Of a DNA stretch of 64,000 bases, positions 1-64,000 are shown piece after piece. Each line of letters starts with the position of its first letter. Position 1 is the stretch's first letter. Both the position numbers and the translations under genes were made by a program. Source of the stretch: an uncultured Eubacteriales bacterium (GTDB lineage Bacteria > Bacillota > Clostridia > Christensenellales > CAG-138); the NCBI GenBank assembly GCA_902801845.1, contig CADCJW010000006.1, positions 62,001-126,000 of the forward strand, read 5' to 3'. The notes under the pieces were generated by a model. It was not told where the DNA came from and made no database searches. It saw only the letters and a program-made list of their open reading frames with translations.

Positions 1-310
1 GGCGGCCCGACTGAACCTGCCCCTGACGGAGTGGGACGAGCCCTTGCACCTGGTGCCCGCCGTCCATGAAACGAGAGGATCGCTCCGGGAGCCCGGCACC
101 TACGTGCTGATGAAAGCCTCCAGCCGCATGGCGGAAACAAAGGAGCTGCTTCGAAACAGCAAAAAAGAGGTTTTTGCCGTGGAAAACTGCGGCATGGAGA
201 CGGAAAAAATATACCGTGGCGTGGAGGAGATCCCCGACGATGCCGGTTATTTATCCTTGCTCATCGCCAAGGACCCTGCGGGGAAGGACCATGCTGCATC
301 CTTTGAGTGA
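1..310 (+). CDS. cbiL: Precorrin-2 / cobalt-factor-2 C20-methyltransferase, C-terminal fragment
   Basis: The reading frame is open from base 2 to the TGA at 308-310, so only the last 102 codons are present. The fragment reads AARLNLPLTEWDEPLHLVPA and ends with GYLSLLIAK, which matches the C-terminal half of tetrapyrrole (SAM-dependent) methylases of the CbiL/CobI type. These add the C20 methyl group to the corrin ring in cobalamin synthesis in the cytoplasm. The rest of the gene, and presumably other cobalamin genes, lie upstream of the window. A TTG at base 44 gives an internal start but is almost certainly not the real one. The assignment rests on the overall motif pattern because the SAM-binding N-terminus is missing. 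Confidence 0.75.
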   Translation, partial: AARLNLPLTEWDEPLHLVPAVHETRGSLREPGTYVLMKASSRMAETKELLRNSKKEVFAVENCGMETEKIYRGVEEIPDDAGYLSLLIAKDPAGKDHAASFE

Positions 311-386
311 ACCGTAACATCCCCGGACGTGATTTGATTCCGGGTGCTGATTGCTTTTACGGCTTATTTTTATATAGGAGAATAAT

Positions 387-905
387 ATGCGGATCGAAAC
401 GGAACGATTGCTGATCACGGATTTTCAGGCGGACATGGCCGAGGCCGTGCATAGGAACTCTTTGGACGAGGACAACCGGCGCTTCGTGCCGGACGAGGTC
501 TTCGAGACGGTGGAGGAGGCCCGGGAGGTGGTGACCTTCCTCATGGGCCGGTATGGCGGGACGGAGGGGCCCTTCGTCCATCCCATTCTCTTGAAGTCCG
601 GGGAAAATATCGGCTACGTGCAGCTGGTGAAGCTGCCGGAGGGCTGGGAGCTGGGGTACCATGTGGCCAAGGACCATACCAACCGAGGCTACGCCACGGA
701 GGCCGTGCGGGCCTTTTTGCCGGCCATGGCGGAAAGAATGGGGCTCTCCCAGATCCTCGGCATCTGCCTGGCGGAGAATCACGCCTCCGCCCGGGTGATG
801 GAAAAGTGCGGCTTCCGACCTTTGTTCCGGGGCGTCGGCCCCTATCAGGGCGCGGAGCGGGAGATCATCAAAAACGTCTGGTCCCCCGAGACGGAAGTGA
901 AGTGA
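387..905 (+). CDS. GNAT family N-acetyltransferase (RimJ/RimL-like)
   Basis: 172 aa. It begins MRIETERLLI, the usual first strand of RimJ/RimL-type acetyltransferases. It carries GYHVAKDHTNRGYATEAVRAF at about residues 90-110, the acetyl-CoA-binding loop and following helix, and ends with the typical ENHASARVMEKCGF segment. The family transfers acetyl from acetyl-CoA to the amino group of a protein N-terminus or small molecule; the substrate here is unknown. AGGAG lies 6 nt before the ATG. A hairpin with a T-run directly follows, so it is probably a single-gene transcript. Confidence 0.85.
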   Translation: MRIETERLLITDFQADMAEAVHRNSLDEDNRRFVPDEVFETVEEAREVVTFLMGRYGGTEGPFVHPILLKSGENIGYVQLVKLPEGWELGYHVAKDHTNRGYATEAVRAFLPAMAERMGLSQILGICLAENHASARVMEKCGFRPLFRGVGPYQGAEREIIKNVWSPETEVK

Positions 906-916
906 ACCACCTATGG

Positions 917-940
917 AAGCATCCTGCGGGATGCTTTTTG
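917..940 (+). terminator. Rho-independent terminator after the GNAT gene
   Basis: AAGCATCC and GGATGCTT form an 8-bp stem with a TGCG loop, followed by a T-run. Confidence 0.75.
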
Positions 941-958
941 TTTTGGGAAAGAAAAAAC

Positions 959-988
959 TTGCCAAGGCAGGGCGAGGGTCGGTATACT
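959..988 (+). promoter_or_regulatory. Sigma-A-type promoter for the YfcC-family transporter
   Basis: TTGCCA (959-964), an 18-bp spacer and TATACT (983-988), about 80 bases before the ATG at 1067. Confidence 0.6.
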
Positions 989-1066
989 GTGGGGGAAGAG
1001 AAGACGTTTAGAAAGGGATGCCCCAAATCGGGCTTGCGCCCCGTATCGGGGAAAGACAGGGGGACT

Positions 1067-2464
1067 ATGGAAACGAAGAAAAAGGGCCTGAATATCAGCG
1101 CCAGAAGCTTTCTGGCGGCCATCGTCATCATCTTCCTGCTCATGGTGCTGACCTATGCCCTGACCTTCCTGGTGCCGGGGGGCGAGTACGCCCGCGCCGT
1201 GGACGAGGCGGGGCACACCGTCATCGACACCCAGGCGGGCTTTACCCGCGTACAGGGCGGGCTGCCCTTCTATAAATGGCTGCTGTCGCCCATCCTGGTG
1301 CTGAATAGCGAGGGCTCCGGGGCGCTCATCGCGGTCATCGCCTTTTTGCTGGTCATCGGCGGGGTGTTCAACGCCCTCCACGAATGCGGGCTCATGGGGT
1401 ATATGCTGAAAAAGCTGGTCCACCGCTTCGGCGCCGTTCGCTATCGGCTCATGGCGGTGCTGATCCTGTTCTTCATGGCCATGGGCTCCCTGGTGGGCTC
1501 CTTTGAAGAGGTGGTGCCCTTGGTGCCCATTGTCACCGCTTTGGCCGTGGGCTTGGGGTGGGACGCGCTGACGGGCGTAGCTATGAGCCTGCTGGCGGCG
1601 GGCTGCGGGTTCGCCGCAGGCGTGGCCAACCCCTTTACTATCGGCGTGGCCCAGACGCTGGCGGGGCTGCCCATGTTCAGCGGCATCTGGATGCGGCTGC
1701 TGGCCTTCGTTTGTATCTACGCGCTGCTCCTGTGCTTTGTTCGCTTCCACGCCAAGCGGCTACCGGGGACGGCCTTCAGCGGCGCGTCGGAGGAACACGT
1801 GCCCGACAGGCGCATGGACCGGGGGCTGCTGCTGTTCGCCCTGATCCTGGGCGCGGGCATCGCGGTGGTCCTGTCCTCCGGGTTCATCCCGGCCCTCAGG
1901 GATTTTACCATGATCATCGTAGCGGTGATGTTCCTGGTGGCGGGCGTGGTCGCGGTGCTGGCGGCGGGCATGGGCGTGAAGGGGCTGTTGAAGTCCTTTT
2001 TGTCCGGCCTTTTAGCCATCGCGCCGTCGGTGCTGATGATCCTGATGGCCGCCTCCATCCGCTACACTCTGGTGGAGGGGAAGATCCTGGACAGCCTTCT
2101 GAACATGGCCGTGGGCGCCGCGGGAGGCATGTCCCGCGGGGTGCTGGTGCTGTTCATCTATCTCATCTGCCTGGTCCTCAACTTCTTCATTCCCTCCGGC
2201 TCCGCCAAGGCCTTTTTGCTGATCCCGCTGATTGTGCCTTTGGCCGGGCTCTTCGGCGTGAGTCCCCAGCTTTGCATCCTGGCCTTCGCCTTTGGGGACG
2301 GGTTCAGCAACGTGTTCTATCCCACCAACCCCTGCCTGCTCATCTCTCTGGGCCTGGTGGACACGGGCTACGGGAAGTGGGCCCGCTACTCCGGCAAGTT
2401 CCAGCTCATGAACCTGCTGCTCACTTCGGGGTTGCTTCTTTTGGGCCTGGCGGTGGGGTATTGA
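1067..2464 (+). CDS. YfcC-family (DcuC/CitT-like) membrane transporter
   Basis: 465 aa from the ATG at 1067, which has an AGGGGG ribosome site; the frame is open further upstream but that part is non-coding leader. It is an integral membrane protein with roughly 11-13 hydrophobic segments. The PGGEYAR sequence after the first segment, the EEVVPLVPI segment, the GVANPFTIGVAQ re-entrant-like loop and the later GDGFSNVFYPTNP loop are typical of the C4-dicarboxylate anaerobic carrier fold (Pfam DcuC; YfcC/ArcD-like proteins). Relatives are annotated as dicarboxylate or basic amino acid carriers; the substrate cannot be deduced. The next gene starts 18 nt after the stop and is probably co-transcribed. 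Confidence 0.85.
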   Translation: METKKKGLNISARSFLAAIVIIFLLMVLTYALTFLVPGGEYARAVDEAGHTVIDTQAGFTRVQGGLPFYKWLLSPILVLNSEGSGALIAVIAFLLVIGGVFNALHECGLMGYMLKKLVHRFGAVRYRLMAVLILFFMAMGSLVGSFEEVVPLVPIVTALAVGLGWDALTGVAMSLLAAGCGFAAGVANPFTIGVAQTLAGLPMFSGIWMRLLAFVCIYALLLCFVRFHAKRLPGTAFSGASEEHVPDRRMDRGLLLFALILGAGIAVVLSSGFIPALRDFTMIIVAVMFLVAGVVAVLAAGMGVKGLLKSFLSGLLAIAPSVLMILMAASIRYTLVEGKILDSLLNMAVGAAGGMSRGVLVLFIYLICLVLNFFIPSGSAKAFLLIPLIVPLAGLFGVSPQLCILAFAFGDGFSNVFYPTNPCLLISLGLVDTGYGKWARYSGKFQLMNLLLTSGLLLLGLAVGY

Positions 2465-2482
2465 TCCGGAAAGGAGAAGAGT

Positions 2483-3079
2483 ATGTTCTCGTTTTTGAAA
2501 AAGAAGAAGGGACCCTATGCCCAAACGTCTACGGCGGACTGGCAGGACCAGTGGCGGAGTCTGGTGCCGCCTGAATGCCGGAACGTGCCGGTGACGGTGG
2601 ACGGGGTGAGCATCGAGGCCTACGTGCTGGTGAACCATTTCGCCATGATGCTTCAGGACGGGCTTTTGATGGAGGCCAGCTTCTTCGATGTGTGCGAGCA
2701 CTTCCAGCGAGCCGGCTACCACGTGATCTGGCTCATGCGCTGCACCCAGGACGTGTACAACGGGTATCTCAAGCGGGCGGGGGAGCGGAACGGCAGCACC
2801 CGCTGGGTGTGGAAATCGCCCACCACCAACTTCGGCCGCTGGATCTCCGACAATCGGGAGGCGTCCATCCTCATCCAGCATACGGAGCTGCCCGCGGGGG
2901 ACATCCGCGATTGCGATGCGCCCGTTTTGGGCCGGGTCACCTGGGCCACCAGCGACGACGACACGAAGATGGTCCCCGGCCGCACCGAGTTTCAGACCCT
3001 GCCCCTGCCCGCCACGCCGAAGCAGCTGCTTCGCTGGCTCAACGGGGAGTCGCTCAGAAGCATATCGGAGAGGAATTGA
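2483..3079 (+). CDS. Hypothetical protein paired with the YfcC transporter
   Basis: 198 aa; I do not recognise the family. A clear ribosome site (GGAAAGGAGAAG) precedes the ATG and codon use matches the neighbours, so it is a real gene. There is no signal peptide or membrane segment. The N-terminus is lysine-rich (FLKKKKG); the body has many Trp and Arg residues and reads as a soluble alpha/beta protein (for example ASFFDVCEHFQRAGYHVIWL and RWVWKSPTTNFGRW). It lies 18 nt downstream of the transporter gene, suggesting one operon, and is followed by a structured convergent repeat. A role as an enzyme acting on the imported substrate is only a guess. Confidence 0.7.
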   Translation: MFSFLKKKKGPYAQTSTADWQDQWRSLVPPECRNVPVTVDGVSIEAYVLVNHFAMMLQDGLLMEASFFDVCEHFQRAGYHVIWLMRCTQDVYNGYLKRAGERNGSTRWVWKSPTTNFGRWISDNREASILIQHTELPAGDIRDCDAPVLGRVTWATSDDDTKMVPGRTEFQTLPLPATPKQLLRWLNGESLRSISERN

Positions 3080-3091
3080 TGGAAAGCATCT

Positions 3092-3227
3092 GTGCCTTTT
3101 CTTGGTAAGAAAAGGCACCCCAAAAGAACTTAAGAAGGGGTATTGCTTTTCTTGCGAAAGCTTTACCCCTTCTTGCATTTCTCTTTTTCCGCCGCTTTTT
3201 CTCTTTAGCCTAAAGAGAAAAAGCGGC
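3092..3227 (+). repeat. Structured convergent-gap repeat, copy 1 (plus orientation)
   Basis: Three hairpins in order: A, a perfect 12-bp stem 3092-3103/3107-3118; a middle stem 3132-3142/3164-3174 enclosing a smaller one; and C, a perfect 17-bp stem 3191-3207/3211-3227. Between A and the middle stem is CCAAAAGAACTT. Before C is CTTTTTCCGCCGC. The same layout occurs at 11590-11719 (inverted) and 34689-34824. It fills the gap between the convergent genes ending at 3079 and 3244. Confidence 0.85.
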
Positions 3228-3243
3228 AAAACGTAACCCTAAA

Positions 3244-4881
3244 TCATCCCTTCATCTGCGCTTCCACCAGCCGGGTCGCTCCGTACCGTTCCCGCAGCAG
3301 GGGCTTTTCGATCTTGCCGGTGGGATTCCGGGGCACCGTGGCGAAGATCAGCTTCCGGGGCCGCTTATATCGGGGCAGGGCCCGGCAGAAGTCGTTGACC
3401 TCCGCCTCGGAAAGGGCGTCGCCCTCCTTCACCTCGATGATGGCCGCCGCGATCTCCCCCAGCCGCTCGTCGGGGAGGCCGATGACCGCCACGTCCTTGA
3501 TCTTGCTGTGGGTGCGGAGGAAGTCCTCGATCTGCACCGGGTACAGGTTCTCGCCGCCGGAAATGATCACGTCCTTCTTCCGGTCCACCAGATACACGAA
3601 CCCGTCCGCGTCCATCTTGGCCATGTCCCCAGTCCGGAGCCATTCGCCCATGAGGGACTCCTTCGTAGCCTCCGGGTTCCGGTAGTAGCACTTCATGACC
3701 CCGGGCCCCTTCACCAGCAGCTCGCCCACCTCGTCGGGGACCGTGTCCTCGTTTTTGTCGTTGACCACCCGGATCTGCCAGCCGTAGCCGGCCTTGCCGA
3801 TGGCCCCCAGCTTGTGGAGGTTCTCCATGCCAAGGTGCACGCAGCCAGGGCCGATGGACTCGGAAAGGCCGTAGTTCACGTCGTACTGATGCCTGGGGAA
3901 CACCTTCAGCCACCGCCGCACCAGGGACGGGGGCACGGGCTGGGCGCCGATGTGCATGAGCCGCCACTGACCCAGCTCGTAGTCGCTGAGCTTCAGGGCG
4001 CCGGAATCCAGGGAATCCAAAATGTCCTGGACCCAGGGCACCAGGAGCCACACGATGGTGCACCTCTCCTCGCTGACGGTCTGGAGCACCCAATCAGGCC
4101 GCACGCCCCGAAGGAGCACCGCCCGGCTGCCGGAGAGGAGGCTCCCGAACCAATGCATCTTGGCGCCGGTGTGGTAGAGGGGCGGGATGCAGAGGAACAC
4201 GTCGCTGTGGGTCTGCTGGTGGTGGTGCTGCTCGCACACGGCGGCATGCATCAGCGCCCGGTGGGCGTGGAGGATGGCCTTGGGGAAGCCGGTGGTGCCG
4301 GAGGAGAAATAGATGGCCGCGTCGTCGTCCTCCGTGAGCTCCACGGCGGGGGCCCGGCTGGAGCAGAACTCCACCAGCCGATCGTAGCTGTCCGCGAAGG
4401 CGGGCACGTCCTCCCCCACATAAAAGAGGGTCTTCACCCGGGGAAGCCGAGGCAGGGCGGAGGCCACCCGCTCCGTAAACTCCGGCCCGAACACCAGCAC
4501 GGACACCTCCGCCAGATCCCCGCAGTAGGCGATCTCCTCGTCGGTGTACCGATAGTTCATGGGCACGGCCAGGGCGCCGGTCTTCAAGATGCCGAAGTAG
4601 ATGGGCAGCCATTCGAGCCCGTTCATGAGGAGGATCCCCACCTTGTCCCCCTTCTTCACGTTTCGGGTGAGCAGGAGGTTGGCGAACCGGTTGGCCTTGG
4701 TGTCGAACTCCCGCCAGGTCATGTCCCGGCGATAGCGGCCCTCGGGGCTGGTCTCGATGAGGGTGTACTCCCGCCAAGTCATCTCCGCAGCGGGCCGGGC
4801 GGCGGGGTTGATCTCCACCAGAGCCACTTCGTTGGGGAAGAATTTGGCGTTCTTTTCCAGGGCTTCCATGATCAGTTCCAT
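3244..4881 (-). CDS. Acyl-CoA synthetase / AMP-dependent ligase (ANL superfamily)
   Basis: 545 aa from the ATG at 4881 (AAAGG upstream); an upstream open extension to 5298 is not coding. It activates a carboxylic acid with ATP and loads it on CoA. Motifs in order: the phosphate loop SSGTTGFPK near residue 190, NYGLSESIGPG, the hinge region LRTGDMAKMDADGFVYLVDRKKD, GGENLYPVQIED, and the C-terminal catalytic lysine region PTGKIEK. Near the N-terminus a short segment is repeated: MTWREY and MTWREF lie exactly 20 residues apart, which lengthens this region relative to many FadD-type enzymes. Medium- or long-chain fatty acids are likely but unproven substrates. It is divergent from the DUF2975 gene; ATGATATCAT (4914-4923) lies in the shared gap. 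Confidence 0.9.
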   Translation of the reverse strand: MELIMEALEKNAKFFPNEVALVEINPAARPAAEMTWREYTLIETSPEGRYRRDMTWREFDTKANRFANLLLTRNVKKGDKVGILLMNGLEWLPIYFGILKTGALAVPMNYRYTDEEIAYCGDLAEVSVLVFGPEFTERVASALPRLPRVKTLFYVGEDVPAFADSYDRLVEFCSSRAPAVELTEDDDAAIYFSSGTTGFPKAILHAHRALMHAAVCEQHHHQQTHSDVFLCIPPLYHTGAKMHWFGSLLSGSRAVLLRGVRPDWVLQTVSEERCTIVWLLVPWVQDILDSLDSGALKLSDYELGQWRLMHIGAQPVPPSLVRRWLKVFPRHQYDVNYGLSESIGPGCVHLGMENLHKLGAIGKAGYGWQIRVVNDKNEDTVPDEVGELLVKGPGVMKCYYRNPEATKESLMGEWLRTGDMAKMDADGFVYLVDRKKDVIISGGENLYPVQIEDFLRTHSKIKDVAVIGLPDERLGEIAAAIIEVKEGDALSEAEVNDFCRALPRYKRPRKLIFATVPRNPTGKIEKPLLRERYGATRLVEAQMKG

Positions 4882-4999
4882 GTTCTTTTTCCTTTGACGA
4901 CGAAATTTGATATATGATATCATTTTTCTCCCGCAATTACAAGAGGAACTTGCCCTTTTGATAAACAGAAAAGATTTATTGAAAAACGATAAAAAAGAA

Positions 5000-5028
5000 T
5001 TGACAAACGATGAATTTGGTGGTATGGT
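5000..5028 (+). promoter_or_regulatory. Sigma-A-type promoter of the DUF2975 operon
   Basis: TTGACA (5000-5005), 17-bp spacer, TATGGT (5023-5028), 33 bases before the start codon. The AT-rich gap toward the divergent ligase also holds the palindrome ATGATATCAT at 4914-4923. Confidence 0.7.
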
Positions 5029-5061
5029 AGGGCCAACGAAAGACAAAAGGAGCGATTCTAA

Positions 5062-5511
5062 ATGCCCAAGATCAGCAAAAATGCCTCCGTGACCCTGTCC
5101 CTCGTCTGCTGCGGGATCGGCTTTCTGGGCCTCATCGCCATGGCGATCCTGTTGCCCGCGTACCTCCCCAAGGCCCACGGCGCAGTCTACGGGGAATCCC
5201 TGCCGCCCCTTTTGGTGGCCCTGGCCTATGTGTATCTCGTTCCCGTGGCGGTGGCCGATGGATTCCTGGTCAAGCTGCTGTTGCTGATAAAGGGTCATCA
5301 GGTGTTCACGGACAGAGTGGTGTCCTGCCTTAGGACCATCAGCTGGTGCTGCTTCATCGAAGCGGGGCTGCTGTGCCTCGGCATAGTCTATTTTCGGCTC
5401 CTGCCCGTGCTGGCCTTCGTGGCCGGCTTCTTGGGGCTGGTCCTCCGGGTGGTCAAGAACGTGATCGAGGAAGCCGTGGCCCTGAAGGCCGAGAACGACT
5501 TCACCATCTAA
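5062..5511 (+). CDS. DUF2975 family membrane protein
   Basis: 149 aa with four hydrophobic segments (about residues 13-33, 46-66, 91-108 and 112-130) and a short polar C-terminus (ENDFTI). The arrangement, and an immediately downstream small Cro/C1-type HTH gene, is the usual DUF2975-YozG pairing in Firmicutes. The function of the pair is unknown. Ribosome site AAAGGAGCG. The next gene starts 14 nt after the stop. Confidence 0.8.
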   Translation: MPKISKNASVTLSLVCCGIGFLGLIAMAILLPAYLPKAHGAVYGESLPPLLVALAYVYLVPVAVADGFLVKLLLLIKGHQVFTDRVVSCLRTISWCCFIEAGLLCLGIVYFRLLPVLAFVAGFLGLVLRVVKNVIEEAVALKAENDFTI

Positions 5512-5525
5512 AGGAGGGCAGCGTC

Positions 5526-5732
5526 ATGATCGAAGTGAATCTGGACGTGATGATGGCCCGGCGGCGCATGAGTCTGAACGAGCTCTCCGAACGGGTGGGG
5601 ATCACGGTGGCCAACCTGTCCATCCTGAAGAACAACAAGGCCAAGGCCGTCCGCTTCTCCACCCTGGACGCCATCTGCCGGGAGCTGAACTGTGCCCCCG
5701 GGGACATTCTCGAATACAGAGAGGAAAACTAA
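5526..5732 (+). CDS. Small Cro/C1-type HTH regulator (YozG-like)
   Basis: 68 aa from the ATG at 5526, behind a strong AAAGGAGGG site; an in-frame extension to 5346 overlaps the previous gene and is rejected. The whole protein is one XRE-type domain: RRRMSLNELSERVGITVANLSILKNNKAK is helices 1-3, with SILKNNKA as recognition helix, ending GDILEYREEN. It is probably the DNA-binding partner of the DUF2975 protein, which may sequester it at the membrane; that mechanism is inference. The downstream DUF4173 gene begins 2 nt after the stop. Confidence 0.85.
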   Translation: MIEVNLDVMMARRRMSLNELSERVGITVANLSILKNNKAKAVRFSTLDAICRELNCAPGDILEYREEN

Positions 5733-5734
5733 AA

Positions 5735-7591
5735 ATGGAAGAATTGTATACGAACCCGACGGTGCAGCCCACGGCCGCACCGGAGCCTACTATACCCCAA
5801 AAGGACCCCGTGCCGATGCGGGACCGGGTGCTGGCCTTCGCTTTGCTGGCGCTGGGCTACCTGGTCTGCCGGTTTGAGATCTCCGGCCATCCCCTGCTGG
5901 GTCTGGTCTATGGCCTCGTCCTCTACGGCTTGACGGTCTGGCACTATCGGGGCCGGATGGGCAAGCGATCCCTTGGCGTCTGGGCGGTGGGCCTTCTGTT
6001 CCTTCTGTCCCATCTTTTGACCGACAACGGCCCGGTCCGCTTCTTTGCCCGTTGGTTCGCGGTGCTCCTATGGGGCTACGGGGTCTACTGCGCCGGAGGC
6101 AACTCCGCGGAAGAAAAACTGGGGGACATGTTCGTCCCGGAGTTCTTCAAGGCCAACGTCTTCATGCCCTTCTCCAAGCTCAGCGCCTTTTTCACCGCCG
6201 CCTTTTCCGGCGGAAAAAGAAACTGGCTCAGGGCTGCCCTGCTGGTGCTGCTGGGCTTGGGGCTGGCGCTCATCCCCTTGTTTATCGTGGTGAACCTGCT
6301 CCAGTACGACGAAGCCTTCTCCAAGCTCCTGGACAGCCTCTTCTCGGAAAGCCTGCCCGAGGCCGTCTTTTGGCGGCTCCTGTGCCTGCTGCTGGCGGTG
6401 GTCATGGCGACCCTGCTCATGAGCTGCCTTTTCGGCAGCCGGGACCACGCCCTCAACCGGGTGCTGTCGCGGGAGAGCGTGGCGGCCTTCCGTATCCGCC
6501 GCCGGTTTTTGCCTTTGGCGGTCAGCTGCGCCATGCTGATCCCGCTGCTGCTGGTCTACGGCCTGTTCTTCTTCAGCCAGCTGCCCTTGTACACCTCGGC
6601 CTTCACCGGGGTGCTCCCTAAGGGCTACACCTACGCCGATTACGCCCGGGAGGGCTTCTTCCAGCTCTGCGCCGTCTGCACCATCAACGGTCTTCTCTAT
6701 CTGTTCGTCAGCTTGTTCACCAAGCGGGGGAAGGGGGAGGGGGTCCGCCGGGCGTTGCTGACGGTCCTGTGCCTCTGCAGCCTCATCCTGGCGGCTACGG
6801 CCCTTTCCAAGATGGTCCTGTACGTTTGCACCTACGGCCTCACCCCCAAGCGGGTCTATGCGAGCTGGGCCATGATCGTCCTGGTGGCCGCCTTCCTGCT
6901 GGCGCTTATCGGCGCCTATTGGACGCGGCTGAACGTCACGCGGTCCCTGTGCCTTCTGTTCGTATGCATGTTCGGGTTCCTGTGCCTCTTTGACACCAAC
7001 GCTCTCATCGCGGACTATAACGTCCGGGCCTATGAGGAAGGGCGCCTCGACACCGTGGACACCGACGTCCTCTGGGATCTGGGGGACTCCGCCGTCCCCG
7101 CCGCCGCCCGCCTTGTCGAGGATGCGAAATATGGGGACGAAGTGAAGCACTTTTTGAGCCGTCACGGCCAGCGGTCCGCCTTCGACGCCCTCTGCCACGG
7201 CCTCCCCGGCCTGAGGGCCCGGGCCCTTTCAGAGCCCTATTGGCTCCATCCAGCCACCGTTCGGGTCCGCATCGAGACGGAGAACGGCTTCGAGGCTTTG
7301 GGCTGCTTATACGGGGAGAGGGGCTACGAGCACAGCGCGGGCACGTCCGTGAACGCCGACGGCACGCTCTATGCCCGGGGTCAGGAGACCTTCTTCGAGC
7401 TGGAGCCTGTGGCGTGGGGCGGCTGGGACCGGATCAACGAGGGGGAGGCCCTGCGCTTCCAGCTGGTCGTTTCCGACGACATGCACCAGGAGCGCAAAAC
7501 CAATTGGCTGGACTGCTGCTACGGCGATACCGTGACCATCACCCTCACCGGCAGCGCTGAGCAGGGCTATACCATCGAAAAGAAGGATTAA
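5735..7591 (+). CDS. DUF4173-family multi-pass membrane protein
   Basis: 618 aa. A short cytoplasmic N-terminus rich in Pro, Ala and Thr is followed by about 11-12 hydrophobic segments to roughly residue 420. The C-terminal soluble part (about 430-618) contains a conserved-looking patch DTDVLWDLGDSAVPAAARLV and a beta-rich end. The family (DUF4173/DUF4153) has no known activity but is often found with DUF2975 and HTH genes, as here. The start is set by GAGAGGA and by tight coupling to the HTH gene. Its TAA overlaps, on the opposite strand, the stop of the convergent Crp/Fnr gene (7588-7591). Confidence 0.75.
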   Translation: MEELYTNPTVQPTAAPEPTIPQKDPVPMRDRVLAFALLALGYLVCRFEISGHPLLGLVYGLVLYGLTVWHYRGRMGKRSLGVWAVGLLFLLSHLLTDNGPVRFFARWFAVLLWGYGVYCAGGNSAEEKLGDMFVPEFFKANVFMPFSKLSAFFTAAFSGGKRNWLRAALLVLLGLGLALIPLFIVVNLLQYDEAFSKLLDSLFSESLPEAVFWRLLCLLLAVVMATLLMSCLFGSRDHALNRVLSRESVAAFRIRRRFLPLAVSCAMLIPLLLVYGLFFFSQLPLYTSAFTGVLPKGYTYADYAREGFFQLCAVCTINGLLYLFVSLFTKRGKGEGVRRALLTVLCLCSLILAATALSKMVLYVCTYGLTPKRVYASWAMIVLVAAFLLALIGAYWTRLNVTRSLCLLFVCMFGFLCLFDTNALIADYNVRAYEEGRLDTVDTDVLWDLGDSAVPAAARLVEDAKYGDEVKHFLSRHGQRSAFDALCHGLPGLRARALSEPYWLHPATVRVRIETENGFEALGCLYGERGYEHSAGTSVNADGTLYARGQETFFELEPVAWGGWDRINEGEALRFQLVVSDDMHQERKTNWLDCCYGDTVTITLTGSAEQGYTIEKKD

Positions 7592-8274
7592 TCCAGACAA
7601 TCCTCCAGCCCTTCCCGGCTGAGCAGCCGGAAGGAGCCCCGATAGACGGCCAACAGGCCGTCTTTTTCCATGCGGGAAAGCTCCCGGGAGAGGGCGCTGC
7701 GGTTCACGCCCAACAGGGACGCCATGGCCTCCCTCGTCATGGGCAGGGTGAAGGTGGGCCCTCCCTGGTCGTGGGCGGCGTCCAGCAAAAACAGGGCGAT
7801 CCGGCCCCGGAGCGAGCGCTCGGAAAGGTAGCGCACCTTCCGGTTCAGCGCCCAGTATCGGGCGGAAAGCTCGTGGAGCAGGTTCACCCGAAGCCGGTCG
7901 CCGAAGTCGCCGGGGGCGGCCATGATGCTCTTAAAGGGGACGAACAGGACCCGGGCGTCCTCCGTGCACTCCACGGTGACGGGGCTCTTGCCGTTATCTG
8001 TGGCCATGAGCATGTCCCCGAACATGTTGCCGGGGCCCAGGACGCTCTGCAGGTTTTCCTCCCCCTGCCGGTTCAGCCGGTAGGCCTTCAGCTTTCCGGA
8101 GAGCAGGAGCCCTGCGGCGGTCACGCTGTCCCCCTGGGAGAGGAGGATGGCTCCTTTAGAGAAGCTGTCCTGGCGGCAGGGAGCCGTCCGCATAAAGGCC
8201 GCCACGTCCGTATCCTGCAGCCCCGCGAACAGCGGCGCCGCCAGGATGGCGGGGGAGAGGGGGATGGTGTCCAT
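7588..8274 (-). CDS. Crp/Fnr family transcriptional regulator
   Basis: 228 aa. The N-terminal cyclic-nucleotide-binding-like beta barrel includes GAILLSQGDSVTAAGLLLSGKLKAY and PGNMFGDMLMA. A dimer helix follows, then a C-terminal winged helix with MTREAMASLLGVNRSALSRELSRMEKDG, the typical HTH_CRP pattern. No Cys cluster that would suggest an Fnr-type iron-sulphur site is visible, so the ligand is unknown. AAAGGAG lies upstream of the ATG. Its target genes are not evident; the gene next to its start is the DUF559 element, and it converges on the DUF4173 gene with a 4-nt overlap. Confidence 0.88.
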   Translation of the reverse strand: MDTIPLSPAILAAPLFAGLQDTDVAAFMRTAPCRQDSFSKGAILLSQGDSVTAAGLLLSGKLKAYRLNRQGEENLQSVLGPGNMFGDMLMATDNGKSPVTVECTEDARVLFVPFKSIMAAPGDFGDRLRVNLLHELSARYWALNRKVRYLSERSLRGRIALFLLDAAHDQGGPTFTLPMTREAMASLLGVNRSALSRELSRMEKDGLLAVYRGSFRLLSREGLEDCLD

Positions 8275-8304
8275 AGATCGCTCCTTTCCATATGTTGAGG
8301 CCTA

Positions 8305-8761
8305 CACCTCATCCACCACCTTCGGTGGTCCCCCTTCCCCTCACAGGGGAAGGCTTTTGGACAGGTGTTGATGAATATCCAGACAAACGCCGCTGAAATT
8401 GTGTTTTATATCCTGATTGGTGTACCGCAGGACGGTTATCCCATGGGAGTTGAACCACTCATCCCGTTCCCTGTCGTGCTGGCGGGCTGCTTCTTCATAG
8501 TGTTGCCCGCCATCCAGCTCGATCACCAGAGACGCGGAGGCAATATAAAAATCGGCGATATAGCTACCGAACACCTTTTGCCGATTGACGGTACAGGGCA
8601 GTTTTCTGAGAAAATCGTACCAAAGATGCCGCTCTTCGGGGGTCATCCCCTTTCTCAGCTGCTGGGCAAAGGGTGTAAGCTTTTTGTTCTGCGTTTCGTT
8701 CATTGTTAAAACCAAGCCTTCCCCTTGAGGGGAAGGGGGACCGCTTGCGGTGGATGAGGTG
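8305..8761. mobile_element. 457-bp DUF559 cassette with 13-bp terminal inverted repeats
   Basis: CACCTCATCCACC (8305-8317) is the perfect inverse of GGTGGATGAGGTG (8749-8761). Just inside each end lies a short GC hairpin (8315-8329; around 8741-8750) and then a CCTTCCCC/GGGGAAGG hairpin (8333-8353 and 8717-8736), so the two ends mirror each other. Between them is a single DUF559 gene whose stop codon falls in the left hairpin loop. No transposase and no obvious target duplication are visible. This looks like a compact mobile or homing-like cassette. Confidence 0.65.
8341..8703 (-). CDS. DUF559 domain protein (putative restriction-endonuclease-fold nuclease)
   Basis: 120 aa from the ATG at 8703; a longer reading to 9021 would run through the repeat and the neighbouring promoter and is rejected. 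DUF559 proteins share the fold of very-short-patch (Vsr) endonucleases. Visible motifs are MTPEERHLWYDFLR, VNRQKVFGSYIADFYIASASLVIELDGGQH and a final GITVLRYTNQDI. The D of IADFY and E of IELDGGQH are the expected metal-binding residues. No good ribosome site precedes the ATG. The gene sits wholly inside inverted repeats and its stop codon is part of one of them, which suggests that gene and repeats move together. Confidence 0.75.
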   Translation of the reverse strand: MNETQNKKLTPFAQQLRKGMTPEERHLWYDFLRKLPCTVNRQKVFGSYIADFYIASASLVIELDGGQHYEEAARQHDRERDEWFNSHGITVLRYTNQDIKHNFSGVCLDIHQHLSKSLPL

Positions 8762-8803
8762 CATTTGTTGCTTCGGCAACAGTATACCCTATCCCGGCCC
8801 TTC

Positions 8804-8832
8804 TTGCAATCCCCAATGGATTTTGGTATAAT
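8804..8832 (+). promoter_or_regulatory. Sigma-A-type promoter of the acyltransferase gene
   Basis: TTGCAA (8804-8809), 17-bp spacer, TATAAT (8827-8832). It lies between the right end of the DUF559 cassette and the ATG at 8870. Confidence 0.7.
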
Positions 8833-8869
8833 AGGATATACTAAGGAGAGGTATGCGGGAAGGAGCGAA

Positions 8870-10198
8870 ATGGAGCAGGCCCAGGCAAAACAGCATAGCT
8901 GGCTCAGCCTCGACATGGACATCGACTGCCGGCACGTGGACGTGGTGGACGGCATCCGGGGTCTGTCGGTGCTGTTGGTGCTCTGGTTCCATTTCTGGCA
9001 GCAGACCTGGTTCATGCCCAACTACCCCACGCCCTTTCTGAGCTTTTTAGGCATCACGGACCTGACCCCCAGCCACATCCGCTGGGTGGGGTATATCTTC
9101 GTGGACATGATGGTGCTCCTGTCCGCCTTCTGCCTCACACTGCCCATCGCCCGGTCCATGCTCCTGGGGGAGGGGGTGGACGACGCCTGCACCTTCTATA
9201 AGAAGCGGCTCGCCCGTATCTACCCCAGCTACCTGCTGGCGGTCCTCATCTCCTTCGGGTATCAGCTGTATCTGGGCAACTATCCCACAATCTCCTACGC
9301 GGTGCGGGACCTTGTGTCCCACCTGACCTTCACCCATATGTTCCGGGCGGACACCTATATCTACGCCCCCATCAACGGGGTGCTGTGGACCGTGGCCCTG
9401 GAGGTCCAGTTCTATCTTTTCTTCCCCCTGCTGGTGAAGCTGTTCCGCAAAAGCCCCCTGCTCTTCTGGGGGACGCTGACGGGCTTCGGGGCCCTGTTCA
9501 TCTACCAGTACGCCCTGAAGCAGACCCCCGTCAACATGCAGGTGAACCAGTTCCCCACCTTCCTGCCCGTGTTCGCCAACGGCATGCTGGCGGCCTACCT
9601 TTTCACCCTCTACTGCGTGAAGGTCCCCTATAAGCGGCTGTGGGCGGTGCTGTTCACGGTTCTGGCCATCCTGGGGGCGGTGCTCATCCGAAACGAGATC
9701 GTGTCCGCCCAGATGTATCGGGAGGACAAGCAGATCTGGCAGCTGGAAAACAGGATCGGCCTCTCCCTGTGCTTCACCCTGTTCCTGGTGAGCGCGGCCC
9801 TGTCCCTGAAGCCCCTGCGCTGGCTCTTCTCCAATCCGGTGGCCCGGTTCCTGGGGGCCATCTCCTATAACCTGTACCTCTACCACCAGCGGCTGATCGT
9901 GCTGCTTCGCATGAGCCTGGGATTCCAAAGCGGGGCGGACGTGGCGTCGGCGGGCATGAAGATGCAGCTTTTCCTCACGGCGGAGGCCCTGGGACTGTCG
10001 ATCCTGTTGGCGGCGGTGCTCACCTATCTGTGGGAGCGGCCCTGGCAGCGGTGGATCATGAGCTGGGGGAGGAAGCAGGAAACCGCGGCGGAGCCCGCCG
10101 AACCGGCGAATGTCGAACCGGAGCCCGTCTTGGAGACGAATGATGAACCGGCGATCGTTGAGCCGGAACCGATTTTAGAATCAGAAGAAAGGAAATAG
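8870..10198 (+). CDS. Acyltransferase 3 family membrane protein
   Basis: 442 aa from the ATG at 8870 (AAGGAG 5 nt upstream and downstream of a good promoter); the frame stays open back to 8750 but crosses the promoter. It has about ten membrane segments. Family signatures are VDGIRGLSVLLVLWFH near residue 25 (with the conserved His after the first helix), RLARIYPSYLLAV near 115 and GVLWTVALEVQFYLFFPLL near 170. Such enzymes O-acylate surface polysaccharides, peptidoglycan or lipids at the membrane. The C-terminus ends in a repetitive acidic Pro/Glu tail (units like VEPEPVLE) that is unusual for the family. The acceptor is unknown. Confidence 0.88.
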   Translation: MEQAQAKQHSWLSLDMDIDCRHVDVVDGIRGLSVLLVLWFHFWQQTWFMPNYPTPFLSFLGITDLTPSHIRWVGYIFVDMMVLLSAFCLTLPIARSMLLGEGVDDACTFYKKRLARIYPSYLLAVLISFGYQLYLGNYPTISYAVRDLVSHLTFTHMFRADTYIYAPINGVLWTVALEVQFYLFFPLLVKLFRKSPLLFWGTLTGFGALFIYQYALKQTPVNMQVNQFPTFLPVFANGMLAAYLFTLYCVKVPYKRLWAVLFTVLAILGAVLIRNEIVSAQMYREDKQIWQLENRIGLSLCFTLFLVSAALSLKPLRWLFSNPVARFLGAISYNLYLYHQRLIVLLRMSLGFQSGADVASAGMKMQLFLTAEALGLSILLAAVLTYLWERPWQRWIMSWGRKQETAAEPAEPANVEPEPVLETNDEPAIVEPEPILESEERK

Positions 10199-10203
10199 AA
10201 CCC

Positions 10204-10458
10204 ATGCAGTATCGTTACAAGACCAAGAACGTGTGCTCCAGCGAGATCAGCTTCGACCTGGAGGGGAACAAGCTTCACAACGTCGTCTTCACCGGCGGCT
10301 GCAACGGCAATTTGAAGGCCATCGGCAAGCTGGTGGAGGGCATGGACGCGGACCAGGTCATCGCCCTTCTCCAGGGGAACACCTGCGGCCGGAGCGACAC
10401 CTCCTGCGCTGACCAGTTGACGAAAGCGATCCTGGAAGCGAAGGAGAACATCGCCTGA
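10204..10458 (+). CDS. TSCPD domain protein (TIGR03905 type)
   Basis: 84 aa. It contains VCSSEISFDLEGNKLHNVVFTGGCNGNLKAI and GNTCGRSDTSCADQLTKAI, the Cys-containing pattern of stand-alone TSCPD proteins. The domain is related to the C-terminus of vitamin-B12-dependent ribonucleotide reductases. The conserved cysteines suggest metal or redox chemistry, but no activity is established. It starts 5 nt after the acyltransferase stop and is likely co-transcribed with it. Confidence 0.85.
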   Translation: MQYRYKTKNVCSSEISFDLEGNKLHNVVFTGGCNGNLKAIGKLVEGMDADQVIALLQGNTCGRSDTSCADQLTKAILEAKENIA

Positions 10459-10501
10459 AGGCCGTTCATAGTTATTTTGCAGGAATTTGACAGTTTTTGG
10501 G

Positions 10502-10530
10502 TTGTGGGGGCCGGACTGTCGTGATACAAT
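10502..10530 (+). promoter_or_regulatory. Possible promoter of the L,D-transpeptidase gene
   Basis: TTGTGG (10502-10507), 17-bp spacer, TACAAT (10525-10530), about 35 bases before the GTG start. The -35 is weak. Confidence 0.4.
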
Positions 10531-10564
10531 ACCCCCTGAAATTTTCCCAAAGGATACGAAAACG

Positions 10565-11572
10565 GTGGATCTAAAACGTTGGAGCGCCGCGCTGCTGGTG
10601 CTGCTCATCCTCCTGGCGGGGGGGTGCGGGCCGAAGCAGATGGCTCAAGCGATACAACCTACGGAGCTGGTCATCTCGACCACCCAGGTGCCGGTGACGG
10701 GGGCGCCTGTCCAGGTATCCGCCGCCGTGCAGGCGGTGACGGTGGCGGCCGAGACCCCGGCGCCCACCCTGACGCCCCAGCCCAGCCCCACGCCCAGCCC
10801 TACGCCTCTGCCCACGCCCACGCCCACGGCGTCGCCCATCCCCTTTTCTTACTATGCGCCCACGGTGAACATGAGCTTCGAGGAGCTGGTGGGGGGCCTG
10901 GAGGACACCTACTACGAGACGGAGGGCATCGATCCCGTCATGCCCAAGGGGTATCCCGCCCCGGACACCTATAAGCTTATCGTGGACGTGACCTGGCAGG
11001 TGGTCATGGCCTTCAAAAAGGACGCCAACGGGAACTACACCATCCCCGTTCGGTACATGCTCTGCTCCACGGGCAGCTCCAAAAACGGGCTCACCAGGAT
11101 CGGCACTTTCAAACTGAAGGAGTGCCGGCTCCGGTTCGGCACCTTCGCCAGCGGCGATTTCTCGGCCCAGTACTGGACGCTGATCGTGTCCCGCACCTAC
11201 TTCCATTCCGTGGTGTACCATCGGGGCGCCCGAAACGGACAGAAGGATCTGAACAGCCTGTATGTGGACAAGTATTTGAAGCTGGGCTCCCAGGACAGCC
11301 ACGGCTGCATCCGCCTGCCCGTGCCCGATGCCCGCTGGATCTTCTATAACTGCGCCTACGGCACGGAGGTGGAGATCCGCAACGGGAGCAAGAACGACGC
11401 GGAGACGAGGGCCATCCGGGAGCAGCTGAAGCTGGCGGAGCCCCCCAAGGTGGTCTCGGGCCTCACGCCGGGGTCAGCCCCCTACACGGACAACTGGGCC
11501 ATCGAGGACGTGCCGCTGGAGGTGGAGTTCGTCAACGCCACCCCGCCGCCGGCGCCCAAGAAAAGCAAGTGA
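10565..11572 (+). CDS. L,D-transpeptidase (YkuD domain) lipoprotein
   Basis: 335 aa from a GTG at 10565, preceded by AAAGGA; the open extension to 10487 covers the promoter. A signal peptide ends in the lipobox LAGGC (Cys21), so the protein should be lipid-anchored on the outer face of the membrane. A Ser/Thr/Pro linker (about 60-92) leads to the YkuD catalytic domain (about 130-280). The motif SHGCIR is at 245-250, with Cys248 as nucleophile and an upstream His in SVVYHRGA. Such enzymes form 3-3 cross-links or attach proteins to peptidoglycan. The tail after the domain ends in Pro, Ala and Lys residues. Confidence 0.88.
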   Translation: MDLKRWSAALLVLLILLAGGCGPKQMAQAIQPTELVISTTQVPVTGAPVQVSAAVQAVTVAAETPAPTLTPQPSPTPSPTPLPTPTPTASPIPFSYYAPTVNMSFEELVGGLEDTYYETEGIDPVMPKGYPAPDTYKLIVDVTWQVVMAFKKDANGNYTIPVRYMLCSTGSSKNGLTRIGTFKLKECRLRFGTFASGDFSAQYWTLIVSRTYFHSVVYHRGARNGQKDLNSLYVDKYLKLGSQDSHGCIRLPVPDARWIFYNCAYGTEVEIRNGSKNDAETRAIREQLKLAEPPKVVSGLTPGSAPYTDNWAIEDVPLEVEFVNATPPPAPKKSK

Positions 11573-11589
11573 TTTAGCTTATTTCTTTT

Positions 11590-11719
11590 GCCGCTTTTTC
11601 TTTTCAGGTGAAAAGAAAAAGCGGCGGAAAAAGAAAAGCCCAAGAAAAATACTGGGGATAGGCAGCAAAAAGCCGATCCCCATTGAGTTTCTTTTGGGCC
11701 CCTTTTCTTTCAAGAAAAG
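11590..11719 (-). repeat. Structured convergent-gap repeat, copy 2 (minus orientation)
   Basis: Read on the minus strand: hairpin A (11702-11709/11712-11719), then CCCAAAAGAAACTC, a middle hairpin with GGGGAT/ATCCCC arms, then CTTGGGCTTTTCTTTTTCC and hairpin C, a perfect 16-bp stem 11590-11605/11610-11625. It occupies the space between convergent stops at 11572 and 11741 and matches copies 1 and 3 in order and sequence of parts. Confidence 0.85.
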
Positions 11720-11740
11720 TGTCTGTTTTATTCTTTCCAC

Positions 11741-12238
11741 TTAAACATACAAAACTTCGATCCCCTTCTCCCGAGCGAAGCCCACGGTCTGGGCGGTGCC
11801 GCTGGGGGCGTGGGTGAGGTAGGCGATGCACAGATCCGCGTCCGCTACCAGCTGCCGGTTCCGAAGGGCCATGCACCCGGGGAAGTAGTGGGTGGAGAGG
11901 TAGACCACCTCCTCCGCGGCCTCCTTCTGCCGGGCAAGCTCCCGCTGGTCCCCTTTGGAAAACTGCTCCCCGTGCCCCGTATAGGGCAGCACCAGCATGA
12001 GCTGCAGCTGGGGCCGCGTCCGCTGAGCCTCCAGCACCAGCTGTCCGCACAACAGGTCGAACCCCTCCGCCCCGCCGGAATAGAACCGGCTCACGCCCCG
12101 CTCTGCGGCCAGGGCGATGGCCGCTCTGACCCGCCTTTTCAGATGCGCAAAGGCGGCTGAACCGGCTCTCGGCAGCTCCCGGTGCCCGGTGAAGCAGGCG
12201 GCGCGAAGCGCTGTGTTTTTGGTACGATCCTCTTCCAT
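11741..12238 (-). CDS. SLOG family protein (YpsA / DUF1273-like)
   Basis: 165 aa from the ATG at 12238. It has a Rossmann-like fold with AACFTGHRELPRAGS near the start, GVSRFYSGGAEGFDLLCGQLVLE in the first half, and NRQLVADADLCIAYLTHAPSGTAQTVGFA near the end, the pattern of YpsA/DUF1273 proteins in the SLOG superfamily. SLOG proteins are thought to bind nucleotides or nucleotide-derived ligands. An alternative ATG at 12268 lies upstream of the predicted -10 box, so 12238 is preferred. That implies a leader of only about 8 nt and no ribosome site. Confidence 0.75.
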   Translation of the reverse strand: MEEDRTKNTALRAACFTGHRELPRAGSAAFAHLKRRVRAAIALAAERGVSRFYSGGAEGFDLLCGQLVLEAQRTRPQLQLMLVLPYTGHGEQFSKGDQRELARQKEAAEEVVYLSTHYFPGCMALRNRQLVADADLCIAYLTHAPSGTAQTVGFAREKGIEVLYV

Positions 12239-12252
12239 ATCGGGGAAATCAT

Positions 12253-12281
12253 ACCATATTTTCCCCATCCTGTCCCGACAA
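12253..12281 (-). promoter_or_regulatory. Promoter of the SLOG gene, implying a near-leaderless mRNA
   Basis: On the minus strand: TTGTCG (12281-12276), 17-bp spacer, TATGGT (12258-12253). The ATG at 12238 is about 14 bases after the -10 box. Confidence 0.5.
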
Positions 12282-12387
12282 AGACGATATTTTTTTATCT
12301 TTTTTGTTAACCTTTTGTGTTTGGACAGACAGGAGCGAAACAAGATGATACAATGACCCTATCTCCAAACAAAGGTGAAGTTTGCCT

Positions 12388-13383
12388 ATGAAACAAATCA
12401 AAAGAAGAAGACGGTTCCTCCGCATCGGCCATCCCATCGGATTCAGCCTGTTTTGTCTGGTGTGTCTGGCGCTGGTGGCCGGGCTCTATCTGGGCATCTC
12501 CTGGGCCATCAAAAACGGCCCCGGCGTGGTGAAGGCCATGCGCACCGCGGTCCAGGAGGAGGTGCTGGTCACGCCCACCGTGGAGCCCTCCCAGGAGCCG
12601 GCGGAGGAGCTGCTGCCCACGCCCACCCCCACGCCTACGCCGGAGGTGAAGGACACCCCGGCCCTGGGCACGCCCGTGGCGGAGACGCCTACCCCCGAGC
12701 CCACCGCTTTCGTGACCGCCGATCCCAACGAGAATTTGAAGATGCCCCTGTCCGGCCAGACCATCGGTCTGGACGCCTACCGGGACGGGAACTCGAAGAA
12801 GTTCGGTTCCGAGGCGGCATATAACCTTATGTTCGCCAAGCGGCTGAAGCTCTATCTGGAGAGCCAGGGTGCCAACGTGGTCCTGAGCCGCACCGACGAC
12901 ACCAAGGGCACCATGTCCAACGAGGAGCGGGGCCGGATATTCAAGGAGGCCAAGTGTGACTATGTGGTCCGCCTCATGTGCAACTACCCCAACTCCAAGA
13001 ATTCCTCCACCTACGTGCGCTGCTCCAAAGGCAACCAGGAGTACGCCCTGACCCTCGTGGACGCCTATTCCATGGCCACCGGCATCCGCAAGCAGTCCGG
13101 CAGCGACCGCAAGAACGGCGTGAAGATCGAAAGCGATTCCGTGGCCACGGGCTGCGGCTGCCCCTGCGCGCTGCTGATACTGGGCAACTGGGACAGCTCC
13201 AAGGAGCGCAAGCGCCTTCAGGACGAGGAGTTCATGGAGCAGATGTGCGAGGGCATCTTCAACGGTCTTGTGACCGTGGTGAACGGGGCGCCTCCCGCCG
13301 GCCCCACGGAGATCTCGGATGAGACCGTGCCGGAGCCCGCGGAGGAGACCGGGGAGGAGCCCGGCGGCGGAACGGAACCATAA
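12388..13383 (+). CDS. Membrane-anchored Amidase_3-fold protein, probably inactive
   Basis: 331 aa from the ATG at 12388, 7 nt after AAAGGTGAAG. A basic N-terminus and one membrane segment (about 17-40) are followed by a Thr/Pro-rich linker (about 60-108) and a domain (about 122-290) resembling N-acetylmuramoyl-L-alanine amidases (Amidase_3): GQTIGLDAYRDGN, KRLKLYLESQGANVVLSRTDD, NEERGRIFKEAKCDYVVRLMCN. In active enzymes the first segment holds a zinc-binding His (LDAGHGG) and the third reads IHAN; here they are LDAYRDG and LMCN. The late catalytic Glu segment is LLILGNWDSS. The zinc site therefore seems lost and a peptidoglycan-binding or scaffold role is likelier. A Pro/Glu/Gly tail follows. 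Confidence 0.75.
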   Translation: MKQIKRRRRFLRIGHPIGFSLFCLVCLALVAGLYLGISWAIKNGPGVVKAMRTAVQEEVLVTPTVEPSQEPAEELLPTPTPTPTPEVKDTPALGTPVAETPTPEPTAFVTADPNENLKMPLSGQTIGLDAYRDGNSKKFGSEAAYNLMFAKRLKLYLESQGANVVLSRTDDTKGTMSNEERGRIFKEAKCDYVVRLMCNYPNSKNSSTYVRCSKGNQEYALTLVDAYSMATGIRKQSGSDRKNGVKIESDSVATGCGCPCALLILGNWDSSKERKRLQDEEFMEQMCEGIFNGLVTVVNGAPPAGPTEISDETVPEPAEETGEEPGGGTEP

Positions 13384-13400
13384 CCGGATAATAGACATGA

Positions 13401-13425
13401 AAAAAGCCTCGCAATGAGGCTTTTT
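13401..13425. terminator. Bidirectional terminator between convergent genes
   Basis: AAAAAGCCTC (13401-13410) and GAGGCTTTTT (13416-13425) form a 10-bp stem with a GCAAT loop. The A and T tracts make it usable from both strands, for the amidase-like gene and for the NTPase operon. Confidence 0.85.
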
Positions 13426-13438
13426 CTCGTTTTGGGAT

Positions 13439-13972
13439 CTATAGCTCCCGCATCCGGGGCAGGAGCCGTTCGAACAGCTCGTCCCGGTTGGACGGGGTGA
13501 TGTAAAAGACCTCTGCCCGGGGCGCGGCCCGGACCGCGTTCAAAAAGGGGACGTCCGTGCGGCTCTTCACGGCGGCGATCACGGGGATATCGCCCGAGAG
13601 GGCCGCCAGCACAGCGTCGGTGAAGGGCTCCGCCTGGGCCTCGAAAAAGCCCAGCTCGTCCATGATAAGGATGCCTCCCGGTCTGGCTTCCCGGACATAT
13701 CGGACGCCCAGGGTGTTGAAGACCTCCCGATTGGGCCGATGGGTCCGGCTGTCGCAGGTGCCGATGCAGTTCCCCTCGGTATAGACCCACTGGGCCGGGG
13801 CCTGGTTCGCCGGGTGGATGTAGATGGGGCGGAAGCCGTCCGCTCCCGCCGGCTCCATTCGGGTGACGAACCCATACCGGGGCCGGGGACAGTGCGCAAG
13901 CAGCCTTTCGATGAGGGTGCTCTTGCCCACGCCCCGGTCGCCTGAGATCAGGATGTGCCGCTTTTCCGCCAT
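13439..13972 (-). CDS. THEP1-like nucleoside-triphosphatase
   Basis: 177 aa from the ATG at 13972. Walker A is SGDRGVGKSTLIERLL (about 9-24) and Walker B GGILIMDELGFFE (about 97-109). The GFVTR segment after the first helix is typical of the NTPase_1 / THEP1 family, small P-loop proteins that hydrolyse nucleoside triphosphates with broad specificity. It is the last gene of the ABC importer operon, 4 nt after the binding-protein stop. Its link to transport is unexplained; a role in handling the imported cofactor or metal complex is only a suggestion. Confidence 0.85.
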   Translation of the reverse strand: MAEKRHILISGDRGVGKSTLIERLLAHCPRPRYGFVTRMEPAGADGFRPIYIHPANQAPAQWVYTEGNCIGTCDSRTHRPNREVFNTLGVRYVREARPGGILIMDELGFFEAQAEPFTDAVLAALSGDIPVIAAVKSRTDVPFLNAVRAAPRAEVFYITPSNRDELFERLLPRMREL

Positions 13973-13976
13973 GGCC

Positions 13977-15053
13977 TTACGCCGCCGGGGCGGCTTCGCC
14001 CATCTGGGCCCAGATGGAGTTGGCCATGAGGGCGTCGAACTGCTCGAAGGTGATGCCGCAGTGGTAGAATAGCTCAAAATACTCCTTCACCGCTCCATAC
14101 AGGTCGTATTGGGCCGTTTCGGGATATAGGAGCTGACTCATCCACATCATGCCCAGATACCGCTGCACCGAGGGGGGGAAGCCCATCCAGTTGTAGGGGC
14201 CGAAGGGCACCTCGTAGTACGCGCCGTTTCGGATGGCGGCCACGGTCTGCCACTCGGGCCGGTTCGCTACGTCAGAATAGATGCTGCCGGGGGAGAAGAG
14301 GATCACCTCCGGGTTCCAGAGCAAAATCTGCTCCATGTCCACTTCGTTCCCCGTGCCCTTTGACGAGGGGCTCTCCACCACGGCCAGGTTGTTGCTCAAA
14401 AGGTCGATGATCTCGCCGTGGTAGCTCCCCTGGGCGATCACGTTCAACCCCTGGTCCCCGGTGATGTAGAGGAGGTTTTTCTTTTCCACGGACCCTGCGA
14501 TCTCCAGCGTCCGGGCGTAGACCCGGTCGCAGTAGGCGGCCAGGGCCTCCGCTTCCTCCGGCATGTTGAGGAGCTCGCCCAGCTTCCGATAGGCATCGCC
14601 CATGGTGGCGGTCAGAGCCGTGATGTGGACAAAGGGAATGCCGGTCTGCTCCTGCAGGGCGTCCAGATCCTCCACGATGGTGCCCTTGGGTTCGCCCACG
14701 TCGATGACCACCTGGGCGCCGCTGCTCAGAAGGGTCTCCAGATTCAGCTCGCCCTTGCCGCCATAGAGCTGGCCCAGAATGGGCAGGTCATAGTATTTGG
14801 CGTCAAAGAATTGGGCCGCCGTTTCGTCCCAATTGTTGGCGATGCCCACCAGCCGATCGGGGCACAGGGCGAAGAGGACGATCTGGGCCAGAGGGCCGCT
14901 GACAGCCACCTTCTCAAGGTCCTTTGGGAGTTCCACGGTCCGGCCCACCGAGTCGGTGAAGGCCCGGGTGGCGGGCTGGGTGTCGGCCGCGGCCGTGGCG
15001 CACAGGGACAGGACCATCAAAAGGGCCAACAGCAGGGTTGCGATTCGTTTCAT
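13977..15053 (-). CDS. ABC transporter substrate-binding protein (BtuF/FhuD class)
   Basis: 358 aa. A signal peptide (MKRIATLLLALLMVLSLCATAAAD) has no clear lipobox at the cleavage site. The mature part starts with ATRAFTDSVGRTVELPKDLEKVAV, the standard opening of periplasmic-binding PF01497 proteins for vitamin B12, haem and ferric siderophores. Later segments LNLETLLSSGAQVVIDVG and WNPEVILFSPG fit the two lobes of the fold. AAGGAGG lies 7-8 nt before the ATG. The ligand cannot be read from the sequence; the truncated cbiL gene at the window start is too far away to argue for corrinoids. Confidence 0.85.
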   Translation of the reverse strand: MKRIATLLLALLMVLSLCATAAADTQPATRAFTDSVGRTVELPKDLEKVAVSGPLAQIVLFALCPDRLVGIANNWDETAAQFFDAKYYDLPILGQLYGGKGELNLETLLSSGAQVVIDVGEPKGTIVEDLDALQEQTGIPFVHITALTATMGDAYRKLGELLNMPEEAEALAAYCDRVYARTLEIAGSVEKKNLLYITGDQGLNVIAQGSYHGEIIDLLSNNLAVVESPSSKGTGNEVDMEQILLWNPEVILFSPGSIYSDVANRPEWQTVAAIRNGAYYEVPFGPYNWMGFPPSVQRYLGMMWMSQLLYPETAQYDLYGAVKEYFELFYHCGITFEQFDALMANSIWAQMGEAAPAA

Positions 15054-15065
15054 GCTTTTTCCTCC

Positions 15066-15770
15066 TTATCGGGTGTTGAAGTGCCGTATATCCTCGGCCC
15101 GGAGGACGATCATGCCCACGGGCCGGATGGCGGGTAGATAATAGGGGAAGGTGGGATCGCCAGTCTCTGTGAGCCGGGCCAGGACCTCCGCCTCGGTCAT
15201 GGCCCCCTCCGGGTCGTAGAGCCGGAAGAAGCGGACCGCGTCTGAAAGGCTCCGGAAGGGCTGGCCCATGTCCACCTCGAAGACCTCCGTTTCAAAGGGC
15301 ACCCCCAGGTCCTTCAGCTCCGCCACCGTCAAAGGGTAGGTGAACTTTCGGATGGCCCCCGGATCCCGGGTGAAGCGGTGGGTGTCCCAATTCTTTTTGA
15401 ACAGGATCAGATTTTCCCGGCAGTGGACCTGGGCCCAGCGCAGGGTCTCTTGGACCCCGCCGAAGAAGCAGAACAGGCCCCCATCATAGACCTCCTCTTT
15501 CGGCAGGGCGAAGACGTCCCCCTGCCGGACGGTGAGGCCGGGAAGTGCCTCCACATGCCGCAGGGCCAGGGGAGAGAGGTCCATGGCGGTGACGGCAAAG
15601 CCCCGCCGGACCAGGGCCGCGGACAGGTGCCCCAGACCGCACCCCCCTTCAAAGACGGTGCTGCCGGGGCGAAGATGCTTTTTTGCCCGCTCTGCCAAAA
15701 GATCGTAGGCTCCCGTGTATGCGGCGCTGTCCGCCCAAAAGGCGGCTCTTTCCTCCGTCCAGGTGAACAT
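15066..15770 (-). CDS. Class I SAM-dependent methyltransferase in the ABC importer operon
   Basis: 234 aa from the ATG at 15770 (GGAGGGG 7 nt upstream; a TTG at 15773 is less likely). The SAM-binding motif I is STVFEGGCGLGHLSAALV, followed by the acidic strand end VTAMDLSPLAL and QGDVFALP. The centre and C-terminus (KNWDTHRFTRDPGAIRKFTYP and SDAVRFFRLYD) do not point to a known substrate. Its ATG overlaps the TGA of the ATPase gene by one base, so translation is coupled. A methyltransferase within an uptake operon suggests modification of the imported ligand or a metallophore, or resistance to it; this is inference. Confidence 0.85.
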   Translation of the reverse strand: MFTWTEERAAFWADSAAYTGAYDLLAERAKKHLRPGSTVFEGGCGLGHLSAALVRRGFAVTAMDLSPLALRHVEALPGLTVRQGDVFALPKEEVYDGGLFCFFGGVQETLRWAQVHCRENLILFKKNWDTHRFTRDPGAIRKFTYPLTVAELKDLGVPFETEVFEVDMGQPFRSLSDAVRFFRLYDPEGAMTEAEVLARLTETGDPTFPYYLPAIRPVGMIVLRAEDIRHFNTR

Positions 15771-16540
15771 CAATCCCCCTCCTGGGGCACCACCACGGGC
15801 CCCTGCTCCGTGTCGATGAGGGCGATCCGCCGCCCGTAGAGCTGCTGCAGCAGGTCGGCGGTGACCACCTCCCGGGGCGCCCCATAGGCCAGGATCCGGC
15901 CCTGGTGCAGGGCCAGTGCCCGGTCCGCGAACCAGAGGGCGTGCTGGGGGTCGTGGGTGGAGAGGAGGACGGTATACCCGTCCCTGGCCAGATCCCGGGC
16001 CGCGCCCAGCACCTGCAGCCTATTCCCGTAGTCCAAAGAGGCGGTGGGCTCGTCCATGAGCAGCACCTTCGCCTGCTGGGCCAGGGCCCGGGCCACGAAA
16101 ACCAGCTGCTGCTCCCCGCCGGACAGCCGGTCGAAGGGCCGGTCCGCCAAAGAGGATATGCCCAGCCGCTCCAGGGCGTTTCGGGCCGCCGCCCGCTCCC
16201 TTTCCCCCGGCAGGGCCAGGGGGGATAGGCTGTGGCTGGTGCCCATGAGGACCATGTCGAAGACGGAATACCGGAAGGACAGGGGATGGACCTGGGGGAT
16301 GAGGGCCACCCGGTGGGCCCGCGCCCGGGGGGACAGGGCAGAAAGGTCCGTCCCGTCCGCCAAGATGCGGCCCCCACAGGGGCGCTCAAGGCCCATGACG
16401 CATTTGAACAGAGTGGTCTTGCCCACGCCGTTGGGACCCAAAATGGCCAGCAGTTCCCCCTCCTCGGCCGTAAAGGAGATCTCATGCAGCACCTCCCGGC
16501 CGCCGTAACGGAAGGACAGATTTTCGATGGTCAAACGCAC
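15770..16540 (-). CDS. ABC transporter ATP-binding protein (BtuD/FecE class)
   Basis: 256 aa from a GTG at 16540 behind GGAGGAG; the open frame to 17536 overlaps the permease and is not coding. Motifs: Walker A LGPNGVGKTT (about 33-42), Q-loop ALIPQVHPLSF, signature LSGGEQQLVF (about 134-143), Walker B VLLMDEPTASLD and switch His in LLSTHDPQHAL. This is the standard energy-coupling subunit for BtuCD-type importers. Its start overlaps the end of the permease gene by 10 bases. Confidence 0.92.
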   Translation of the reverse strand: MRLTIENLSFRYGGREVLHEISFTAEEGELLAILGPNGVGKTTLFKCVMGLERPCGGRILADGTDLSALSPRARAHRVALIPQVHPLSFRYSVFDMVLMGTSHSLSPLALPGERERAAARNALERLGISSLADRPFDRLSGGEQQLVFVARALAQQAKVLLMDEPTASLDYGNRLQVLGAARDLARDGYTVLLSTHDPQHALWFADRALALHQGRILAYGAPREVVTADLLQQLYGRRIALIDTEQGPVVVPQEGD

Positions 16541-17571
16541 GATTTCTCCTCCTTCCGGGTGATGAGATAGAGGAAGAAGGGGGCCCCCACCAGGGCGGTG
16601 AGGATGCCGATGGGGATTTCCACCGCCAGCAGGTTTCGGGACACGTTGTCCACCAGCAGCAAAAAGGCGGCCCCGCAGAGGAAGGAGCCGGGCATGAGAT
16701 ACCTGTGATCGCTCCCCAGGAGCTTTCGGCACAGGTGGGGCACCACCAGGCCCACCCAGCCGATCATGCCCGACACGGACACGCTGGCGGCGGTGACCAA
16801 TGTGGCGGACAGGAGCAACACCAGCCGCACCAGATGGGTGTCCACCCCCAGGGCCCGGGCTTCCTGCTCCCCCAGGCTCAACAGGTTCAGCTGCCAGCGG
16901 AGCAAAAACAGGGGGACGAGGCCCAAAACCATGGGGAAGAAGGCCAGGGGGACGTCGGCAAGCCGGGTCCCGGACAGGCTCCCCATGAGCCAGTAGGTGA
17001 TCTGGGGCAGCTGGTTGCTGGGGTCGGCCACCAGCTTGATGTAGGAGGTGCCGGCGTTGAAGAGGGAGGAGAGCATGATGCCCGCCAGGATCAGGTTGAT
17101 GAGCCGGGCGCCGGGAGCCCGGTGGGCCACCAGCATCACGAGGCCCACGGTGAGAAGGCCGAAGCCGAAGGCGCTGAGGGTGATCATCCGGGTGGACGCC
17201 CCCAGCAAAATGGCCAGGGCAGCTCCGAAGGCGGCGCCGCTGGAGGCCCCCAGGATGTCCGGGGAGGCCATGGGGTTGTGGAAGACCCCCTGAAAGGCGG
17301 TCCCCGCCCCGGACAGGGCGCAGCCTACGAGACAGGCCATGACGATCCGGGGCAGGCGGATGTTTATGACCACCGTCTCCATCTCCGGGGCCCAGGTCCT
17401 TTCTAAGGTCCCCTTGCCCGCGAACAGCTCCCAGAACCGGGCGCAGAGGATCTTCACCACCTGCCGAGGCGGCACCCCGTAGCGGCCCAGGGAGAAGGAG
17501 AGGAGGAACAGCACGACCAAAGCGAGCCCCAGCCAAAGCAGGGCGCGGCGGGCTCTTCTCTCATTGGCCAT
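16531..17571 (-). CDS. ABC transporter permease (FecCD/BtuC family)
   Basis: 346 aa from the ATG at 17571 (AAGGAG upstream). It has about ten membrane helices. Family signatures are RLPRIVMACLVGCALSGAGTAFQGVFHNPMASPDILGASSGA (in sections, about 78-120), the ATPase-coupling loop around SLGEQEARALGV, and GMIGWVGLVVPHLCRKLLGSDHR near residue 265. It is the first gene of the operon and forms the channel for a metal complex or corrinoid-type ligand. It sits directly behind a promoter whose leader holds a 24-bp near-perfect palindrome, so the operon is probably regulated there. Confidence 0.92.
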   Translation of the reverse strand: MANERRARRALLWLGLALVVLFLLSFSLGRYGVPPRQVVKILCARFWELFAGKGTLERTWAPEMETVVINIRLPRIVMACLVGCALSGAGTAFQGVFHNPMASPDILGASSGAAFGAALAILLGASTRMITLSAFGFGLLTVGLVMLVAHRAPGARLINLILAGIMLSSLFNAGTSYIKLVADPSNQLPQITYWLMGSLSGTRLADVPLAFFPMVLGLVPLFLLRWQLNLLSLGEQEARALGVDTHLVRLVLLLSATLVTAASVSVSGMIGWVGLVVPHLCRKLLGSDHRYLMPGSFLCGAAFLLLVDNVSRNLLAVEIPIGILTALVGAPFFLYLITRKEEKSCV

Positions 17572-17586
17572 GGCTTTTCTCCTTCC

Positions 17587-17610
17587 CGTTATTTTTACGT
17601 AAAGATAACG
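17587..17610. promoter_or_regulatory. 24-bp palindromic operator in the ABC operon leader
   Basis: CGTTATTTTTAC and GTAAAGATAACG match as inverted halves in 11 of 12 positions, with core TTTACGTAAA. It lies between the -10 box at 17620-17625 and the ribosome site, where a repressor would block transcription. It does not match the Fur or DtxR boxes I know. Confidence 0.6.
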
Positions 17611-17619
17611 CTTGCCTAC

Positions 17620-17648
17620 AGTATATCGCCTTGCCGCCCGTTTGTCCA
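17620..17648 (-). promoter_or_regulatory. Promoter of the ABC importer operon
   Basis: On the minus strand: TGGACA (17648-17643), 17-bp spacer, TATACT (17625-17620). Confidence 0.7.
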
Positions 17649-17678
17649 GAGCGCGGGCAAAAAAAGAGGGGCGGGGCC

Positions 17679-17707
17679 TTGCCGGCTTGCTTCGGCTGTG
17701 GTATAAC
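17679..17707 (+). promoter_or_regulatory. Promoter of the nucleoside phosphorylase gene
   Basis: TTGCCG (17679-17684), 17-bp spacer, TATAAC (17702-17707), 27 bases before the ATG. Confidence 0.55.
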
Positions 17708-17734
17708 TGTCGAAAAGAAAAAAGGGGAACCACC

Positions 17735-18484
17735 ATGATCATCCACGATTACGACGATAAAACCAAGCCGGTCATCGATGTCGGCGTCTTTTACGGCGAA
17801 AAAAAGCACCTGCTGGACAAGTGCCTGATCCTCTTTTCCAAGGAGATCCACGACCATCTGCTGAGCTCTTTTTCCTGTGAGGTCATCGGCCATATCGGCG
17901 CCTGCAACGGCGTCACCCCCATCTATCGCTTCGACCTGGACGGGGAGTCCGTGGCCTTCTATCTCTCCGCCATCGGTTCCGCCATCGCTTCCGGCTCCTG
18001 CTATGAGGTCCATTGGCAGACCGGGGCGACCAAGTTCCTCATGTTCGGCTCCTGCGGGAGTTTGGATGGGGCCAGGACAAAGGGCAAGTACATCGTCCCC
18101 ACCGAGGCCTACCGGGGGGAGGGAGCCTCCTACTACTACGCCCCCGCCGCCGACTATATCAAAGTCAAAAACGCCCCCAGGGTGGCCGCCATCCTGGACG
18201 AGCTGGGCGCGCCCCATGTGCAGGGACGGGTCTGGACCACGGATTCCATGCTCCGGGAGACGGTGGGCCTGGTGCAGAAGCGCAGGGCCGAGGGGTGTCT
18301 CGCCGTGGAGATGGAGGTGGCCGGGGTCCAGGCCCTGTGCGACTTCTACGGCCTGGAGCTTTTCGATTTTCTGGAGTCTGGGGACGTGCTGGCGGAAAGC
18401 AGCTACGATGCCGGGGGCCTCAAGAGCGCCAACCACCACCTGGGCAAGCTCCACCTGGGTTTGGAGATCCTCAAGCGCATATAA
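17735..18484 (+). CDS. Nucleoside phosphorylase (PNP/UDP family)
   Basis: 249 aa from the ATG at 17735 with AAAGGGG upstream; the frame is open back to 17612 over the promoter. Phosphorolysis of a nucleoside to a free base and pentose-1-phosphate is the expected reaction. The MFGSCGSLD segment near residue 105 is the conserved glycine-rich phosphate/ribose region, and CLAVEMEVAGVQALCDFYG near 190 contains the EME motif that contacts the ribose 2'-hydroxyl. VWTTDSMLRET fits the active-site loop. Both uridine and purine nucleoside enzymes share this pattern, so specificity is open. The next gene follows after 13 nt. Confidence 0.85.
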   Translation: MIIHDYDDKTKPVIDVGVFYGEKKHLLDKCLILFSKEIHDHLLSSFSCEVIGHIGACNGVTPIYRFDLDGESVAFYLSAIGSAIASGSCYEVHWQTGATKFLMFGSCGSLDGARTKGKYIVPTEAYRGEGASYYYAPAADYIKVKNAPRVAAILDELGAPHVQGRVWTTDSMLRETVGLVQKRRAEGCLAVEMEVAGVQALCDFYGLELFDFLESGDVLAESSYDAGGLKSANHHLGKLHLGLEILKRI

Positions 18485-18497
18485 AGGAGGAACGCAT

Positions 18498-19067
18498 ATG
18501 AAATCCACCTGGACGCTGCCCGAGGGCTACGGGCAAAAGTATCTCATCGATCTCAAGGACAACAAGAAGCAGTTCTGGATCGTCAACGGCCTGTCCATCG
18601 GGATCATGGTCCTGCTGCTGGCGCTCCTGGCGCTGCTGCTGTGGGAGGGCGCTTTGGAGCTGAGCTCCCAACAGCTGCCCCTGCAGCTGCTGGTCATGGC
18701 CCTGGGCTACGTGGCCTATATTCCCCTCCATGAGCTGGCTCACGGCGTTTTCATGCGCCGCTATTCCGGCAAAAGGGCCAACTACGGCTTCACCCTGGTC
18801 TACGCCTACGCCGGCAGCGAGTGCTATTTCACCAAGCATGATCACCGCGTCATCAGCCTGGCCCCGGTGACCTTCTGGGGCGTCGTCTTTCTGCTGCTTA
18901 TGTTCCTGCTGCCGGTGAGCTGGCGGTGGGTGGCCTATATTTGGCAGCTCTTCAACCTATCCGGGGCGGCGGGGGATTTCTACGTCTTCTGGCGTCTGGG
19001 CAAGGAGCCGGACACCATCCTCTGTCAGGACACAGGGGTGAAGATGACCGTCTTCGATCGGCTTTGA
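18498..19067 (+). CDS. DUF3267 family putative membrane zinc metalloprotease
   Basis: 189 aa from the ATG at 18498, preceded by AAAGGAGG; the longer open frame overlaps the phosphorylase gene. Four hydrophobic segments are visible (about 29-50, 63-77, 116-145 and 147-165). HELAH at 78-82, at the end of the second segment, is a zinc-binding HExxH motif as in DUF3267 proteins, proposed to be intramembrane zincins. A second acidic ligand cannot be assigned. Any link to the upstream nucleoside phosphorylase is unclear. Confidence 0.8.
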   Translation: MKSTWTLPEGYGQKYLIDLKDNKKQFWIVNGLSIGIMVLLLALLALLLWEGALELSSQQLPLQLLVMALGYVAYIPLHELAHGVFMRRYSGKRANYGFTLVYAYAGSECYFTKHDHRVISLAPVTFWGVVFLLLMFLLPVSWRWVAYIWQLFNLSGAAGDFYVFWRLGKEPDTILCQDTGVKMTVFDRL

Positions 19068-19119
19068 TTCCAACGTTGATTTCAACATGGTTCCAGATGA
19101 AACCATATTGGTTTCAACC

Positions 19120-19169
19120 GAAAGAATAAGAATAAGAGTAAGAGAAAGAAAAAGAGAAAGATAAAGATC
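19120..19169 (+). repeat. Polypurine low-complexity tract
   Basis: About 50 bases made almost only of A and G, with irregular AAGAATAAGA-type units, downstream of the DUF3267 gene. It is followed by GTGTGTG (near 19180) and CACACAC (near 19206), which can pair. No coding potential is seen. Confidence 0.7.
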
Positions 19170-19248
19170 AGGACTAAGAGTGTGTGTATATACCGTCAGG
19201 GGCGCACACACATATAAAAAGCCATCCTCTCCATAAAGTGTATATTAT

Positions 19249-19287
19249 CCCCGGCAAATTGACTTGCCCCCGGCAAAATGATAGTAT
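19249..19287 (+). promoter_or_regulatory. Promoter of the histidine ammonia-lyase gene, with flanking direct repeats
   Basis: TTGACT (19259-19264), 17-bp spacer, TAGTAT (19282-19287). The decamer CCCCGGCAAA occurs twice, 19 bases apart (19249-19258 and 19268-19277), on either side of the -35 box, and may bind a regulator. Confidence 0.6.
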
Positions 19288-19326
19288 GGGCATAGAAACA
19301 GTATCGCTTGCGGAGGTGCCTTTGCT

Positions 19327-20877
19327 ATGGATGTGGACCATGCCCTTGCCCCGGTCATTTTGGACGGCGAAAGCCTGACCATCGAAAAGGTGGTGGCGGT
19401 GGCGCGATTCAACGCTCCGGTGAAGCTGTCGGAGGGCTGCTATGAGGCCATCGATCGGGCCCGAGCCCTGGTGGAGAAGATATTGGCGGAGGACCGTCGG
19501 GTATACGGCATCTCCACCGGCTTCGGGGAATTCTCCAAGGTGAACGTGGGCCATGAGCAAAGCGCCCAGCTTCAGGAAAATCTGATCCTGAGCCATTGCG
19601 TGGCCACAGGCACGCCCTTCGGCCGGGAGATCGTCCGGGCCATGATGCTCCTTCGGGCCAACGCCCTGGTGAAGGGCAACTCCGGCATCCGGCGGGAACT
19701 CGTCGAGTGTCTCATCGAAATGCTCAACAAGGACGTCACCCCTGTGGTGCCCCGGCAGGGGTCCCTGGGGGCCTCCGGCGATCTTGCGCCTCTGGCCCAT
19801 ATGGCCCTGGTGCTCATCGGCCGGGGCGAAGCCTGGTATGAGGGGGAGCGGCTCCCCGGCGCCGAAGCCATGGCGCGGGCGGGCATCCCCACCTATCACC
19901 TGCTGGCCAAGGAGGGATTGGCACTCATCAACGGCACCCAGTGCATGACCGCCATCGGCACCCTGGTCTGGTACGACCTCGACCGGGGGGCGAAGCTGGC
20001 CGACATCACCGCCTCCATGACCATGGAGGCACTGACCGCCCTTACCTCCGCTTTCGATCCCCGCATCCACGCCCTGCGGCCCCAGAAGGGCCAAGGCCTG
20101 GTGGCCAGGAACATCCGCCTGCTGCTGGAGAACAGCCCCACGGCAGAGGCCTCCAGGGATCTTCGCGTCCAGGACGCCTATGCCATCCGCTGCATCCCCC
20201 AGGTCCACGGGGCCGTCCGGGATTCCATCGCCTACGTCCGCAGCGTCCTGGAGATCGAGATGAACTCCGTCACCGATAACCCCATCCTCTTCCCCGAGGA
20301 CGAGTCCGTCATCTCCGGCGGCAACTTCCATGGGGAGCCGGTGGCCCTGGTCATGGACTTTCTGGGCATCGCGGCGGCGGAGCTCTGCTCCATCAGCGAG
20401 CGGCGGCTGGAGCGGATGGTGAACCCCTCCCTTTCCAACGGCCTGCCCGCCTTTTTGACCCCCCACGGGGGATTGAACTCCGGCTACATGATCTGCCAGT
20501 ATTCGGCGGCCTCCATCGTCTCCGAGAACAAGGTCCACGCCCATCCCGCCTCCGTGGACAGCATCCCCTCCTCCGCTAACCAGGAGGACCACGTGAGCAT
20601 GGGCACCACCGCGGCCCGCAAGTGCCGAACCATCGTGAAGAACCTCTATTCCGTCCTGGCCTTCGAGCTTATGGCGGCGGTCCAGGGCATCGACCTAAGG
20701 GGCATCCAGGATAAGCTCTCTCCGGTCCATAAGGAGATTTACGACCTGGTCCGCCAGGTGGTCCCCTTCTGCGAGGACGACCACGAGCTTCGCGTGGACG
20801 TTTCCGCCATGAACGAGCTCATCCGTTCCGGCAAGATCGAAAGGCTGGTGGAGAGGGCCCTGCCCGATTTCAGATAA
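19327..20877 (+). CDS. hutH: Histidine ammonia-lyase
   Basis: 516 aa. It catalyses deamination of L-histidine to urocanate and ammonia in the cytoplasm. The sequence GSLGASGDLAPLAH contains Ala149-Ser150-Gly151, which cyclise to the MIO electrophile. The catalytic loop GISTGFGEFS is at 61-70. SSANQEDHVSMGTTAARK has the QE pair typical of histidine rather than phenylalanine lyases. Length matches the family. No hutU, hutI or hutG is adjacent, so the urocanate pathway, if present, is encoded elsewhere. A stable terminator follows directly. Its promoter has tandem decamer repeats that may mediate regulation. Confidence 0.93.
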   Translation: MDVDHALAPVILDGESLTIEKVVAVARFNAPVKLSEGCYEAIDRARALVEKILAEDRRVYGISTGFGEFSKVNVGHEQSAQLQENLILSHCVATGTPFGREIVRAMMLLRANALVKGNSGIRRELVECLIEMLNKDVTPVVPRQGSLGASGDLAPLAHMALVLIGRGEAWYEGERLPGAEAMARAGIPTYHLLAKEGLALINGTQCMTAIGTLVWYDLDRGAKLADITASMTMEALTALTSAFDPRIHALRPQKGQGLVARNIRLLLENSPTAEASRDLRVQDAYAIRCIPQVHGAVRDSIAYVRSVLEIEMNSVTDNPILFPEDESVISGGNFHGEPVALVMDFLGIAAAELCSISERRLERMVNPSLSNGLPAFLTPHGGLNSGYMICQYSAASIVSENKVHAHPASVDSIPSSANQEDHVSMGTTAARKCRTIVKNLYSVLAFELMAAVQGIDLRGIQDKLSPVHKEIYDLVRQVVPFCEDDHELRVDVSAMNELIRSGKIERLVERALPDFR

Positions 20878-20894
20878 TCCCAACTAAGAATCCC

Positions 20895-20916
20895 AAAGCC
20901 CGGTTCGCCGGGCTTT
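20895..20916 (+). terminator. Terminator after hutH
   Basis: AAAGCCCGG and CCGGGCTTT pair around a TTCG tetraloop, followed by further T. Confidence 0.9.
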
Positions 20917-20976
20917 TTGCATATCCTGCCGACTTCCAGCGTATTTTGAGACAAAACGCGGCAAGGAGGCGGAAGT

Positions 20977-21657
20977 ATGGACATTGGCGAGGTAAAGGTG
21001 ACCGAGCGGCAGCAGAACGCGGGCCCCTGCGTGTTTCGGGTGCAGGAGCGGGCGGAGCACGTGACCGTGCGCTCCGGGAGCATGATGGCGAAGATCAGCC
21101 TGTGCCTCGGGGTGTTGCTCATCGCCCTGGTGCTGGAGCTGGGGGGCACGGCCGCCAGGGAGCAGCGGCAGGTCTTCGCGGCGGAGGGGGAGCCTCTGCC
21201 GGAGCCCACGGCCCAGGAGCGGGAGGATACCTTGGGGGCCCTTTACTATGTGGAGGCGGGCAGCCCGGGGCCGGAGGCCGTCCAGGAGGCGGAGATCCGG
21301 CGGGTGAAATGGACGCCCCCGGTGAAGGCTGACGAGGTGATCCTGCTTCGGGAGGACAGCGTGATCGGCTTTTCCGCCCTGGATACCCAGGTGGTCTGCT
21401 GCTGCGGCGGCCAGGTGTTCGCCGTAGGCGAGGATGAGGACTGGGGCAAGTACGTGCGCATCCGGTCCGCCGGGGACGTGGACGCAGTCTATTACGGCCT
21501 CGAGGGGATCGAGGTCAGGGCGGGGCAGACCGTGGACGCCGGGGCCCTCCTGGGCACGGTGCCCCTGGGCCGGCGGGTGTACCTTGCCGTGTCGGAGAAG
21601 GGAGCGCCCCAGGACCCCCGGACCTATGTGTCCCTGACGGTCCAAAAGCAGGCATGA
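20977..21657 (+). CDS. spoIVFA: SpoIVFA-like protein (degenerate M23 domain)
   Basis: 226 aa with a strong AAGGAGG site. One membrane segment (about 40-60) is followed by an external region. Its C-terminal part (about 120-222) resembles the LytM/M23 barrel (GQVFAVGEDEDWGKYVRIRSAGDVDAVYYGLEGIEV, read in parts, and AGQTVDAGALLGTV) without the His/Asp zinc ligands. This is the design of SpoIVFA, which holds the SpoIVFB protease inactive in the outer forespore membrane until the sigma-K checkpoint. The gene overlaps the spoIVFB-like gene by four bases (ATGA), supporting the assignment. Similarity to SpoIVFA by sequence alone is modest. Confidence 0.75.
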   Translation: MDIGEVKVTERQQNAGPCVFRVQERAEHVTVRSGSMMAKISLCLGVLLIALVLELGGTAAREQRQVFAAEGEPLPEPTAQEREDTLGALYYVEAGSPGPEAVQEAEIRRVKWTPPVKADEVILLREDSVIGFSALDTQVVCCCGGQVFAVGEDEDWGKYVRIRSAGDVDAVYYGLEGIEVRAGQTVDAGALLGTVPLGRRVYLAVSEKGAPQDPRTYVSLTVQKQA

Positions 21658-22532
21658 AACGGCTCTTTCGGCTGGGGGAAAGCGAGGTTTGGGCCCATTG
21701 GACGTTGCTGCCGGCCGTCCTTTTTTTGACGGTGACGGAGGGGCCGAAGAGGGTGGCCCTGGGGCTGCTGGCCCTGCTCCTCCACGAGCTGGGCCACGGG
21801 CTCACCGCTAAGGGCCTCGGATACCGGGTCCGGTCCCTGGAGCTGTGGCCCTTCGGGGCGGCCCTCAGCACGGATCTGGAGGCAGGGGGGATGCGGGCCT
21901 TAGCTGTATCCCTGGCGGGGCCTCTGTGCGGCCTGGTGGCCGCCGGGATGAGCCTGCTGTTTTTGCGGCTGCTCCCCGAAACGGGGCCGGTCATGGAGCC
22001 CTTCTTCCTCATGAACCTGACATTGGCCGCGGTGAACCTGCTGCCGGCGGAGCCTCTGGACGGGGGGCGGGCCCTGGCGGCCCTGCTATCCCACGCCCTG
22101 GGCGTCCGGCGGGCCCGGCGGCTCACGGCCTGGACGGGCCTCCTGCTGGGCGGGGGGCTCCTGGCCCTGGGGGTCTACGGGGCCCTGCTGGGGGTGGGCA
22201 GCGAAACGGCGCTGCTCTTCGCCGCCTTTTTGCTCTTCTCCGGCGGGCGGACGTTGCTGGGGGCGGATCGGCCCCTGGAGGGGCTCGTCGACCGGCAGGC
22301 GTCCCTGAGGATGGGCCGCCCCGTGGAGGTCCGGGAGACGGCCCTCTACGCCGATCGGACCGCGGGAGAGGCCTTGCGGGCCCTGCGCCGGGGCAGCTAC
22401 ACCCTGATCCGGGTGGTGGGTCCGGAGGACCGGCTCCTGGGCACCCTGGACGAGGGGAGCCTGCTGGAGGGGCTGACCAGGCGAGGGGAAGGGATCACCC
22501 TGGGGGAGCTGGTTTTCCTGTTTGACCGGTGA
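21654..22532 (+). CDS. spoIVFB: SpoIVFB-like site-2 membrane metalloprotease (M50)
   Basis: 292 aa with about five to six membrane segments. HELGH at about residues 44-48 is the zinc site, and NLLPAEPLDGGRAL near 130 provides the third ligand Asp of site-2 proteases. The C-terminal part (about 215-290) resembles a CBS domain, as in SpoIVFB. In Bacilli and Clostridia it cleaves pro-sigma-K in the mother cell. It is translationally coupled to the spoIVFA-like gene and lies upstream of rplU-prp-rpmA, the conserved order, here with extra genes in between. Confidence 0.85.
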   Translation: MKRLFRLGESEVWAHWTLLPAVLFLTVTEGPKRVALGLLALLLHELGHGLTAKGLGYRVRSLELWPFGAALSTDLEAGGMRALAVSLAGPLCGLVAAGMSLLFLRLLPETGPVMEPFFLMNLTLAAVNLLPAEPLDGGRALAALLSHALGVRRARRLTAWTGLLLGGGLLALGVYGALLGVGSETALLFAAFLLFSGGRTLLGADRPLEGLVDRQASLRMGRPVEVRETALYADRTAGEALRALRRGSYTLIRVVGPEDRLLGTLDEGSLLEGLTRRGEGITLGELVFLFDR

Positions 22533-22550
22533 AAGGTTTTGTGGTATAGT
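22522..22550 (+). promoter_or_regulatory. Promoter of the radical SAM / RNase G operon
   Basis: TTGACC (22522-22527, inside the end of spoIVFB), 17-bp spacer, TATAGT (22545-22550). Confidence 0.65.
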
Positions 22551-22632
22551 ACATTAGTTGTAAACTGCGTTTTTATACGCACGGGTCTAAAAACGCGTAA
22601 GTTTGGGCAAAAATACAGACAGGAAAAGGAAC

Positions 22633-24468
22633 GTGAACGACCAGGTTTTGGATCGGCTCCTATCCCGGGTGGAGAAGCCCGCCCGGTATATCGGCGGCGA
22701 ATACAATATGCAGGTGAAGGCAGAGGCGGACCTTCGCTTCGCCCTCTGCTTCCCTGACGTGTACGAGATCGGCATGTCCCATCTGGGCTCCCGCATCCTC
22801 TATCACGTGCTCAACGGCATGGAGGGCGTCCGCTGCGAGCGGTGCTTCGCCCCCTGGACGGACATGGAGCAGGCACTGAAGGAGGCGGGGGAGGAGCTCT
22901 TTACCCTGGAGACCCGCGCCCCCTTGAAGAGCTTTGACATCGTGGGCTTTTCCCTGCTGTACGAGATGTGCTACAGCAACATCCTGACCATGCTGGAGCT
23001 CGGTCACATCCCCTTTTTGAGCCGGGATCGGGGGCTCGAGTATCCTCTGCTGGTGGCGGGCGGCCCCTGCGCCGTGAACCCGGAGCCCATCGCCCCCTTC
23101 TTCGACGCCGTGGTCATCGGCGACGGGGAGGAGGCGGAGCCGGAGCTGGTGAACGCCTACAGAGCCTCCCGGGCGGCGGGGGAGACGAAGCGGCAGCTTT
23201 TGGAGCGGCTGGCCGCCATCCCCGGGGTCTACGTGCCCTCCTTCTACGAGGCGGAATACGACGAGCACGGCTTCAAGGCCATTCGTCGGCTCACGGACAA
23301 GGCCCCGGAGAAGGTGACGCGCCGGGTCCTTGAAAACCTGGACAAGGCCCCCTTCGTGGGCCGTCAGCTGGTGCCCCACATGCAGATCGTCCACGATCGG
23401 GTGGCGCTGGAGGTCATGCGGGGCTGCACCAGGGGCTGTCGGTTCTGCCAGGCGGGGTACATCTACCGGCCCGTCCGGGAGCGGAGCGAAAGGACCCTCC
23501 TCGCCCAGGCGGAGGAGCTGGTGCGATGCACGGGCTACGACGAGATCTCCCTCCTCAGCCTGTCCACCGGCGACTATTCCCACCTTCACGAGCTCCTGCC
23601 TGAGGTTATGGACCGGATGGAGAAGAAGCGGGTGTCCGTGGCCCTGCCCAGTTTGCGCATCGATTCCCTTCTCAAGGACGAGCTCGATAAGATGCAGTCC
23701 GTCCGCAAGGCGGGCCTCACCTTCGCCCCCGAGGCGGGGACCCAGCGCATGCGGGACGTGATCAACAAGAACGTGACCGAGGAGGACCTCTTGCGGGCCT
23801 GCTCCGACGCCTTCGAGTCCGGCTGGACCGGGGTGAAGCTGTATTTCATGATCGGGCTCCCCACGGAGACGGACGAGGACGTGCTGGGCATCGCGGAGCT
23901 GGCGAAAAAGGTCTCCCGCCTCTTTTACTCCATGCCCAAGGAGAAGCGGGGCAAGGGATTGCGCCTCACGGTCAGCGTGTCCACCTTCGTGCCCAAGCCC
24001 CACACCGCTTTCGAGTGGTGCGCCCAGGACGAGCCGGAGGAGATCCGAAGGAAGCAGCGTCTGCTGGTAGGGGCCATGAAGGGCGTCCGGGGCGGGGAGC
24101 TCCACTACCACCCCAGCTTTTTGTCCGTGCTGGAGGCTGCCTTCTCCCGGGGGGACCGGCGCCTTGCCGAGGTGCTTTTACGGGCCCACGGGAAGGGCTG
24201 TCGCTTCGACTCCTGGAGCGAGCATTTCAAGCCGGTTGCCTGGCAGGAGGCCTTTTCCGAGTGCGGCCTTACGGTGGCGGAGTACGCCCACCGGCAGCGG
24301 GCGCTCACGGAGCCGCTCCCCTGGGGCCACGTGGACGTGGTGGTCACGGAGGCGTATTTGAAGAAGGAGTATGAAAAGGCCATGGCGGCCCAGACCACGA
24401 AGGACTGCCGCCAGGGCTGCAACGGATGCTTTGGGAGGGCCTATGCGGATCATCGCTGCTTTGCATGA
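22633..24468 (+). CDS. TIGR03960 family radical SAM protein
   Basis: 611 aa from a GTG at 22633, with AGGAAAAGGA upstream; a TTG at 22603 is the alternative. The start gives VNDQVLDRLLSRVEKPARYI, matching the family opening. The N-terminal half has a B12-binding-like Rossmann region (LRFALCFPDVYEIGMSHLGS). The radical SAM cluster motif MRGCTRGCRFCQAG places Cys265, Cys269 and Cys272 in a CxxxCxxC pattern. The C-terminus has further cysteines (DCRQGCNGCFG). The family always accompanies a TIGR03936 protein and often RNase E/G, as here. The reaction is not established; RNA modification or maturation is suspected from context. Confidence 0.88.
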   Translation: MNDQVLDRLLSRVEKPARYIGGEYNMQVKAEADLRFALCFPDVYEIGMSHLGSRILYHVLNGMEGVRCERCFAPWTDMEQALKEAGEELFTLETRAPLKSFDIVGFSLLYEMCYSNILTMLELGHIPFLSRDRGLEYPLLVAGGPCAVNPEPIAPFFDAVVIGDGEEAEPELVNAYRASRAAGETKRQLLERLAAIPGVYVPSFYEAEYDEHGFKAIRRLTDKAPEKVTRRVLENLDKAPFVGRQLVPHMQIVHDRVALEVMRGCTRGCRFCQAGYIYRPVRERSERTLLAQAEELVRCTGYDEISLLSLSTGDYSHLHELLPEVMDRMEKKRVSVALPSLRIDSLLKDELDKMQSVRKAGLTFAPEAGTQRMRDVINKNVTEEDLLRACSDAFESGWTGVKLYFMIGLPTETDEDVLGIAELAKKVSRLFYSMPKEKRGKGLRLTVSVSTFVPKPHTAFEWCAQDEPEEIRRKQRLLVGAMKGVRGGELHYHPSFLSVLEAAFSRGDRRLAEVLLRAHGKGCRFDSWSEHFKPVAWQEAFSECGLTVAEYAHRQRALTEPLPWGHVDVVVTEAYLKKEYEKAMAAQTTKDCRQGCNGCFGRAYADHRCFA

Positions 24469-25141
24469 GCGGGGGAGGGCGGCGTATCTCAGCCACCTCG
24501 ATATGCAGCGGACGCTGCAGCGGGCGCTTCGGCGGGCGGACATGCCCCTCGTCTACTCCCAGGGCTTCAACCCCCACCCCCTGGTGGCTTTTGCCGGGGC
24601 CCTGTCCACGGGCTATGAAAGCGAGCGGGAGTGGTTCGACGTGCGCCTGGAGGGGGAGATCATTCCCGCCGACTTCGAGGCCCGTTTGAACGAGGTGCTG
24701 CCCGAGGGCATGGCCGTGTCCCATGCCATGGAGGCGCCGGAGGATTTGGGGACCCTGACCGGGCATCTGGCCGCCGCCCGGTACACCCTGTGGGTCCGGC
24801 CCGAGAGGGCTTTCTCGGCGGCGGAGGTGGGCAGCGCCCTGGACAAACTGCTGCAAAGCGAAGAACTCATGGTACAGAAGCGGACGAAGAGCGGGGCCAT
24901 GGTGCCCCAGAACATCCGTCCGCAGCTCTACGAAGCGAGGCTGACGGCCTGTGACGGCGCCTCCTTCGCGTTGGATGTTTTGGGGGAACTGACCGCCGGT
25001 GGCGGGTTGCGCACGGAAGCGTTCGTCAACGTGCTGCTCGATTTTCTGGGGTCAGCGGGTTCCTTCCAATGCCGACGGGAGGAGATGTATTTCGACGGCC
25101 TGCCGGGTCTGCCCAGCCTTGGGAAAGGAAAATATGAATAA
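24443..25141 (+). CDS. TIGR03936 family (DUF2344) radical SAM-associated protein
   Basis: 232 aa from the ATG at 24443, with GGGAGGG upstream. It opens with a strand followed by LSHLDMQRTLQRALRRADMPLVYSQGFNPHP (read in parts, about 15-45), the hallmark of DUF2344. In some bacteria this domain is fused to the preceding radical SAM protein; here it is a separate gene overlapping it by 26 bases. It is presumably the partner subunit. It overlaps the next gene by 8 bases. Confidence 0.88.
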   Translation: MRIIAALHERGRAAYLSHLDMQRTLQRALRRADMPLVYSQGFNPHPLVAFAGALSTGYESEREWFDVRLEGEIIPADFEARLNEVLPEGMAVSHAMEAPEDLGTLTGHLAAARYTLWVRPERAFSAAEVGSALDKLLQSEELMVQKRTKSGAMVPQNIRPQLYEARLTACDGASFALDVLGELTAGGGLRTEAFVNVLLDFLGSAGSFQCRREEMYFDGLPGLPSLGKGKYE

Positions 25142-26645
25142 GGAAATTTTAGTAGACGCCAACAAATTCGCCATCCGCGTGGCGGTGGTGGAGGACGGCA
25201 CCCCTGTGGAGCTCTACGTGGAGCAAAACGGGACGGAACGATTGGTGGGGAACATCTACCTCGGCAAGGTCCAAAACGTGCTGCCGGGCATGCAGGCGGC
25301 CTTCGTGGACATCGGCCTCGAGAAGAACGCCTTCCTCTACGCCGGGGACGTGTTCTTCCCCGGGGACCAGTACGACGAGCTGGAGCAGCTCCCGGAGACC
25401 CGCAAGATCGGGGATCTGTTGAAGCCGGGTCAAAACGTCCTGGTCCAGGTGGCCAAGGACCCCGTGGGCACCAAGGGCGCCCGGGTCACCACCCACATCA
25501 CCTTGGCGGGCCGGTCGCTGGTGCTCATGCCCACGGTGGACTACGTGGGCGTCAGCCGCCGCATCGAAAAGGAGGAGGAGCGGGGGCGCCTGCGCAAGAT
25601 CCTCAACGAGATCAAGCCCAAGAACAAGGGCGTCATCGTCCGCACCGCCTCCGCCGGAAAGACGAAGGAGGCCTTCCAGGAGGATCTGGACAGCCTCCTG
25701 ACCCTCTACGAGGACATCGAGAAGAAATCCAAGAAGACCAAGGCCCCCGCCCTCATGCACGCGGAGCAGAGCCTTCTGTTCCGCACGGTCCGGGACCTTC
25801 TCATGAAGGACGTGGATCGGGTCTTCGTCAACGACCAGGCGGCCTGCGACAAGCTCAAAGAGATCGCCGACGTCATGGCCCCCAAGCTGAAGCCCCGCAT
25901 CCTCTATAAGGACTCCGAGGCCCTCTTCGACCGGTACGACACCGAGGCGAAGATCGAAAACGCCCTCTCCCGCCAGGTCTGGCTCAAGTCCGGCGGGTAT
26001 CTGGTCATCGACCGGGCCGAGGCCATGACCATCATCGACGTGAACACGGGCAAGTACGTGGGCAAGGACAACCTGGAGAAGACCATCACCAACACCAACT
26101 GCGAGGCCGCCCGGGAGATCGCCGTCCAGCTCCGCCTCAGGGACATCGGCGGCATCGTCATCATCGACTTCATCGACATGGATAAGGAAGCCGACCGGCA
26201 GAAGGTGCTCCAGACCCTGAAGGAAGCCATGCGGGACGATCACACCCGCTCCCATGTGTTTGGGTTCACCCATCTGGGACTGGTGGAGCTGACCCGAAAG
26301 AAAACGGGCCGCAGCATCGGCGACACCCTGAAGGTCACCTGCCCCTACTGCCAGGGGGAGGCGAAGGTGCTCTCGCCCTACACCGTCTTCAATCGCCTTC
26401 GGAAGCAGACCCTCCAGGTGCTCAAGGGCTGCAAGCTGAAGCGGATCTATATCGAGGTCAGCCCCGACGTGGCCGCCGCCATGGAGGAGCTCATGAAGAA
26501 GGACGGGGAGCTCTTCCCCGAATCCCGGGACGCGGACTTCTACGTGAAGGCCAACCCGGCCCTGCACATGGAGAAATTCACCGTCAAGCCCCTGCCGGAC
26601 AAGCGGGTGGCCGAGGCGAAGAAGTCCTGTCGGATCATGCACTGA
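25134..26645 (+). CDS. rng: Ribonuclease E/G family protein (RNase G-like)
   Basis: 503 aa from the ATG at 25134. An N-terminal S1-type RNA-binding domain (about 38-125) has NIYLGKVQNVLPGMQAAFVDIG. The catalytic core includes YLVIDRAEAMTIIDVNTGKY and GGIVIIDFIDM, which carry the metal-binding aspartates, then LGLVELTRKK and the zinc-link CPYC. Length fits RNase G rather than full RNase E, as there is no long scaffold C-terminus. It processes rRNA and mRNA 5'-monophosphate ends. It is translationally coupled to the TIGR03936 gene. Confidence 0.92.
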   Translation: MNKEILVDANKFAIRVAVVEDGTPVELYVEQNGTERLVGNIYLGKVQNVLPGMQAAFVDIGLEKNAFLYAGDVFFPGDQYDELEQLPETRKIGDLLKPGQNVLVQVAKDPVGTKGARVTTHITLAGRSLVLMPTVDYVGVSRRIEKEEERGRLRKILNEIKPKNKGVIVRTASAGKTKEAFQEDLDSLLTLYEDIEKKSKKTKAPALMHAEQSLLFRTVRDLLMKDVDRVFVNDQAACDKLKEIADVMAPKLKPRILYKDSEALFDRYDTEAKIENALSRQVWLKSGGYLVIDRAEAMTIIDVNTGKYVGKDNLEKTITNTNCEAAREIAVQLRLRDIGGIVIIDFIDMDKEADRQKVLQTLKEAMRDDHTRSHVFGFTHLGLVELTRKKTGRSIGDTLKVTCPYCQGEAKVLSPYTVFNRLRKQTLQVLKGCKLKRIYIEVSPDVAAAMEELMKKDGELFPESRDADFYVKANPALHMEKFTVKPLPDKRVAEAKKSCRIMH

Positions 26646-26731
26646 CGGCGCCCCCCCGGCGGCCTTCGACGGCATGGGGCCGGGTGCATCGCATATACCC
26701 ACAGCGGGCTGACCCGCGGAAAGGATTCCCT

Positions 26732-27871
26732 ATGAAACACAACAAACTGCTGGCTTTGACGCTGGCCGTCCTTTTGCTCCTGGGCTGCCTTATGGGCTGC
26801 ATGCGGGTAAAGGCGTCCGGGAAGGCCCGGGAAAACGAGTCCGCCGAGGCGGCACAAAACGAGCCCGCCGGGACCACGGAGGAGGTCTTCTCCGCCTGGA
26901 ACGAGGGCGCTCCGGCCCTCGATACCCTCATCGACTACGTGGAAGCGGTGACGGACGAAGATTCGCCCGACTTCATCCCCGAGAGCCGTCGCATCGCCGT
27001 GTTCGACATGGACGGCACCGTCTACGCGGAGCTGTTTCCCACCTACTTGGAGTATTACCTCATGGCCTGGCGCATCCTGGCCGACCCCACCTTCGAGCCT
27101 GACGAGGAGATGCTTGCGGCGGCCCATGACATCCGGGCAGGGGGCCCCACCCATACCTACGCCGCCGATATGGCCGTCCGCCATGCGACGCAGGCCGCCC
27201 GTGCCTACGCGGGCATGACGCTGAACGAGTTTTCCGCCTTCGTCACCTCCGCCCTGGTCCGCGACGCCGACGGCTTTACGGGCATGACCTACGGCGAGGC
27301 CTTCTATCAGCCCATGGTGGAGGTCATCGACTACCTGACGGAGAACGGCTTTCAGGTCTATATCGTGAGCGGCAGCGACCGCTTCATCTGCCGGACCCTG
27401 TTCGAGGGCATGGTGGACGTGCCGGACGAGCATTTCATCGGCATGGACGTGGCCTTGGAGGCCAGCGGCCAGGGGGACACGGACGGCCTGGACTACGTAT
27501 TCCAGCCCTCGGACAAGCTGATACGCACCGACCGGCTCCTGGTGAAGAATCTGAAGATGAACAAGGTCACCGCCATCATGCGGGAGATCGGCAAGCAGCC
27601 GGTCCTGGCCTTCGGCAACACCAGCGGCGACACCAGCATGAACCTGTTCACCATCACCGACAACCCCTACCGCAGCGCCGCTTTCATGCTGATCGCGGAC
27701 GACGACGTGCGGGACTACGGCCACCCGGAGAAGGCGGAGGAGCTGCGGGCCCGGTGGGAGGGCTACGGCTTCAACGTGATCTCCATGCGGAACGATTTTC
27801 GGACCATCTACGGCGAGAACGTCACGAAGACAGGCGTCTTCCGCTGGACGGAGGAGCTCAGCGGCCGGTAA
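26732..27871 (+). CDS. HAD-superfamily phosphatase lipoprotein
   Basis: 379 aa from the ATG at 26732 (AAAGGA upstream). The signal peptide ends in LMGC (Cys23), so it should be a lipid-anchored extracellular enzyme. HAD motif I is IAVFDMDGTVYAEL near residue 90, with both Asp residues. Motif II is QVYIVSGSDRF, and motif IV AFGNTSGDTSMN. The large cap between motifs I and II resembles that of phosphorylcholine/phosphoserine-type phosphatases (PF12710). The substrate is unknown. The gene is inserted between the RNase G gene and rplU. Confidence 0.85.
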   Translation: MKHNKLLALTLAVLLLLGCLMGCMRVKASGKARENESAEAAQNEPAGTTEEVFSAWNEGAPALDTLIDYVEAVTDEDSPDFIPESRRIAVFDMDGTVYAELFPTYLEYYLMAWRILADPTFEPDEEMLAAAHDIRAGGPTHTYAADMAVRHATQAARAYAGMTLNEFSAFVTSALVRDADGFTGMTYGEAFYQPMVEVIDYLTENGFQVYIVSGSDRFICRTLFEGMVDVPDEHFIGMDVALEASGQGDTDGLDYVFQPSDKLIRTDRLLVKNLKMNKVTAIMREIGKQPVLAFGNTSGDTSMNLFTITDNPYRSAAFMLIADDDVRDYGHPEKAEELRARWEGYGFNVISMRNDFRTIYGENVTKTGVFRWTEELSGR

Positions 27872-27908
27872 AAACCCGATAATCTTTCGGTTTTCTCGGA
27901 AATATTTG

Positions 27909-27937
27909 TTGACACAGCCGCAGCCGGGCTGTATAAT
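27909..27937 (+). promoter_or_regulatory. Consensus promoter of the rplU-prp-rpmA operon
   Basis: TTGACA (27909-27914), 17-bp spacer, TATAAT (27932-27937). This is a perfect consensus, as expected for a ribosomal protein operon. Confidence 0.9.
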
Positions 27938-27943
27938 ACTTCG

Positions 27944-28045
27944 GCAAGCCGCATTGAGCCGGTTTTCTAAGTGCGGGCAAAACCAGGAAATTGGTTCGCT
28001 CGCCTCCGTTTCAAGCGAGTCTGGGAAGAAGGAGGAAGCACAAAC
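27944..28045 (+). promoter_or_regulatory. Candidate L21 leader RNA
   Basis: The roughly 100-nt untranslated leader can form AACCA/TGGTT and CTCGC/GCGAG hairpins just before the AAGGAGG site. L21 leader motifs in this position regulate rplU-prp-rpmA in Firmicutes; I could not match the consensus base by base. Confidence 0.45.
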
Positions 28046-28351
28046 ATGTACGCAATCGTTCAGACCGGTGGTAAGCAGTATAAGGCCCAGGTTGGCGACG
28101 TCATCTCCGTGGAGAAGCTGGACGCGGTCGTGGGCGCCGAGGTCACCTTCGACGTATTGCTGGTCGCAGACGGTGAGACCATCACCGTGGGCACCCCCGT
28201 GGTCGAGGGCGTCAAGGCCACCGGCAAGGTCGTGGAGCACGGCAAGGGCAAGAAGGTCATCGTCTTCAAGTATAAGCCCAAGAAGAACATCCGCAAGAAG
28301 AACGGCCATCGTCAGCCTTACACCAAGGTTGAGATCACGGCCATTGCCTAA
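28046..28351 (+). CDS. rplU: 50S ribosomal protein L21
   Basis: 101 aa from the ATG at 28046, after AAGAAGGAGG. It begins [18 protein letters not shown] and ends with the basic [20 protein letters not shown], the conserved L21 signature. L21 binds 23S rRNA in the large subunit. It is the first gene of the L21-Prp-L27 operon. The open frame to 27971 is untranslated leader. Confidence 0.97.
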
Positions 28352-28356
28352 GCCTC

Positions 28357-28686
28357 ATGGTCAAGGTGCAGGTGTTCCTGGAGCGGGGGACCCCCGTGGG
28401 GTTCGAGCTCACCGGACACGCGGATCAGGGTGTCGAAGGGGAGGACATCGTGTGCGCGGGCATCTCCGCCATCACCGAGACCGCTCTTTTAGGCATCACG
28501 GACGTATTGAAATTGGACGCAGCCTGGACCCACGAATCGGGGCATATGCGCTGCGAACTATCCCGGGAAACGGCCGGGGAGGATCTTGCAAAGGCCGCCA
28601 TCGTGTTCAACACCATGATCGCGGGCCTCACGTCCCTCCAACAGGCCTATCCCAAGTCCCTCAAGTTTTCATACAGGGAGGTATGA
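28357..28686 (+). CDS. prp: Ribosomal-processing cysteine protease Prp
   Basis: 109 aa. The catalytic pair is His in ELTGHADQG (about residue 21) and Cys in GEDIVCAGISAI (about 34), the DUF464/YsxB pattern. Prp removes the N-terminal extension of L27 before the protein can function in the ribosome. Its position between rplU and rpmA and the cleavable sequence on the neighbouring L27 agree with this. Confidence 0.93.
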   Translation: MVKVQVFLERGTPVGFELTGHADQGVEGEDIVCAGISAITETALLGITDVLKLDAAWTHESGHMRCELSRETAGEDLAKAAIVFNTMIAGLTSLQQAYPKSLKFSYREV

Positions 28687-28689
28687 GCT

Positions 28690-28974
28690 ATGTTTACGAT
28701 GAATCTGCAACTGTTCGCGCATAAGAAGGGTGTGGGCTCTTCCCGTAACGGCAGAGACAGCGAAAGCAAGCGTCTTGGACCCAAGAAGGCAGACGGCCAG
28801 GCCGTGCTGGCGGGGAACATCCTCGTGCGCCAGCGGGGCACCCACTTCCATCCCGGCAACAACGTCGGGATCGGCAAGGACGATACCCTGTTTGCCAAGA
28901 TCGACGGCGTGGTCCGCTTCGAGACCCGTCATCTGGGGAAGAAGACCGTTAGCGTCTACGCTGCGGAAGAGTAA
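28690..28974 (+). CDS. rpmA: 50S ribosomal protein L27 with Prp-cleavable leader
   Basis: 94 aa. It opens [20 protein letters not shown]; the [10 protein letters not shown] junction is the known Prp cleavage site in Firmicutes, leaving a mature N-terminus beginning AHKKG that reaches the peptidyl transferase centre. The rest ([30 protein letters not shown]) is standard L27. The gene follows prp after 3 nt. Confidence 0.97.
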
Positions 28975-28989
28975 GAAGAATTTCAGCAT

Positions 28990-29019
28990 AAAAGCAGGAA
29001 GCCTCGGCTTCCTGCTTTT
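28990..29019 (+). terminator. Terminator of the L21-L27 operon
   Basis: AAAAGCAGGAAGCC and GGCTTCCTGCTTTT pair with a two-base loop and further T, a 14-bp stem. It also faces the convergent repeat-protein gene. Confidence 0.92.
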
Positions 29020-29072
29020 TTGTCGTTCATATAGCGCCATGTCCGGGCGGGGGAGTTGCGCCGCAGCGTGTA

Positions 29073-31892
29073 TCACTTCTCAAATGCGTACACCCCGTTT
29101 TCGGGGATCTCCAGCACCTGCTCCCCTTTCTCCAGGGTCAGCCCGGTCAAAACCTGGGCCGCCGTCCTAATGTCGCCCGCCAGGGCCTCCACCGTCACGG
29201 ACAAACCGCCCTCCGCCGGGGCCAGGGTGAACAGATAGGCGTCCACTTCTTCCAGATCGGCGAACCACTCGCTCACCTTCTCCGTCTCGATCACCAGCTT
29301 GACCTCTCCGTAGACGAACTCCACCCGGTCCAGGCCCTGATTTTGCCATTCCTCGAACGCCTCCGCCGACAGCGCCAGGCAGTCCGCTTTCTCGGCCTCC
29401 ACGGGCGTCAGCGTCAGCACCAGCTTGCCCTCGGGCCGGGTCACGGTGGATTCATAGGACAAAGGCTCGCCCGCCTCGTCCGCCAGCAGGCCCACCATCC
29501 GGTCCTGATCCCGGTGGTTGTCCCGCCAGATGCGCTTTTCGCACCGGTCGCACCGGCGGTATACCCGCAGTATGGTGCGGCTGGTTTCCTTATAATCATG
29601 GCCCAGGGCGTCTACGGTCTCCTGCTTTGTCAGGACCTCGTTGCAGACCGAGCAATGCTTCCCTTCGGTCAAACCCGTCTCGGTGCAGGTGGGCTCCACA
29701 GCCTTATCCACGACCTCCGTATGCCCCTTGGCGTCTACGGTCTCCTGCTTCGTCAGGACCTCGCCGCAGACCGAGCAATGCTTCCCTTCAGTCAAACCCG
29801 TCTCCGTGCAGGTGGGCTCCACAGCCTTATCCACGACCTCGGTATGCCCGTTCGCCGGAATCTCCTCCTGCTTCGTCAGGACCTCGCCGCAGACGGAGCA
29901 ATGCTTCCCCTCGGTCAGGCCGGTCTCGGTGCAAGTGGGCTCCACAGCCTTATCCACGACCTCGGTATGCCCGTTCGCCGGAATCTCTTCTTGCTTTACC
30001 AGGACCTCGCTGCAGACGGAGCAATGCTTCCCTTCGGTGAGGCCCGTCTCGGTGCAGGTGGGCTCCACAGCCTTATCCACGACTTCCGTATGCCCCTTGG
30101 CCGGGACGGTCTCCTGCTTCGTCAGGACCTCGTTGCAGACGGAGCAATGCTTCCCTTCAGTCAAACCCGTCTCCGTGCAGGTGGGCTCCTTGGCGGCATC
30201 GGTAACCTCCGTATGCCTCTTGGCCGGGACGGTCTCCTGCTTCGTCAGGATTTCGTTGCAGACGGAGCAATGCTTCCCCTCGGTGAGGCCCGTCTCGGTG
30301 CAGGTGGGCTCCACGGCCTTATCCACGACCTCGGTATGCCCGTTCGCCGGAATCTCCTCCTGCTTCGTCAGGACCTCGCCGCACGCAGAGCAATGCTTCC
30401 CTTCGGTCAGGCCCGTCTCCGTGCAGGTGGGCTCCACGGCCTTATCCACGACCTCCGTATGCCCCTTGGCCGGGATCTTCTGCTGCTCCACCTTCTCGGT
30501 GCAGCGGGTGCAGTGCTTCCCTTCCGTCAACCCCGGCTCCGTGCAGGTAGGCTCCTTGGCGGGGTCCGTGACCCAGTCGTGACCGGCTGCGGGTATGTTC
30601 CATTCCCCATCATTGATGAGCTCCTTGCCCGCGGCGTCCTGATAATGTTTATGGCAGTCGGGGCATTCATAGCCCGATATGTGCCCGGCGTCCACACAGG
30701 TGGCTTCGACGGCGTTGACCGGTGGAAGAGACGCGCTGTACTGGGATTTGCGCTTGTACAAATGAATGATACTAAACTCTCCTCCACCTAACACAGTTAT
30801 GCCATGTTCAAAGAATTCCATCTTATTCCAAACAAGGGTATAATGGCAGTCAACACTCGGTGCTATGTCAGAACCGCTGTAGGTCGCATTCTCGAGTTCT
30901 TCTTTGCTATTGCCTTTTATCATTCCTGCATATGTACTGTCTGGCTTAAGCCAATGTAGTATATAATGCTCACCGGATATGGTTCCAACTGTGGTTTTCT
31001 GCGCGGTATATGCCTTGCCGTCCAGCTCTACAGTAGCGGAATAGGTTACGTTTAGCACACCGCTAGTTTCATCGTATGATGGAGCAATATCGTATAAACC
31101 AGGTTGAAAGTCCACGCTCTTTGTCACGCCGCAGTTGCCCCGCTGGCACTTGAGGTGGACGGTCGCTGTATCCGTATCAAAGTCCAGAGTCAGCTCGCCG
31201 TCCACGGCCCAGTCGTGGCCCAACGGTTCCCCGTACTCCTGGCCGCATTCATCACAGATGGGCCCACTCACGCAGGTCGCCGTGCCGCCGGAATGCGTGG
31301 CTTCATCGCTCTTCACTGTGCAACCGTCGTTCAGGCACTTGTGGTAATGGCCGTTTTCGTCATAGCTCCATTCCGTGTCCCAGTCGTGGCCCTTGGCGGG
31401 GATCACCACGTCAGGAAGCGGATAATCATATGCATCATAATACAACTGGCATGTTTCACAGTACCAACATTCAGCACTATATCCTATCTCGGTGCAGGTG
31501 GCGTCTTTGGGCACGTGATAAATCCGCGAATGTCCTTTGCGGTAGGTGTTGCCGCAGACCGTGCAGGTGGCGCTCTGCGTGCAGGTGGCGTCGCCTTTAC
31601 AGTATTCCTCTACGTGTGCTTTACAATCAGCATATCTACATGCGATTGCATGATATGCATCGGATGATCCCAGTGCTTGTATAAATTCCCCTTCCAAAGT
31701 GCCTTTATGACAAACCGGACACCTGTCCCCGACTGTAAACGTTCCTTCGCCTGTTTCATGTCCTTCTAAGCGGGAGTAATAATGACCGGTTATGGAAAAA
31801 ACATTTCCTTCGGCCTTCGCTGCCCGTTCCGGCGTCAGGACCAGGACCATCATCAGCACCAGCACCAGGGCAAAAACTCGTTTCGTGTTCAT
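29073..31892 (-). CDS. Large secreted Cys-rich repeat protein
   Basis: 939 aa from the ATG at 31892, behind GGAGGAGG. The signal peptide (MNTKRVFALVLVLMMVLVL...) ends near residue 27. The first 300 residues hold several CxxC pairs (CPVCHKG, CTVCGN, CWYCETC, CDECGQ) with GHDW repeats. A beta-rich middle follows, then eight units of about 41 aa (about 437-763), each with CTETGLTEGKHCSVC and joined by KGHTEVVDKAVEPT-type sequence. The C-terminal 170 residues lack Cys and end in AFEK; no LPXTG motif or membrane anchor is seen. Such repeats are common in secreted or surface proteins of gut Firmicutes; four-Cys zinc-ribbon-like folding is plausible. The function is unknown. Confidence 0.82.
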   Translation of the reverse strand: MNTKRVFALVLVLMMVLVLTPERAAKAEGNVFSITGHYYSRLEGHETGEGTFTVGDRCPVCHKGTLEGEFIQALGSSDAYHAIACRYADCKAHVEEYCKGDATCTQSATCTVCGNTYRKGHSRIYHVPKDATCTEIGYSAECWYCETCQLYYDAYDYPLPDVVIPAKGHDWDTEWSYDENGHYHKCLNDGCTVKSDEATHSGGTATCVSGPICDECGQEYGEPLGHDWAVDGELTLDFDTDTATVHLKCQRGNCGVTKSVDFQPGLYDIAPSYDETSGVLNVTYSATVELDGKAYTAQKTTVGTISGEHYILHWLKPDSTYAGMIKGNSKEELENATYSGSDIAPSVDCHYTLVWNKMEFFEHGITVLGGGEFSIIHLYKRKSQYSASLPPVNAVEATCVDAGHISGYECPDCHKHYQDAAGKELINDGEWNIPAAGHDWVTDPAKEPTCTEPGLTEGKHCTRCTEKVEQQKIPAKGHTEVVDKAVEPTCTETGLTEGKHCSACGEVLTKQEEIPANGHTEVVDKAVEPTCTETGLTEGKHCSVCNEILTKQETVPAKRHTEVTDAAKEPTCTETGLTEGKHCSVCNEVLTKQETVPAKGHTEVVDKAVEPTCTETGLTEGKHCSVCSEVLVKQEEIPANGHTEVVDKAVEPTCTETGLTEGKHCSVCGEVLTKQEEIPANGHTEVVDKAVEPTCTETGLTEGKHCSVCGEVLTKQETVDAKGHTEVVDKAVEPTCTETGLTEGKHCSVCNEVLTKQETVDALGHDYKETSRTILRVYRRCDRCEKRIWRDNHRDQDRMVGLLADEAGEPLSYESTVTRPEGKLVLTLTPVEAEKADCLALSAEAFEEWQNQGLDRVEFVYGEVKLVIETEKVSEWFADLEEVDAYLFTLAPAEGGLSVTVEALAGDIRTAAQVLTGLTLEKGEQVLEIPENGVYAFEK
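29604..30584 (-). repeat. Tandem array of 123-bp coding repeats (8 units)
   Basis: Unit borders at 123-base steps: 29604, 29727, 29850, 29973, 30096, 30219, 30342, and a diverged 120-bp unit at 30465-30584. The seven near-identical units differ mostly at the codon after HCS.C and in the EEIPAN / ETVPAK / ETVDAK linker. Stretches are identical at the DNA level, so unit number may change by recombination. Confidence 0.9.
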
Positions 31893-32180
31893 AGGGCCTC
31901 CTCCTTTTCGATCGTGGGAAAAAGATATACTATACAAAAATATCATACCATACCCCCCGCTCCTTGAAAAGCCCCCCAAATGGGTTTTTTGGCCAGAATG
32001 GATGAGGTGTTCCCCCGGCTCGCGGGGGCAATGCTTGCGACGGGAGGGTCAAGACCCTCCCCTACAGCGTTGGTATGTGTCCTTCGTGTCTGTTCGTTGT
32101 AGGGGATGGGCTTGCCCATCCCGCCCGTGCACGATATTTGGGCGGGCGAAAACTTGTGTTTTTTGTAAACTGCGGCCCCG
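31893..32180. repeat. Palindrome cluster in the gap before the M32 gene
   Basis: The gap holds the leader of the repeat-protein gene and then a dense set of palindromes: CCCCCG/CGGGGG near 32012-32028; GGGAGGGTC/GACCCTCCC (32042-32061); CCCCTACA (from 32058) pairing with TGTAGGGG (ending 32105); GGGATGGGC/GCCCATCCC (32103-32122); and CGCCC/GGGCG (near 32122-32146). GGATGAGGTG at about 32000-32009 equals 10 bases of the DUF559 cassette end. No gene is seen. It looks like a decayed MITE or REP-type insertion. Confidence 0.6.
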
Positions 32181-32185
32181 CCGAA

Positions 32186-32214
32186 TTGCCAAGGCGGGGG
32201 AGCTTTGGTATACT
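32186..32214 (+). promoter_or_regulatory. Promoter of the M32 carboxypeptidase gene
   Basis: TTGCCA (32186-32191), 17-bp spacer, TATACT (32209-32214), 25 bases before the ATG. Confidence 0.65.
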
Positions 32215-32239
32215 GACAAAAAACCTGTGAGGTGACAAA

Positions 32240-33736
32240 ATGGAAGAGACCATCCGCAAATTCAAGGAACATCTGGCCAAGATGGAGGCCTACAGCCACG
32301 CCTTCGGCGTTTTGAACTACGATTCCGAGACCGTCATGCCCAAGGGCGGCTCGGAGCACCTGGGGATGACCTACGCGGTCCTCAGCGAAGAGATGTACAA
32401 GCTCACCACCAGCCCGGACCTGAAGGCCTGGGTGAAGGAGATATTGGCCCACAGGGACCAGGTGGACTACATCACCCGCCGGGAGGCCGAGGAGCTCTTC
32501 GAGGACATGGAGCGGATGGAGAAGATCCCCATGGCGGAGTACGTGGAATATCAGGTGGTCCAAAACGCCGCCTCCAACGCCTGGCACACCGCCAAGGTGA
32601 CCAACGACTTCGCCTTGTTCGCGCCGCACCTGGAAAAGCTGGTGGGCTACGCCCGGAAGTTCGCCGGGTACTGGAACGGCGAAAAGGCGCCCTACGACGT
32701 GCTCCTGGACACCTATGAGAAGGGGCTCACCATGGCGACGTTGGACGAGTTCTTCGCTCTCCTGCGCAAGGAGCTCTTGCCCGTGGTGGAGGCGGTGGTG
32801 CAGAAGGGACCCGTGGTGGACGACAGCTTCCTTCGCGCCCGGTTCCCCCTTCCAAAGCAGCGCAAGCTCTCCGACCGGCTCATGGCCGTGCTGACCATCG
32901 ACCGGGACCACTGCAACATCGGCGAGGTGGAGCACCCCTTCACCACCAACTTCTCCAAGGACGACGTGCGCATCACCACCCACTATCACGAGCGGTCCTT
33001 CGCCTCCAGCATGTACTCCGTGATCCACGAGGGGGGCCACGCCCTCTACGAGCTGAACGTGGGCGACGACATCAAGTATTCGCCCCTGGGCGGCGGGGCC
33101 AGCATGTCCATCCACGAGTCCCAGAGCCGGTTCTACGAGAACATCATCGGCCGGAGCGAGGCGTTCCTCACCTATATCCTGCCCGACATCCAAAAGCTGG
33201 GGCCCAAGGCCCTGAAGGACGTGACGCCTCACGACTTCTATCTGGCCGTCAATAAGAGCGAGCCCAGCCTGATCCGCACGGAGGCGGACGAGCTCACCTA
33301 CTCCTTCCACGTCATGATCCGGTACGAGCTCGAAAAGCAGCTCATCGGCGGGACGCTGGCGGTGAAGGATCTGCCCGCGGCCTGGAACCGGCTCTACAAG
33401 GAGTATCTGGGGGTGGACGTGCCCAACGACACCCAGGGCGTGCTGCAGGATTCCCACTGGTCCGGCGGCAGCTTCGGGTATTTCCCCTCCTACGCCCTCG
33501 GCAGCGCCTACGGGGCCCAGATGCTGAAGGTCATGGAGCGGGATCTGCCCGTGTGGGAGCTGGTGGCGAAGGGGGACTTGAAGCCCATCGTGGCCTGGCT
33601 CACGGAGCGGATCTATCAATACGGCCGGCTCCTCAAGCCCAACGAGCTGATCTTGAAGGCCTGCGAGGCGCCCTTCGATCCCCGCTATTACGTGGACTAC
33701 CTGAAGGACAAGTATACCCGGGTGTACGGCCTGTGA
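32240..33736 (+). CDS. Thermostable carboxypeptidase 1, M32 family
   Basis: 498 aa, the usual length. It is a cytoplasmic zinc metallopeptidase that removes C-terminal residues. HEGGH at 263-267 is the zinc motif with catalytic Glu264, and HESQSR at 292-297 supplies the third ligand Glu293. GTLAVKDLPAAWNRLYKEYLG and the HWSGGSFGYFPSYALG segment near 420 are further M32 signatures. The ribosome site GAGGTG is close to the ATG. Its TGA overlaps the GTG start of the SpoIIP-like gene (GTGA at 33733-33736), so the two are co-translated. Confidence 0.93.
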   Translation: MEETIRKFKEHLAKMEAYSHAFGVLNYDSETVMPKGGSEHLGMTYAVLSEEMYKLTTSPDLKAWVKEILAHRDQVDYITRREAEELFEDMERMEKIPMAEYVEYQVVQNAASNAWHTAKVTNDFALFAPHLEKLVGYARKFAGYWNGEKAPYDVLLDTYEKGLTMATLDEFFALLRKELLPVVEAVVQKGPVVDDSFLRARFPLPKQRKLSDRLMAVLTIDRDHCNIGEVEHPFTTNFSKDDVRITTHYHERSFASSMYSVIHEGGHALYELNVGDDIKYSPLGGGASMSIHESQSRFYENIIGRSEAFLTYILPDIQKLGPKALKDVTPHDFYLAVNKSEPSLIRTEADELTYSFHVMIRYELEKQLIGGTLAVKDLPAAWNRLYKEYLGVDVPNDTQGVLQDSHWSGGSFGYFPSYALGSAYGAQMLKVMERDLPVWELVAKGDLKPIVAWLTERIYQYGRLLKPNELILKACEAPFDPRYYVDYLKDKYTRVYGL

Positions 33737-34677
33737 AAAAGCTGGCGCTCCTCGTCCTGTGCAGCGCGCTGCTCTTGGGATGCGGAGGAAAGGAGAAGAT
33801 GGAAGCCATGACGAGCCTGCCCGAGACGACGGCCTCGGCGGAGGCCCGGGAGAAGGTGGTGCCGGTGGACACGCCCGCGCCCACGGCCACGCCCACCCCG
33901 AGCCCCACGCCCACGGCGACCCCGGTGCCCACGCCCACGCCCCTGTTCGTGCCCCGGGACGAGAACGGGAATTTGATAATCAACGAGGATCTGTACGCCT
34001 CCTTCACGCAAACGGAGTTCCCGGTGCCGTCGGCGCCCGTGGTGCTCATCTACCACACCCATGCGGAGGAGGCCTACCGGCAGACCCGGGACTATACCTA
34101 CGAGGAGACGGGGGAGAACACCTTCAAGACCCTGGACAAGACCAAGTCCGTGGTGGCCCTGGGGGAGCTGTTGAAGGCGGCCCTGGAGGCGCGGGGGTTC
34201 ACCGTGATCCATGACGACACGGACGTGGAGCCGCCACAGATACGAAGCGCCTACTCCCGGTCGCTGGAGGTCATGGAGAAGTACCCGGAGGCCACGGTGT
34301 TCATCGACCTCCACCGGAACACGGCCAACGTGAAGCAGAAGAAGGACGACGTGGTGCTGGTGGACGGGAAGCGGTGCGCCCGGATGTTCTTCGTGGTGGG
34401 CACCGCCGTGGGCACCTATGAGGGGGAGTACGACACCCACCACGACTGGCAGCGAAACTACGCCCTGGCCAAGGCGGTGACGGAGCGGCTTCGGGCGATC
34501 GACCCCCGTTTCGCCATCGACATCCGGCTGAAGGTGGGCCGGTACAACCAGCACGTGAGCCCCTACTGCATGCTCATCGAGCTGGGGCACAACGCCAATA
34601 CCTTTGCGGACGCGGCCAACAGCATCCCGTACCTGGCGGACGCCCTGGCGGCCACGCTGGTGTTTGATAAGGAATGA
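33733..34677 (+). CDS. spoIIP: SpoIIP-family cell-wall amidase, lipoprotein form
   Basis: 314 aa from a GTG at 33733. SpoIIP cleaves the amide between MurNAc and the stem peptide during engulfment. Motifs: PVVLIYHTHAEEAYR near residue 98 (zinc His and Glu), TVFIDLHRNTANV near 191, and YCMLIELGHNANTFADAANS near 276. The N-terminus reads KKLALLVLCSALLLGC, so Cys17 forms a lipobox and the protein is probably a lipoprotein rather than having the usual membrane helix. A long Thr/Pro linker (about 44-72) follows. It may act in the vegetative wall rather than sporulation; the spo genes nearby make the latter plausible. Confidence 0.85.
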   Translation: MKKLALLVLCSALLLGCGGKEKMEAMTSLPETTASAEAREKVVPVDTPAPTATPTPSPTPTATPVPTPTPLFVPRDENGNLIINEDLYASFTQTEFPVPSAPVVLIYHTHAEEAYRQTRDYTYEETGENTFKTLDKTKSVVALGELLKAALEARGFTVIHDDTDVEPPQIRSAYSRSLEVMEKYPEATVFIDLHRNTANVKQKKDDVVLVDGKRCARMFFVVGTAVGTYEGEYDTHHDWQRNYALAKAVTERLRAIDPRFAIDIRLKVGRYNQHVSPYCMLIELGHNANTFADAANSIPYLADALAATLVFDKE

Positions 34678-34688
34678 TTGGAAGCTTC

Positions 34689-34824
34689 TGAACCTTTTCT
34701 TGAAAGAAAAGGTTCAACCAAAAGAACTTTAAAAAGGGGAAGGCTTTTGAAAACCTTCCCTTTTATTATTCTTGAGCTTTTCTTTTTCCGCCGCTTTTTC
34801 TTTTCGATGAAAAGAAAAAGCGGC
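34689..34824 (+). repeat. Structured convergent-gap repeat, copy 3 (plus orientation)
   Basis: Hairpin A 34689-34701/34704-34716; CCAAAAGAACTTTAAAAAGG; a middle hairpin with GGGGAAGG/CCTTCCC arms; CTTGAGCTTTTCTTTTTCC; and hairpin C, a perfect 16-bp stem 34790-34805/34809-34824. It has the same length as copy 1 and fills the gap between convergent stops at 34677 and 34836. Confidence 0.85.
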
Positions 34825-34835
34825 AAAAGAAAAAT

Positions 34836-36551
34836 TTACTCTTCCATCAACCTCCGGTTCATCGCGATGATCCGGTCCGGTTCCACCTTCAGCTCCTTGC
34901 GGTCGTAGGTGAGGAGCCCGTTGATCTCCTCCTCCACGTCGGAGACCTGGGTATACACCGCCGCGGCGAGCCCCTGGGCCTTGGCGGGCCGGATCTCCCG
35001 GTCGTACAGCTTCACGATCCCCGCCGTCAGCTCCTTTTCCCCGGCGAACATCCTGTACCCGAAATCCTTTTTGGACCACCGGTGCCCCTCGATGCCGCAG
35101 GCGTACCCGCCAAACTCCGAAAGCACCGCCGCCCGGCCGGCCCGATCCTTCTTATACCGGAACCGGCGGAAGTACACGTGCCGGCTGTACACGTCCCCGC
35201 CCCCCTGGTCATGCCAACCGGAGGCGTGGTCGATGGTTCTGGTCCCGTCCAGGGCCCGGATCCGCTCCACCGCCTCCAGGGCGTCGAACTGTCCCCAGCC
35301 TTCGTTGAAGGACACCCACATGACGATGGACGGGCAGTTGTAGAGGAGCTTCACCGTCTCCTCCAGCTCCCAGCGATACCGCTCCCGGCTCTCCTCGCTC
35401 TGCCGCCCGAAGGCCTTGTACCCGTTGTCCACCCGGTGGGGGAACACCCCCGCCACGGGCACCGTCACCACCGACGTCCGATAGGGTCCGCCGCCGGAGA
35501 CCATGTCCTGCCAGACCAGCATCCCCATGGTGTCGCACAGATAATACCACCTGAGGGGCTCGATCTTGATGTGCTTGCGCAGCATGTTGAACCCCAGCGC
35601 CTTCATGGTCTGGATGTCGCAGACCATGGCCGCCTCCGCCGGCGCGGTATACAGCCCGTCGGGCCAGTATCCCTGGTCCAGGAGCCCGTTGTGGAACAGG
35701 GGCTTGTTGTTCAGGAACAGCCGGGGCACCCCGTCCTTATCTTTCTCTATGGCGCACTTGCGCATGCCGAAATAGCTCTCCACCCGGTCCTCCCCGAAGG
35801 AGACGGAGAAATGGTACAGGTGCGGGTCCTCCGGCGACCAGGGCCGCATGTTCTCCACGGGCACATGGACCGGCGTCCCCGACGCGGCGGCGTAGATCAT
35901 CCCTTCGAGATACAGCAAACACTTGCCGGGCACGTTGGTCTCGACCTCGATGAGCGCCTCCTCCTGGTCGAAGAGGGGCGTGACCTTCAGCCCCGTGATA
36001 TGGTTCTCCGGCACGCTCTCCAGCCACACCGTCTGCCAGATCCCACTCTGGGCCGTGTACCAGATGCCGCCGGGCTTGTCGCTCTGCTTCCCTCGGGCGT
36101 CGGACAGCACCTCGGTCCCCTCGTCCGTCACGGTGACCTCCAGCAGGTTCTTCTCCCGCAGCATGTCCGTGATGTCGAAGGTGAAGGGCCAGTATCCGCC
36201 CCGGTGCGTGCCGCAGGTCCGCCCGTTCACGGACACGGTGGCCACGAGATCCACCGCCCCGAAGTGGAGCAGCACCCGCCCCCGATGGAACCCCTCCGGC
36301 AGGACAAAGCTGCGCCGGTAGCAGAGCACGTCCCCCTTCTGCTTCTTGCGCTGGATGCCGGAAAGCTCGCTCTCCGGGGAGAAGGGGACCAGTATGGTCT
36401 CCGGCAGCTTCTCCGGCTGCGCCTCCGCCGGCCCCATGTAAAAGTGCCAGGGCCCGTTCAAATTCAAAAAGCTGTTCCGCTTCAGCTGTGGCCGGGGATA
36501 CTCCGGCAGCACGCTGCTCTCCTTCAGATGTTCGCCCCAAATGGTCCTCAT
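34836..36551 (-). CDS. Glycoside hydrolase family 2 (beta-galactosidase/glucuronidase type)
   Basis: 571 aa, without a signal peptide, so cytoplasmic. Domain order: N-terminal jelly-roll sugar-binding domain (about 25-180, with FNLNGPW-like LNLNGPWHFY and VSVNGRTCGTHRGGYWPFTFDIT), immunoglobulin-like domain (about 185-275) and TIM barrel (from about 280). SIVMWVSFNEGWGQFDALE holds the acid/base Glu417, and VLSEFGGYAC the nucleophile Glu479. It hydrolyses beta-linked sugars; the exact glycoside is undetermined. The ATG overlaps the stop of the MFS gene (ATGA), so imported oligosaccharide and hydrolase are made together. Confidence 0.88.
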   Translation of the reverse strand: MRTIWGEHLKESSVLPEYPRPQLKRNSFLNLNGPWHFYMGPAEAQPEKLPETILVPFSPESELSGIQRKKQKGDVLCYRRSFVLPEGFHRGRVLLHFGAVDLVATVSVNGRTCGTHRGGYWPFTFDITDMLREKNLLEVTVTDEGTEVLSDARGKQSDKPGGIWYTAQSGIWQTVWLESVPENHITGLKVTPLFDQEEALIEVETNVPGKCLLYLEGMIYAAASGTPVHVPVENMRPWSPEDPHLYHFSVSFGEDRVESYFGMRKCAIEKDKDGVPRLFLNNKPLFHNGLLDQGYWPDGLYTAPAEAAMVCDIQTMKALGFNMLRKHIKIEPLRWYYLCDTMGMLVWQDMVSGGGPYRTSVVTVPVAGVFPHRVDNGYKAFGRQSEESRERYRWELEETVKLLYNCPSIVMWVSFNEGWGQFDALEAVERIRALDGTRTIDHASGWHDQGGGDVYSRHVYFRRFRYKKDRAGRAAVLSEFGGYACGIEGHRWSKKDFGYRMFAGEKELTAGIVKLYDREIRPAKAQGLAAAVYTQVSDVEEEINGLLTYDRKELKVEPDRIIAMNRRLMEE

Positions 36552-37819
36552 GTCCGTTTCCTCCTATACAGCCGCACCACCGGCAGGACGAGCAGCAGCA
36601 CGCACACCGCCGCCGCCAGGAAGATGCCGGGGGTGGGCACGCTCTTGACGACGCCCAGATCCTCGTACACCGCGCCGCTTTTTCGGATCACCGCCGAGCC
36701 GATGAAGGGCCCCACGATCATGGGCAGGCACACGGCGAACACCATCCGCACCCCCTGGAAATGCCCCGCCTTGTCCTTGGGCGTATAGTCCCGGATGAGG
36801 GCGGAGAGGGCGGCGGTCACCAGCATATACCCGGACATCATGACGGCCCCGGCGATCATGACCCCCGCCATGGACCGGACGAAATAGAGGCCCACGAGCC
36901 CCCCGATCATGACCCCCGCCGCGGGCAGGACGAAGTTCAGCTTCCCGTATCGGTCCAAAGACCGGCCCGCCAGCACGCTCACCAGCGACGCGAACAGCAG
37001 CACCACCCCCAGCACCAGGGCGTAGTCGTCCATCTTCAAATAGTGCTGGAAATAGACGATGAGATAGGGGAAAAACACCTGCACCCCGATGGAAAAGAGG
37101 GTGAAGGCAAGGAGCGACAGGTACAGCTCCGGCAGGGAGCGGATCACCTTGGGCGTGAACCCGTAGAGCAGGTTTTGCACATAGCTGTCTTGCCGGGGTT
37201 TCAGCGCGTCGCTGTCTTTCACCAGGAACAGGGACACCAGCCCCGTCAGGATCATGAGCCCCCCGAAGAACAGGAAAAACCTGGCCCAATCCCCCCGCTG
37301 GGTCCAGCTGTCGAACACCCCGAAGATCACCAGCATGGAGATAAGGGGCAGGATGGCGAGCACGCTCTCCGCCCGGCCCCGGTTCTCCCGGGTGGTCACG
37401 TCCGTCACATAGGCGTTGAAGGCGGCGTCATTGGCCGTGGACCCAAAGAAGGTCATGACGCAGTCCAGCGCCACCACCAGGATGGGCCCCGTCAGCACCC
37501 CCTGGGCGTAGAGGCGGTGGAACCGGTCCACCTGCCGGGCGGTCCCCAGCCAGGCGAAGGCCATGACGGACAGGCCCCAGAGCACGTACCCCAGGCAGAT
37601 GAAGGCCTTGCGCTTGCCCACCCGGTCGGAGAGAGCCCCCATGAGAAGGGTGGTCACCGTGGCCGCCACGGCGCTCAGCGCCACCATCCAGGCGATGGCC
37701 CGCGGGTCCGGGGCGATGGCGTTGTAGAGGAACACGTTGAAGTACATGTTCTCGATAGTCCAGGCGAATTGCCCCACCAGGCCCACCAGGATGAGGGCCG
37801 CCCAGGTACGTTTCTTCAT
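36548..37819 (-). CDS. MFS transporter, probably for a glycoside or oligosaccharide
   Basis: 423 aa with 12 hydrophobic segments. After helix 2 comes GALSDRVGKRKAF, the major-facilitator motif A, and a long central loop KDSDALKPRQDSYVQN separates the halves. The general layout (DRYGKLNFVLP repeated in the second half) fits drug or sugar carriers. Coupling by ATGA to a GH2 gene favours sugar import. Its own start is coupled by ATGA to the Lgt-like gene upstream. Confidence 0.85.
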   Translation of the reverse strand: MKKRTWAALILVGLVGQFAWTIENMYFNVFLYNAIAPDPRAIAWMVALSAVAATVTTLLMGALSDRVGKRKAFICLGYVLWGLSVMAFAWLGTARQVDRFHRLYAQGVLTGPILVVALDCVMTFFGSTANDAAFNAYVTDVTTRENRGRAESVLAILPLISMLVIFGVFDSWTQRGDWARFFLFFGGLMILTGLVSLFLVKDSDALKPRQDSYVQNLLYGFTPKVIRSLPELYLSLLAFTLFSIGVQVFFPYLIVYFQHYLKMDDYALVLGVVLLFASLVSVLAGRSLDRYGKLNFVLPAAGVMIGGLVGLYFVRSMAGVMIAGAVMMSGYMLVTAALSALIRDYTPKDKAGHFQGVRMVFAVCLPMIVGPFIGSAVIRKSGAVYEDLGVVKSVPTPGIFLAAAVCVLLLVLPVVRLYRRKRT

Positions 37820-38553
37820 ACAGCTTTCCTCCTATGCCGCAGGATACACGTGCGGACGATCAGCCCCGTGAGGACGAACAGGCTCACCCATTGGGAGAAG
37901 GACAAAGGGCCGAAGCCGCCGCGCATGGCGTCGTCCCGAAAGAATTCGATCAGGAACCGGAAGGAGGCGTAGGCCCAAAGGTATACCCGCACCAGCTTCC
38001 CCCGGCTCCGTTTCCGATAATAAAACAGTAGCAGCAGTGCCGTGAACAGCAAAAAGTTGAACCCGGACTCCATGAGCTGCACCGGCAGCCGATGTTCGAA
38101 GAACCGGGCGAAGAAGGCCCCCTCCGCCACGATCCCGTAGCAGCAGCGGCCGAAGTAGCAGCCAATCCGGGCGAATCCGTGGAAGAGGGGCACGATCAGG
38201 GCGGCGAGACCCCAGCCCGAGGCCCGCTTATAGAGCACGAACCGGCGGATGGACAGATTCACCGACAGCAAAAAGAACAGCATCCCCCCGTAGAACACGA
38301 TGCCGCTGTCCGCCACCAGCTCAGGAAGGGACAGGGGCAGACCCATGCTCAGCCGATAGCTCCCGTAGGAGATCACCCCAAAGAGCTTGGCCCCCAGATA
38401 CAGGGGCAGCAGGCTCAAAGAGTAGATGGGGAAGAGCACGGGCCAGTCCAGCTTCTCGTGGACGCCCAAAGCCACGGCGCAGCCCGCCGCCGCCAGGAGG
38501 CCCACCGTGGCCATGCCGCCGTATGAAAGGATGTAGGAGAACGCGGTACTCAT
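37816..38553 (-). CDS. Lgt-like prolipoprotein diacylglyceryl transferase family protein
   Basis: 245 aa with about seven membrane segments. SGIVFYGGMLFFLL, HGFARIGCYFGRCCYG (about 125-140), RLPVQLMES and RFLIEFFRDD are the signatures of the Lgt family. Canonical Lgt has GRxxNFINxE in the third block; here it is a Cys-rich variant common in Clostridia paralogues, so the substrate may differ from lipoprotein precursors. It leads an operon with the MFS and GH2 genes, which is an unusual setting. No good ribosome site is seen before the ATG at 38553. Confidence 0.78.
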   Translation of the reverse strand: MSTAFSYILSYGGMATVGLLAAAGCAVALGVHEKLDWPVLFPIYSLSLLPLYLGAKLFGVISYGSYRLSMGLPLSLPELVADSGIVFYGGMLFFLLSVNLSIRRFVLYKRASGWGLAALIVPLFHGFARIGCYFGRCCYGIVAEGAFFARFFEHRLPVQLMESGFNFLLFTALLLLFYYRKRSRGKLVRVYLWAYASFRFLIEFFRDDAMRGGFGPLSFSQWVSLFVLTGLIVRTCILRHRRKAV

Positions 38554-38574
38554 CTGATGCCTGCCTTATTTTAC

Positions 38575-38604
38575 AGTATACTACGCCAATCGGGACTATG
38601 GCAA
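38575..38604 (-). promoter_or_regulatory. Promoter of the Lgt-like / MFS / GH2 operon
   Basis: On the minus strand: TTGCCA (38604-38599), 18-bp spacer, TATACT (38580-38575), about 22 bases before the ATG. Confidence 0.6.
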
Positions 38605-38663
38605 GATGGGCGGGGCCGGAGAGATCGTCGGCAAAAAAATAATTTTCATGCCTCCTGAATGTC

Positions 38664-38692
38664 TTGTGTTTTCGATGGGTATTTGCTATACT
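38664..38692 (+). promoter_or_regulatory. Promoter of the LysR-type regulator gene
   Basis: TTGTGT (38664-38669), 17-bp spacer, TATACT (38687-38692). It is divergent from the Lgt-like operon promoter about 60 bases away, as expected for a LysR regulator controlling its neighbour. Confidence 0.6.
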
Positions 38693-38723
38693 GATATTGA
38701 GCGGAAATTCTGGAGGTATGAGA

Positions 38724-39659
38724 ATGAATCTTCAATATTACTACAACTTCGTCACCATCGTGGAGGAAGGGAGCCTGACCGCGGCCTCCCGCAAGCTCCA
38801 TATCGCCCAGCCGGCCCTCAGCAACCAGATCAAGGCCATGGAAGAAAAATACGGCACCCGGCTCTTCTTCCGGGGCGCCCGGCGGCTGGAGCTCACCGAT
38901 GCCGGCATGATCCTCTACCAAAAGGCCAAGCGGATGTGCGAGATCGAGCAGTCCGCCAAGAACGAGATCGCCAGCGGCTTCACCGGCCACAAGGGCATAT
39001 TGCGCCTGGGCGTCACCCCCGACATCTCCTACGGGCGCGTCGCCACCGCCCTGGTCACCTTTGCGCAGAAGTACCCCCAGACGGAGATCAAGTACCTGCT
39101 GGCCTCCCCTGCGGATCTGTGCAAGATGCTGCAGAACGGCATCATCGAGGTGGCCGCCGTGAAGACTGTGGACCAGATCCCCGAGAACGTGCAGCTTCTG
39201 AATGCGGTGGAGGAGCCCACCGTGGCTCTCTATAAGCCCGGGCTGGGCCTTCTGGACAAGGGCCGCAAGGACAGCGTCACCATCCATCAGCTTTCCGGGG
39301 TGCCCATCGCCATGGAGGAGCTGTACTATCGTCGGGCGGCTAACGCCTTCAAGGACAAGGACGCCACCCTCTATCTCAAGACCCTGAGCAGCAGCGCCCT
39401 TATTCCCCTGGAGATGGCCAAGGCGGGGCTTGCCGTGGCCCTCGCGTCGGAGCATGCGGCGGTGGCCATGGGGTCCGAGGGGCTGGCCGTCAAGCGGATC
39501 ACCGACGGGGCGTCCATCGCCGCCCGGTATTGCCTGCTGGTCCAGCGGGGGAACTACCGCTCCCAGGTGGCCAACAACTTTTTGAGCATCCTGGCCAAGA
39601 CCCTGGATATGGACCTGAAGGGGATCCGGACCGTCCCCGAAGAGGAAAAAGAGGAATGA
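38724..39659 (+). CDS. LysR family transcriptional regulator
   Basis: 311 aa from the ATG at 38724 (GGAGG 7 nt upstream; the ATG at 38718 is too close). The N-terminal winged helix has YYYNFVTIVEEGSLTAASRKLHIAQPALSNQIKAMEEKYGTRLFFR (read in parts), the canonical LysR HTH. The effector domain begins GILRLGVTPDISYG near residue 92. Being divergent from the Lgt-like/MFS/GH2 operon, it may regulate that operon. A small ATGCGGC/GCCGCAT hairpin follows the stop. Confidence 0.92.
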   Translation: MNLQYYYNFVTIVEEGSLTAASRKLHIAQPALSNQIKAMEEKYGTRLFFRGARRLELTDAGMILYQKAKRMCEIEQSAKNEIASGFTGHKGILRLGVTPDISYGRVATALVTFAQKYPQTEIKYLLASPADLCKMLQNGIIEVAAVKTVDQIPENVQLLNAVEEPTVALYKPGLGLLDKGRKDSVTIHQLSGVPIAMEELYYRRAANAFKDKDATLYLKTLSSSALIPLEMAKAGLAVALASEHAAVAMGSEGLAVKRITDGASIAARYCLLVQRGNYRSQVANNFLSILAKTLDMDLKGIRTVPEEEKEE

Positions 39660-39694
39660 TGCGGCATAGCGCCGCATGTGGAGAGGAGATCGCC

Positions 39695-40345
39695 GTGAAG
39701 AAGATCATCGCGCTGTTGCTGGGACTTATGATGCTCTGCTCCCTGGCCTGTGCCAAGGAAGCGACATCAGCCCCTGCGGCGGAGAAAACCGAAACCAAGG
39801 AGGAAACGAACGTGGACAAGACCCATCCCATCGCCACCATCACCATGAAGGACGGCGGCGTCATCGAGCTGGAGCTCTACCCCGAGATCGCGCCGGGGAG
39901 CGTGAAGAACTTTATTTCTCTTTCGAACAGCGGCTTCTATGACGGCCTCATCTTCCATCGGGTCATCGCCGGCTTCATGATCCAGGGCGGCGACCCGGAC
40001 GGTAAGGGCACCGGCGGGCCCGGATACTGCATCAAGGGCGAGTTTTCCGCTAACGGCGTGAAGAACGATCTGTCTCACCTTCGGGGCGTCATCTCCATGG
40101 CCCGGGCCCAGCCCTTCGATTCCGCCGGCAGCCAGTTCTTCATCTGCCACGCGGACAGCCAGTTCCTGGACGGCCAGTACGCCGCTTTCGGCAAGGTGAC
40201 CTCCGGCCTGGACGTGGTGGACAGGATCGCCAAGACCACCACCGACTCCCGGGACAAGCCCTACAAGGACCAGATCATGGAGACCGTGCGGGTGGAGACC
40301 TGGGGTGTAGAGTACGGCGAGCCGGAAAAGCTTCCCGGAAAATGA
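39695..40345 (+). CDS. Peptidyl-prolyl cis-trans isomerase (cyclophilin) lipoprotein
   Basis: 216 aa from a GTG at 39695, with GAGAGGAG upstream. The signal peptide ends with the lipobox SLAC, so it should act outside the membrane. The cyclophilin domain (about 45-205) has FISLSNSGFYDGLIFHRVIAGFMIQGGDPDGKGTGGPGY (read in parts) and GSQFFICHADSQFLDGQYAAFGKV, with the catalytic Arg in FHRV. It probably assists folding of exported proteins. Cyclophilin lipoproteins are common in Clostridia. Confidence 0.92.
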   Translation: MKKIIALLLGLMMLCSLACAKEATSAPAAEKTETKEETNVDKTHPIATITMKDGGVIELELYPEIAPGSVKNFISLSNSGFYDGLIFHRVIAGFMIQGGDPDGKGTGGPGYCIKGEFSANGVKNDLSHLRGVISMARAQPFDSAGSQFFICHADSQFLDGQYAAFGKVTSGLDVVDRIAKTTTDSRDKPYKDQIMETVRVETWGVEYGEPEKLPGK

Positions 40346-40358
40346 GCATGTTGATGTG

Positions 40359-40387
40359 AAGGACGCGGAAGGACCGCGTCCTTTTCC
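40359..40387 (+). terminator. Terminator after the cyclophilin gene
   Basis: AAGGACGCGG (40359-40368) and CCGCGTCCTT (40374-40383) pair, followed by TTCC. A second small hairpin (TGCCTC/GAGGCA) follows at about 40388-40403. Confidence 0.75.
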
Positions 40388-40446
40388 TTGCCTCAGAGGA
40401 GGCAGGCGGCCATCCATTGAAACGTAAGGAGACGGAGGAAACCAGA

Positions 40447-41961
40447 ATGGGCGTTGCGGGATCGTGGCTGCGGCGGGCAGGGCTGCTGCTTGGCTGTCTG
40501 CTGCTCCTTTTCCCCGGATCAGCCCTTGCTCAGGAGAGCCCCCAACCCACCGAAGAGCCCCAGGAGCTGGCGACGGACCTTACCGAGGCATGCACCTTTT
40601 TGGGGATAAAGGCCCCCAAGGGCTGGCGGCACGCCATGACCGATGGGCGGACGGCCGCCGCCCGGGAGCTGGAGAAAGGGGAATCCCTGACGGTCCGGGC
40701 CCCCTCGGACATGGGGACATTGACGTTGCGCCTCTGTCAGCTAAACTCCGCCTTTCTGCTGCTGCAGCGGGGACAGACGGGCCTGCCCCTTCGGATACGG
40801 ATCTTCCGCACCGGCGCCATGGCGCTGCGGGTGCCCCTGGTGGGCGGCTGCCGGGCCGTGACCATCTGCCCCTTGGGCGGGTCGCTGCGGCTTGCGGAGC
40901 TTCACGTCTTCGGTCCGGGCGCCCTGCCTGAGGGGCCGGACGGGCTGCTGCCGCCGGCGGACAAGGTGGATTTTTTGATCGTCTCCACCCATCCCGACGA
41001 CGAATGGGTGTTCCTGGGGGGCGTGTATCCCCTTTACGGCCGCGAGCGGGGCTATACCGGCGCCGCGGCCCTGGTGACGCTGCCCAGCTGGGGACGGGCC
41101 GACGAGTGTCTCAACGGTCTGTATCTGGGGGGCTTTGAGCACCAGCCCTATCTGTTGGGCTTCCCCGACGTGCCCCAAAACTCCGTGAAGCGGCTGAAGG
41201 ACCGGTTCCAGGCGGAGGAGGTCACCCTGTCCCTGGTCCGGCTCTACCGCCGGGTCAGGCCTCTGGTGGTGGTGACCCAGGACGTGAACGGGGAGTACGG
41301 TCACTGGCAGCACGTCCTCACGGCCCAGGCGGCTCTGGACGCCGTGGCGTTGGCGGCGGACCCGACCTATGACCCTTCCTCCGCGGAGCGGTACGGGACC
41401 TGGACCGTGCAGAAGGTCTATCAGCACCTGGCGCGGGGCATGAGCCGGATCACCCTGGAGGTGGAAACGCCCTTGGACAGCTATGGCGGCCTCACGGCTC
41501 TTCAGGTGGCCAAGAAGGCCTTTACGGCCCACAGGTCCCAGCATCAGACCCCCTTTCGGCCCACGGTGGGGGAGAAAGCCTACGAGGATATCCGCTTCTT
41601 CGGACTCACCTGGTCCACGGTGGGGCCGGACACCCAAAACGACATGTTCCAGCACATAGAGGCGGGGGAGACGGTGGCGGCGTTGGCGCAAGCCACCCCG
41701 GAGCCCACCCATACCCCGCCGCCCACAAATACCCCCACGCCCACGCCGACAGAGACCCCCGCGCCGACGGCCGCTCCTTCGCCCACCTACACCCCGAGCC
41801 CCAGCCCCACCTTGGCCCCCTCCCGCTGGGACGACGCGGAGGACGCGGCCCGCTGGGCGGCGGACCGGGCCAACTGGCTTGCGGCGGCGGTGGTGGCCCT
41901 CCTCCTGGGACTGGTCGCCTTGCACCGATACCGCCGGGCCCACCACCGGCACAGAGAATAA
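40447..41961 (+). CDS. PIG-L family deacetylase, surface-anchored
   Basis: 504 aa from the ATG at 40447 (GGAGG 8 nt upstream). A signal peptide (to about Ala29) precedes a beta-rich N-terminal region. The PIG-L/LmbE domain (about 170-390) has FLIVSTHPDDEWVFLGG, the zinc motif, and GEYGHWQHVLTAQ with a later His. The enzymes remove acyl groups from N-acetyl sugars. A long Thr/Pro-rich linker (about 415-460) leads to a C-terminal membrane helix (about 476-494) and basic tail, so the catalytic part is tethered outside the cell. The target is probably a wall or surface glycan. Confidence 0.85.
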   Translation: MGVAGSWLRRAGLLLGCLLLLFPGSALAQESPQPTEEPQELATDLTEACTFLGIKAPKGWRHAMTDGRTAAARELEKGESLTVRAPSDMGTLTLRLCQLNSAFLLLQRGQTGLPLRIRIFRTGAMALRVPLVGGCRAVTICPLGGSLRLAELHVFGPGALPEGPDGLLPPADKVDFLIVSTHPDDEWVFLGGVYPLYGRERGYTGAAALVTLPSWGRADECLNGLYLGGFEHQPYLLGFPDVPQNSVKRLKDRFQAEEVTLSLVRLYRRVRPLVVVTQDVNGEYGHWQHVLTAQAALDAVALAADPTYDPSSAERYGTWTVQKVYQHLARGMSRITLEVETPLDSYGGLTALQVAKKAFTAHRSQHQTPFRPTVGEKAYEDIRFFGLTWSTVGPDTQNDMFQHIEAGETVAALAQATPEPTHTPPPTNTPTPTPTETPAPTAAPSPTYTPSPSPTLAPSRWDDAEDAARWAADRANWLAAAVVALLLGLVALHRYRRAHHRHRE

Positions 41962-41967
41962 AGCAAA

Positions 41968-41990
41968 AGCCCGCGCTTCACACGCGGGCT
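41968..41990. terminator. Hairpin terminator between convergent genes
   Basis: AGCCCGCG and CGCGGGCT pair around a 7-nt loop, in a 33-bp gap between convergent stops. Confidence 0.75.
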
Positions 41991-41994
41991 CCTT

Positions 41995-43038
41995 TCACCA
42001 GGCCTCCGTCAGGATAAAGGTATCCCTGGTCGCGTCCTTATAGTAGTTGTAATCGTCGAACCAGGGGGAGTAGGTGGTCACCTGCAGGGCCCGCTCCCCC
42101 GGGTCGAAGGTGAGGATGCGCAGATACCCCAGCCCGTGCTTCTTGTCGTCCTGGTAGTTGTACATGAGGGCGTTCACCGTGTGGCCGTCCTCGTAGGTCC
42201 GGCTCCAGCGGGCGGCCCCGTCGTTATGGCCGCAGAGGACCAGGCGGATGTTGGGATAGGCGGCCAGCAGATTCTTTTCCAGGTTCTTCCCCGTGCCGGT
42301 GAGCCCGCCCCCATCCGTGAGGAAGCTGTGGACCAGCAGGATCACCCGGTGATCCGGATAGGTCTCCAGCACCCCCTTCACCCAGGGGAGATAGTTGCTG
42401 TCGTTTTGCCAGCCAATGCCCAGCAGCAAAAAATCCTGTCCCGCGGCGGTGAAGGTGTCGTACCAGCAGACCCCGTCCTTATATAGCAGATCCCCCTCCT
42501 CGGCGGCGCAGAAGCCGCAGGCAAGGTAGGCGCCGTAGTCCGTCTGGTCCGCCCCCACGTCGTGGTTTCCCGCCACGGACCAGAGGGGGAGCTTCCCCTC
42601 CAAAAGGCCGATGGCGGCCTTGGCGTTGGCCCAGTGGCGCGCTTCGTGCCGGTTGTCCACGATGTCCCCCGTGAGCAGGACCCCCAGGGCGTTCTGCTCG
42701 GCATAGGTGTTGGCCATGTAGGCGAAGACCTTGTTGAACACCTTGGGATACCGGTAGGCGTAGACCTGGGTGTCGCTGACCCAGTAGAGGGAAAAGGGCG
42801 TGGGCTCCGGCGTGTTCGTCGGCTTAGGCGACGGGGAGGGCGTAGCGGTGGGGCTGGGCAAGATCGCCGCGGTGGCGGTGGGACTGGGCAGCTCCTCGCC
42901 GGATTGGAGCCGGACCTCCACCTTCAGCGGCGTTTGGCCGCCGGTGGCCACGGTCTTTTGGGCGCCGCCGCAGCGAAGGGCCGGCACCGACAGGGTGACG
43001 AGGATGGTCAAGAGCAACAGGCGCAGAGAACGTAACAA
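41995..43038 (-). CDS. Secreted metallophosphoesterase
   Basis: About 347 aa from a TTG at 43038 (AAAGGGGG upstream); an ATG at 43086 gives 363 aa but has no ribosome site, so the start is uncertain. A hydrophobic N-terminus (LLLLTILVTLSVPALRC) serves as signal or anchor; ALRC is a poor lipobox. A Ser/Thr/Pro linker leads to the calcineurin-like domain: SDTQVY (Asp-x-Gln in place of the usual Asp-x-His), GDIVDNRHE, VAGNHDVG, ILLVHSF and LVLCGHND. It hydrolyses an unknown phosphoester outside the membrane. Confidence 0.8.
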   Translation of the reverse strand: MLRSLRLLLLTILVTLSVPALRCGGAQKTVATGGQTPLKVEVRLQSGEELPSPTATAAILPSPTATPSPSPKPTNTPEPTPFSLYWVSDTQVYAYRYPKVFNKVFAYMANTYAEQNALGVLLTGDIVDNRHEARHWANAKAAIGLLEGKLPLWSVAGNHDVGADQTDYGAYLACGFCAAEEGDLLYKDGVCWYDTFTAAGQDFLLLGIGWQNDSNYLPWVKGVLETYPDHRVILLVHSFLTDGGGLTGTGKNLEKNLLAAYPNIRLVLCGHNDGAARWSRTYEDGHTVNALMYNYQDDKKHGLGYLRILTFDPGERALQVTTYSPWFDDYNYYKDATRDTFILTEAW

Positions 43039-43255
43039 CAGGAAATACCCCCTTTCTATGTACGGAAGATGGGGGGAGCATAGCATACGAAAAAAAGGGA
43101 AGGATGGTTTCGCCAGAGGTAGTCAGCGAAAGCATAAACAAGACAGGAACCCCTTCTCATGTATTTTCCTGCAAATTGCCCCTTGTGCAAATCCTGGTTT
43201 TGTGGCATAAATAAAAGGGGTTTTCCCCGAAATATGACCGACAAGGGGAATGGAC

Positions 43256-44575
43256 ATGAAAGGTCTTTTTAACTGGCTCAACAAGACCAAGGTCTTCCGC
43301 GACCTGTCGCCGCAGGAATTCTCTTGGGTGCTGTACGACGTGGGCAACTCGGCCTATACCATGCTTGCCTGCTCGCTGATCCCGATCTGGTTCAAGGAAC
43401 TGGCCATCGGCACGAACCCGGGGCAGATCACCGGCGACCAGGCCACGGCCTACTATTCGATCGCCATCTCCATCGTCACGGTCATCGTGGCTCTGCTGGG
43501 ACCGGTGTTAGGGGCTCTTGCCGATCGGAAGGAGTCCAAGAAGATCTTCTTCCAGACCACCGTGGCCGCCGGCGTCATCGGCTGCGTCCTCAACAGCTTC
43601 ACCTGGAGCTGGATGCTCTTCCTCATCGTCTACGTGCTGACCAAGGTGTTCTATCAGGCGTCCTTGACCTTCTATGACTCCATGCTCAACGACGTGACCA
43701 CCGAGGAGCGCATGGACCAGGTCTCCTCCTACGGCTACGCCTGGGGCTACATCGGCTCCTGCATTCCCTTCCTCATCGCCATGGTGGCCTATATCCTCAG
43801 CGGCGGCCTGTCCGAGAGCCTGATGCTCTTCTCGCCCATGGTGGGCAAGATCATCGGCTTCGGGGTCACCGCCATCTGGTGGCTGCTGGTCACTCTGCCC
43901 CTCATCAAAAACTATCAGCAGAAGAACTACGTGGAGCACACCCACACCACCGTGGGCCAGGTGTTCAAGAAGATCTTCGCAACCTTGAAAAAGATCGCCG
44001 TCCGGGACAAGAAGGTCCTCTTCTTCCTCATCGCCTTCTTCCTCTATATCGACGGCGTGGGCACCATCATCGACAACTGCATCAACATCGGCACCGATTT
44101 GGGCCTGCCCACCGTGGGCCAGGTGGTGTTCCTGCTGGCCACCCAGGTGGTGGCCTGGGTGGGCTCCCTGGTCTTCGCCAAGCTCAGCAAGAAGTATCGG
44201 ACCGTGCCCTTGATCCTGGTGTGCATCGCGGGCTACTTCGCTGTCTGCCTCTACGCCCTGACCCTCAGGACGCTGCTCCACTTCGGCATTTTGGCCTTCG
44301 GCGTGGGCTGCTTCCAGGGCTCCATCCAGTCCCTGTCCCGGTCCTACTACTCCAAGATCATCCCGCCTGAGAATTCCGGCGAGTACTTCGGCATCTACGA
44401 CATCTTCTGCAAGGGCGCGTCCTTCCTGGGGTCCGCCGTCATCGCCTGGGTCAAGCTGGCGGGCGGCACCATCAACATCGCCGTGGCGTCCCTGGCCGTG
44501 TTCTTCGCCCTGGGCTTCGTCTTCCTGATCCTGTCCTCCAAGCAGAAGAGCCTCAACAAAGCTTCCAACGAATGA
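43256..44575 (+). CDS. UMF1/Atg22-like MFS transporter
   Basis: 439 aa from the ATG at 43256; an ATG at 43250 is too close to the AAGGGG ribosome site. It has about 12 membrane segments. The opening LSPQEFSWVLYDVGNSAYTML matches the family signature SWxLYDxxNSAY of UMF1/Atg22-like transporters, and DRKESKKIFF after helix 3 corresponds to motif A. Yeast Atg22 exports amino acids from vacuoles, but bacterial substrates are not established. A strong hairpin follows the stop. Confidence 0.88.
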   Translation: MKGLFNWLNKTKVFRDLSPQEFSWVLYDVGNSAYTMLACSLIPIWFKELAIGTNPGQITGDQATAYYSIAISIVTVIVALLGPVLGALADRKESKKIFFQTTVAAGVIGCVLNSFTWSWMLFLIVYVLTKVFYQASLTFYDSMLNDVTTEERMDQVSSYGYAWGYIGSCIPFLIAMVAYILSGGLSESLMLFSPMVGKIIGFGVTAIWWLLVTLPLIKNYQQKNYVEHTHTTVGQVFKKIFATLKKIAVRDKKVLFFLIAFFLYIDGVGTIIDNCINIGTDLGLPTVGQVVFLLATQVVAWVGSLVFAKLSKKYRTVPLILVCIAGYFAVCLYALTLRTLLHFGILAFGVGCFQGSIQSLSRSYYSKIIPPENSGEYFGIYDIFCKGASFLGSAVIAWVKLAGGTINIAVASLAVFFALGFVFLILSSKQKSLNKASNE

Positions 44576-44576
44576 T

Positions 44577-44611
44577 TCAGTCTGCCGAATCCTGCGGATT
44601 CGCCAGACTGA
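44577..44611 (+). terminator. Long hairpin after the UMF1-type gene
   Basis: TCAGTCTG-C-CGAATCC pairs with GGATTCG-C-CAGACTGA around a TGC loop, 15 bp with one mismatch. No T-run follows, so it may be a processing or attenuation structure. Confidence 0.55.
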
Positions 44612-44683
44612 GGCGCCGCGTTCGCTCTGCCCACAGGTCCCGCCTATAAACCCTCGGTTTACCGGGCGGCGGGCCCTGCGAGG

Positions 44684-44718
44684 TGTGAAATTCACCGCAC
44701 ATGTCGCTGAATTTCACA
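44684..44718 (+). promoter_or_regulatory. Inverted repeat upstream of the M29 aminopeptidase gene
   Basis: TGTGAAATTCA (44684-44694) and TGAATTTCACA (44708-44718) are perfect 11-bp inverse copies separated by 13 bases. It could be an operator or a leader hairpin about 80 bases before the ATG. I see no clear promoter in this gap. Confidence 0.5.
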
Positions 44719-44799
44719 TATTTCATCCTGCCATTCTTCCTGCGGGAAATGAGTGCGCGCGGCTACACCGCGCCCAAGAAACAGAAAGGGAGTATAAAA

Positions 44800-46038
44800 A
44801 TGTACACGTTTGAAGACAAACTGAAGGAATACGCCGAGCTGCTGGTGCGGGTGGGCGTGAACGTACAGAAGGGGCAGGATCTGGTCATCACCAGTCAGGT
44901 GGACCAGGCCCCCTTCGCCCGGCTCTGCGTCCAGGCGGCCTACGAGGCCGGGGCCCGGGCCGTGGACATGGCCTGGTCCGACGACGCCATCGCCCGCATG
45001 ACGTACCTGAACGCCGACGAATCGGTGTTCGACGTGATCCCCGAGTACAGGATCCGCTTCAACACGGACTATGCGGAGGGCGGCGCCTGCTTCCTGCATC
45101 TGATCTCCTCTGACCCGGAGAACCTCAAGGGCGTGGACCCCAGCCGTCTCGAGCGGGCCCATCGTGCCTACGGCAAGTACATGAAGCGGTATCGGGAGCT
45201 GGGCATGGCCAGCGCCTTCCCCTGGTCCATCGGCGCGCTGGCGTCCCCTGCTTGGGCCAAGCGGGTCTTCCCGGACCTTCCTGAGGCGGAGGCCGTGGCA
45301 GCCCTGTGGGAGAAGATCTTCATGGCCGTCCGCATCACGGGGGATGGCACCGCCGTGGAGAAGTGGCGCCAGCATCAGGAGAATCTGCAGCGCCATGTGG
45401 AGATTTTGAACGGCTACGCCTTCGACCGGCTCCACTACTACAACGCCCTGGGGTCCGACTTCACCGTGGGCCTCTGCAAGGGGCACATCTGGTGCGCCGG
45501 CGGGGAAAAGACCCCCAAGGGCCAGTTCTTCATGCCCAACATGCCCACGGAGGAGATCTTCACCGCCCCCGATCGGAACCGGTGCGACGGCGTCATCTGC
45601 GCGGCCCTGCCCCTCTCCAAGGACGGGAACGTGATCCGGGACATCCGCTTCGTGGTGAAGGCGGGGAAGATCGTGGAGGCCGCGGCCTCCGCCAACGAGG
45701 AGCTCCTCAAAAAGTCCATCGCCGTGGACGAGGGAGCCTCCCGCTTCGGCGAGGTAGCCCTGGTGCCCTACGATTCCCCTATCAGCAACAGCAAGACCCT
45801 GTTCTACAATACCCTCTTCGACGAGAACGCCGCCTGCCATCTGGCCTTCGGCGAGGCGTACCCCACCACGGTGGAGGGGGCGCTTCAGATGGGCGAGGAG
45901 GAGCGGCTTTCCGCGGGGCTCAACAGCTCCATCACCCACGTGGACTTCATGGTGGGCACGGCGGACCTCAGTATCGACGGCTACACCGCCGACGGCCGCT
46001 GTGTGCCGGTGTTCCGGGACGGGAACTTTGTGTTTTAA
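44800..46038 (+). CDS. Aminopeptidase, M29 family (AmpS/AmpT-like)
   Basis: 412 aa from the ATG at 44800, with AAAGGGAG upstream. It begins DKLKEYAELLVRVGVNVQKGQDLVI, the usual opening of M29 thermophilic-type aminopeptidases. Later GSDFTVGLCKGHIW, PNMPTEEIFTAPDRNRCDGVI, LNSSITHVDFMVGTADLSIDG contain the Glu, His and Asp residues of the two-metal site. It is a cytoplasmic exopeptidase for peptide turnover. A terminator-like hairpin follows. Confidence 0.92.
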   Translation: MYTFEDKLKEYAELLVRVGVNVQKGQDLVITSQVDQAPFARLCVQAAYEAGARAVDMAWSDDAIARMTYLNADESVFDVIPEYRIRFNTDYAEGGACFLHLISSDPENLKGVDPSRLERAHRAYGKYMKRYRELGMASAFPWSIGALASPAWAKRVFPDLPEAEAVAALWEKIFMAVRITGDGTAVEKWRQHQENLQRHVEILNGYAFDRLHYYNALGSDFTVGLCKGHIWCAGGEKTPKGQFFMPNMPTEEIFTAPDRNRCDGVICAALPLSKDGNVIRDIRFVVKAGKIVEAAASANEELLKKSIAVDEGASRFGEVALVPYDSPISNSKTLFYNTLFDENAACHLAFGEAYPTTVEGALQMGEEERLSAGLNSSITHVDFMVGTADLSIDGYTADGRCVPVFRDGNFVF

Positions 46039-46075
46039 AACAGGTCTTTTTAGAAAACGATACAAAGGGACGCAA

Positions 46076-46108
46076 GGGGAGCGGTCAAAGGGGCCGCTTC
46101 CCGTTTTT
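46076..46108 (+). terminator. Terminator after the M29 gene
   Basis: GGGGAGCGG pairs imperfectly with CCGCTTCCC, followed by GTTTTTA. Confidence 0.6.
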
Positions 46109-46206
46109 ATGCCTGCTTCGCCACGGATGGGCCGATCCCCCGGGCGGGCGATTTGTTAATGAACCTTTAACTTTTCCCGTTTTTCCCGTAGAGAGACGGG
46201 GATTTC

Positions 46207-46235
46207 TTGAATTTGACCGCCGGGACGCGTATAAT
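46207..46235 (+). promoter_or_regulatory. Promoter of the YARHG / sigma-factor cluster
   Basis: TTGAAT (46207-46212), 17-bp spacer, TATAAT (46230-46235), 33 bases before the ATG at 46268. Confidence 0.7.
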
Positions 46236-46267
46236 GTTGCCAAAGTATCCGAACAGGGGAGAAGGCA

Positions 46268-47542
46268 ATGGAGCAGGACAGGAAAATAACCTACACCGTG
46301 AAGCATCCGGGTCGGCTGGCCGTCATCCTGGTGATCTCCGTGGGGATCATCCTGCTGGCTTTCGCCTGGACGCTGTACCTTGTCCGGGCCAATCGGCGGA
46401 TCGTGGATCTCACCGCCTACACCACCGTGACCAGGACTGGAGAGACCGTCACCGCCGTGCTGGACGTGGACAGCCTTCTTACGGAGCTGGGGCTGCCCAA
46501 CCCCCGGACGGAGCCCAAAGCCGCCCAAAACGGGGCGGTGAAGGCCCTGGTGAACATGGAGATGGCCCTGGCCTTCACGGAGGAGCCGGACGTGGTGGAC
46601 GTTTCGGTGAAGGTGAACACCACGGCCCTGCGGCTCAAAGGCATCCGGGTGGACAAGACCCAGTGGCTGAGCCCGGTGAAGGTCCTGCCCCGGACGGAGA
46701 CCCCCGCCCAGGAGGCGGCGCCCGAGACCCCGGCGGAGGTGGAGCATCCCAAAACGGTCCTAACCGACGGGCTTATTTCCTCCCTGCTGGACGAGGAGGG
46801 GAAGGGGCTGAACCTGAGCGCCGTGTGCGAGCGGGTCCATTTCGAGCGGGATCGGCTGGGGAAGGAGATCTTCGGCAACGATTTCGGCACCATCAAGACC
46901 CACCTGTGGTTCATCGTTTACCCGGAGGGCGGCGAGCATCGCAACGCCTACCGGGCCGTGTACACCCTGTATGAACGGACGCCCTCGGAGGTACGGTCCA
47001 TACACGAGACCTTCTTCCGGGTGGACGTGCTGGACCTTGCCTACCAGGCGGGGACCGGCGTAAGCTTCAGAAGATCCGACGTGTCCATGTACGACACCGA
47101 GGCGGAGGCCCTGGGGGCGGAGGAGGTGGCGGCCCAGGGCGGCACGGTGATTGAGCTCATCGGCGGCAGCGTCCAGGGCGAGGCTCGGCCCAGCTTTGAT
47201 TACAACGGCTTCGTCCGCTTCGTGGGCCTGCCCATGAGCCACCCCCTGCCGGACGGGAGCCTGTGGTCCCCCAGCTATGACCCCTTGGACGAGGACGATC
47301 TATGGCGGCTGGTGGGCAACGGGGAATATACCATGGTGGAGCTGCTGAACTATGTGTCCATGGAGATCTACGCCCGCCACGGCTACACCTTCCCCGCCGA
47401 GGACATGGCCATCTATCGGGAGCACTTTTCCGCCTGCCCCTGGTACGCGGCCACGGAGAGCTCTCCGGAACGGTTCATGACCGCCACCGAGCGGCAGAAC
47501 CTGGATCTTTTGCGGCACATGAGATCCCTGTTGGAATCGTAA
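46268..47542 (+). CDS. Membrane protein with C-terminal YARHG domain (first copy)
   Basis: 424 aa. A short cytoplasmic N-terminus precedes one membrane helix (about 18-40). A long external region follows with VTRTGETVTAVLDVDSLLTELGLPNP. The C-terminal 75 residues (from about 345) hold LLNYVSMEIYARHGYTFPAEDM, the YARHG domain, a small extracytoplasmic module of unknown role thought to bind peptidoglycan or other wall components. It shares layout with the second YARHG protein at 48335: TM helix, ...LDVDSLL / VSVDADAI..., LPNP and the YARHG end. They are probably paralogues. Confidence 0.78.
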   Translation: MEQDRKITYTVKHPGRLAVILVISVGIILLAFAWTLYLVRANRRIVDLTAYTTVTRTGETVTAVLDVDSLLTELGLPNPRTEPKAAQNGAVKALVNMEMALAFTEEPDVVDVSVKVNTTALRLKGIRVDKTQWLSPVKVLPRTETPAQEAAPETPAEVEHPKTVLTDGLISSLLDEEGKGLNLSAVCERVHFERDRLGKEIFGNDFGTIKTHLWFIVYPEGGEHRNAYRAVYTLYERTPSEVRSIHETFFRVDVLDLAYQAGTGVSFRRSDVSMYDTEAEALGAEEVAAQGGTVIELIGGSVQGEARPSFDYNGFVRFVGLPMSHPLPDGSLWSPSYDPLDEDDLWRLVGNGEYTMVELLNYVSMEIYARHGYTFPAEDMAIYREHFSACPWYAATESSPERFMTATERQNLDLLRHMRSLLES

Positions 47543-47602
47543 AAATTTGGATATGTGTGGAAGCGAAGGGCTTTTCACGCATGGAAAGGGTAAGGAATTG
47601 AT

Positions 47603-48322
47603 ATGAAAACGATCCGCACCATCGTCGCCACCCTGGCGGGGATATTGCTCAGCTTCGCGGTGATCGCCTGGTTCAGCGTCCGCAGGAACGCGGCCTTCCT
47701 TCAGCGCACCATCTATCAGGGCTTCGATCAGACCTTCGTGGTGGCTCTGGTCATGGGCTGCGCCTTTTTGCTCATCGCCGTCATCCTCACCGTGGCCATC
47801 GTGAGCACCGGGGATCCGGAGGAGGACGAGGAGGAGGACGATATACCCCCCCTGCGCCCCGCCCGGCGGCCCCAGACGGAAGCCCAGCGGCGGTCCGCCG
47901 CCCGGGAGGAGCAGCCCTATCGCCGGGTGAGCCGGGCCAGGCAGGCGGTGGAAGAGGAGGAGGCGTATCTGGAGGCCAGGCCCAAGCCCGCCCCGAAGAA
48001 GCGGCCGGCCCAAAGCCCGGAGAGCATCCCTCTGCGCCGGGAGGAGACCCCGATGCGGTCCGAGAAGCGCCCCCCCAAGCCCCAGCCGGCTCCTGAGCCC
48101 AAAAAGCGGCCCGCCGTTAAGGCCCCTGCTTGGGAGGAAGAGGAGCCCCTTCTGCCGGAGACTGAGCCGGAAGAGGCAGAGGAAGCGGCCGAAGCCCTGG
48201 AGCTTGAAGAAGAGGCCGGTGCCGAACCCGCCAAGGAGGAGGGCGCCGTCCGCTGCGTCTTCTGCGGCGCCGCCATCCCCCGGGACAGCCTGTTCTGCCC
48301 CCGCTGCGGGAAGAAGCGGTAA
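47603..48322 (+). CDS. Two-helix membrane protein with disordered linker and C-terminal zinc ribbon
   Basis: 239 aa from the ATG at 47603 (AAGGAA upstream). Two hydrophobic segments (about 7-23 and 46-67) are followed by an acidic stretch (DPEEDEEEDD) and a roughly 140-residue low-complexity region rich in Arg, Pro and Glu. The last 25 residues carry CVFCGAAIPRDSLFCPRCGKK, a four-Cys zinc ribbon. With two helices and a short N-terminus, linker and zinc ribbon should be cytoplasmic. It lies between the two YARHG genes and may connect them to a cytoplasmic partner; that is inference. Confidence 0.75.
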   Translation: MKTIRTIVATLAGILLSFAVIAWFSVRRNAAFLQRTIYQGFDQTFVVALVMGCAFLLIAVILTVAIVSTGDPEEDEEEDDIPPLRPARRPQTEAQRRSAAREEQPYRRVSRARQAVEEEEAYLEARPKPAPKKRPAQSPESIPLRREETPMRSEKRPPKPQPAPEPKKRPAVKAPAWEEEEPLLPETEPEEAEEAAEALELEEEAGAEPAKEEGAVRCVFCGAAIPRDSLFCPRCGKKR

Positions 48323-48334
48323 AGGGATACGCCC

Positions 48335-49879
48335 ATGAGTACGCAAGCAAAGCAAAAGCTGTTCGTGGCGCTCACCATCCTCCTGTGCCTGGCGGTGCTG
48401 GCGGCGGGGGTGCTGCTCAGCTACGGCTACTATGCCCAGGGGCGGAACCTGCGCCCGGTGGACATGAAGCAATACGCCAAGGTGGAGATGGAGGACGAGG
48501 TGTACACCGTGTCCGTGGACGCGGACGCCATCGTGAAGGATTTCCGCCTGCCCAATCCCAAGACCACCAATCTGGATCTGGAGCGGTATCCGGACGTGGC
48601 GGCGGTCTATTCTTTGACCTTTTTGGTGACCCCCCGGGAGGAGGGGGGCTGGCTGGTCCAAACCGGCAGCGATCGGCCCAACGCGGCGGCGGATCTGCGC
48701 AAGGGCGGCTTGAAGCTGGTGGACACGGAGTGGACCTGGACCGAACAGGATATGAAGAACGCCTATCGGGCGGGCCTCGAATACCCCCGCCGGCTCAGCA
48801 TGAAGAAATACGTGCTCTGCGGCAAGAACAGCACGGGGGGCTACGTGCTCACCGTGGATCATGAGCGGCTGCTCAGGGCCACGGGCTGGGATCTGCCCGC
48901 CGACGAGGCCACCCGCAAGGCCCACACGGGCTATAAGGCGGTCATGAGCCTGGGATACTATGTAACGCCCCTGGTGGAGGGGTTCCTGGTGGAGACCAGC
49001 AGCACCCTGGAGAGCGTGTACACCATGCTCCTCGATAACGGGGTCCGGCTCACGGATACCACCTGGACCTATACCATGGCGGAGGTGGAGGAGATCTACG
49101 CCGAGCAGCACCCGCCCGTGCCCGAGGAGGAACCCGCGCCCGAGGCGGACGGCAACGTTCAGGAGACCTTCGCTCAGGACGGGCAGCCCCTTATGAGCCT
49201 AAATCATGTGGACCAGACCCCCATTCGTGCCGCCATCCGGGCCGCCAAGGAGCAGAAGTACGGCCAGACCTTTAAGAGCAGCGAGGTGGTGGGCAACTGC
49301 TTCGCAGTCAAAAAGAGCGACGGGGCGGAGCATACGAATTGCTTCCGCCTGGTGTACAAGATCGAGACCACCGCCAGGACGGAGTACCTGGTGGCGGACC
49401 TCTTCGACCTGGTCCAGGGGCACACGCCCGCGGCATCCGAGGTGCGCCTCACCGGGAAGAACAGCCTGGAGGAGGCCATGGGGACGGGGGATTTCGATCC
49501 CAACCTCTACACCATCCAGGTTCTTCAGGAGGGGAGCATGGTCTATCCCGAGGATGTTGGGACCTCGCCCTTCAACGGCGACGGGCTCCTGTTCCCCGAG
49601 AGTCTGACGGAGCGGATCACCGACGCGCAGGTGTGGTCGTTGCCGATCCCCCAGGATATGACCCTGCTGGAGCTGCTGGGCTATGCCCGGAACGAGATCT
49701 TCGCCCGGAACGGGAACAAGTTCTCCGACAGCAGCGTGTACACCCGGTTCTATTCCAACTACACCTGGTATCAGCCCCGGGGCAGCATCAGCTTCAACGC
49801 CATTCAGGCCAAGTACCCCGTGGCCTGCGAGAACATCGAGTTCTTCAAGACGTTGGAACAGCTCATCAAGGAAGGGTAA
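48335..49879 (+). CDS. Membrane protein with C-terminal YARHG-like domain (second copy)
   Basis: 514 aa. One N-terminal membrane helix (about 9-32) precedes an external region containing two similar halves: VYTVSVDADAIVKDFRLPNP with TDTTW-like LVDTEWTWTEQDM, and YVLTVDHERLLRATGWDLP with LTDTTWTYTMAEVEEIY. The C-terminus has LLGYARNEIFARNGNKFSDSSVYTRFYSNYTWYQ (read in parts), a YARHG-type domain in which the signature is FARNG. It starts 12 nt after the zinc-ribbon gene, so the three are one operon. The ligand is unknown. Confidence 0.78.
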   Translation: MSTQAKQKLFVALTILLCLAVLAAGVLLSYGYYAQGRNLRPVDMKQYAKVEMEDEVYTVSVDADAIVKDFRLPNPKTTNLDLERYPDVAAVYSLTFLVTPREEGGWLVQTGSDRPNAAADLRKGGLKLVDTEWTWTEQDMKNAYRAGLEYPRRLSMKKYVLCGKNSTGGYVLTVDHERLLRATGWDLPADEATRKAHTGYKAVMSLGYYVTPLVEGFLVETSSTLESVYTMLLDNGVRLTDTTWTYTMAEVEEIYAEQHPPVPEEEPAPEADGNVQETFAQDGQPLMSLNHVDQTPIRAAIRAAKEQKYGQTFKSSEVVGNCFAVKKSDGAEHTNCFRLVYKIETTARTEYLVADLFDLVQGHTPAASEVRLTGKNSLEEAMGTGDFDPNLYTIQVLQEGSMVYPEDVGTSPFNGDGLLFPESLTERITDAQVWSLPIPQDMTLLELLGYARNEIFARNGNKFSDSSVYTRFYSNYTWYQPRGSISFNAIQAKYPVACENIEFFKTLEQLIKEG

Positions 49880-49901
49880 GAAAAAAAGAAAGATTTCATC
49901 C

Positions 49902-49929
49902 CCCCGCAACCGGTGGACCGGCTGCGGGG
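49902..49929 (+). terminator. Hairpin between the second YARHG gene and the sigma-factor gene
   Basis: CCCCGCA-A-CCGG pairs with CCGG-C-TGCGGGG around TGGA, followed by TGTTGT. It may partly terminate transcription before the sigma factor. Confidence 0.6.
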
Positions 49930-49957
49930 TGTTGTAGATGAGGAGAGGAGCAGAGAG

Positions 49958-50464
49958 GTGGAAGCAAACCTCACGGCCAGGGCCCCGGTCCCGCTGGATT
50001 TGGAGGCTCTGTACATGGCCTATGCGGACATGATCTACCGCCTGGCCCTGGTGCGCACCCGCAACCGGGCAGACGCGGAGGACGTGCTGCAGGACGTGTT
50101 CTTTCGCTGCCTGCGCCGTCAGCCCGCCTTCCGGGACCAGGAGCATCAGAAGGCCTGGCTCATCACGGCGGCCATCCGGTCCAGCAACAGCTTGCTTGGC
50201 CGGGCCGATCGCCGCCACGGAGTGGGCGCTGAGGCGCTGGAGGGCTTGTTCACGGAGGACGACACGGATCACGCCGTGTACGACGCCGTTATGGAGCTGC
50301 CGGAGAAGTATCGCACCGCCGTGCACCTGTTCTATTACGAGGGGTATTCCGTGGAGGAGATCGGGCGGATGACCGACACCAATCCCTCCACCGTAAAATC
50401 CCACCTGCATCGAGCTCGGGAGGCCCTGCGCAGGGCGCTGAAGGAGGATGAGCCGGATGTTTGA
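49958..50464 (+). CDS. ECF-type sigma-70 family RNA polymerase sigma factor
   Basis: 168 aa from a GTG at 49958, behind GAGGAGAGGAG; the longer frame to 49913 would begin inside a strong hairpin. Region 2 includes LYMAYADMIYRLALVRTRNRADAEDVLQDVFFR (read in parts), and region 4 LPEKYRTAVHLFYYEGYSVEEIGRMTDTNPSTVKSHLHRAREALR (read in parts). There is no region 1 or 3, as expected for ECF sigma factors that respond to envelope signals. It overlaps by 8 bases the membrane beta-propeller gene, the usual place for the anti-sigma factor. Confidence 0.92.
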   Translation: MEANLTARAPVPLDLEALYMAYADMIYRLALVRTRNRADAEDVLQDVFFRCLRRQPAFRDQEHQKAWLITAAIRSSNSLLGRADRRHGVGAEALEGLFTEDDTDHAVYDAVMELPEKYRTAVHLFYYEGYSVEEIGRMTDTNPSTVKSHLHRAREALRRALKEDEPDV

Positions 50465-52319
50465 ACAACGCTATACCGAAGCCAACGACCGGATCCATCC
50501 CCGGCAGGACCTGCTTCAGGAGATGCAAGAGAAATGGGCTGCCGAGGAGGCTGCCCGGGCCGCGGAAGAAAAGAAGGTGGTGGCCTTTCCCACCTGGGCC
50601 CGCTATGTGAGCGCCGCGGCGGGGATACTGCTGTGCGTGGGGCTGGGCATGGGGTCCATGCTCCTGCTCAGCAAAACCCGCGGCAGAAGGCCTGCCGCTG
50701 CGGACATGTCCGCCGAGGCGGAGGCGCCCCAGCTGGCCTTTAGCATGACGGCGACGGCAGGAGAGGGCGAGGCAGAGGCCGAAGCCGAGGCCGAGGAGCC
50801 CAAGATCGTCACCTTTGCCGATGAAGAACCGGAGGAGGCCGCCCCCGAGGCGGCGGAGCCCGAGACCATGCTCATGGCCAGCGCGCCGGCTCCGGAGCCG
50901 CCCCAGGGCATGCATGCGGCCCTGGACGAGGCCGAGGTGGAGGACGCGGTCCGCTACGGCAGCCGGGATAGCGGCATCCTCGCCGTGAACGACGCCGCCC
51001 CTGAGACGGAGGCCCCTGTCGACGAAGCACCCGCTGCCCAGGCGAAAAAGGCGGCGGAGATCGAGATCGGAGATTTGCCGTCGGGGAAGACGATCCGGCG
51101 GGAGGAGCTCATGGCCGTGTTCATGCCCACCACGGAGCAGGTCCATGTGGTGCGGCGCGACGGGAACAAGCTGGAATCGGTCTTTGCCCTGACGCTGCGG
51201 GAACGGGGCGCCCAGGTGAAGGACGTGTTTTGGCTGGGGGACCAGCTATTGACGGTCCGGGAGCGGGGCAGCGAAACGGAGCTGTTGCGCTTTGACGTGG
51301 CGAATTGGGCCGCGCCCCGGCATTTGATGAATCTGACCCAAAGCGGGACCTTCCTGGCGGCGGCGGAGATGGAGGGGAAGCTTCTCATCCTCTCCCGATA
51401 CACCGCGCTGTCGGAGGAGCCCTTCCCCTGGGTGGACGGGGAGAGGATCGACATCGCCCGGGTGCTTCTGGACGAGGCCCAGCCCGGGAACGTGTTCACC
51501 CTGGCCACGGTCTATGACCCGGCCGTCGGCGATTTCGTGCAGCAGGCGGCCATCCTGCTTTCGGCGGAGGGGGCTCTGGCGGATCAGGATCGCCTCGCCC
51601 TGTGGACGGCGGGGGAGAGCCCCAAGCTGTACCTGTTCCGCCTGGACGAGGCGGGATTCGCGCCCGTGGCGGAGCGAGAGCTTTCGGGCCAGGTGGCGGC
51701 GATCGGCGCCGGCGACGGCGGCCTGCAGCTGCTGCTGAAGGGTGAAAGCGGCCTCGAGCTGTTGACGGGCCTGGACCAGTCGCTGACGGAAGCTGCGTCC
51801 GCGGCGGCGCCCCTGGTTGACGGGGTCAGGGACCTGGTCATGGGTCAGGGCGGCGCGGCCTTTTTGACGGAGGATGCCCTCCATGTGCTCACGGCGGCGG
51901 GGGAGAGGACCCTTGCGGTGATCGGGGAGCGGCTTACCTGGCTGGCGGCGGATCGGCTGCTGGTGATCTCCGCGGAGGGGCAGCTCCATGTGATCGGCAC
52001 CGACGGGGAGCTGCAGGAGCTGTGGACCATCCAGGTCCGGGGGGACATGACGACGCTGCTGGAGGAGCCGGACCGGGCGGCCTTTGATCCGGCCACGGGA
52101 CGGCTGGTGTTCCAGGCGGGGCCTCGGATGTTCCTCTACCGGCTGGAGGAGGGGCGGCCCAATCCCCGGAGCGCGGTCCAGGATTTCGGGGACCATTCCC
52201 CCCTGGAGCAGCGGGAGCTTCGGTGCCTTCTGCTGGAGGATCGGGAGGTGATCTTCTATAAGGCCGGGGCCATGCTCTGCAACGAGTGGCTGGAAAGGAT
52301 GTACACCTTACGCTATTGA
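50457..52319 (+). CDS. Membrane beta-propeller protein, probable anti-sigma factor
   Basis: 620 aa from the ATG at 50457 (AAGGAGG 9 nt upstream; the ATG at 50448 directly abuts the ribosome site). About 45 N-terminal cytoplasmic residues (TEANDRIHPRQDLLQEMQEKWAAEEAA) precede a membrane helix (about 50-70). A long Glu/Ala-rich external linker (about 75-195) leads to a C-terminal domain (about 200-620) of repeated beta blades, as in the secreted beta-propeller family (PF09826). The gene arrangement and the short cytoplasmic head fit a sigma-binding anti-sigma factor with an external sensor. No RsiW-type zinc HxxxCxxC motif is seen. Confidence 0.78.
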   Translation: MFEQRYTEANDRIHPRQDLLQEMQEKWAAEEAARAAEEKKVVAFPTWARYVSAAAGILLCVGLGMGSMLLLSKTRGRRPAAADMSAEAEAPQLAFSMTATAGEGEAEAEAEAEEPKIVTFADEEPEEAAPEAAEPETMLMASAPAPEPPQGMHAALDEAEVEDAVRYGSRDSGILAVNDAAPETEAPVDEAPAAQAKKAAEIEIGDLPSGKTIRREELMAVFMPTTEQVHVVRRDGNKLESVFALTLRERGAQVKDVFWLGDQLLTVRERGSETELLRFDVANWAAPRHLMNLTQSGTFLAAAEMEGKLLILSRYTALSEEPFPWVDGERIDIARVLLDEAQPGNVFTLATVYDPAVGDFVQQAAILLSAEGALADQDRLALWTAGESPKLYLFRLDEAGFAPVAERELSGQVAAIGAGDGGLQLLLKGESGLELLTGLDQSLTEAASAAAPLVDGVRDLVMGQGGAAFLTEDALHVLTAAGERTLAVIGERLTWLAADRLLVISAEGQLHVIGTDGELQELWTIQVRGDMTTLLEEPDRAAFDPATGRLVFQAGPRMFLYRLEEGRPNPRSAVQDFGDHSPLEQRELRCLLLEDREVIFYKAGAMLCNEWLERMYTLRY

Positions 52320-52327
52320 CCGAAACG

Positions 52328-52357
52328 AAACCGACCCGAAGGGGCCGGTTTTTTCTT
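52328..52357 (+). terminator. Terminator after the sigma/anti-sigma genes
   Basis: AAACCG-A-CCC pairs with GGG-C-CGGTTT, followed by a T-rich run. Confidence 0.85.
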
Positions 52358-52375
52358 TTCTTTTCCGATGGGGTG

Positions 52376-52384
52376 TGGTATAAT
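52376..52384 (+). promoter_or_regulatory. Extended -10 promoter of the uridine kinase gene
   Basis: TGGTATAAT (extended -10, TATAAT at 52379-52384), 29 bases before the ATG; only a weak TTTTCT -35 is seen at 52356-52361. Confidence 0.55.
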
Positions 52385-52413
52385 ATCCTAAATTCCGATA
52401 AGGGGGAGAGAGT

Positions 52414-53067
52414 ATGATCATCGTAGGTGTGTGCGGCGCGTCCGGCAGCGGGAAGAGTACCCTGGCCCGGCGCATCAAGGAGGCCCTGTCCTGCAGCTGT
52501 GAGATCATCGGCCAGGACTGCTATTACAAGAGCTTTCCGGAGATACCCTTCGAGGAGCGGGTGCACCTCAACTACGACGAGCCTACCATCTTCAACTATG
52601 ACGAGATGATCGAGGATTTGAAGACCCTGTCCGCCGGGCAGCCCATCACCAAGAAGGGGTACAACTACGCCCGGCACTTGAGGGAGGATTCCACGGAGCT
52701 CATCTATCCCCCGGAGGTGTTGATCCTGGAGGGGATCCACATCTTCTACGACAAGCGGCTCTGCGACATGATGTCCCTGAAGGTGTACATGCACGTGGAC
52801 ATCGACGTGTGCCTCCTGCGCCGTATCTTCCGGGATATCAAGAGCCGGGGCCGGACCATCGAGAACATCTCGGAGCAGTATCTGGCCACGGTGAAGCCCA
52901 TGTTCGAGCAGTATATCAAGGACTACATCAACGACGCCGACTTCGCCATCATGCGGGGCGGCAAGAACCCCATGGCCATCGACGCCATCGTGGCGTATTT
53001 GACCACGAAGGTCCTGGCCGAGCGCTTCGAGAAAGAGAAGCAGGAACAGACGGAGAAGGGGGAGTAA
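52414..53067 (+). CDS. udk: Uridine kinase family protein
   Basis: 217 aa. It phosphorylates uridine or cytidine with NTP (pyrimidine salvage, cytoplasm). Walker A is GVCGASGSGKSTLARRI (about 5-21). GQDCYYKSFPEI is the nucleoside-binding segment; YDEPTIFNYDEMIEDL, VLILEGIHIFYDKRLCDMM and RRIFRDIKSRGRTIEN complete the family pattern. The YIKDYINDADFAI end fits. The start is supported by GGGGGAGAG. A long hairpin terminator follows. Confidence 0.9.
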   Translation: MIIVGVCGASGSGKSTLARRIKEALSCSCEIIGQDCYYKSFPEIPFEERVHLNYDEPTIFNYDEMIEDLKTLSAGQPITKKGYNYARHLREDSTELIYPPEVLILEGIHIFYDKRLCDMMSLKVYMHVDIDVCLLRRIFRDIKSRGRTIENISEQYLATVKPMFEQYIKDYINDADFAIMRGGKNPMAIDAIVAYLTTKVLAERFEKEKQEQTEKGE

Positions 53068-53122
53068 AGCTTTCTTCGGAGGACCGTGCTATAACGGGAT
53101 ATATGGGACAACGTATAACGAT

Positions 53123-53167
53123 GCGGCTGCCGGAAAGGAGGAATCTCCTGCCGACAGCCGCTTTTTT
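53123..53167 (+). terminator. Terminator after the uridine kinase gene
   Basis: GCGGCTG (53123-53129) pairs with CAGCCGC (53155-53161), with an inner AGGAG/CTCCT stem, then six T. Confidence 0.85.
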
Positions 53168-53202
53168 GCGATGATTTGAGGGGCGAACAGCTCGTCGCTT
53201 TT

Positions 53203-54321
53203 TTATGGATAAGCGGGAAGAGGGGTGCCGTCGATGTAGACGGCTTTGAGGCGCAGGTCCTGATCCAGGATCACCAGGTCGGCGGCGAGGCCAGGGGCCA
53301 GGGCGCCGATTTCGTCATCACGGCGGATCACTTTGGCCGGGACGGCGGTGGCGGCAAGGACCGCCGATTCCAGGGGCACGCCGAAGGAGACGGCCCGGCG
53401 AAGACCGTCCATCAGGTGGATGGAGCTGCCCGCCAGGGTGGTGCTGTTCCTGAGGGTGGCCTTGCCGCCGGTCATGGTGATGGGCAGCCCCCCCAGCTCG
53501 TAGTCCCCGTCGGGCATGCCGGCGCAGCGGAGGGAGTCGGAGATGAGCACCAGCTTCTCCCCGAAGAGCCGGTGGACCAGGCGGATCACGGCGGGGTGGA
53601 TGTGGAAGCCGTCGGTGATGAGCTCCACCGTGGCGCCGGCATCCAGGGCCGCGGCCACCACCCCGGGTTCCCGGTGATTGAGGGGCGGCATGGCGTTGAA
53701 AAGATGGGTGGCGTGGGAAGCGCCCGCCTCGTAAGCGGCCATGGCGGTGTCGTAGTCCGCCGTGGTGTGGCCCAGGGAAACGGTGCAGCCTTTGCTCACC
53801 TCCCGGATAAAGGGCAGGGCGCCGGGCTCCTCGGGGGCCACGGTCACCAGCCGCACAAGGCCCCCGGAGGCCTCGTTCAATCGGTGGAACATGTCCGCGT
53901 CCGGGGCGTGCAGGTTGTCCGGGTTCTGGGCGCCGCATTTCTTCAGGCTCAAAAAGGGCCCTTCCAGATGGACCCCAGCCACCTTGGCTCCGTCAGCGGG
54001 GCGCAAAAAGTCCCGGATAGCTTCCATGGCCCTGGTGAGCTCCGGCTTCTTCAGCGTCATGGTGGTGGGGCACCAGGCGGTGACCCCGCCAGCGGCGTAG
54101 TACCGGGACATTTTAAGGAGGCCGTTCCCGCTTCCGTCGCTGGCGTCCTCGTTCATGGCGCCGTGGGTGTGGATGTCGATAAGGCCGGGGATCACATAGC
54201 AGCCGTTAAGGTCCGTACCGCCCGTGACCTGAGGCCCCACGTCCTCGATGACGTTGGAGAAGCGGATGCCGCCCGGGACGAACCGGCCGTCCAGGAAGAT
54301 CTTGGCGTTGGAAAGCTTCAT
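53203..54321 (-). CDS. nagA: N-acetylglucosamine-6-phosphate deacetylase
   Basis: 372 aa. It converts GlcNAc-6-P to glucosamine-6-P and acetate. Metal and catalytic residues: His51 and His53 (IDIHTHG), Glu120 (VHLEGPFLS), His185 (SLGHTTADY), His206 (THLFNAMPPL), and Asp262 in LISDSLRCAGMPDG. DGFHIHP is present. The gene follows the ROK kinase gene by 4 nt on the minus strand, so kinase and deacetylase are produced together. No nagB is within the window. Confidence 0.93.
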   Translation of the reverse strand: MKLSNAKIFLDGRFVPGGIRFSNVIEDVGPQVTGGTDLNGCYVIPGLIDIHTHGAMNEDASDGSGNGLLKMSRYYAAGGVTAWCPTTMTLKKPELTRAMEAIRDFLRPADGAKVAGVHLEGPFLSLKKCGAQNPDNLHAPDADMFHRLNEASGGLVRLVTVAPEEPGALPFIREVSKGCTVSLGHTTADYDTAMAAYEAGASHATHLFNAMPPLNHREPGVVAAALDAGATVELITDGFHIHPAVIRLVHRLFGEKLVLISDSLRCAGMPDGDYELGGLPITMTGGKATLRNSTTLAGSSIHLMDGLRRAVSFGVPLESAVLAATAVPAKVIRRDDEIGALAPGLAADLVILDQDLRLKAVYIDGTPLPAYP

Positions 54322-54325
54322 CGGT

Positions 54326-55708
54326 TTACCCTCTCAGCGCGGGAAGGCTGGCCGCTGCCGCGGACTGGCCCACCCGGCGGAACCGCTCGTCCGGCAGGGA
54401 GGGCAAGATGACGTCCGCGATCTGGGGATACTCCTCCCGCAGCACCCGCTTGGCCTCCGCCAGCACCCGATCGCCGCCCTTGCCGCTCATGACCCGGCCC
54501 AGCAGCAGCACGTGGCGCATGCCGTACAGCTCATAATAGTAGGCCAGGGTGTGGCCAAGATACACGCCGATGCTGTCATAGACCGCCGCCGCCGCGGGAT
54601 CGTCCGCCTCCATGCGCTTTTGGACCACCTTCAGCTTCTCGGCGGGGGACAGGCCCTTGTCCAGCTCGATCCCCACCCGGGGCGCCAGCTTGATCACCGC
54701 GTCCTGGGAAAAATATTTGACGCCGCAGCCGATATCGCCGCTCCACTCGTCCACCATGGCGTCGGGGGCCGCGTCCACCGGCACGAAGGCCAGCTCGTTG
54801 AGCCAGCCGGTGATCCGGCCTTCCTTATCCACGAAGCCCACGGCCTCGCTGGTGCCCATGGCGATGCCCAAAACGTTTGCTTCGCCCAGGCTCAGCATGC
54901 CGGCCAGGGCCGACACGTCGCCGTCGTTGGCCACCTCAAAGGGTACGTCCCCAAAGGTGTCCCGAATGGCGCGGATGTAGATGTCCTTCACCTTGGCGTC
55001 GAACAGATCCTTTGGGATCTGCAGGAACAGGGAGGCGTTCATGGTCCGGTTGTTGATGTAGATGCCGGCGGAGGACACGCCCACCGCGTCTACCCGGGGC
55101 AGATGGGCCGCGGCGCTCTTGAGCGCGGCCACGATGCCGTCGTAGTGGTACTGGGGGTCCGCGTTGGTCTTGGGGAACCAGACCACTTCCTCGTCATACA
55201 CGCTCTCCCCGTCCATGACGGCGCTGACCTTACGATCGCTGCCGCCGGCGTCGAAGCCGATCCGGCAGCCCTCCAGATGTCCGCCGATGGCCTGGGGGGC
55301 GTCCTTTTCCGCAGGCAGTTCGTCCGCGTAGACCACTTCAAAGGGGCGCTCATAGACGTTGGCCATGAAGTGGAAGTCAAAGTCCCGGCTGCCCTTGTCC
55401 GCGTAGGCGGCTTTAAGATGTTCGAACATGGCCCGATCCCCGGATACATAGACCCGGAACCCCCCCTTCATCCACAGCAGGGTCTTCACCAGCCGGTCGA
55501 GATAATACCGGTCCGCGGCGGCGTATTCCGCCGTGCCGTGGATGCGGGTGTCCACCCGGGCGATCTGCCCGTCGGCCCGCTCCAGGGCGATGCCCACGGG
55601 CTTCGTCGCCGTTTGGAGAAAGGCCCGATTGAACAGCCCCATGGGGATGAACCCGGGATCGAGTTTGGGATGGTTGGTCATGGGGACGGAGATGCCGTAC
55701 AGATCCAT
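54326..55708 (-). CDS. ROK-family sugar kinase with N-terminal extension
   Basis: 460 aa from the ATG at 55708 (AGGAGG 8 nt upstream); the open frame to 56980 is antisense to the epimerase gene and rejected. The first 150 residues are an extension not seen in typical ROK kinases. The actin-like ATPase core starts at GCRIGFDAGGSDRKVSAVMDG (phosphate-1 motif, about 151), with VDAVGVSSAGI and FEVANDGDVSALAG, whose NDGD matches the catalytic Asp region, and NVLGIAMGTSEAVGFVD. The zinc-binding CxCGxxGCxE motif of many ROK proteins is missing; the corresponding part reads EWSGDIGCGVKYF. Phosphorylation of GlcNAc or ManNAc is likely from context. Confidence 0.78.
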   Translation of the reverse strand: MDLYGISVPMTNHPKLDPGFIPMGLFNRAFLQTATKPVGIALERADGQIARVDTRIHGTAEYAAADRYYLDRLVKTLLWMKGGFRVYVSGDRAMFEHLKAAYADKGSRDFDFHFMANVYERPFEVVYADELPAEKDAPQAIGGHLEGCRIGFDAGGSDRKVSAVMDGESVYDEEVVWFPKTNADPQYHYDGIVAALKSAAAHLPRVDAVGVSSAGIYINNRTMNASLFLQIPKDLFDAKVKDIYIRAIRDTFGDVPFEVANDGDVSALAGMLSLGEANVLGIAMGTSEAVGFVDKEGRITGWLNELAFVPVDAAPDAMVDEWSGDIGCGVKYFSQDAVIKLAPRVGIELDKGLSPAEKLKVVQKRMEADDPAAAAVYDSIGVYLGHTLAYYYELYGMRHVLLLGRVMSGKGGDRVLAEAKRVLREEYPQIADVILPSLPDERFRRVGQSAAAASLPALRG

Positions 55709-55733
55709 ATGCTGAGCCTCCTGATTTTTTCTC

Positions 55734-55762
55734 ATCATACCGAAAAACCTCTCTTTTGACAA
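55734..55762 (-). promoter_or_regulatory. Promoter of the ROK kinase-nagA operon
   Basis: On the minus strand: TTGTCA (55762-55757), 17-bp spacer, TATGAT (55739-55734). Confidence 0.7.
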
Positions 55763-55771
55763 GACGTCTTG
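55760..55771. promoter_or_regulatory. 12-bp palindromic operator shared by divergent promoters
   Basis: CAAGACGTCTTG is a perfect palindrome that overlaps the -35 boxes of both the kinase-nagA promoter and the epimerase promoter. A regulator bound here would control both directions. Confidence 0.6.
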
Positions 55772-55797
55772 CGCGAAAAAACAGCCTATGATAAAAT
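55769..55797 (+). promoter_or_regulatory. Promoter of the AGE-type epimerase gene
   Basis: TTGCGC (55769-55774), 17-bp spacer, TAAAAT (55792-55797), 34 bases before the ATG. Confidence 0.6.
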
Positions 55798-55831
55798 AAG
55801 CCAAACACAGATAAGAAAGGATGCGTTCACG

Positions 55832-57052
55832 ATGGAAAAAGAAAGGTTTCAACAGGCGCACCGGTGGGTCCGGGACGAGCTCAAGGGCAGCGCTGACTTC
55901 TGGCTCCGCCACGGTCTCGATCGGGAGCACGGCGGCGTGTACACCTGCCTGGATCGGAAGGGCGAGATCTTCTCCACCGACAAGAGCGTGTGGATGCAGG
56001 GCCGCTGCGGCTGGATCTACGCCTTCCTTTGCTCCAACTACGGCGTCCAGCCGGAGTGGCTGGAGGCTTCCCGGAGCTGTGTGGAGTTCCTGGAGGACCA
56101 TTGCGTGAACCACGGGGCCGGGGACCGGCTCTACTTCACGGTCACCGGCGACGGGCGGCCTCTGCGCCAGCGGCGGTACTGCTTCTCCGAGGACTTCTAC
56201 ACCATGGCCAACGCGGAGCTCTACGCCAACACCGGCGAGAAGAAGTATATCGAGCGGGCCCGCCGCACCTATGAACTGACCTACGCCCTGCGCCACGGCC
56301 TCATAGAGGACCCCACGGGTCTGGGCCCCAAGACCATCCCCGAGACGCGCCGGGGCAGGGCCTTCGGCGATCCCATGATCTATCTCAACGTGACCGCCGT
56401 CATGCGCCGGTGCGATCCTGAGAACGCCGCCCTCTACGACGCCCGGGCCAGGCAGTGCGTGGAGGAGATCCTTCGCTACCACTTCAAGCCGGAGCTCAAG
56501 TGCGTCCTGGAGACCGTGGGCCCCGACGGGGAGCTGCAGACGGACACCACCGCCGGGCGGGTGGTGAACCCCGGTCACGACATCGAGGGCAGCTGGTTCC
56601 TGGCGGAGCAGGCCAACGCCACCGGAGACAAGGAGCTCCACGCCGTCGCCGAGACCATCTTCCGCAACGCCATCACGGCGGGCTGGGACGAGAAATACGG
56701 CGGCCTGCTGTACTTTATCGACTGCATGGGCAAGCCTCCCGAAGCTTACGAGCACGACATGAAGCTCTGGTGGCCCCACAACGAGATCCTGATCGCGTCC
56801 ATGCTGTTCTATCGGGACACCGGGGACAAATACTATCTCGACTGGTTCTATAAGACGCTGGACTACTGCCGGGAGCACTTCGCCGACCCCGCCTACGGGG
56901 AGTGGTTCGGATATCTCAGGCGAGACGGCCAGCCCACGGAGCCTCCCTGCAAGGGCAGCACCTTCAAGGGCCCCTTCCATGTGCCCCGCAGCCTAATCCT
57001 GGTGGACAAGCTCATGGACGAAATCGAGGCGAAGCAGGGCTGGGCCCTGTAA
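55832..57052 (+). CDS. AGE-family epimerase (N-acylglucosamine 2-epimerase type)
   Basis: 406 aa from the ATG at 55832, with AAAGGA upstream. It folds as an alpha/alpha barrel: repeated helices with DFWLRHGLDREHGGVYTCLDR, MQGRCGWIYAFLC, EDFYTMANAELYANTG, NPGHDIEGSWFLAEQ and KLWWPHNEILIASMLFY, the His- and Arg-lined active site of RenBP/AGE proteins. It interconverts N-acetylmannosamine and N-acetylglucosamine, or possibly free sugars as in cellobiose epimerases. Neighbours (lyase, GlcNAc-type kinase, NagA) favour ManNAc. Length fits the family. Confidence 0.88.
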   Translation: MEKERFQQAHRWVRDELKGSADFWLRHGLDREHGGVYTCLDRKGEIFSTDKSVWMQGRCGWIYAFLCSNYGVQPEWLEASRSCVEFLEDHCVNHGAGDRLYFTVTGDGRPLRQRRYCFSEDFYTMANAELYANTGEKKYIERARRTYELTYALRHGLIEDPTGLGPKTIPETRRGRAFGDPMIYLNVTAVMRRCDPENAALYDARARQCVEEILRYHFKPELKCVLETVGPDGELQTDTTAGRVVNPGHDIEGSWFLAEQANATGDKELHAVAETIFRNAITAGWDEKYGGLLYFIDCMGKPPEAYEHDMKLWWPHNEILIASMLFYRDTGDKYYLDWFYKTLDYCREHFADPAYGEWFGYLRRDGQPTEPPCKGSTFKGPFHVPRSLILVDKLMDEIEAKQGWAL

Positions 57053-57058
57053 GCTTTC

Positions 57059-57727
57059 ATGGAGAAGCCGCTGCGCAGGGTCTTCGACCCGGAGAATCTA
57101 TGGTGGTCCTTCCTGAGCCGGGGGGTGGATCTGGTGGGGCTGAGCCTCGCCTGGGGGTTTTTGTGCATCCCCATCTTGACCTTCGGCCCGGCCACCTCGG
57201 CCCTCTATTACACGGTGGTCAAGTGCTTCCGCCAGAAGGAGAAGAACACCTTCCAGATCTTCTGGCGGGCCTTCCGCTCGAACCTGAAGCAGGGGATACT
57301 GGCCACGCTGATCGCGGTGCCGGTGGTGCTTTTGCTGATCTTCGGCTACGGCGTCATGAAGGAGAACTGGTCCAGCGACTTCGGGGCGGTCATGTTTGTG
57401 GCCTACGACATCGCCCTCGTGGTGCCCTTGGGAATCCTGTGCTGGCTGTTCCCCCTGTTGGGCCGGTTCGACGCGCCCTTGAAGGACAGCCTGCGCACCG
57501 CCGCCTTCCTCACCTTCCGGCATCTGCCCAGCACCGTCATCTTGGTGCTGCTGACCATCGAAACGGCGGTCTCCCTGCTGGAAAAATGGTGGCCGGTGTT
57601 CTTCGCTCCGGCCCTGTGGGCTTTGCTTTGCAGCCTGTTCATGGAGCGGATCTTCCCCAAGTACCTGACGGAAGCCGAGAAGGAGCAGATGACCGTGACC
57701 AGCGAGACCCCGGTGGAAAACGACTGA
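57059..57727 (+). CDS. YesL-family (DUF624) membrane protein
   Basis: 222 aa. Five hydrophobic segments are visible (about 22-44, 79-98, 111-135, 157-173 and 178-195). LSLAWGFLCIPILTFGPATSALYYTVVKCFRQKEKNTFQIFWRAFRSN (read in parts) is the conserved DUF624/YesL start. These proteins often accompany carbohydrate ABC importers; the function is unknown. It follows the epimerase gene by 6 nt and is likely its operon partner. Confidence 0.85.
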   Translation: MEKPLRRVFDPENLWWSFLSRGVDLVGLSLAWGFLCIPILTFGPATSALYYTVVKCFRQKEKNTFQIFWRAFRSNLKQGILATLIAVPVVLLLIFGYGVMKENWSSDFGAVMFVAYDIALVVPLGILCWLFPLLGRFDAPLKDSLRTAAFLTFRHLPSTVILVLLTIETAVSLLEKWWPVFFAPALWALLCSLFMERIFPKYLTEAEKEQMTVTSETPVEND

Positions 57728-57746
57728 AGCCATACAACGAAAACAA

Positions 57747-57777
57747 CCGCCCTGCAAAGGGCGGCTGCGGATTTTTT
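57747..57777 (+). terminator. Terminator after the yesL-like gene
   Basis: CCGCCC and GGGCGG pair around TGCAAA, followed closely by six T. Confidence 0.75.
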
Positions 57778-57783
57778 GGAAGG

Positions 57784-58422
57784 TCAGACCAGGGTGGGGA
57801 TCAGCTTCGCCAGCTTCTCCGCCAGCTGGGCGTGGCCCTTGCGGGACAGGTGCATGTGGTCGATGCCGTTGAATTCACACCCACGAGCGTCGAAGAAGTG
57901 GCAGCCGTTGCGCTCCGCCACGGGCGCAAGATACTGGGCCAGCTCCTCGGACTTCTTCACGCAGCCGTTGCCCATGACGATATCCAGGAAGGGCTCCTCA
58001 ATGGGCGGCGGGCAGACGATGAGGATGTTGGGGGCGTGCTTGCCCCAGCATTCCACGCTCTTGCACTTTTTGATGAGCCGCTCCATGCCCACGGCGATGC
58101 CGGGGGCGCCCACGCCGAAGCGCTCCTTGGTGTCATTGGTCCCCAGCATGATAACCAAAAGGTCCACGGGCTCGTGGGCCATCAGGGTGGGATAGGCCAC
58201 GCTGAGGGCGTCCATGCTCTCGTGAAGGGCGTCCACGAACACGGTGGTGCGGCCGCTGAGCCCCTCCTCGATGATCAAATACTCCTCTCCCAGCGCTTTC
58301 TGCAGCCGACAGGTCCAGCGCTCGTCCTCGTTGTAGCGGTCGGTGCCGTCTGCGGTGTCATGGGGATCGGCGCAGTATCCGTGGGTGTTGGAATCGCCCA
58401 GGCAAAGAATGTGTTTTTTCAT
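57784..58422 (-). CDS. SGNH/GDSL hydrolase
   Basis: 212 aa with AGGAGG before the ATG. Catalytic blocks: block I ILCLGDSNTHGY with Ser11, the Gly block GLSGRTT, LLVIMLGTNDTKERF with Asn of block III, and FNGIDHMHLSRKGH with the Asp-x-x-His dyad. There is no signal peptide, so it is intracellular. Such esterases remove O-acetyl groups; in this setting a sialic acid or amino-sugar O-acetylesterase is plausible. It is transcribed divergently from the solute-binding protein gene. Confidence 0.88.
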   Translation of the reverse strand: MKKHILCLGDSNTHGYCADPHDTADGTDRYNEDERWTCRLQKALGEEYLIIEEGLSGRTTVFVDALHESMDALSVAYPTLMAHEPVDLLVIMLGTNDTKERFGVGAPGIAVGMERLIKKCKSVECWGKHAPNILIVCPPPIEEPFLDIVMGNGCVKKSEELAQYLAPVAERNGCHFFDARGCEFNGIDHMHLSRKGHAQLAEKLAKLIPTLV

Positions 58423-58449
58423 GGGAGGCCTCCTGTGTTCTTCATATTT

Positions 58450-58459
58450 ATACCGGTAT
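58450..58459. promoter_or_regulatory. ATACCGGTAT palindrome downstream of the SGNH promoter
   Basis: A perfect 10-bp palindrome just after the -10 box on the minus strand; a partial copy GTACCGG is at 58464-58470. It may be an operator. Confidence 0.45.
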
Positions 58460-58460
58460 G

Positions 58461-58489
58461 ATTGTACCGGTTCGGGCCCGTTCTGTCAA
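58461..58489 (-). promoter_or_regulatory. Promoter of the SGNH hydrolase gene
   Basis: On the minus strand: TTGACA (58489-58484), 17-bp spacer, TACAAT (58466-58461). Confidence 0.75.
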
Positions 58490-58553
58490 GCGCATCCTGA
58501 CCCGCGCTCCTCCTTGTGCCGATAATTTTGACCCATTTGGAGAGGTCCCCATA

Positions 58554-58583
58554 TTGACAAGGACGGGTATAATTATGTATTAT
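58554..58583 (+). promoter_or_regulatory. Promoter of the sugar ABC importer operon
   Basis: TTGACA (58554-58559), 18-bp spacer, TATTAT (58578-58583), about 97 bases before the ATG. TATAAT at 58568-58573 is too close to this -35 to serve with it. Confidence 0.6.
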
Positions 58584-58679
58584 TTATGAAGGAAGGGCAA
58601 AGCCCCCCCTGTGCGTCTGCCGGTCGTGCTTCAAATGGCCGGCTGGGGCACACATCTAAAATTCATCAGGAGGGAAAAC

Positions 58680-59978
58680 ATGAAGAAAGTATTGTCCATC
58701 GCTCTGGCGCTGCTGTTGGTCCTGGGTCTGACCGCCGTTGCCAAACCCGCCTCTGCCGACGCCACTGAAATCACCCTTTGGACCTACCCCATCGGCAACT
58801 GGGGCAATGAAGAAGTCGTCAAGGCCTTGACCGACGCCTTCACCGCCGAGACCGGCATCGCCGTCAAGGTGGAGTATCTGACCTACGCCGACGGCGACGA
58901 CAAGGTCAACACCGCCCTCACCGCCAAGAAGGGTCCCGATCTGCTCATGGAAGGACCCGAGCGTCTGGTCAGCAACTGGGGCGTCAACGGCTACATGGTC
59001 AACATCGCCGACCTGTTCGACGATCAGGACAAGGCCGAGATCAACGCCGCTGCCCTTGCTGCCTGCTTCGCCGATCCCGACACTGCCTATGAGTATCCCC
59101 TCTGCATGACGGCCCACTGCATGGCTGTCAACCTGAACGCCCTCAAGGAAGCCGGCGCCGACCAGTTCGTCAACGCCGAGACCCACACCTGGACCACCGA
59201 ACAGTTCTTCAACGCCGTGAACGCGCTGGCTGCCCAGTACGGCCTGGTGGGCGGCATCTACTGCAGCGGCCAGGGCGGCGACCAGGGCACCCGTGCTCTC
59301 GTCAACAACCTCTATGGCGGCACCTTCACCAACGCGGAGCACACCGCCTACACCTGGGACGATGCCAAGAACATCCAGGCCCTCAAGGCCCTCTATGATC
59401 TCGAAGGCATCGAGTACGATCCCTCCATCAACGGCGGCGAAGAGATCGCCAACTTCTATAACGGCATCTTCAAGATGGCCTTCTGCTGGAACATCGCCCA
59501 GCAGCTGAACCCCAACTCCGCCGGCACCGGTGCCGGTAAGACCGCCAACGGCGACGACATCCTCTTCATGGCCTTCCCCTCCGAGGATGGCAACGCCAAC
59601 CTCCAGGGCGGCATCTGGGGCTTCGGCATCGTGAACAACGGTGATGATGCCAAGATCGAAGCGGCCAAGAAGTTCATCCAGTACATGGCCGACAGCGAGC
59701 ACACCTATGACGCGGTCCGCGCTTCCAACTTCTTTGCCGCCCGCTCCGCCGTGGCCGGCAATCCGCTGGATGTTTGGTCTGACAACGAGATCATGGCTGA
59801 GTACACCAAGCTCATGCCCTTCCTGGGTGACTACTACCAGGTCACCAAGGGCTGGGCGCCTGCCCGTACCGCCTGGTGGAACATGCTCCAGCAGGTCGGT
59901 GCCAGCGACGGTTCCGAAGATGCCATCGCGGCGGCTGTGGCCACCTACTGTGCTCAGGCCAACGAAGGCGCCAAATAA
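58680..59978 (+). CDS. Extracellular solute-binding protein (family 1, sugar ABC importer)
   Basis: 432 aa from the ATG at 58680 (AGGAGG upstream). The signal peptide (MKKVLSIALALLLVLGLTAV...) ends near ASADA without a lipobox Cys, which is unusual for a Gram-positive binding protein. The mature part starts with EITLWTYPIGNWGNEEVVKALTDAFTAETGI, typical of the carbohydrate-binding family 1. It captures a sugar, possibly a sialic acid, for the downstream permeases. Codon use here is less GC-extreme than in the neighbours, fitting high expression. Two strong hairpins follow before the permease genes. Confidence 0.88.
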   Translation: MKKVLSIALALLLVLGLTAVAKPASADATEITLWTYPIGNWGNEEVVKALTDAFTAETGIAVKVEYLTYADGDDKVNTALTAKKGPDLLMEGPERLVSNWGVNGYMVNIADLFDDQDKAEINAAALAACFADPDTAYEYPLCMTAHCMAVNLNALKEAGADQFVNAETHTWTTEQFFNAVNALAAQYGLVGGIYCSGQGGDQGTRALVNNLYGGTFTNAEHTAYTWDDAKNIQALKALYDLEGIEYDPSINGGEEIANFYNGIFKMAFCWNIAQQLNPNSAGTGAGKTANGDDILFMAFPSEDGNANLQGGIWGFGIVNNGDDAKIEAAKKFIQYMADSEHTYDAVRASNFFAARSAVAGNPLDVWSDNEIMAEYTKLMPFLGDYYQVTKGWAPARTAWWNMLQQVGASDGSEDAIAAAVATYCAQANEGAK

Positions 59979-59992
59979 GGGCTGTCCCCGCT

Positions 59993-60062
59993 CCTCCCTC
60001 TGAGGGAGGAAACCCTGTGAATGGGTTCGCGCCCCATTCCCGCGCGATGCGGGAATGGGGCG
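59993..60062 (+). promoter_or_regulatory. Tandem hairpins between binding-protein and permease genes
   Basis: Hairpin 1: CCTCCCTC/GAGGGAGG (59993-60009). Hairpin 2: perfect 14-bp CGCCCCATTCCCGC/GCGGGAATGGGGCG (60030-60062), followed by TTTTG. They probably stabilise the binding-protein mRNA and reduce read-through into the permeases. Confidence 0.8.
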
Positions 60063-60100
60063 TTTTGTATGAATTGTTTTTGAAAGCGAGGTAGTATACC

Positions 60101-60997
60101 GTGACGCAGACAATGAGCCCCGAGCTGCGGCGCAGAGAGACCATATCCGGCTATCTGTTTCTGCTGCCCAGCTTGATCTTTTTCATCGGGTTCGTCGTGG
60201 TCCCCATGGTCATGTGCGTCGTCACCAGCTTCTTCGACGCCAACATGGACCTTAACACCCCGGACAAGTTTATCTGGTTCAACAACTATATCGAGCTTTG
60301 GCAGGATCCCGTCTTCCTCAAAGCCCTGAAGAACACCTTCATCATCGTGGTGGTCAGCGTACCCTTCACCTGCATCTTCTCCCTTTGGGTGGCCTCCGCC
60401 ATCTATAAGATGCGGGAGGGATTGCTCAGCTTCTTCCGCATCGTGTTCTATCTCCCCGTGGTCACCGGCAGCGTGGCCGTGACGGTGGTGTGGAAGTGGA
60501 TGTACAACAACTACTACGGCATCTTCAACTATCTGCTCAAGAACACGGGCGTGATCAGCAAGAACATAAACTGGCTGGGCAATCCCCAGTACGCCTTGTG
60601 GTGCATCATCCTGATCCTGCTCACCACCTCCGTGGGCCAGCCCATCGTGCTGTACGTGTCCGCCCTCAGCAACGTGGACAACTCCCTGGTGGAGGCGGCC
60701 GAGGTGGACGGCGCCACCAACATGCAGGTGTTCTGGCGGATCAAGTGGCCCCAGATCATGCCCACCACCCTGTATATCCTGATCATCACCACCATCAACT
60801 CCTTCCAGTGCTTCGCCCTCATCCAGCTGCTCACCAGCGGCGGGCCTAACTACGCCACGGAGACGGTGATGTACTACATCTATTACACCGCGTTCAAGCT
60901 ATACCGTTTCGGCTACGGCAACGCCATGGGCGTGATCCTGGCCATCTTCATCGGCATCTTGAGCGCCGTCCAGTTCCGCCTTGCGCGGGAGAAATAA
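60101..60997 (+). CDS. Sugar ABC transporter permease (MalF/UgpA class)
   Basis: 298 aa from a GTG at 60101, with CGAGGT 8 nt upstream; an ATG at 60113 is the alternative. It has six membrane helices. The EAA loop that contacts the ATPase is SLVEAAEVDGATNMQVFWRIKWPQIMP (about 200-226). It forms the translocation channel with the next gene product, which starts 12 nt later. Confidence 0.92.
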   Translation: MTQTMSPELRRRETISGYLFLLPSLIFFIGFVVVPMVMCVVTSFFDANMDLNTPDKFIWFNNYIELWQDPVFLKALKNTFIIVVVSVPFTCIFSLWVASAIYKMREGLLSFFRIVFYLPVVTGSVAVTVVWKWMYNNYYGIFNYLLKNTGVISKNINWLGNPQYALWCIILILLTTSVGQPIVLYVSALSNVDNSLVEAAEVDGATNMQVFWRIKWPQIMPTTLYILIITTINSFQCFALIQLLTSGGPNYATETVMYYIYYTAFKLYRFGYGNAMGVILAIFIGILSAVQFRLAREK

Positions 60998-61009
60998 GGG
61001 GGTGAGGAT

Positions 61010-61885
61010 ATGAGCAAAGATAACGGAAGCAGCGTCGTTTACAAGATCTTCTCCTTTGTGGTGCTGATCGTCCTGGCGTTCCTCTTCATCTTCCCCCTGT
61101 ACTGGATCATCACCGGCATGTTCAAGCCCCCAGCCGCCATCAACTCGCCCACCCCCCAGTGGTGGCCCCATGAGTTCACCATGCGGAACATCACGGAGCT
61201 GTTCTCCCGCCGTACGGCGCCTCTGTTCGGCGAGATCGCCCTCAGGGTCCCCGGCGCCATCCGCTGGATGGTGAACACGGTGTTCATGGCGGTCATGGCC
61301 ATGATCCTCACCTGCATCACCGCCGCCATGGCCGGATACGCCCTGGCGAAAAAGCGGTTTATCGGCCGGACCCTCCTCTTCAGCCTGATCGTGGCCGCCA
61401 TGGCCTTGCCCAAACAGGTCATTCTGGTGCCTCTGGTCCGGGAAATCAGCGCCCTGGGGCTGTATGACAACATCTGGGCGGTGATCCTGCCCACCGTGGG
61501 CTGGCCCTTCGGCGTGTTCCTCATGAAGCAGTTCTCCGAGGGCATCCCCGGAGAGATGATCGAGGCGGCCCGCATCGACGGCGCCAGCGAGCTGGGGACC
61601 TTCACCAACGTGGTGGTGCCCATGATCAAGCCGGGCATCGGCGCCTTGGCCATCTTCACCTTCATCAACTCCTGGAACGACTACTTCCTGCAGTTGATCA
61701 TGCTGACCAGCAACAGCAATCTGACCATCTCCCTGGGCATCGCCACCATGCAGGCGGAGAACTCCACGGATTTCGGTCTCATCATGGCGGGCGCTGCATT
61801 GGCCGCTGTGCCCATCATCATCGTGTTCCTGCTGTTCCAGAAGTACTTCACCAAGGGCATCACCATGGGCGCGGTGAAGGGATAA
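61010..61885 (+). CDS. Sugar ABC transporter permease (MalG/UgpE class)
   Basis: 291 aa. The N-terminus (about 11-36) is the first of six helices, and the EAA loop reads EMIEAARIDGASELGTFTNVVVPMIKPG (about 183-210). FPLYWIITGMFKPP and NSWNDYFLQLIML are typical of this class. The ribosome site AAGGGGGTG precedes the ATG. The YhcH gene starts 4 nt after the stop. Confidence 0.92.
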   Translation: MSKDNGSSVVYKIFSFVVLIVLAFLFIFPLYWIITGMFKPPAAINSPTPQWWPHEFTMRNITELFSRRTAPLFGEIALRVPGAIRWMVNTVFMAVMAMILTCITAAMAGYALAKKRFIGRTLLFSLIVAAMALPKQVILVPLVREISALGLYDNIWAVILPTVGWPFGVFLMKQFSEGIPGEMIEAARIDGASELGTFTNVVVPMIKPGIGALAIFTFINSWNDYFLQLIMLTSNSNLTISLGIATMQAENSTDFGLIMAGAALAAVPIIIVFLLFQKYFTKGITMGAVKG

Positions 61886-61889
61886 GCCT

Positions 61890-62339
61890 ATGATCCTGGG
61901 AAAGCTATCCGAGGCCAAGGCCTATCGCGGCATCCATCCCCGGCTCGATCAGGTCATCGACCGGCTGAACGACGGGTTTTTGTCCACCGTGGGGCCGGAG
62001 ACCATGGCGCTGGAGGGGGACGCCCTGTACGTCACCCGCTTCACCTATGAGACCTTGCCCCTCAGCGAAACCTTCTTCGAGGTCCACAAGCGGTATCTGG
62101 ACGTGCACCTGATGGTCCAGGGGGAGGAGCGGGTGGACCTCGCCTCTCCCGAGGGCCTGATCCTGTTCGAGCAGCGGGGCGACTTCTATGCCTATCGGGG
62201 GGAAGCCGAGCAAAGCCTCGTTTTGCGGCCCGGCTCCTTCCTGGTGGTGTTCCCGGAGGATGCCCATCGGATCAAGATCCAGGTGAACGGACCGGAGACG
62301 GTTTCCAAAGTGGTGTTCAAAGTGCTGGTGTACGAATGA
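61890..62339 (+). CDS. YhcH/YjgK/YiaL family protein (NanQ-like)
   Basis: 149 aa. VHKRYLDVHLMVQGEERVDLA and GSFLVVFPEDAHRIKIQVNGPETVSKVVFKV (read in parts) form the conserved cupin-like core with the metal-binding His and Glu residues of DUF386. In Escherichia coli NanQ aids sialic acid use as an anomerase. Its location between an ABC importer and a NanA-like lyase supports a similar role here. Confidence 0.9.
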   Translation: MILGKLSEAKAYRGIHPRLDQVIDRLNDGFLSTVGPETMALEGDALYVTRFTYETLPLSETFFEVHKRYLDVHLMVQGEERVDLASPEGLILFEQRGDFYAYRGEAEQSLVLRPGSFLVVFPEDAHRIKIQVNGPETVSKVVFKVLVYE

Positions 62340-62355
62340 TAAAGGAGACATGCGA

Positions 62356-63285
62356 ATGAAGGATATGCAGAAGTACCAAGGCGTATTCCCTGCGTTTTAC
62401 GCCTGCTATGACAAGGACGGCGAGATCGATTCCGCGGCGGTCCGCAAGCTCACGGCGTTCCTTATCCAAAAGGGCGTCAAGGGCGTGTACGTGGGCGGCT
62501 CCTCCGGGGAGTGCATCTATCAGAGCGTCCCGGAGCGGAAGCTGGTGCTGGAGAACGTGATGGAAGCGGCCCAAGGCCGGCTCACGATCATCGCCCACGT
62601 GGCCTGCAACAACACCCGGGACAGCCAGGAACTGGCCCGTCACGCGGAAAGTCTGGGCGTGGACGCCATCGCGTCCATCCCGCCCATCTATTTCCGCCTC
62701 CCGGAGCACGCCATCGCCAAGTATTGGAACGATATCAGCGCCGCCGCGCCCCACACGGATTTCATCATCTACAACATCCCCCAGCTGGCCGGCGTGGCCT
62801 TGACCATCCCGCTGCTCAAGGAGATGCTGAAGAACCCCAACGTGATCGGCGTCAAGAACTCCTCCATGCCCGTCCAGGACATCCAGATGTTCAAGGATGA
62901 GGGCACTCGGAACGGCCGCCCCTTCGTGGTGTTCAACGGGCCCGATGAGCAGATCATCTCCGGCCTCATGATGGGGGCGGACGGCGGCATCGGCGGCACC
63001 TACGGCGCCATGCCGGAGCTGATCGTGAAGCTGTTCGAGCTGTTCTACGCCGGCAAACGGGAGGAAGCCAAGACGCTCCAGTACGACGTGGACAACATCA
63101 TCTACGCCCTCTGCGGCGGCAAGTGCAACATGTACGCCTCCATCAAGGAGGTGCTGCGGCGCCGGGAGGGCCTGGATCTGGGCGGCGTCCGTCCGCCCCT
63201 CGCCCCTTATACGGCGGCTGACGACGGGGCCATCGCCCACGCCGTTTCCCTGATCGATCTTGCTATGAAGCGCTGGATCGGCTGA
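62356..63285 (+). CDS. N-acetylneuraminate lyase / dihydrodipicolinate synthase family
   Basis: 309 aa from the ATG at 62356, 8 nt after AGGAG; an ATG at 62350 is too close. It forms a TIM barrel with Schiff-base lysine Lys167 (NVIGVKNSS), Tyr139 (FIIYNIPQL) and the carboxylate loop VGGSSGE at 46-52. The GGSSGE form is typical of N-acetylneuraminate lyases, whereas DapA usually has GTTGE. The expected reaction is cleavage of sialic acid to ManNAc and pyruvate. It is the last gene of the importer operon. Confidence 0.85.
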   Translation: MKDMQKYQGVFPAFYACYDKDGEIDSAAVRKLTAFLIQKGVKGVYVGGSSGECIYQSVPERKLVLENVMEAAQGRLTIIAHVACNNTRDSQELARHAESLGVDAIASIPPIYFRLPEHAIAKYWNDISAAAPHTDFIIYNIPQLAGVALTIPLLKEMLKNPNVIGVKNSSMPVQDIQMFKDEGTRNGRPFVVFNGPDEQIISGLMMGADGGIGGTYGAMPELIVKLFELFYAGKREEAKTLQYDVDNIIYALCGGKCNMYASIKEVLRRREGLDLGGVRPPLAPYTAADDGAIAHAVSLIDLAMKRWIG

Positions 63286-63457
63286 ACCACTCTAACTATA
63301 CGGCTGGGGCGGCCTACTCCACAACAATAGACGTCCCGCCTGAAAAAAAGGAGGAATTGGCCCGGCTCGGGCTGCGGCAGCGTGGAGACCTGTCGTAATG
63401 CGGCCGAAAACCGCGAGGGCGCCTCTTGCGGAGGCAGGGCGCTTGGAGCAAAATCAT
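63286..63457 (+). promoter_or_regulatory. Leader region before the importer ATPase gene
   Basis: 172 bases without an assigned gene. It holds AAAGGAGG near 63350 next to a TTG-initiated 13-codon frame (63357-63398), and GCCTC/GAGGC near 63420-63435 that can form a hairpin. I see no good promoter; a leader peptide or attenuator is possible. Confidence 0.3.
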
Positions 63458-64000
63458 ATGGCAACCGTACAACTCAAGAACATCAAGAAGGTCTATCCCT
63501 ACATCAGCGGGGAGCAGAAGAAGTCCAAGAAGAAGGACGATCAGCCCCAAAAGAAGATCAACCTGCAGATCACCGACGAGGGCGTGGTGGCGGTCCAGCA
63601 GTTCAGTTTGGATATCGCCGACAAGGAGTTTATCGTGCTCGTCGGCCCCTCGGGCTGCGGCAAGTCCACGACGCTGCGCATGGTGGCCGGTCTCGAGGAG
63701 ATCACCGACGGCGAGCTGCTCATCGACGGCAAGCTGGTGAACGACATCCCGCCCAAGGACCGGGATATCGCCATGGTCTTCCAGAACTACGCCCTGTACC
63801 CCCATATGACCGTATACGAGAACATGGCTTTCTCCTTGAAGCTCCGCCATGTGCCCAAGGCCGAAATCGACAAGAAGGTCCGGGAGGCTGCGGAGATCCT
63901 GGATATCACCCAGTACATGAACCGCAAGCCCAAGGCCCTGTCCGGCGGCCAGCGGCAGCGTGTGGCCATCGGCCGCGCCATCGTCCGGGCCCCGAAGGTC
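63458..64000 (+). CDS. Sugar ABC transporter ATP-binding protein (MsmK/UgpC type), N-terminal part
   Basis: 181 codons are present; the gene runs off the window. The start ATG at 63458 has GGAG 9 nt upstream. Walker A is [13 protein letters not shown] (about 66-78), the Q-loop [17 protein letters not shown], and the signature [15 protein letters not shown]; the Walker B region lies beyond the window. Between the first strand ([10 protein letters not shown]) and AVQQFSLDI there is a Lys-rich insert of about 30 residues ([18 protein letters not shown]) absent from typical MsmK proteins. It probably energises the importer encoded upstream. Confidence 0.93.

Follow-up and report, generated by a model that had tools for sequence, protein, structure and literature searches.

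A dispersed repeat with inverted, potentially triplex-forming ends near gene 3′ ends in a clostridial genus

Three gaps between convergent genes in the DNA of an uncultured Eubacteriales bacterium are filled by the same structured element, which raises the question of what this repeat is and why it lies where genes end. The stretch analyzed, referred to here as the window, comprises 64,000 nucleotides of contig CADCJW010000006.1. A preliminary description of the window reported three copies with a fixed order of parts at short distances from the flanking genes, and these observations hold: the copies lie between convergent stop codons ending at 3079 and 3244 (copy 1), 11572 and 11741 (copy 2), and 34677 and 34836 (copy 3). 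Five of the six flanking open reading frames (ORFs) contain Pfam domains (AMP-binding, YkuD, YpsA, SpoIIP and glycosyl hydrolase 2), and the ORF at 2483-3079, which flanks copy 1, has no Pfam match. Several other convergent gaps of the window carry ordinary terminators, as had been stated, for example at 13384-13438 and 28975-29072. No Rfam family matches the three-copy repeat at gathering threshold in a search of the window, weak miRNA-like matches from a permissive search are hairpin artefacts, and searching papers for the exact repeat sequences gave no match. The sole gathering-level Rfam match in the window is a malK-I RNA (RF03069) at 63298-63463 on the plus strand (116.9 bits). Judged by its sequence features, the repeat is most likely a bidirectional 3′-end element in which a terminator hairpin is placed between two triplex hairpins.

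Anatomy of the element

The element is about 135 bp long and consists, in order, of hairpin A, a box, a variable hairpin B, a pyrimidine run designated the Y1 arm, and hairpin C. In copy 1, on the plus strand, sequence and folding place hairpin A, with its pyrimidine (Y) and purine (R) arms, at 3092-3118. It is followed by the box CCAAAAGAA at 3120-3128, hairpin B (GGGG/CCCC), which folds with U-rich tails on both strands, at 3131-3175, the Y1 arm TTTCTCTTTTTC at 3178-3189, and hairpin C, composed of a GCCGC clamp and a Y/R tract, at 3191-3227. Copy 2 lies on the minus strand, with the core of hairpin A at 11702-11719, the box CCAAAAGAA at 11689-11697, hairpin B at 11653-11682, the Y1 arm CTTTTCTTTTTC at 11627-11638 and hairpin C at 11590-11625. 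Copy 3 returns to the plus strand, with hairpin A at 34689-34716, the box CCAAAAGAA at 34718-34726, hairpin B at 34731-34765 (also a terminator-like match on the minus strand), the Y1 arm CTTTTCTTTTTC at 34777-34788 and hairpin C at 34790-34824. All three copies fold strongly as RNA from either strand (z -6.6 to -10.3 against dinucleotide shuffles). The stems of hairpin A are compensated, as had been claimed; base stems such as GCAGC, GTTC, GGTCC, TGAACC and TCTTACC, among others, are all paired.

Three hairpins had been described before, and two mirror third strands had been overlooked: one is the CCAAAAGAA box, the other the CTTTTTC run that precedes hairpin C. The box mirrors the purine arm of hairpin A (in copy 1, AAAAGAA against the R arm AAGAAAA), and Y1 mirrors the pyrimidine arm of hairpin C. 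A triple helix needs such a mirror third tract, a pyrimidine tract binding by parallel Hoogsteen pairing and a purine tract by antiparallel reverse-Hoogsteen pairing. Because the box and Y1 mirror their own hairpins, each end of the element is a potential intrastrand triplex, and the two ends are inverted. On the plus strand, hairpin A has the order Y-R-R′ (class II of PMC4666352) and hairpin C the order Y′-Y-R (class IV); these roles swap on the minus strand, so that the whole element is an inverted pair. As in other intrastrand-triplex repeats, a Y tract, an R tract and a mirror third tract occur together on one strand, and the repeat is intergenic and present in many copies, 7 of 131 overlapping an ORF call. 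A GC clamp separates the third strand from the hairpin, and the resulting linker geometry may or may not allow the triplex. A by-eye comparison found no clear scaling between linker and base-stem length in hairpin A.

Range, genomic context and turnover

In the genome from which the window comes, a search for the core of hairpin C with at most one mismatch gives 49 matches, whereas the reversed control pattern gives none; the core is matched in 12 of the 12 genomes examined for the genus. A covariance model built from 25 copies, with up to 52 candidates scored per genome, gave 31 to at least 52 matches in each of the 12. Of 49 genomes from elsewhere in the family and order, only 2 gave matches, and these were weak. 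The repeat is largely genus-specific, with dozens of copies per genome and near absence elsewhere. A scan of a species genome collection, whose pattern fixed the T run of hairpin C at exactly five and required nothing of Y1 or hairpin A, returned mostly uncultured Clostridiales assemblies among the matches listed. A phage or plasmid origin was rejected after empty searches of viral contigs with the hairpin C pattern and of plasmids and phages with copy 3. In another genus belonging to this family (genome G019), two loci, L149 and L163, keep the inverted layout with unrelated sequence, their individual arms being mirrored over about 16-18 nt. Lone A/T-rich modules are found in G036 and in the distant genomes G232 and G332 of the phylum, and similar sequences appear in plasmid records of Burkholderia, Ilyobacter and Parabacteroides.

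Neighboring genes were called with a home-made gene caller. The 114 copies with two called neighbors are distributed over 67 tandem, 44 convergent and 3 divergent gaps; all gaps of at least 80 bp in the same loci, element-bearing ones included, number 187, 72 and 55, respectively. With element-bearing gaps removed for the odds ratios, copies are enriched in convergent gaps (odds ratio 3.9, p 1e-6), a point that the preliminary description had suggested checking, and depleted from divergent ones (odds ratio 0.08, p 2e-8). The specificity for convergent gaps proposed there fails: copies in tandem gaps, which it had named as a refutation, count against convergence as such, but the broader claim of a 3′-end element stands. 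The distance from hairpin C to the facing stop codon has a median of 13 nt and is at most 25 nt in 69 of 80 cases, and orientation within tandem gaps is balanced (31 versus 36). Together with the avoidance of divergent gaps, this spacing and balance define a gene-3′-end element with no strand preference.

Hairpin B has a mean z of -3.1 and is weak in about one quarter of copies. U-rich tails extend from it both ways in 60 of 96 copies by a loose U count, and at least 6 U fall within 12 nt past the stem in 82 of 96 on the plus strand and 71 of 96 on the minus strand. A strict terminator scan found none in copy 1 and minus-strand matches only in copies 2 and 3. The earlier suggestion of a bidirectional terminator is partly upheld, in that location, the terminator swap described below and the U-rich tails on both strands are consistent with it, and the element would presumably terminate transcription.

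Orthologous sites reveal how the element changes. At the copy 1 site it is present in all seven genomes, the window's included, between flanks that are 83-95% identical; the versions differ, and Y1 and hairpin C are altered jointly. Another example is the L030 site, where one end module has changed from CTTCTC.../GAAGAG to TTTCTC.../AAAGAG between the window's genome (G000) and a close relative (L062, flanks 97-98%), with the base stem likewise replaced and compensated. Two relatives lack the element at L030, with no obvious terminator there instead. The copy 2 site has the element in three genomes, in one of which it is partly deleted. In four relatives (G003, G006, G008 and G009) the site holds nothing but a short terminator, for instance AAAAAGACCGGGATCCCGGTCTTTTT (...GACCGG..CCGGTC..), which is canonical and bidirectional; in G007 and G011 it holds a terminator together with other DNA. 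This site shows, at one clear location, a natural swap between the element and an intrinsic terminator. At L003, a GC-rich hairpin stands in place of the element in one relative.

Parts of the element also come and go. Orthologous copies at L120, L207 and L204 keep hairpins B and C without hairpin A, so the halves can be lost separately. Some orthologous copies persist despite loss of hairpin A or C, which counts against the triplex-and-terminator reading. Ectopic conversion is suggested by the way versions are swapped while the flanks stay conserved. The mobility proposed earlier, or conversion, is supported by dozens of copies per genome, presence or absence at orthologous sites and version exchange at a fixed site. 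A Y1 transposase (PF01797), as in REP/RAYT systems, was found in 2 of the 12 genus genomes, some of which are incomplete; the repeat is in 12 of 12. In the window's genome, this transposase domain lies in a 395-aa open frame at L246 (G000:C5:39319-39675). L096 contains the box-B-Y1-hairpin C unit twice in tandem. A second repeat of about 110-155 bp (...GTGCTGCGCCTCGCTGCATCTGCCACAGGCAGCGCTCGGCTTCGC...) lies within hairpin C or A loops at L205 (the copy 3 site in G002), L005, L019, L014 and L096, and seems to home in on the loops of hairpins. L228:9818-9973, with many matches in relatives, is probably another copy of it.

A rival reading is a selfish or neutral structured repeat, BoxC- or MITE-like, whose copies persist only in gaps at gene 3′ ends, since landing anywhere else does harm. 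On this view the terminator features would be incidental, and the triplex would serve the repeat's own spread, for example through replication stalling that leads to conversion. Such a repeat fits the near confinement to one genus, the presence, absence and replacement of versions at fixed sites and the persistence of truncated copies, and the best-studied triplex repeats have no known host function and are linked to instability (PMC4666352). It is harder to reconcile with spacing as precise as 10-25 nt past stop codons, with an element taking the place of a canonical terminator and with B hairpins that carry U-rich tails both ways; a selfish or neutral origin is judged possible but unlikely.

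Function might instead reside in the DNA, with H-DNA or slipped triplex hairpins arresting RNA or DNA polymerase or absorbing supercoils between converging genes. Mirror polypurine tracts, which are the classical H-DNA sequence, are present here, and the enrichment in convergent gaps points the same way. The related PIT elements of E. coli act as blocks to DNA polymerase in vitro, but in vivo footprinting detected no stable triplex at one of them (PMC4666352). The majority of copies lie in tandem gaps, and the added inverted repeats favor single-strand folding over plain H-DNA, which makes a DNA-level role quite improbable.

Covariation of third strands and hairpins

In a test set of 88 copies, the box follows hairpin A as its mirror with a z of 13.5, and Y1 follows hairpin C with a z of 9.0. 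Cross-pair controls between third strands and hairpins give -0.4 and -0.9, and Watson-Crick covariation between the box and Y1 is absent in the same copies (z -0.3). Other relations between box and arm were tried and rejected: direct repeat reaches a z of 5.5, reverse complement 1.4 and complement 0.3, against 12.0 for the mirror. The six variable nucleotides of Y1 perfectly mirror the R arm of hairpin C in 116 of 129 non-redundant copies, where permutation yields a mean of 53.9 and a maximum of 73. Against the R arm of hairpin C, Y1 matches 11 of 11 positions in 115 copies and the Watson-Crick arm does so in 95, an ungapped count that inserted bases lower. The pairs fall into classes that include TTTCTC/AAAGAG, CTTTTC/GAAAAG and CTTCTC/GAAGAG, with T6/A6 versions as well. 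At the other end, the hairpin A arm and the box carry A-runs of equal length at 3, 4 and 5, a few cases excepted, and boxes AAAAGAGAAA accompany arms of the kind AAAGAGAAAAGG.

Among 352 perfect Y/R hairpins of at least 9 bp in the genus loci, 268 lie beside a mirror third strand of at least 9 nt, compared with 14.5 when flanks are shuffled and 129 when they are swapped; 17 distinct R arms occur among the hairpins with such third strands. Modules are inherited as units, and the covariation z-scores therefore overstate independence; the distinct mirrored classes and the co-changes at orthologous sites are not affected by this. At the level of sequence, each third strand is shown to stay a mirror image of the hairpin it belongs to, as Hoogsteen pairing requires, and constraint on the third strand is well supported. 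Mirror symmetry is evidence of that constraint and not of a triplex actually forming; in vivo, the element may form one.

These results bear on a plain Watson-Crick bidirectional terminator, with the box and Y1 paired as the base of hairpin B. Parts of the box do pair with Y1 or neighboring bases in minimum-energy RNA folds, but the near-zero z between box and Y1 and the covariation of each as a mirror with its own hairpin already disfavor such a terminator and leave it with very little probability. A family of 3′-derived small RNAs or RNA-processing sites, raised in the preliminary description, fits the 3′ UTR position and strong structure but is scarcely credible, as no conserved single-stranded seed exists outside the third strands, no Rfam family reaches its gathering threshold and no sigma-70-like promoter was found in scans of the three copies.

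Proposed mechanism and known systems

The explanation as a whole, two inverted A/T-rich triplex modules around hairpin B with a bidirectional 3′-end role and spread by conversion or mobilization, is considered somewhat better than even. In either direction, RNA polymerase would transcribe one end hairpin and then hairpin B and a U-rich tract, which would act as an intrinsic terminator. On one strand this tract is Y1; on the opposite strand the box, read as its complement, supplies it. Transcripts that read through could form a hairpin with a triple helix of U.A-U and C+.G-C triples, possibly resisting 3′ exonucleases. C+.G-C triples are disfavored at neutral pH. The inverted layout would make the pyrimidine, RNA-compatible form the last structure of both converging transcripts. 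Copies may spread and be overwritten through ectopic conversion or some mobilizing process. According to PMC4666352, intrastrand triplexes are found in RNA when they are of the pyrimidine type but not when they follow the purine motif. Terminator activity and a stable in vivo triplex are both reported to be absent from E. coli PIT/BoxC (PMC4666352), which counts against the model; a terminator role here would depend on hairpin B and its A/T-rich tails.

Repeats of the intrastrand-triplex kind were described in bacteria decades ago and are not known to have a function, and those of E. coli are few and nearly identical. The 12 related genomes compared here, each with dozens of diverse copies, provide comparative evidence of selection on the third strand itself, and placement at gene 3′ ends makes a defined function testable. 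If an RNA triplex does form, it would represent a new route to bacterial mRNA 3′ ends.

Several known systems share features with the element. Like the REP/BIME repeats of RAYT transposases, it is a dispersed palindromic repeat near gene ends with loops that seem to serve as insertion targets. The element differs by its mirror third strands, and membership in the REP/RAYT class was rejected on the restriction of the Y1 transposase to those two genomes. Bidirectional Rho-independent terminators share its position at gene ends and a hairpin with U-rich tails on both strands, and one replaces, or is replaced by, the element at an orthologous site; unlike them, the element is about 135 bp long, has three hairpins and third strands, and belongs to a dispersed repeat family. 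MALAT1/ENE-type RNAs contain a U.A-U-rich triple helix near the RNA 3′ end. By analogy, the proposed triple helix would be of similar composition and position, although MALAT1/ENE uses a poly(A) or A-rich 3′ tail and the third strand here lies 5′ of one hairpin. A wider proposal, that a spreading repeat supplies hundreds of mRNAs across the genus with a U.A-U triple-helix hairpin that forms or protects their ends, symmetric for both converging transcripts and a bacterial counterpart of such 3′-end triple helices, is speculative and on balance doubtful.

The closest relatives are the BoxC/PIT/TM-ECO repeats of E. coli and other bacteria, which share the Y-R-R′ module and are likewise intergenic and repeated (PMC4666352). 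For TM-ECO, triplex formation in vitro is reported from CD and NMR (PMC4666352); for the element described here it is predicted from sequence. It is not TM-ECO proper, as its A/T-rich tracts do not fit the consensus CCCTCNCCC...GGGNGAGGG...GGGNGAGGG. Five E. coli BoxC/PIT pairs have the inverted configuration seen here. For instance, the BoxC pair at hrpB-mrcB starts about a dozen nt past the hrpB stop and has the same layout, Y R R′ - 16 nt - Y′ Y R, in a G/C version: CCCTCTCCC-GGGAGAGGG-GGGGTGAGGG ... CCCTCACCC-CCCTCTCCC-GGGAGAGGG. The E. coli BoxC/PIT elements are G/C-rich, follow the purine motif and have no A/T-rich U tract, whereas the element here is A/T-rich, with predicted pyrimidine triplexes compatible with RNA. 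It also differs from BoxC/PIT in usually being a pair around a variable hairpin B, in its 3′-end bias and in the covariation of its third strands. Its kind, the intrastrand-triplex repeat, is already known; new here are the third-strand evidence gained by comparing copies and the proposed role at gene 3′ ends.
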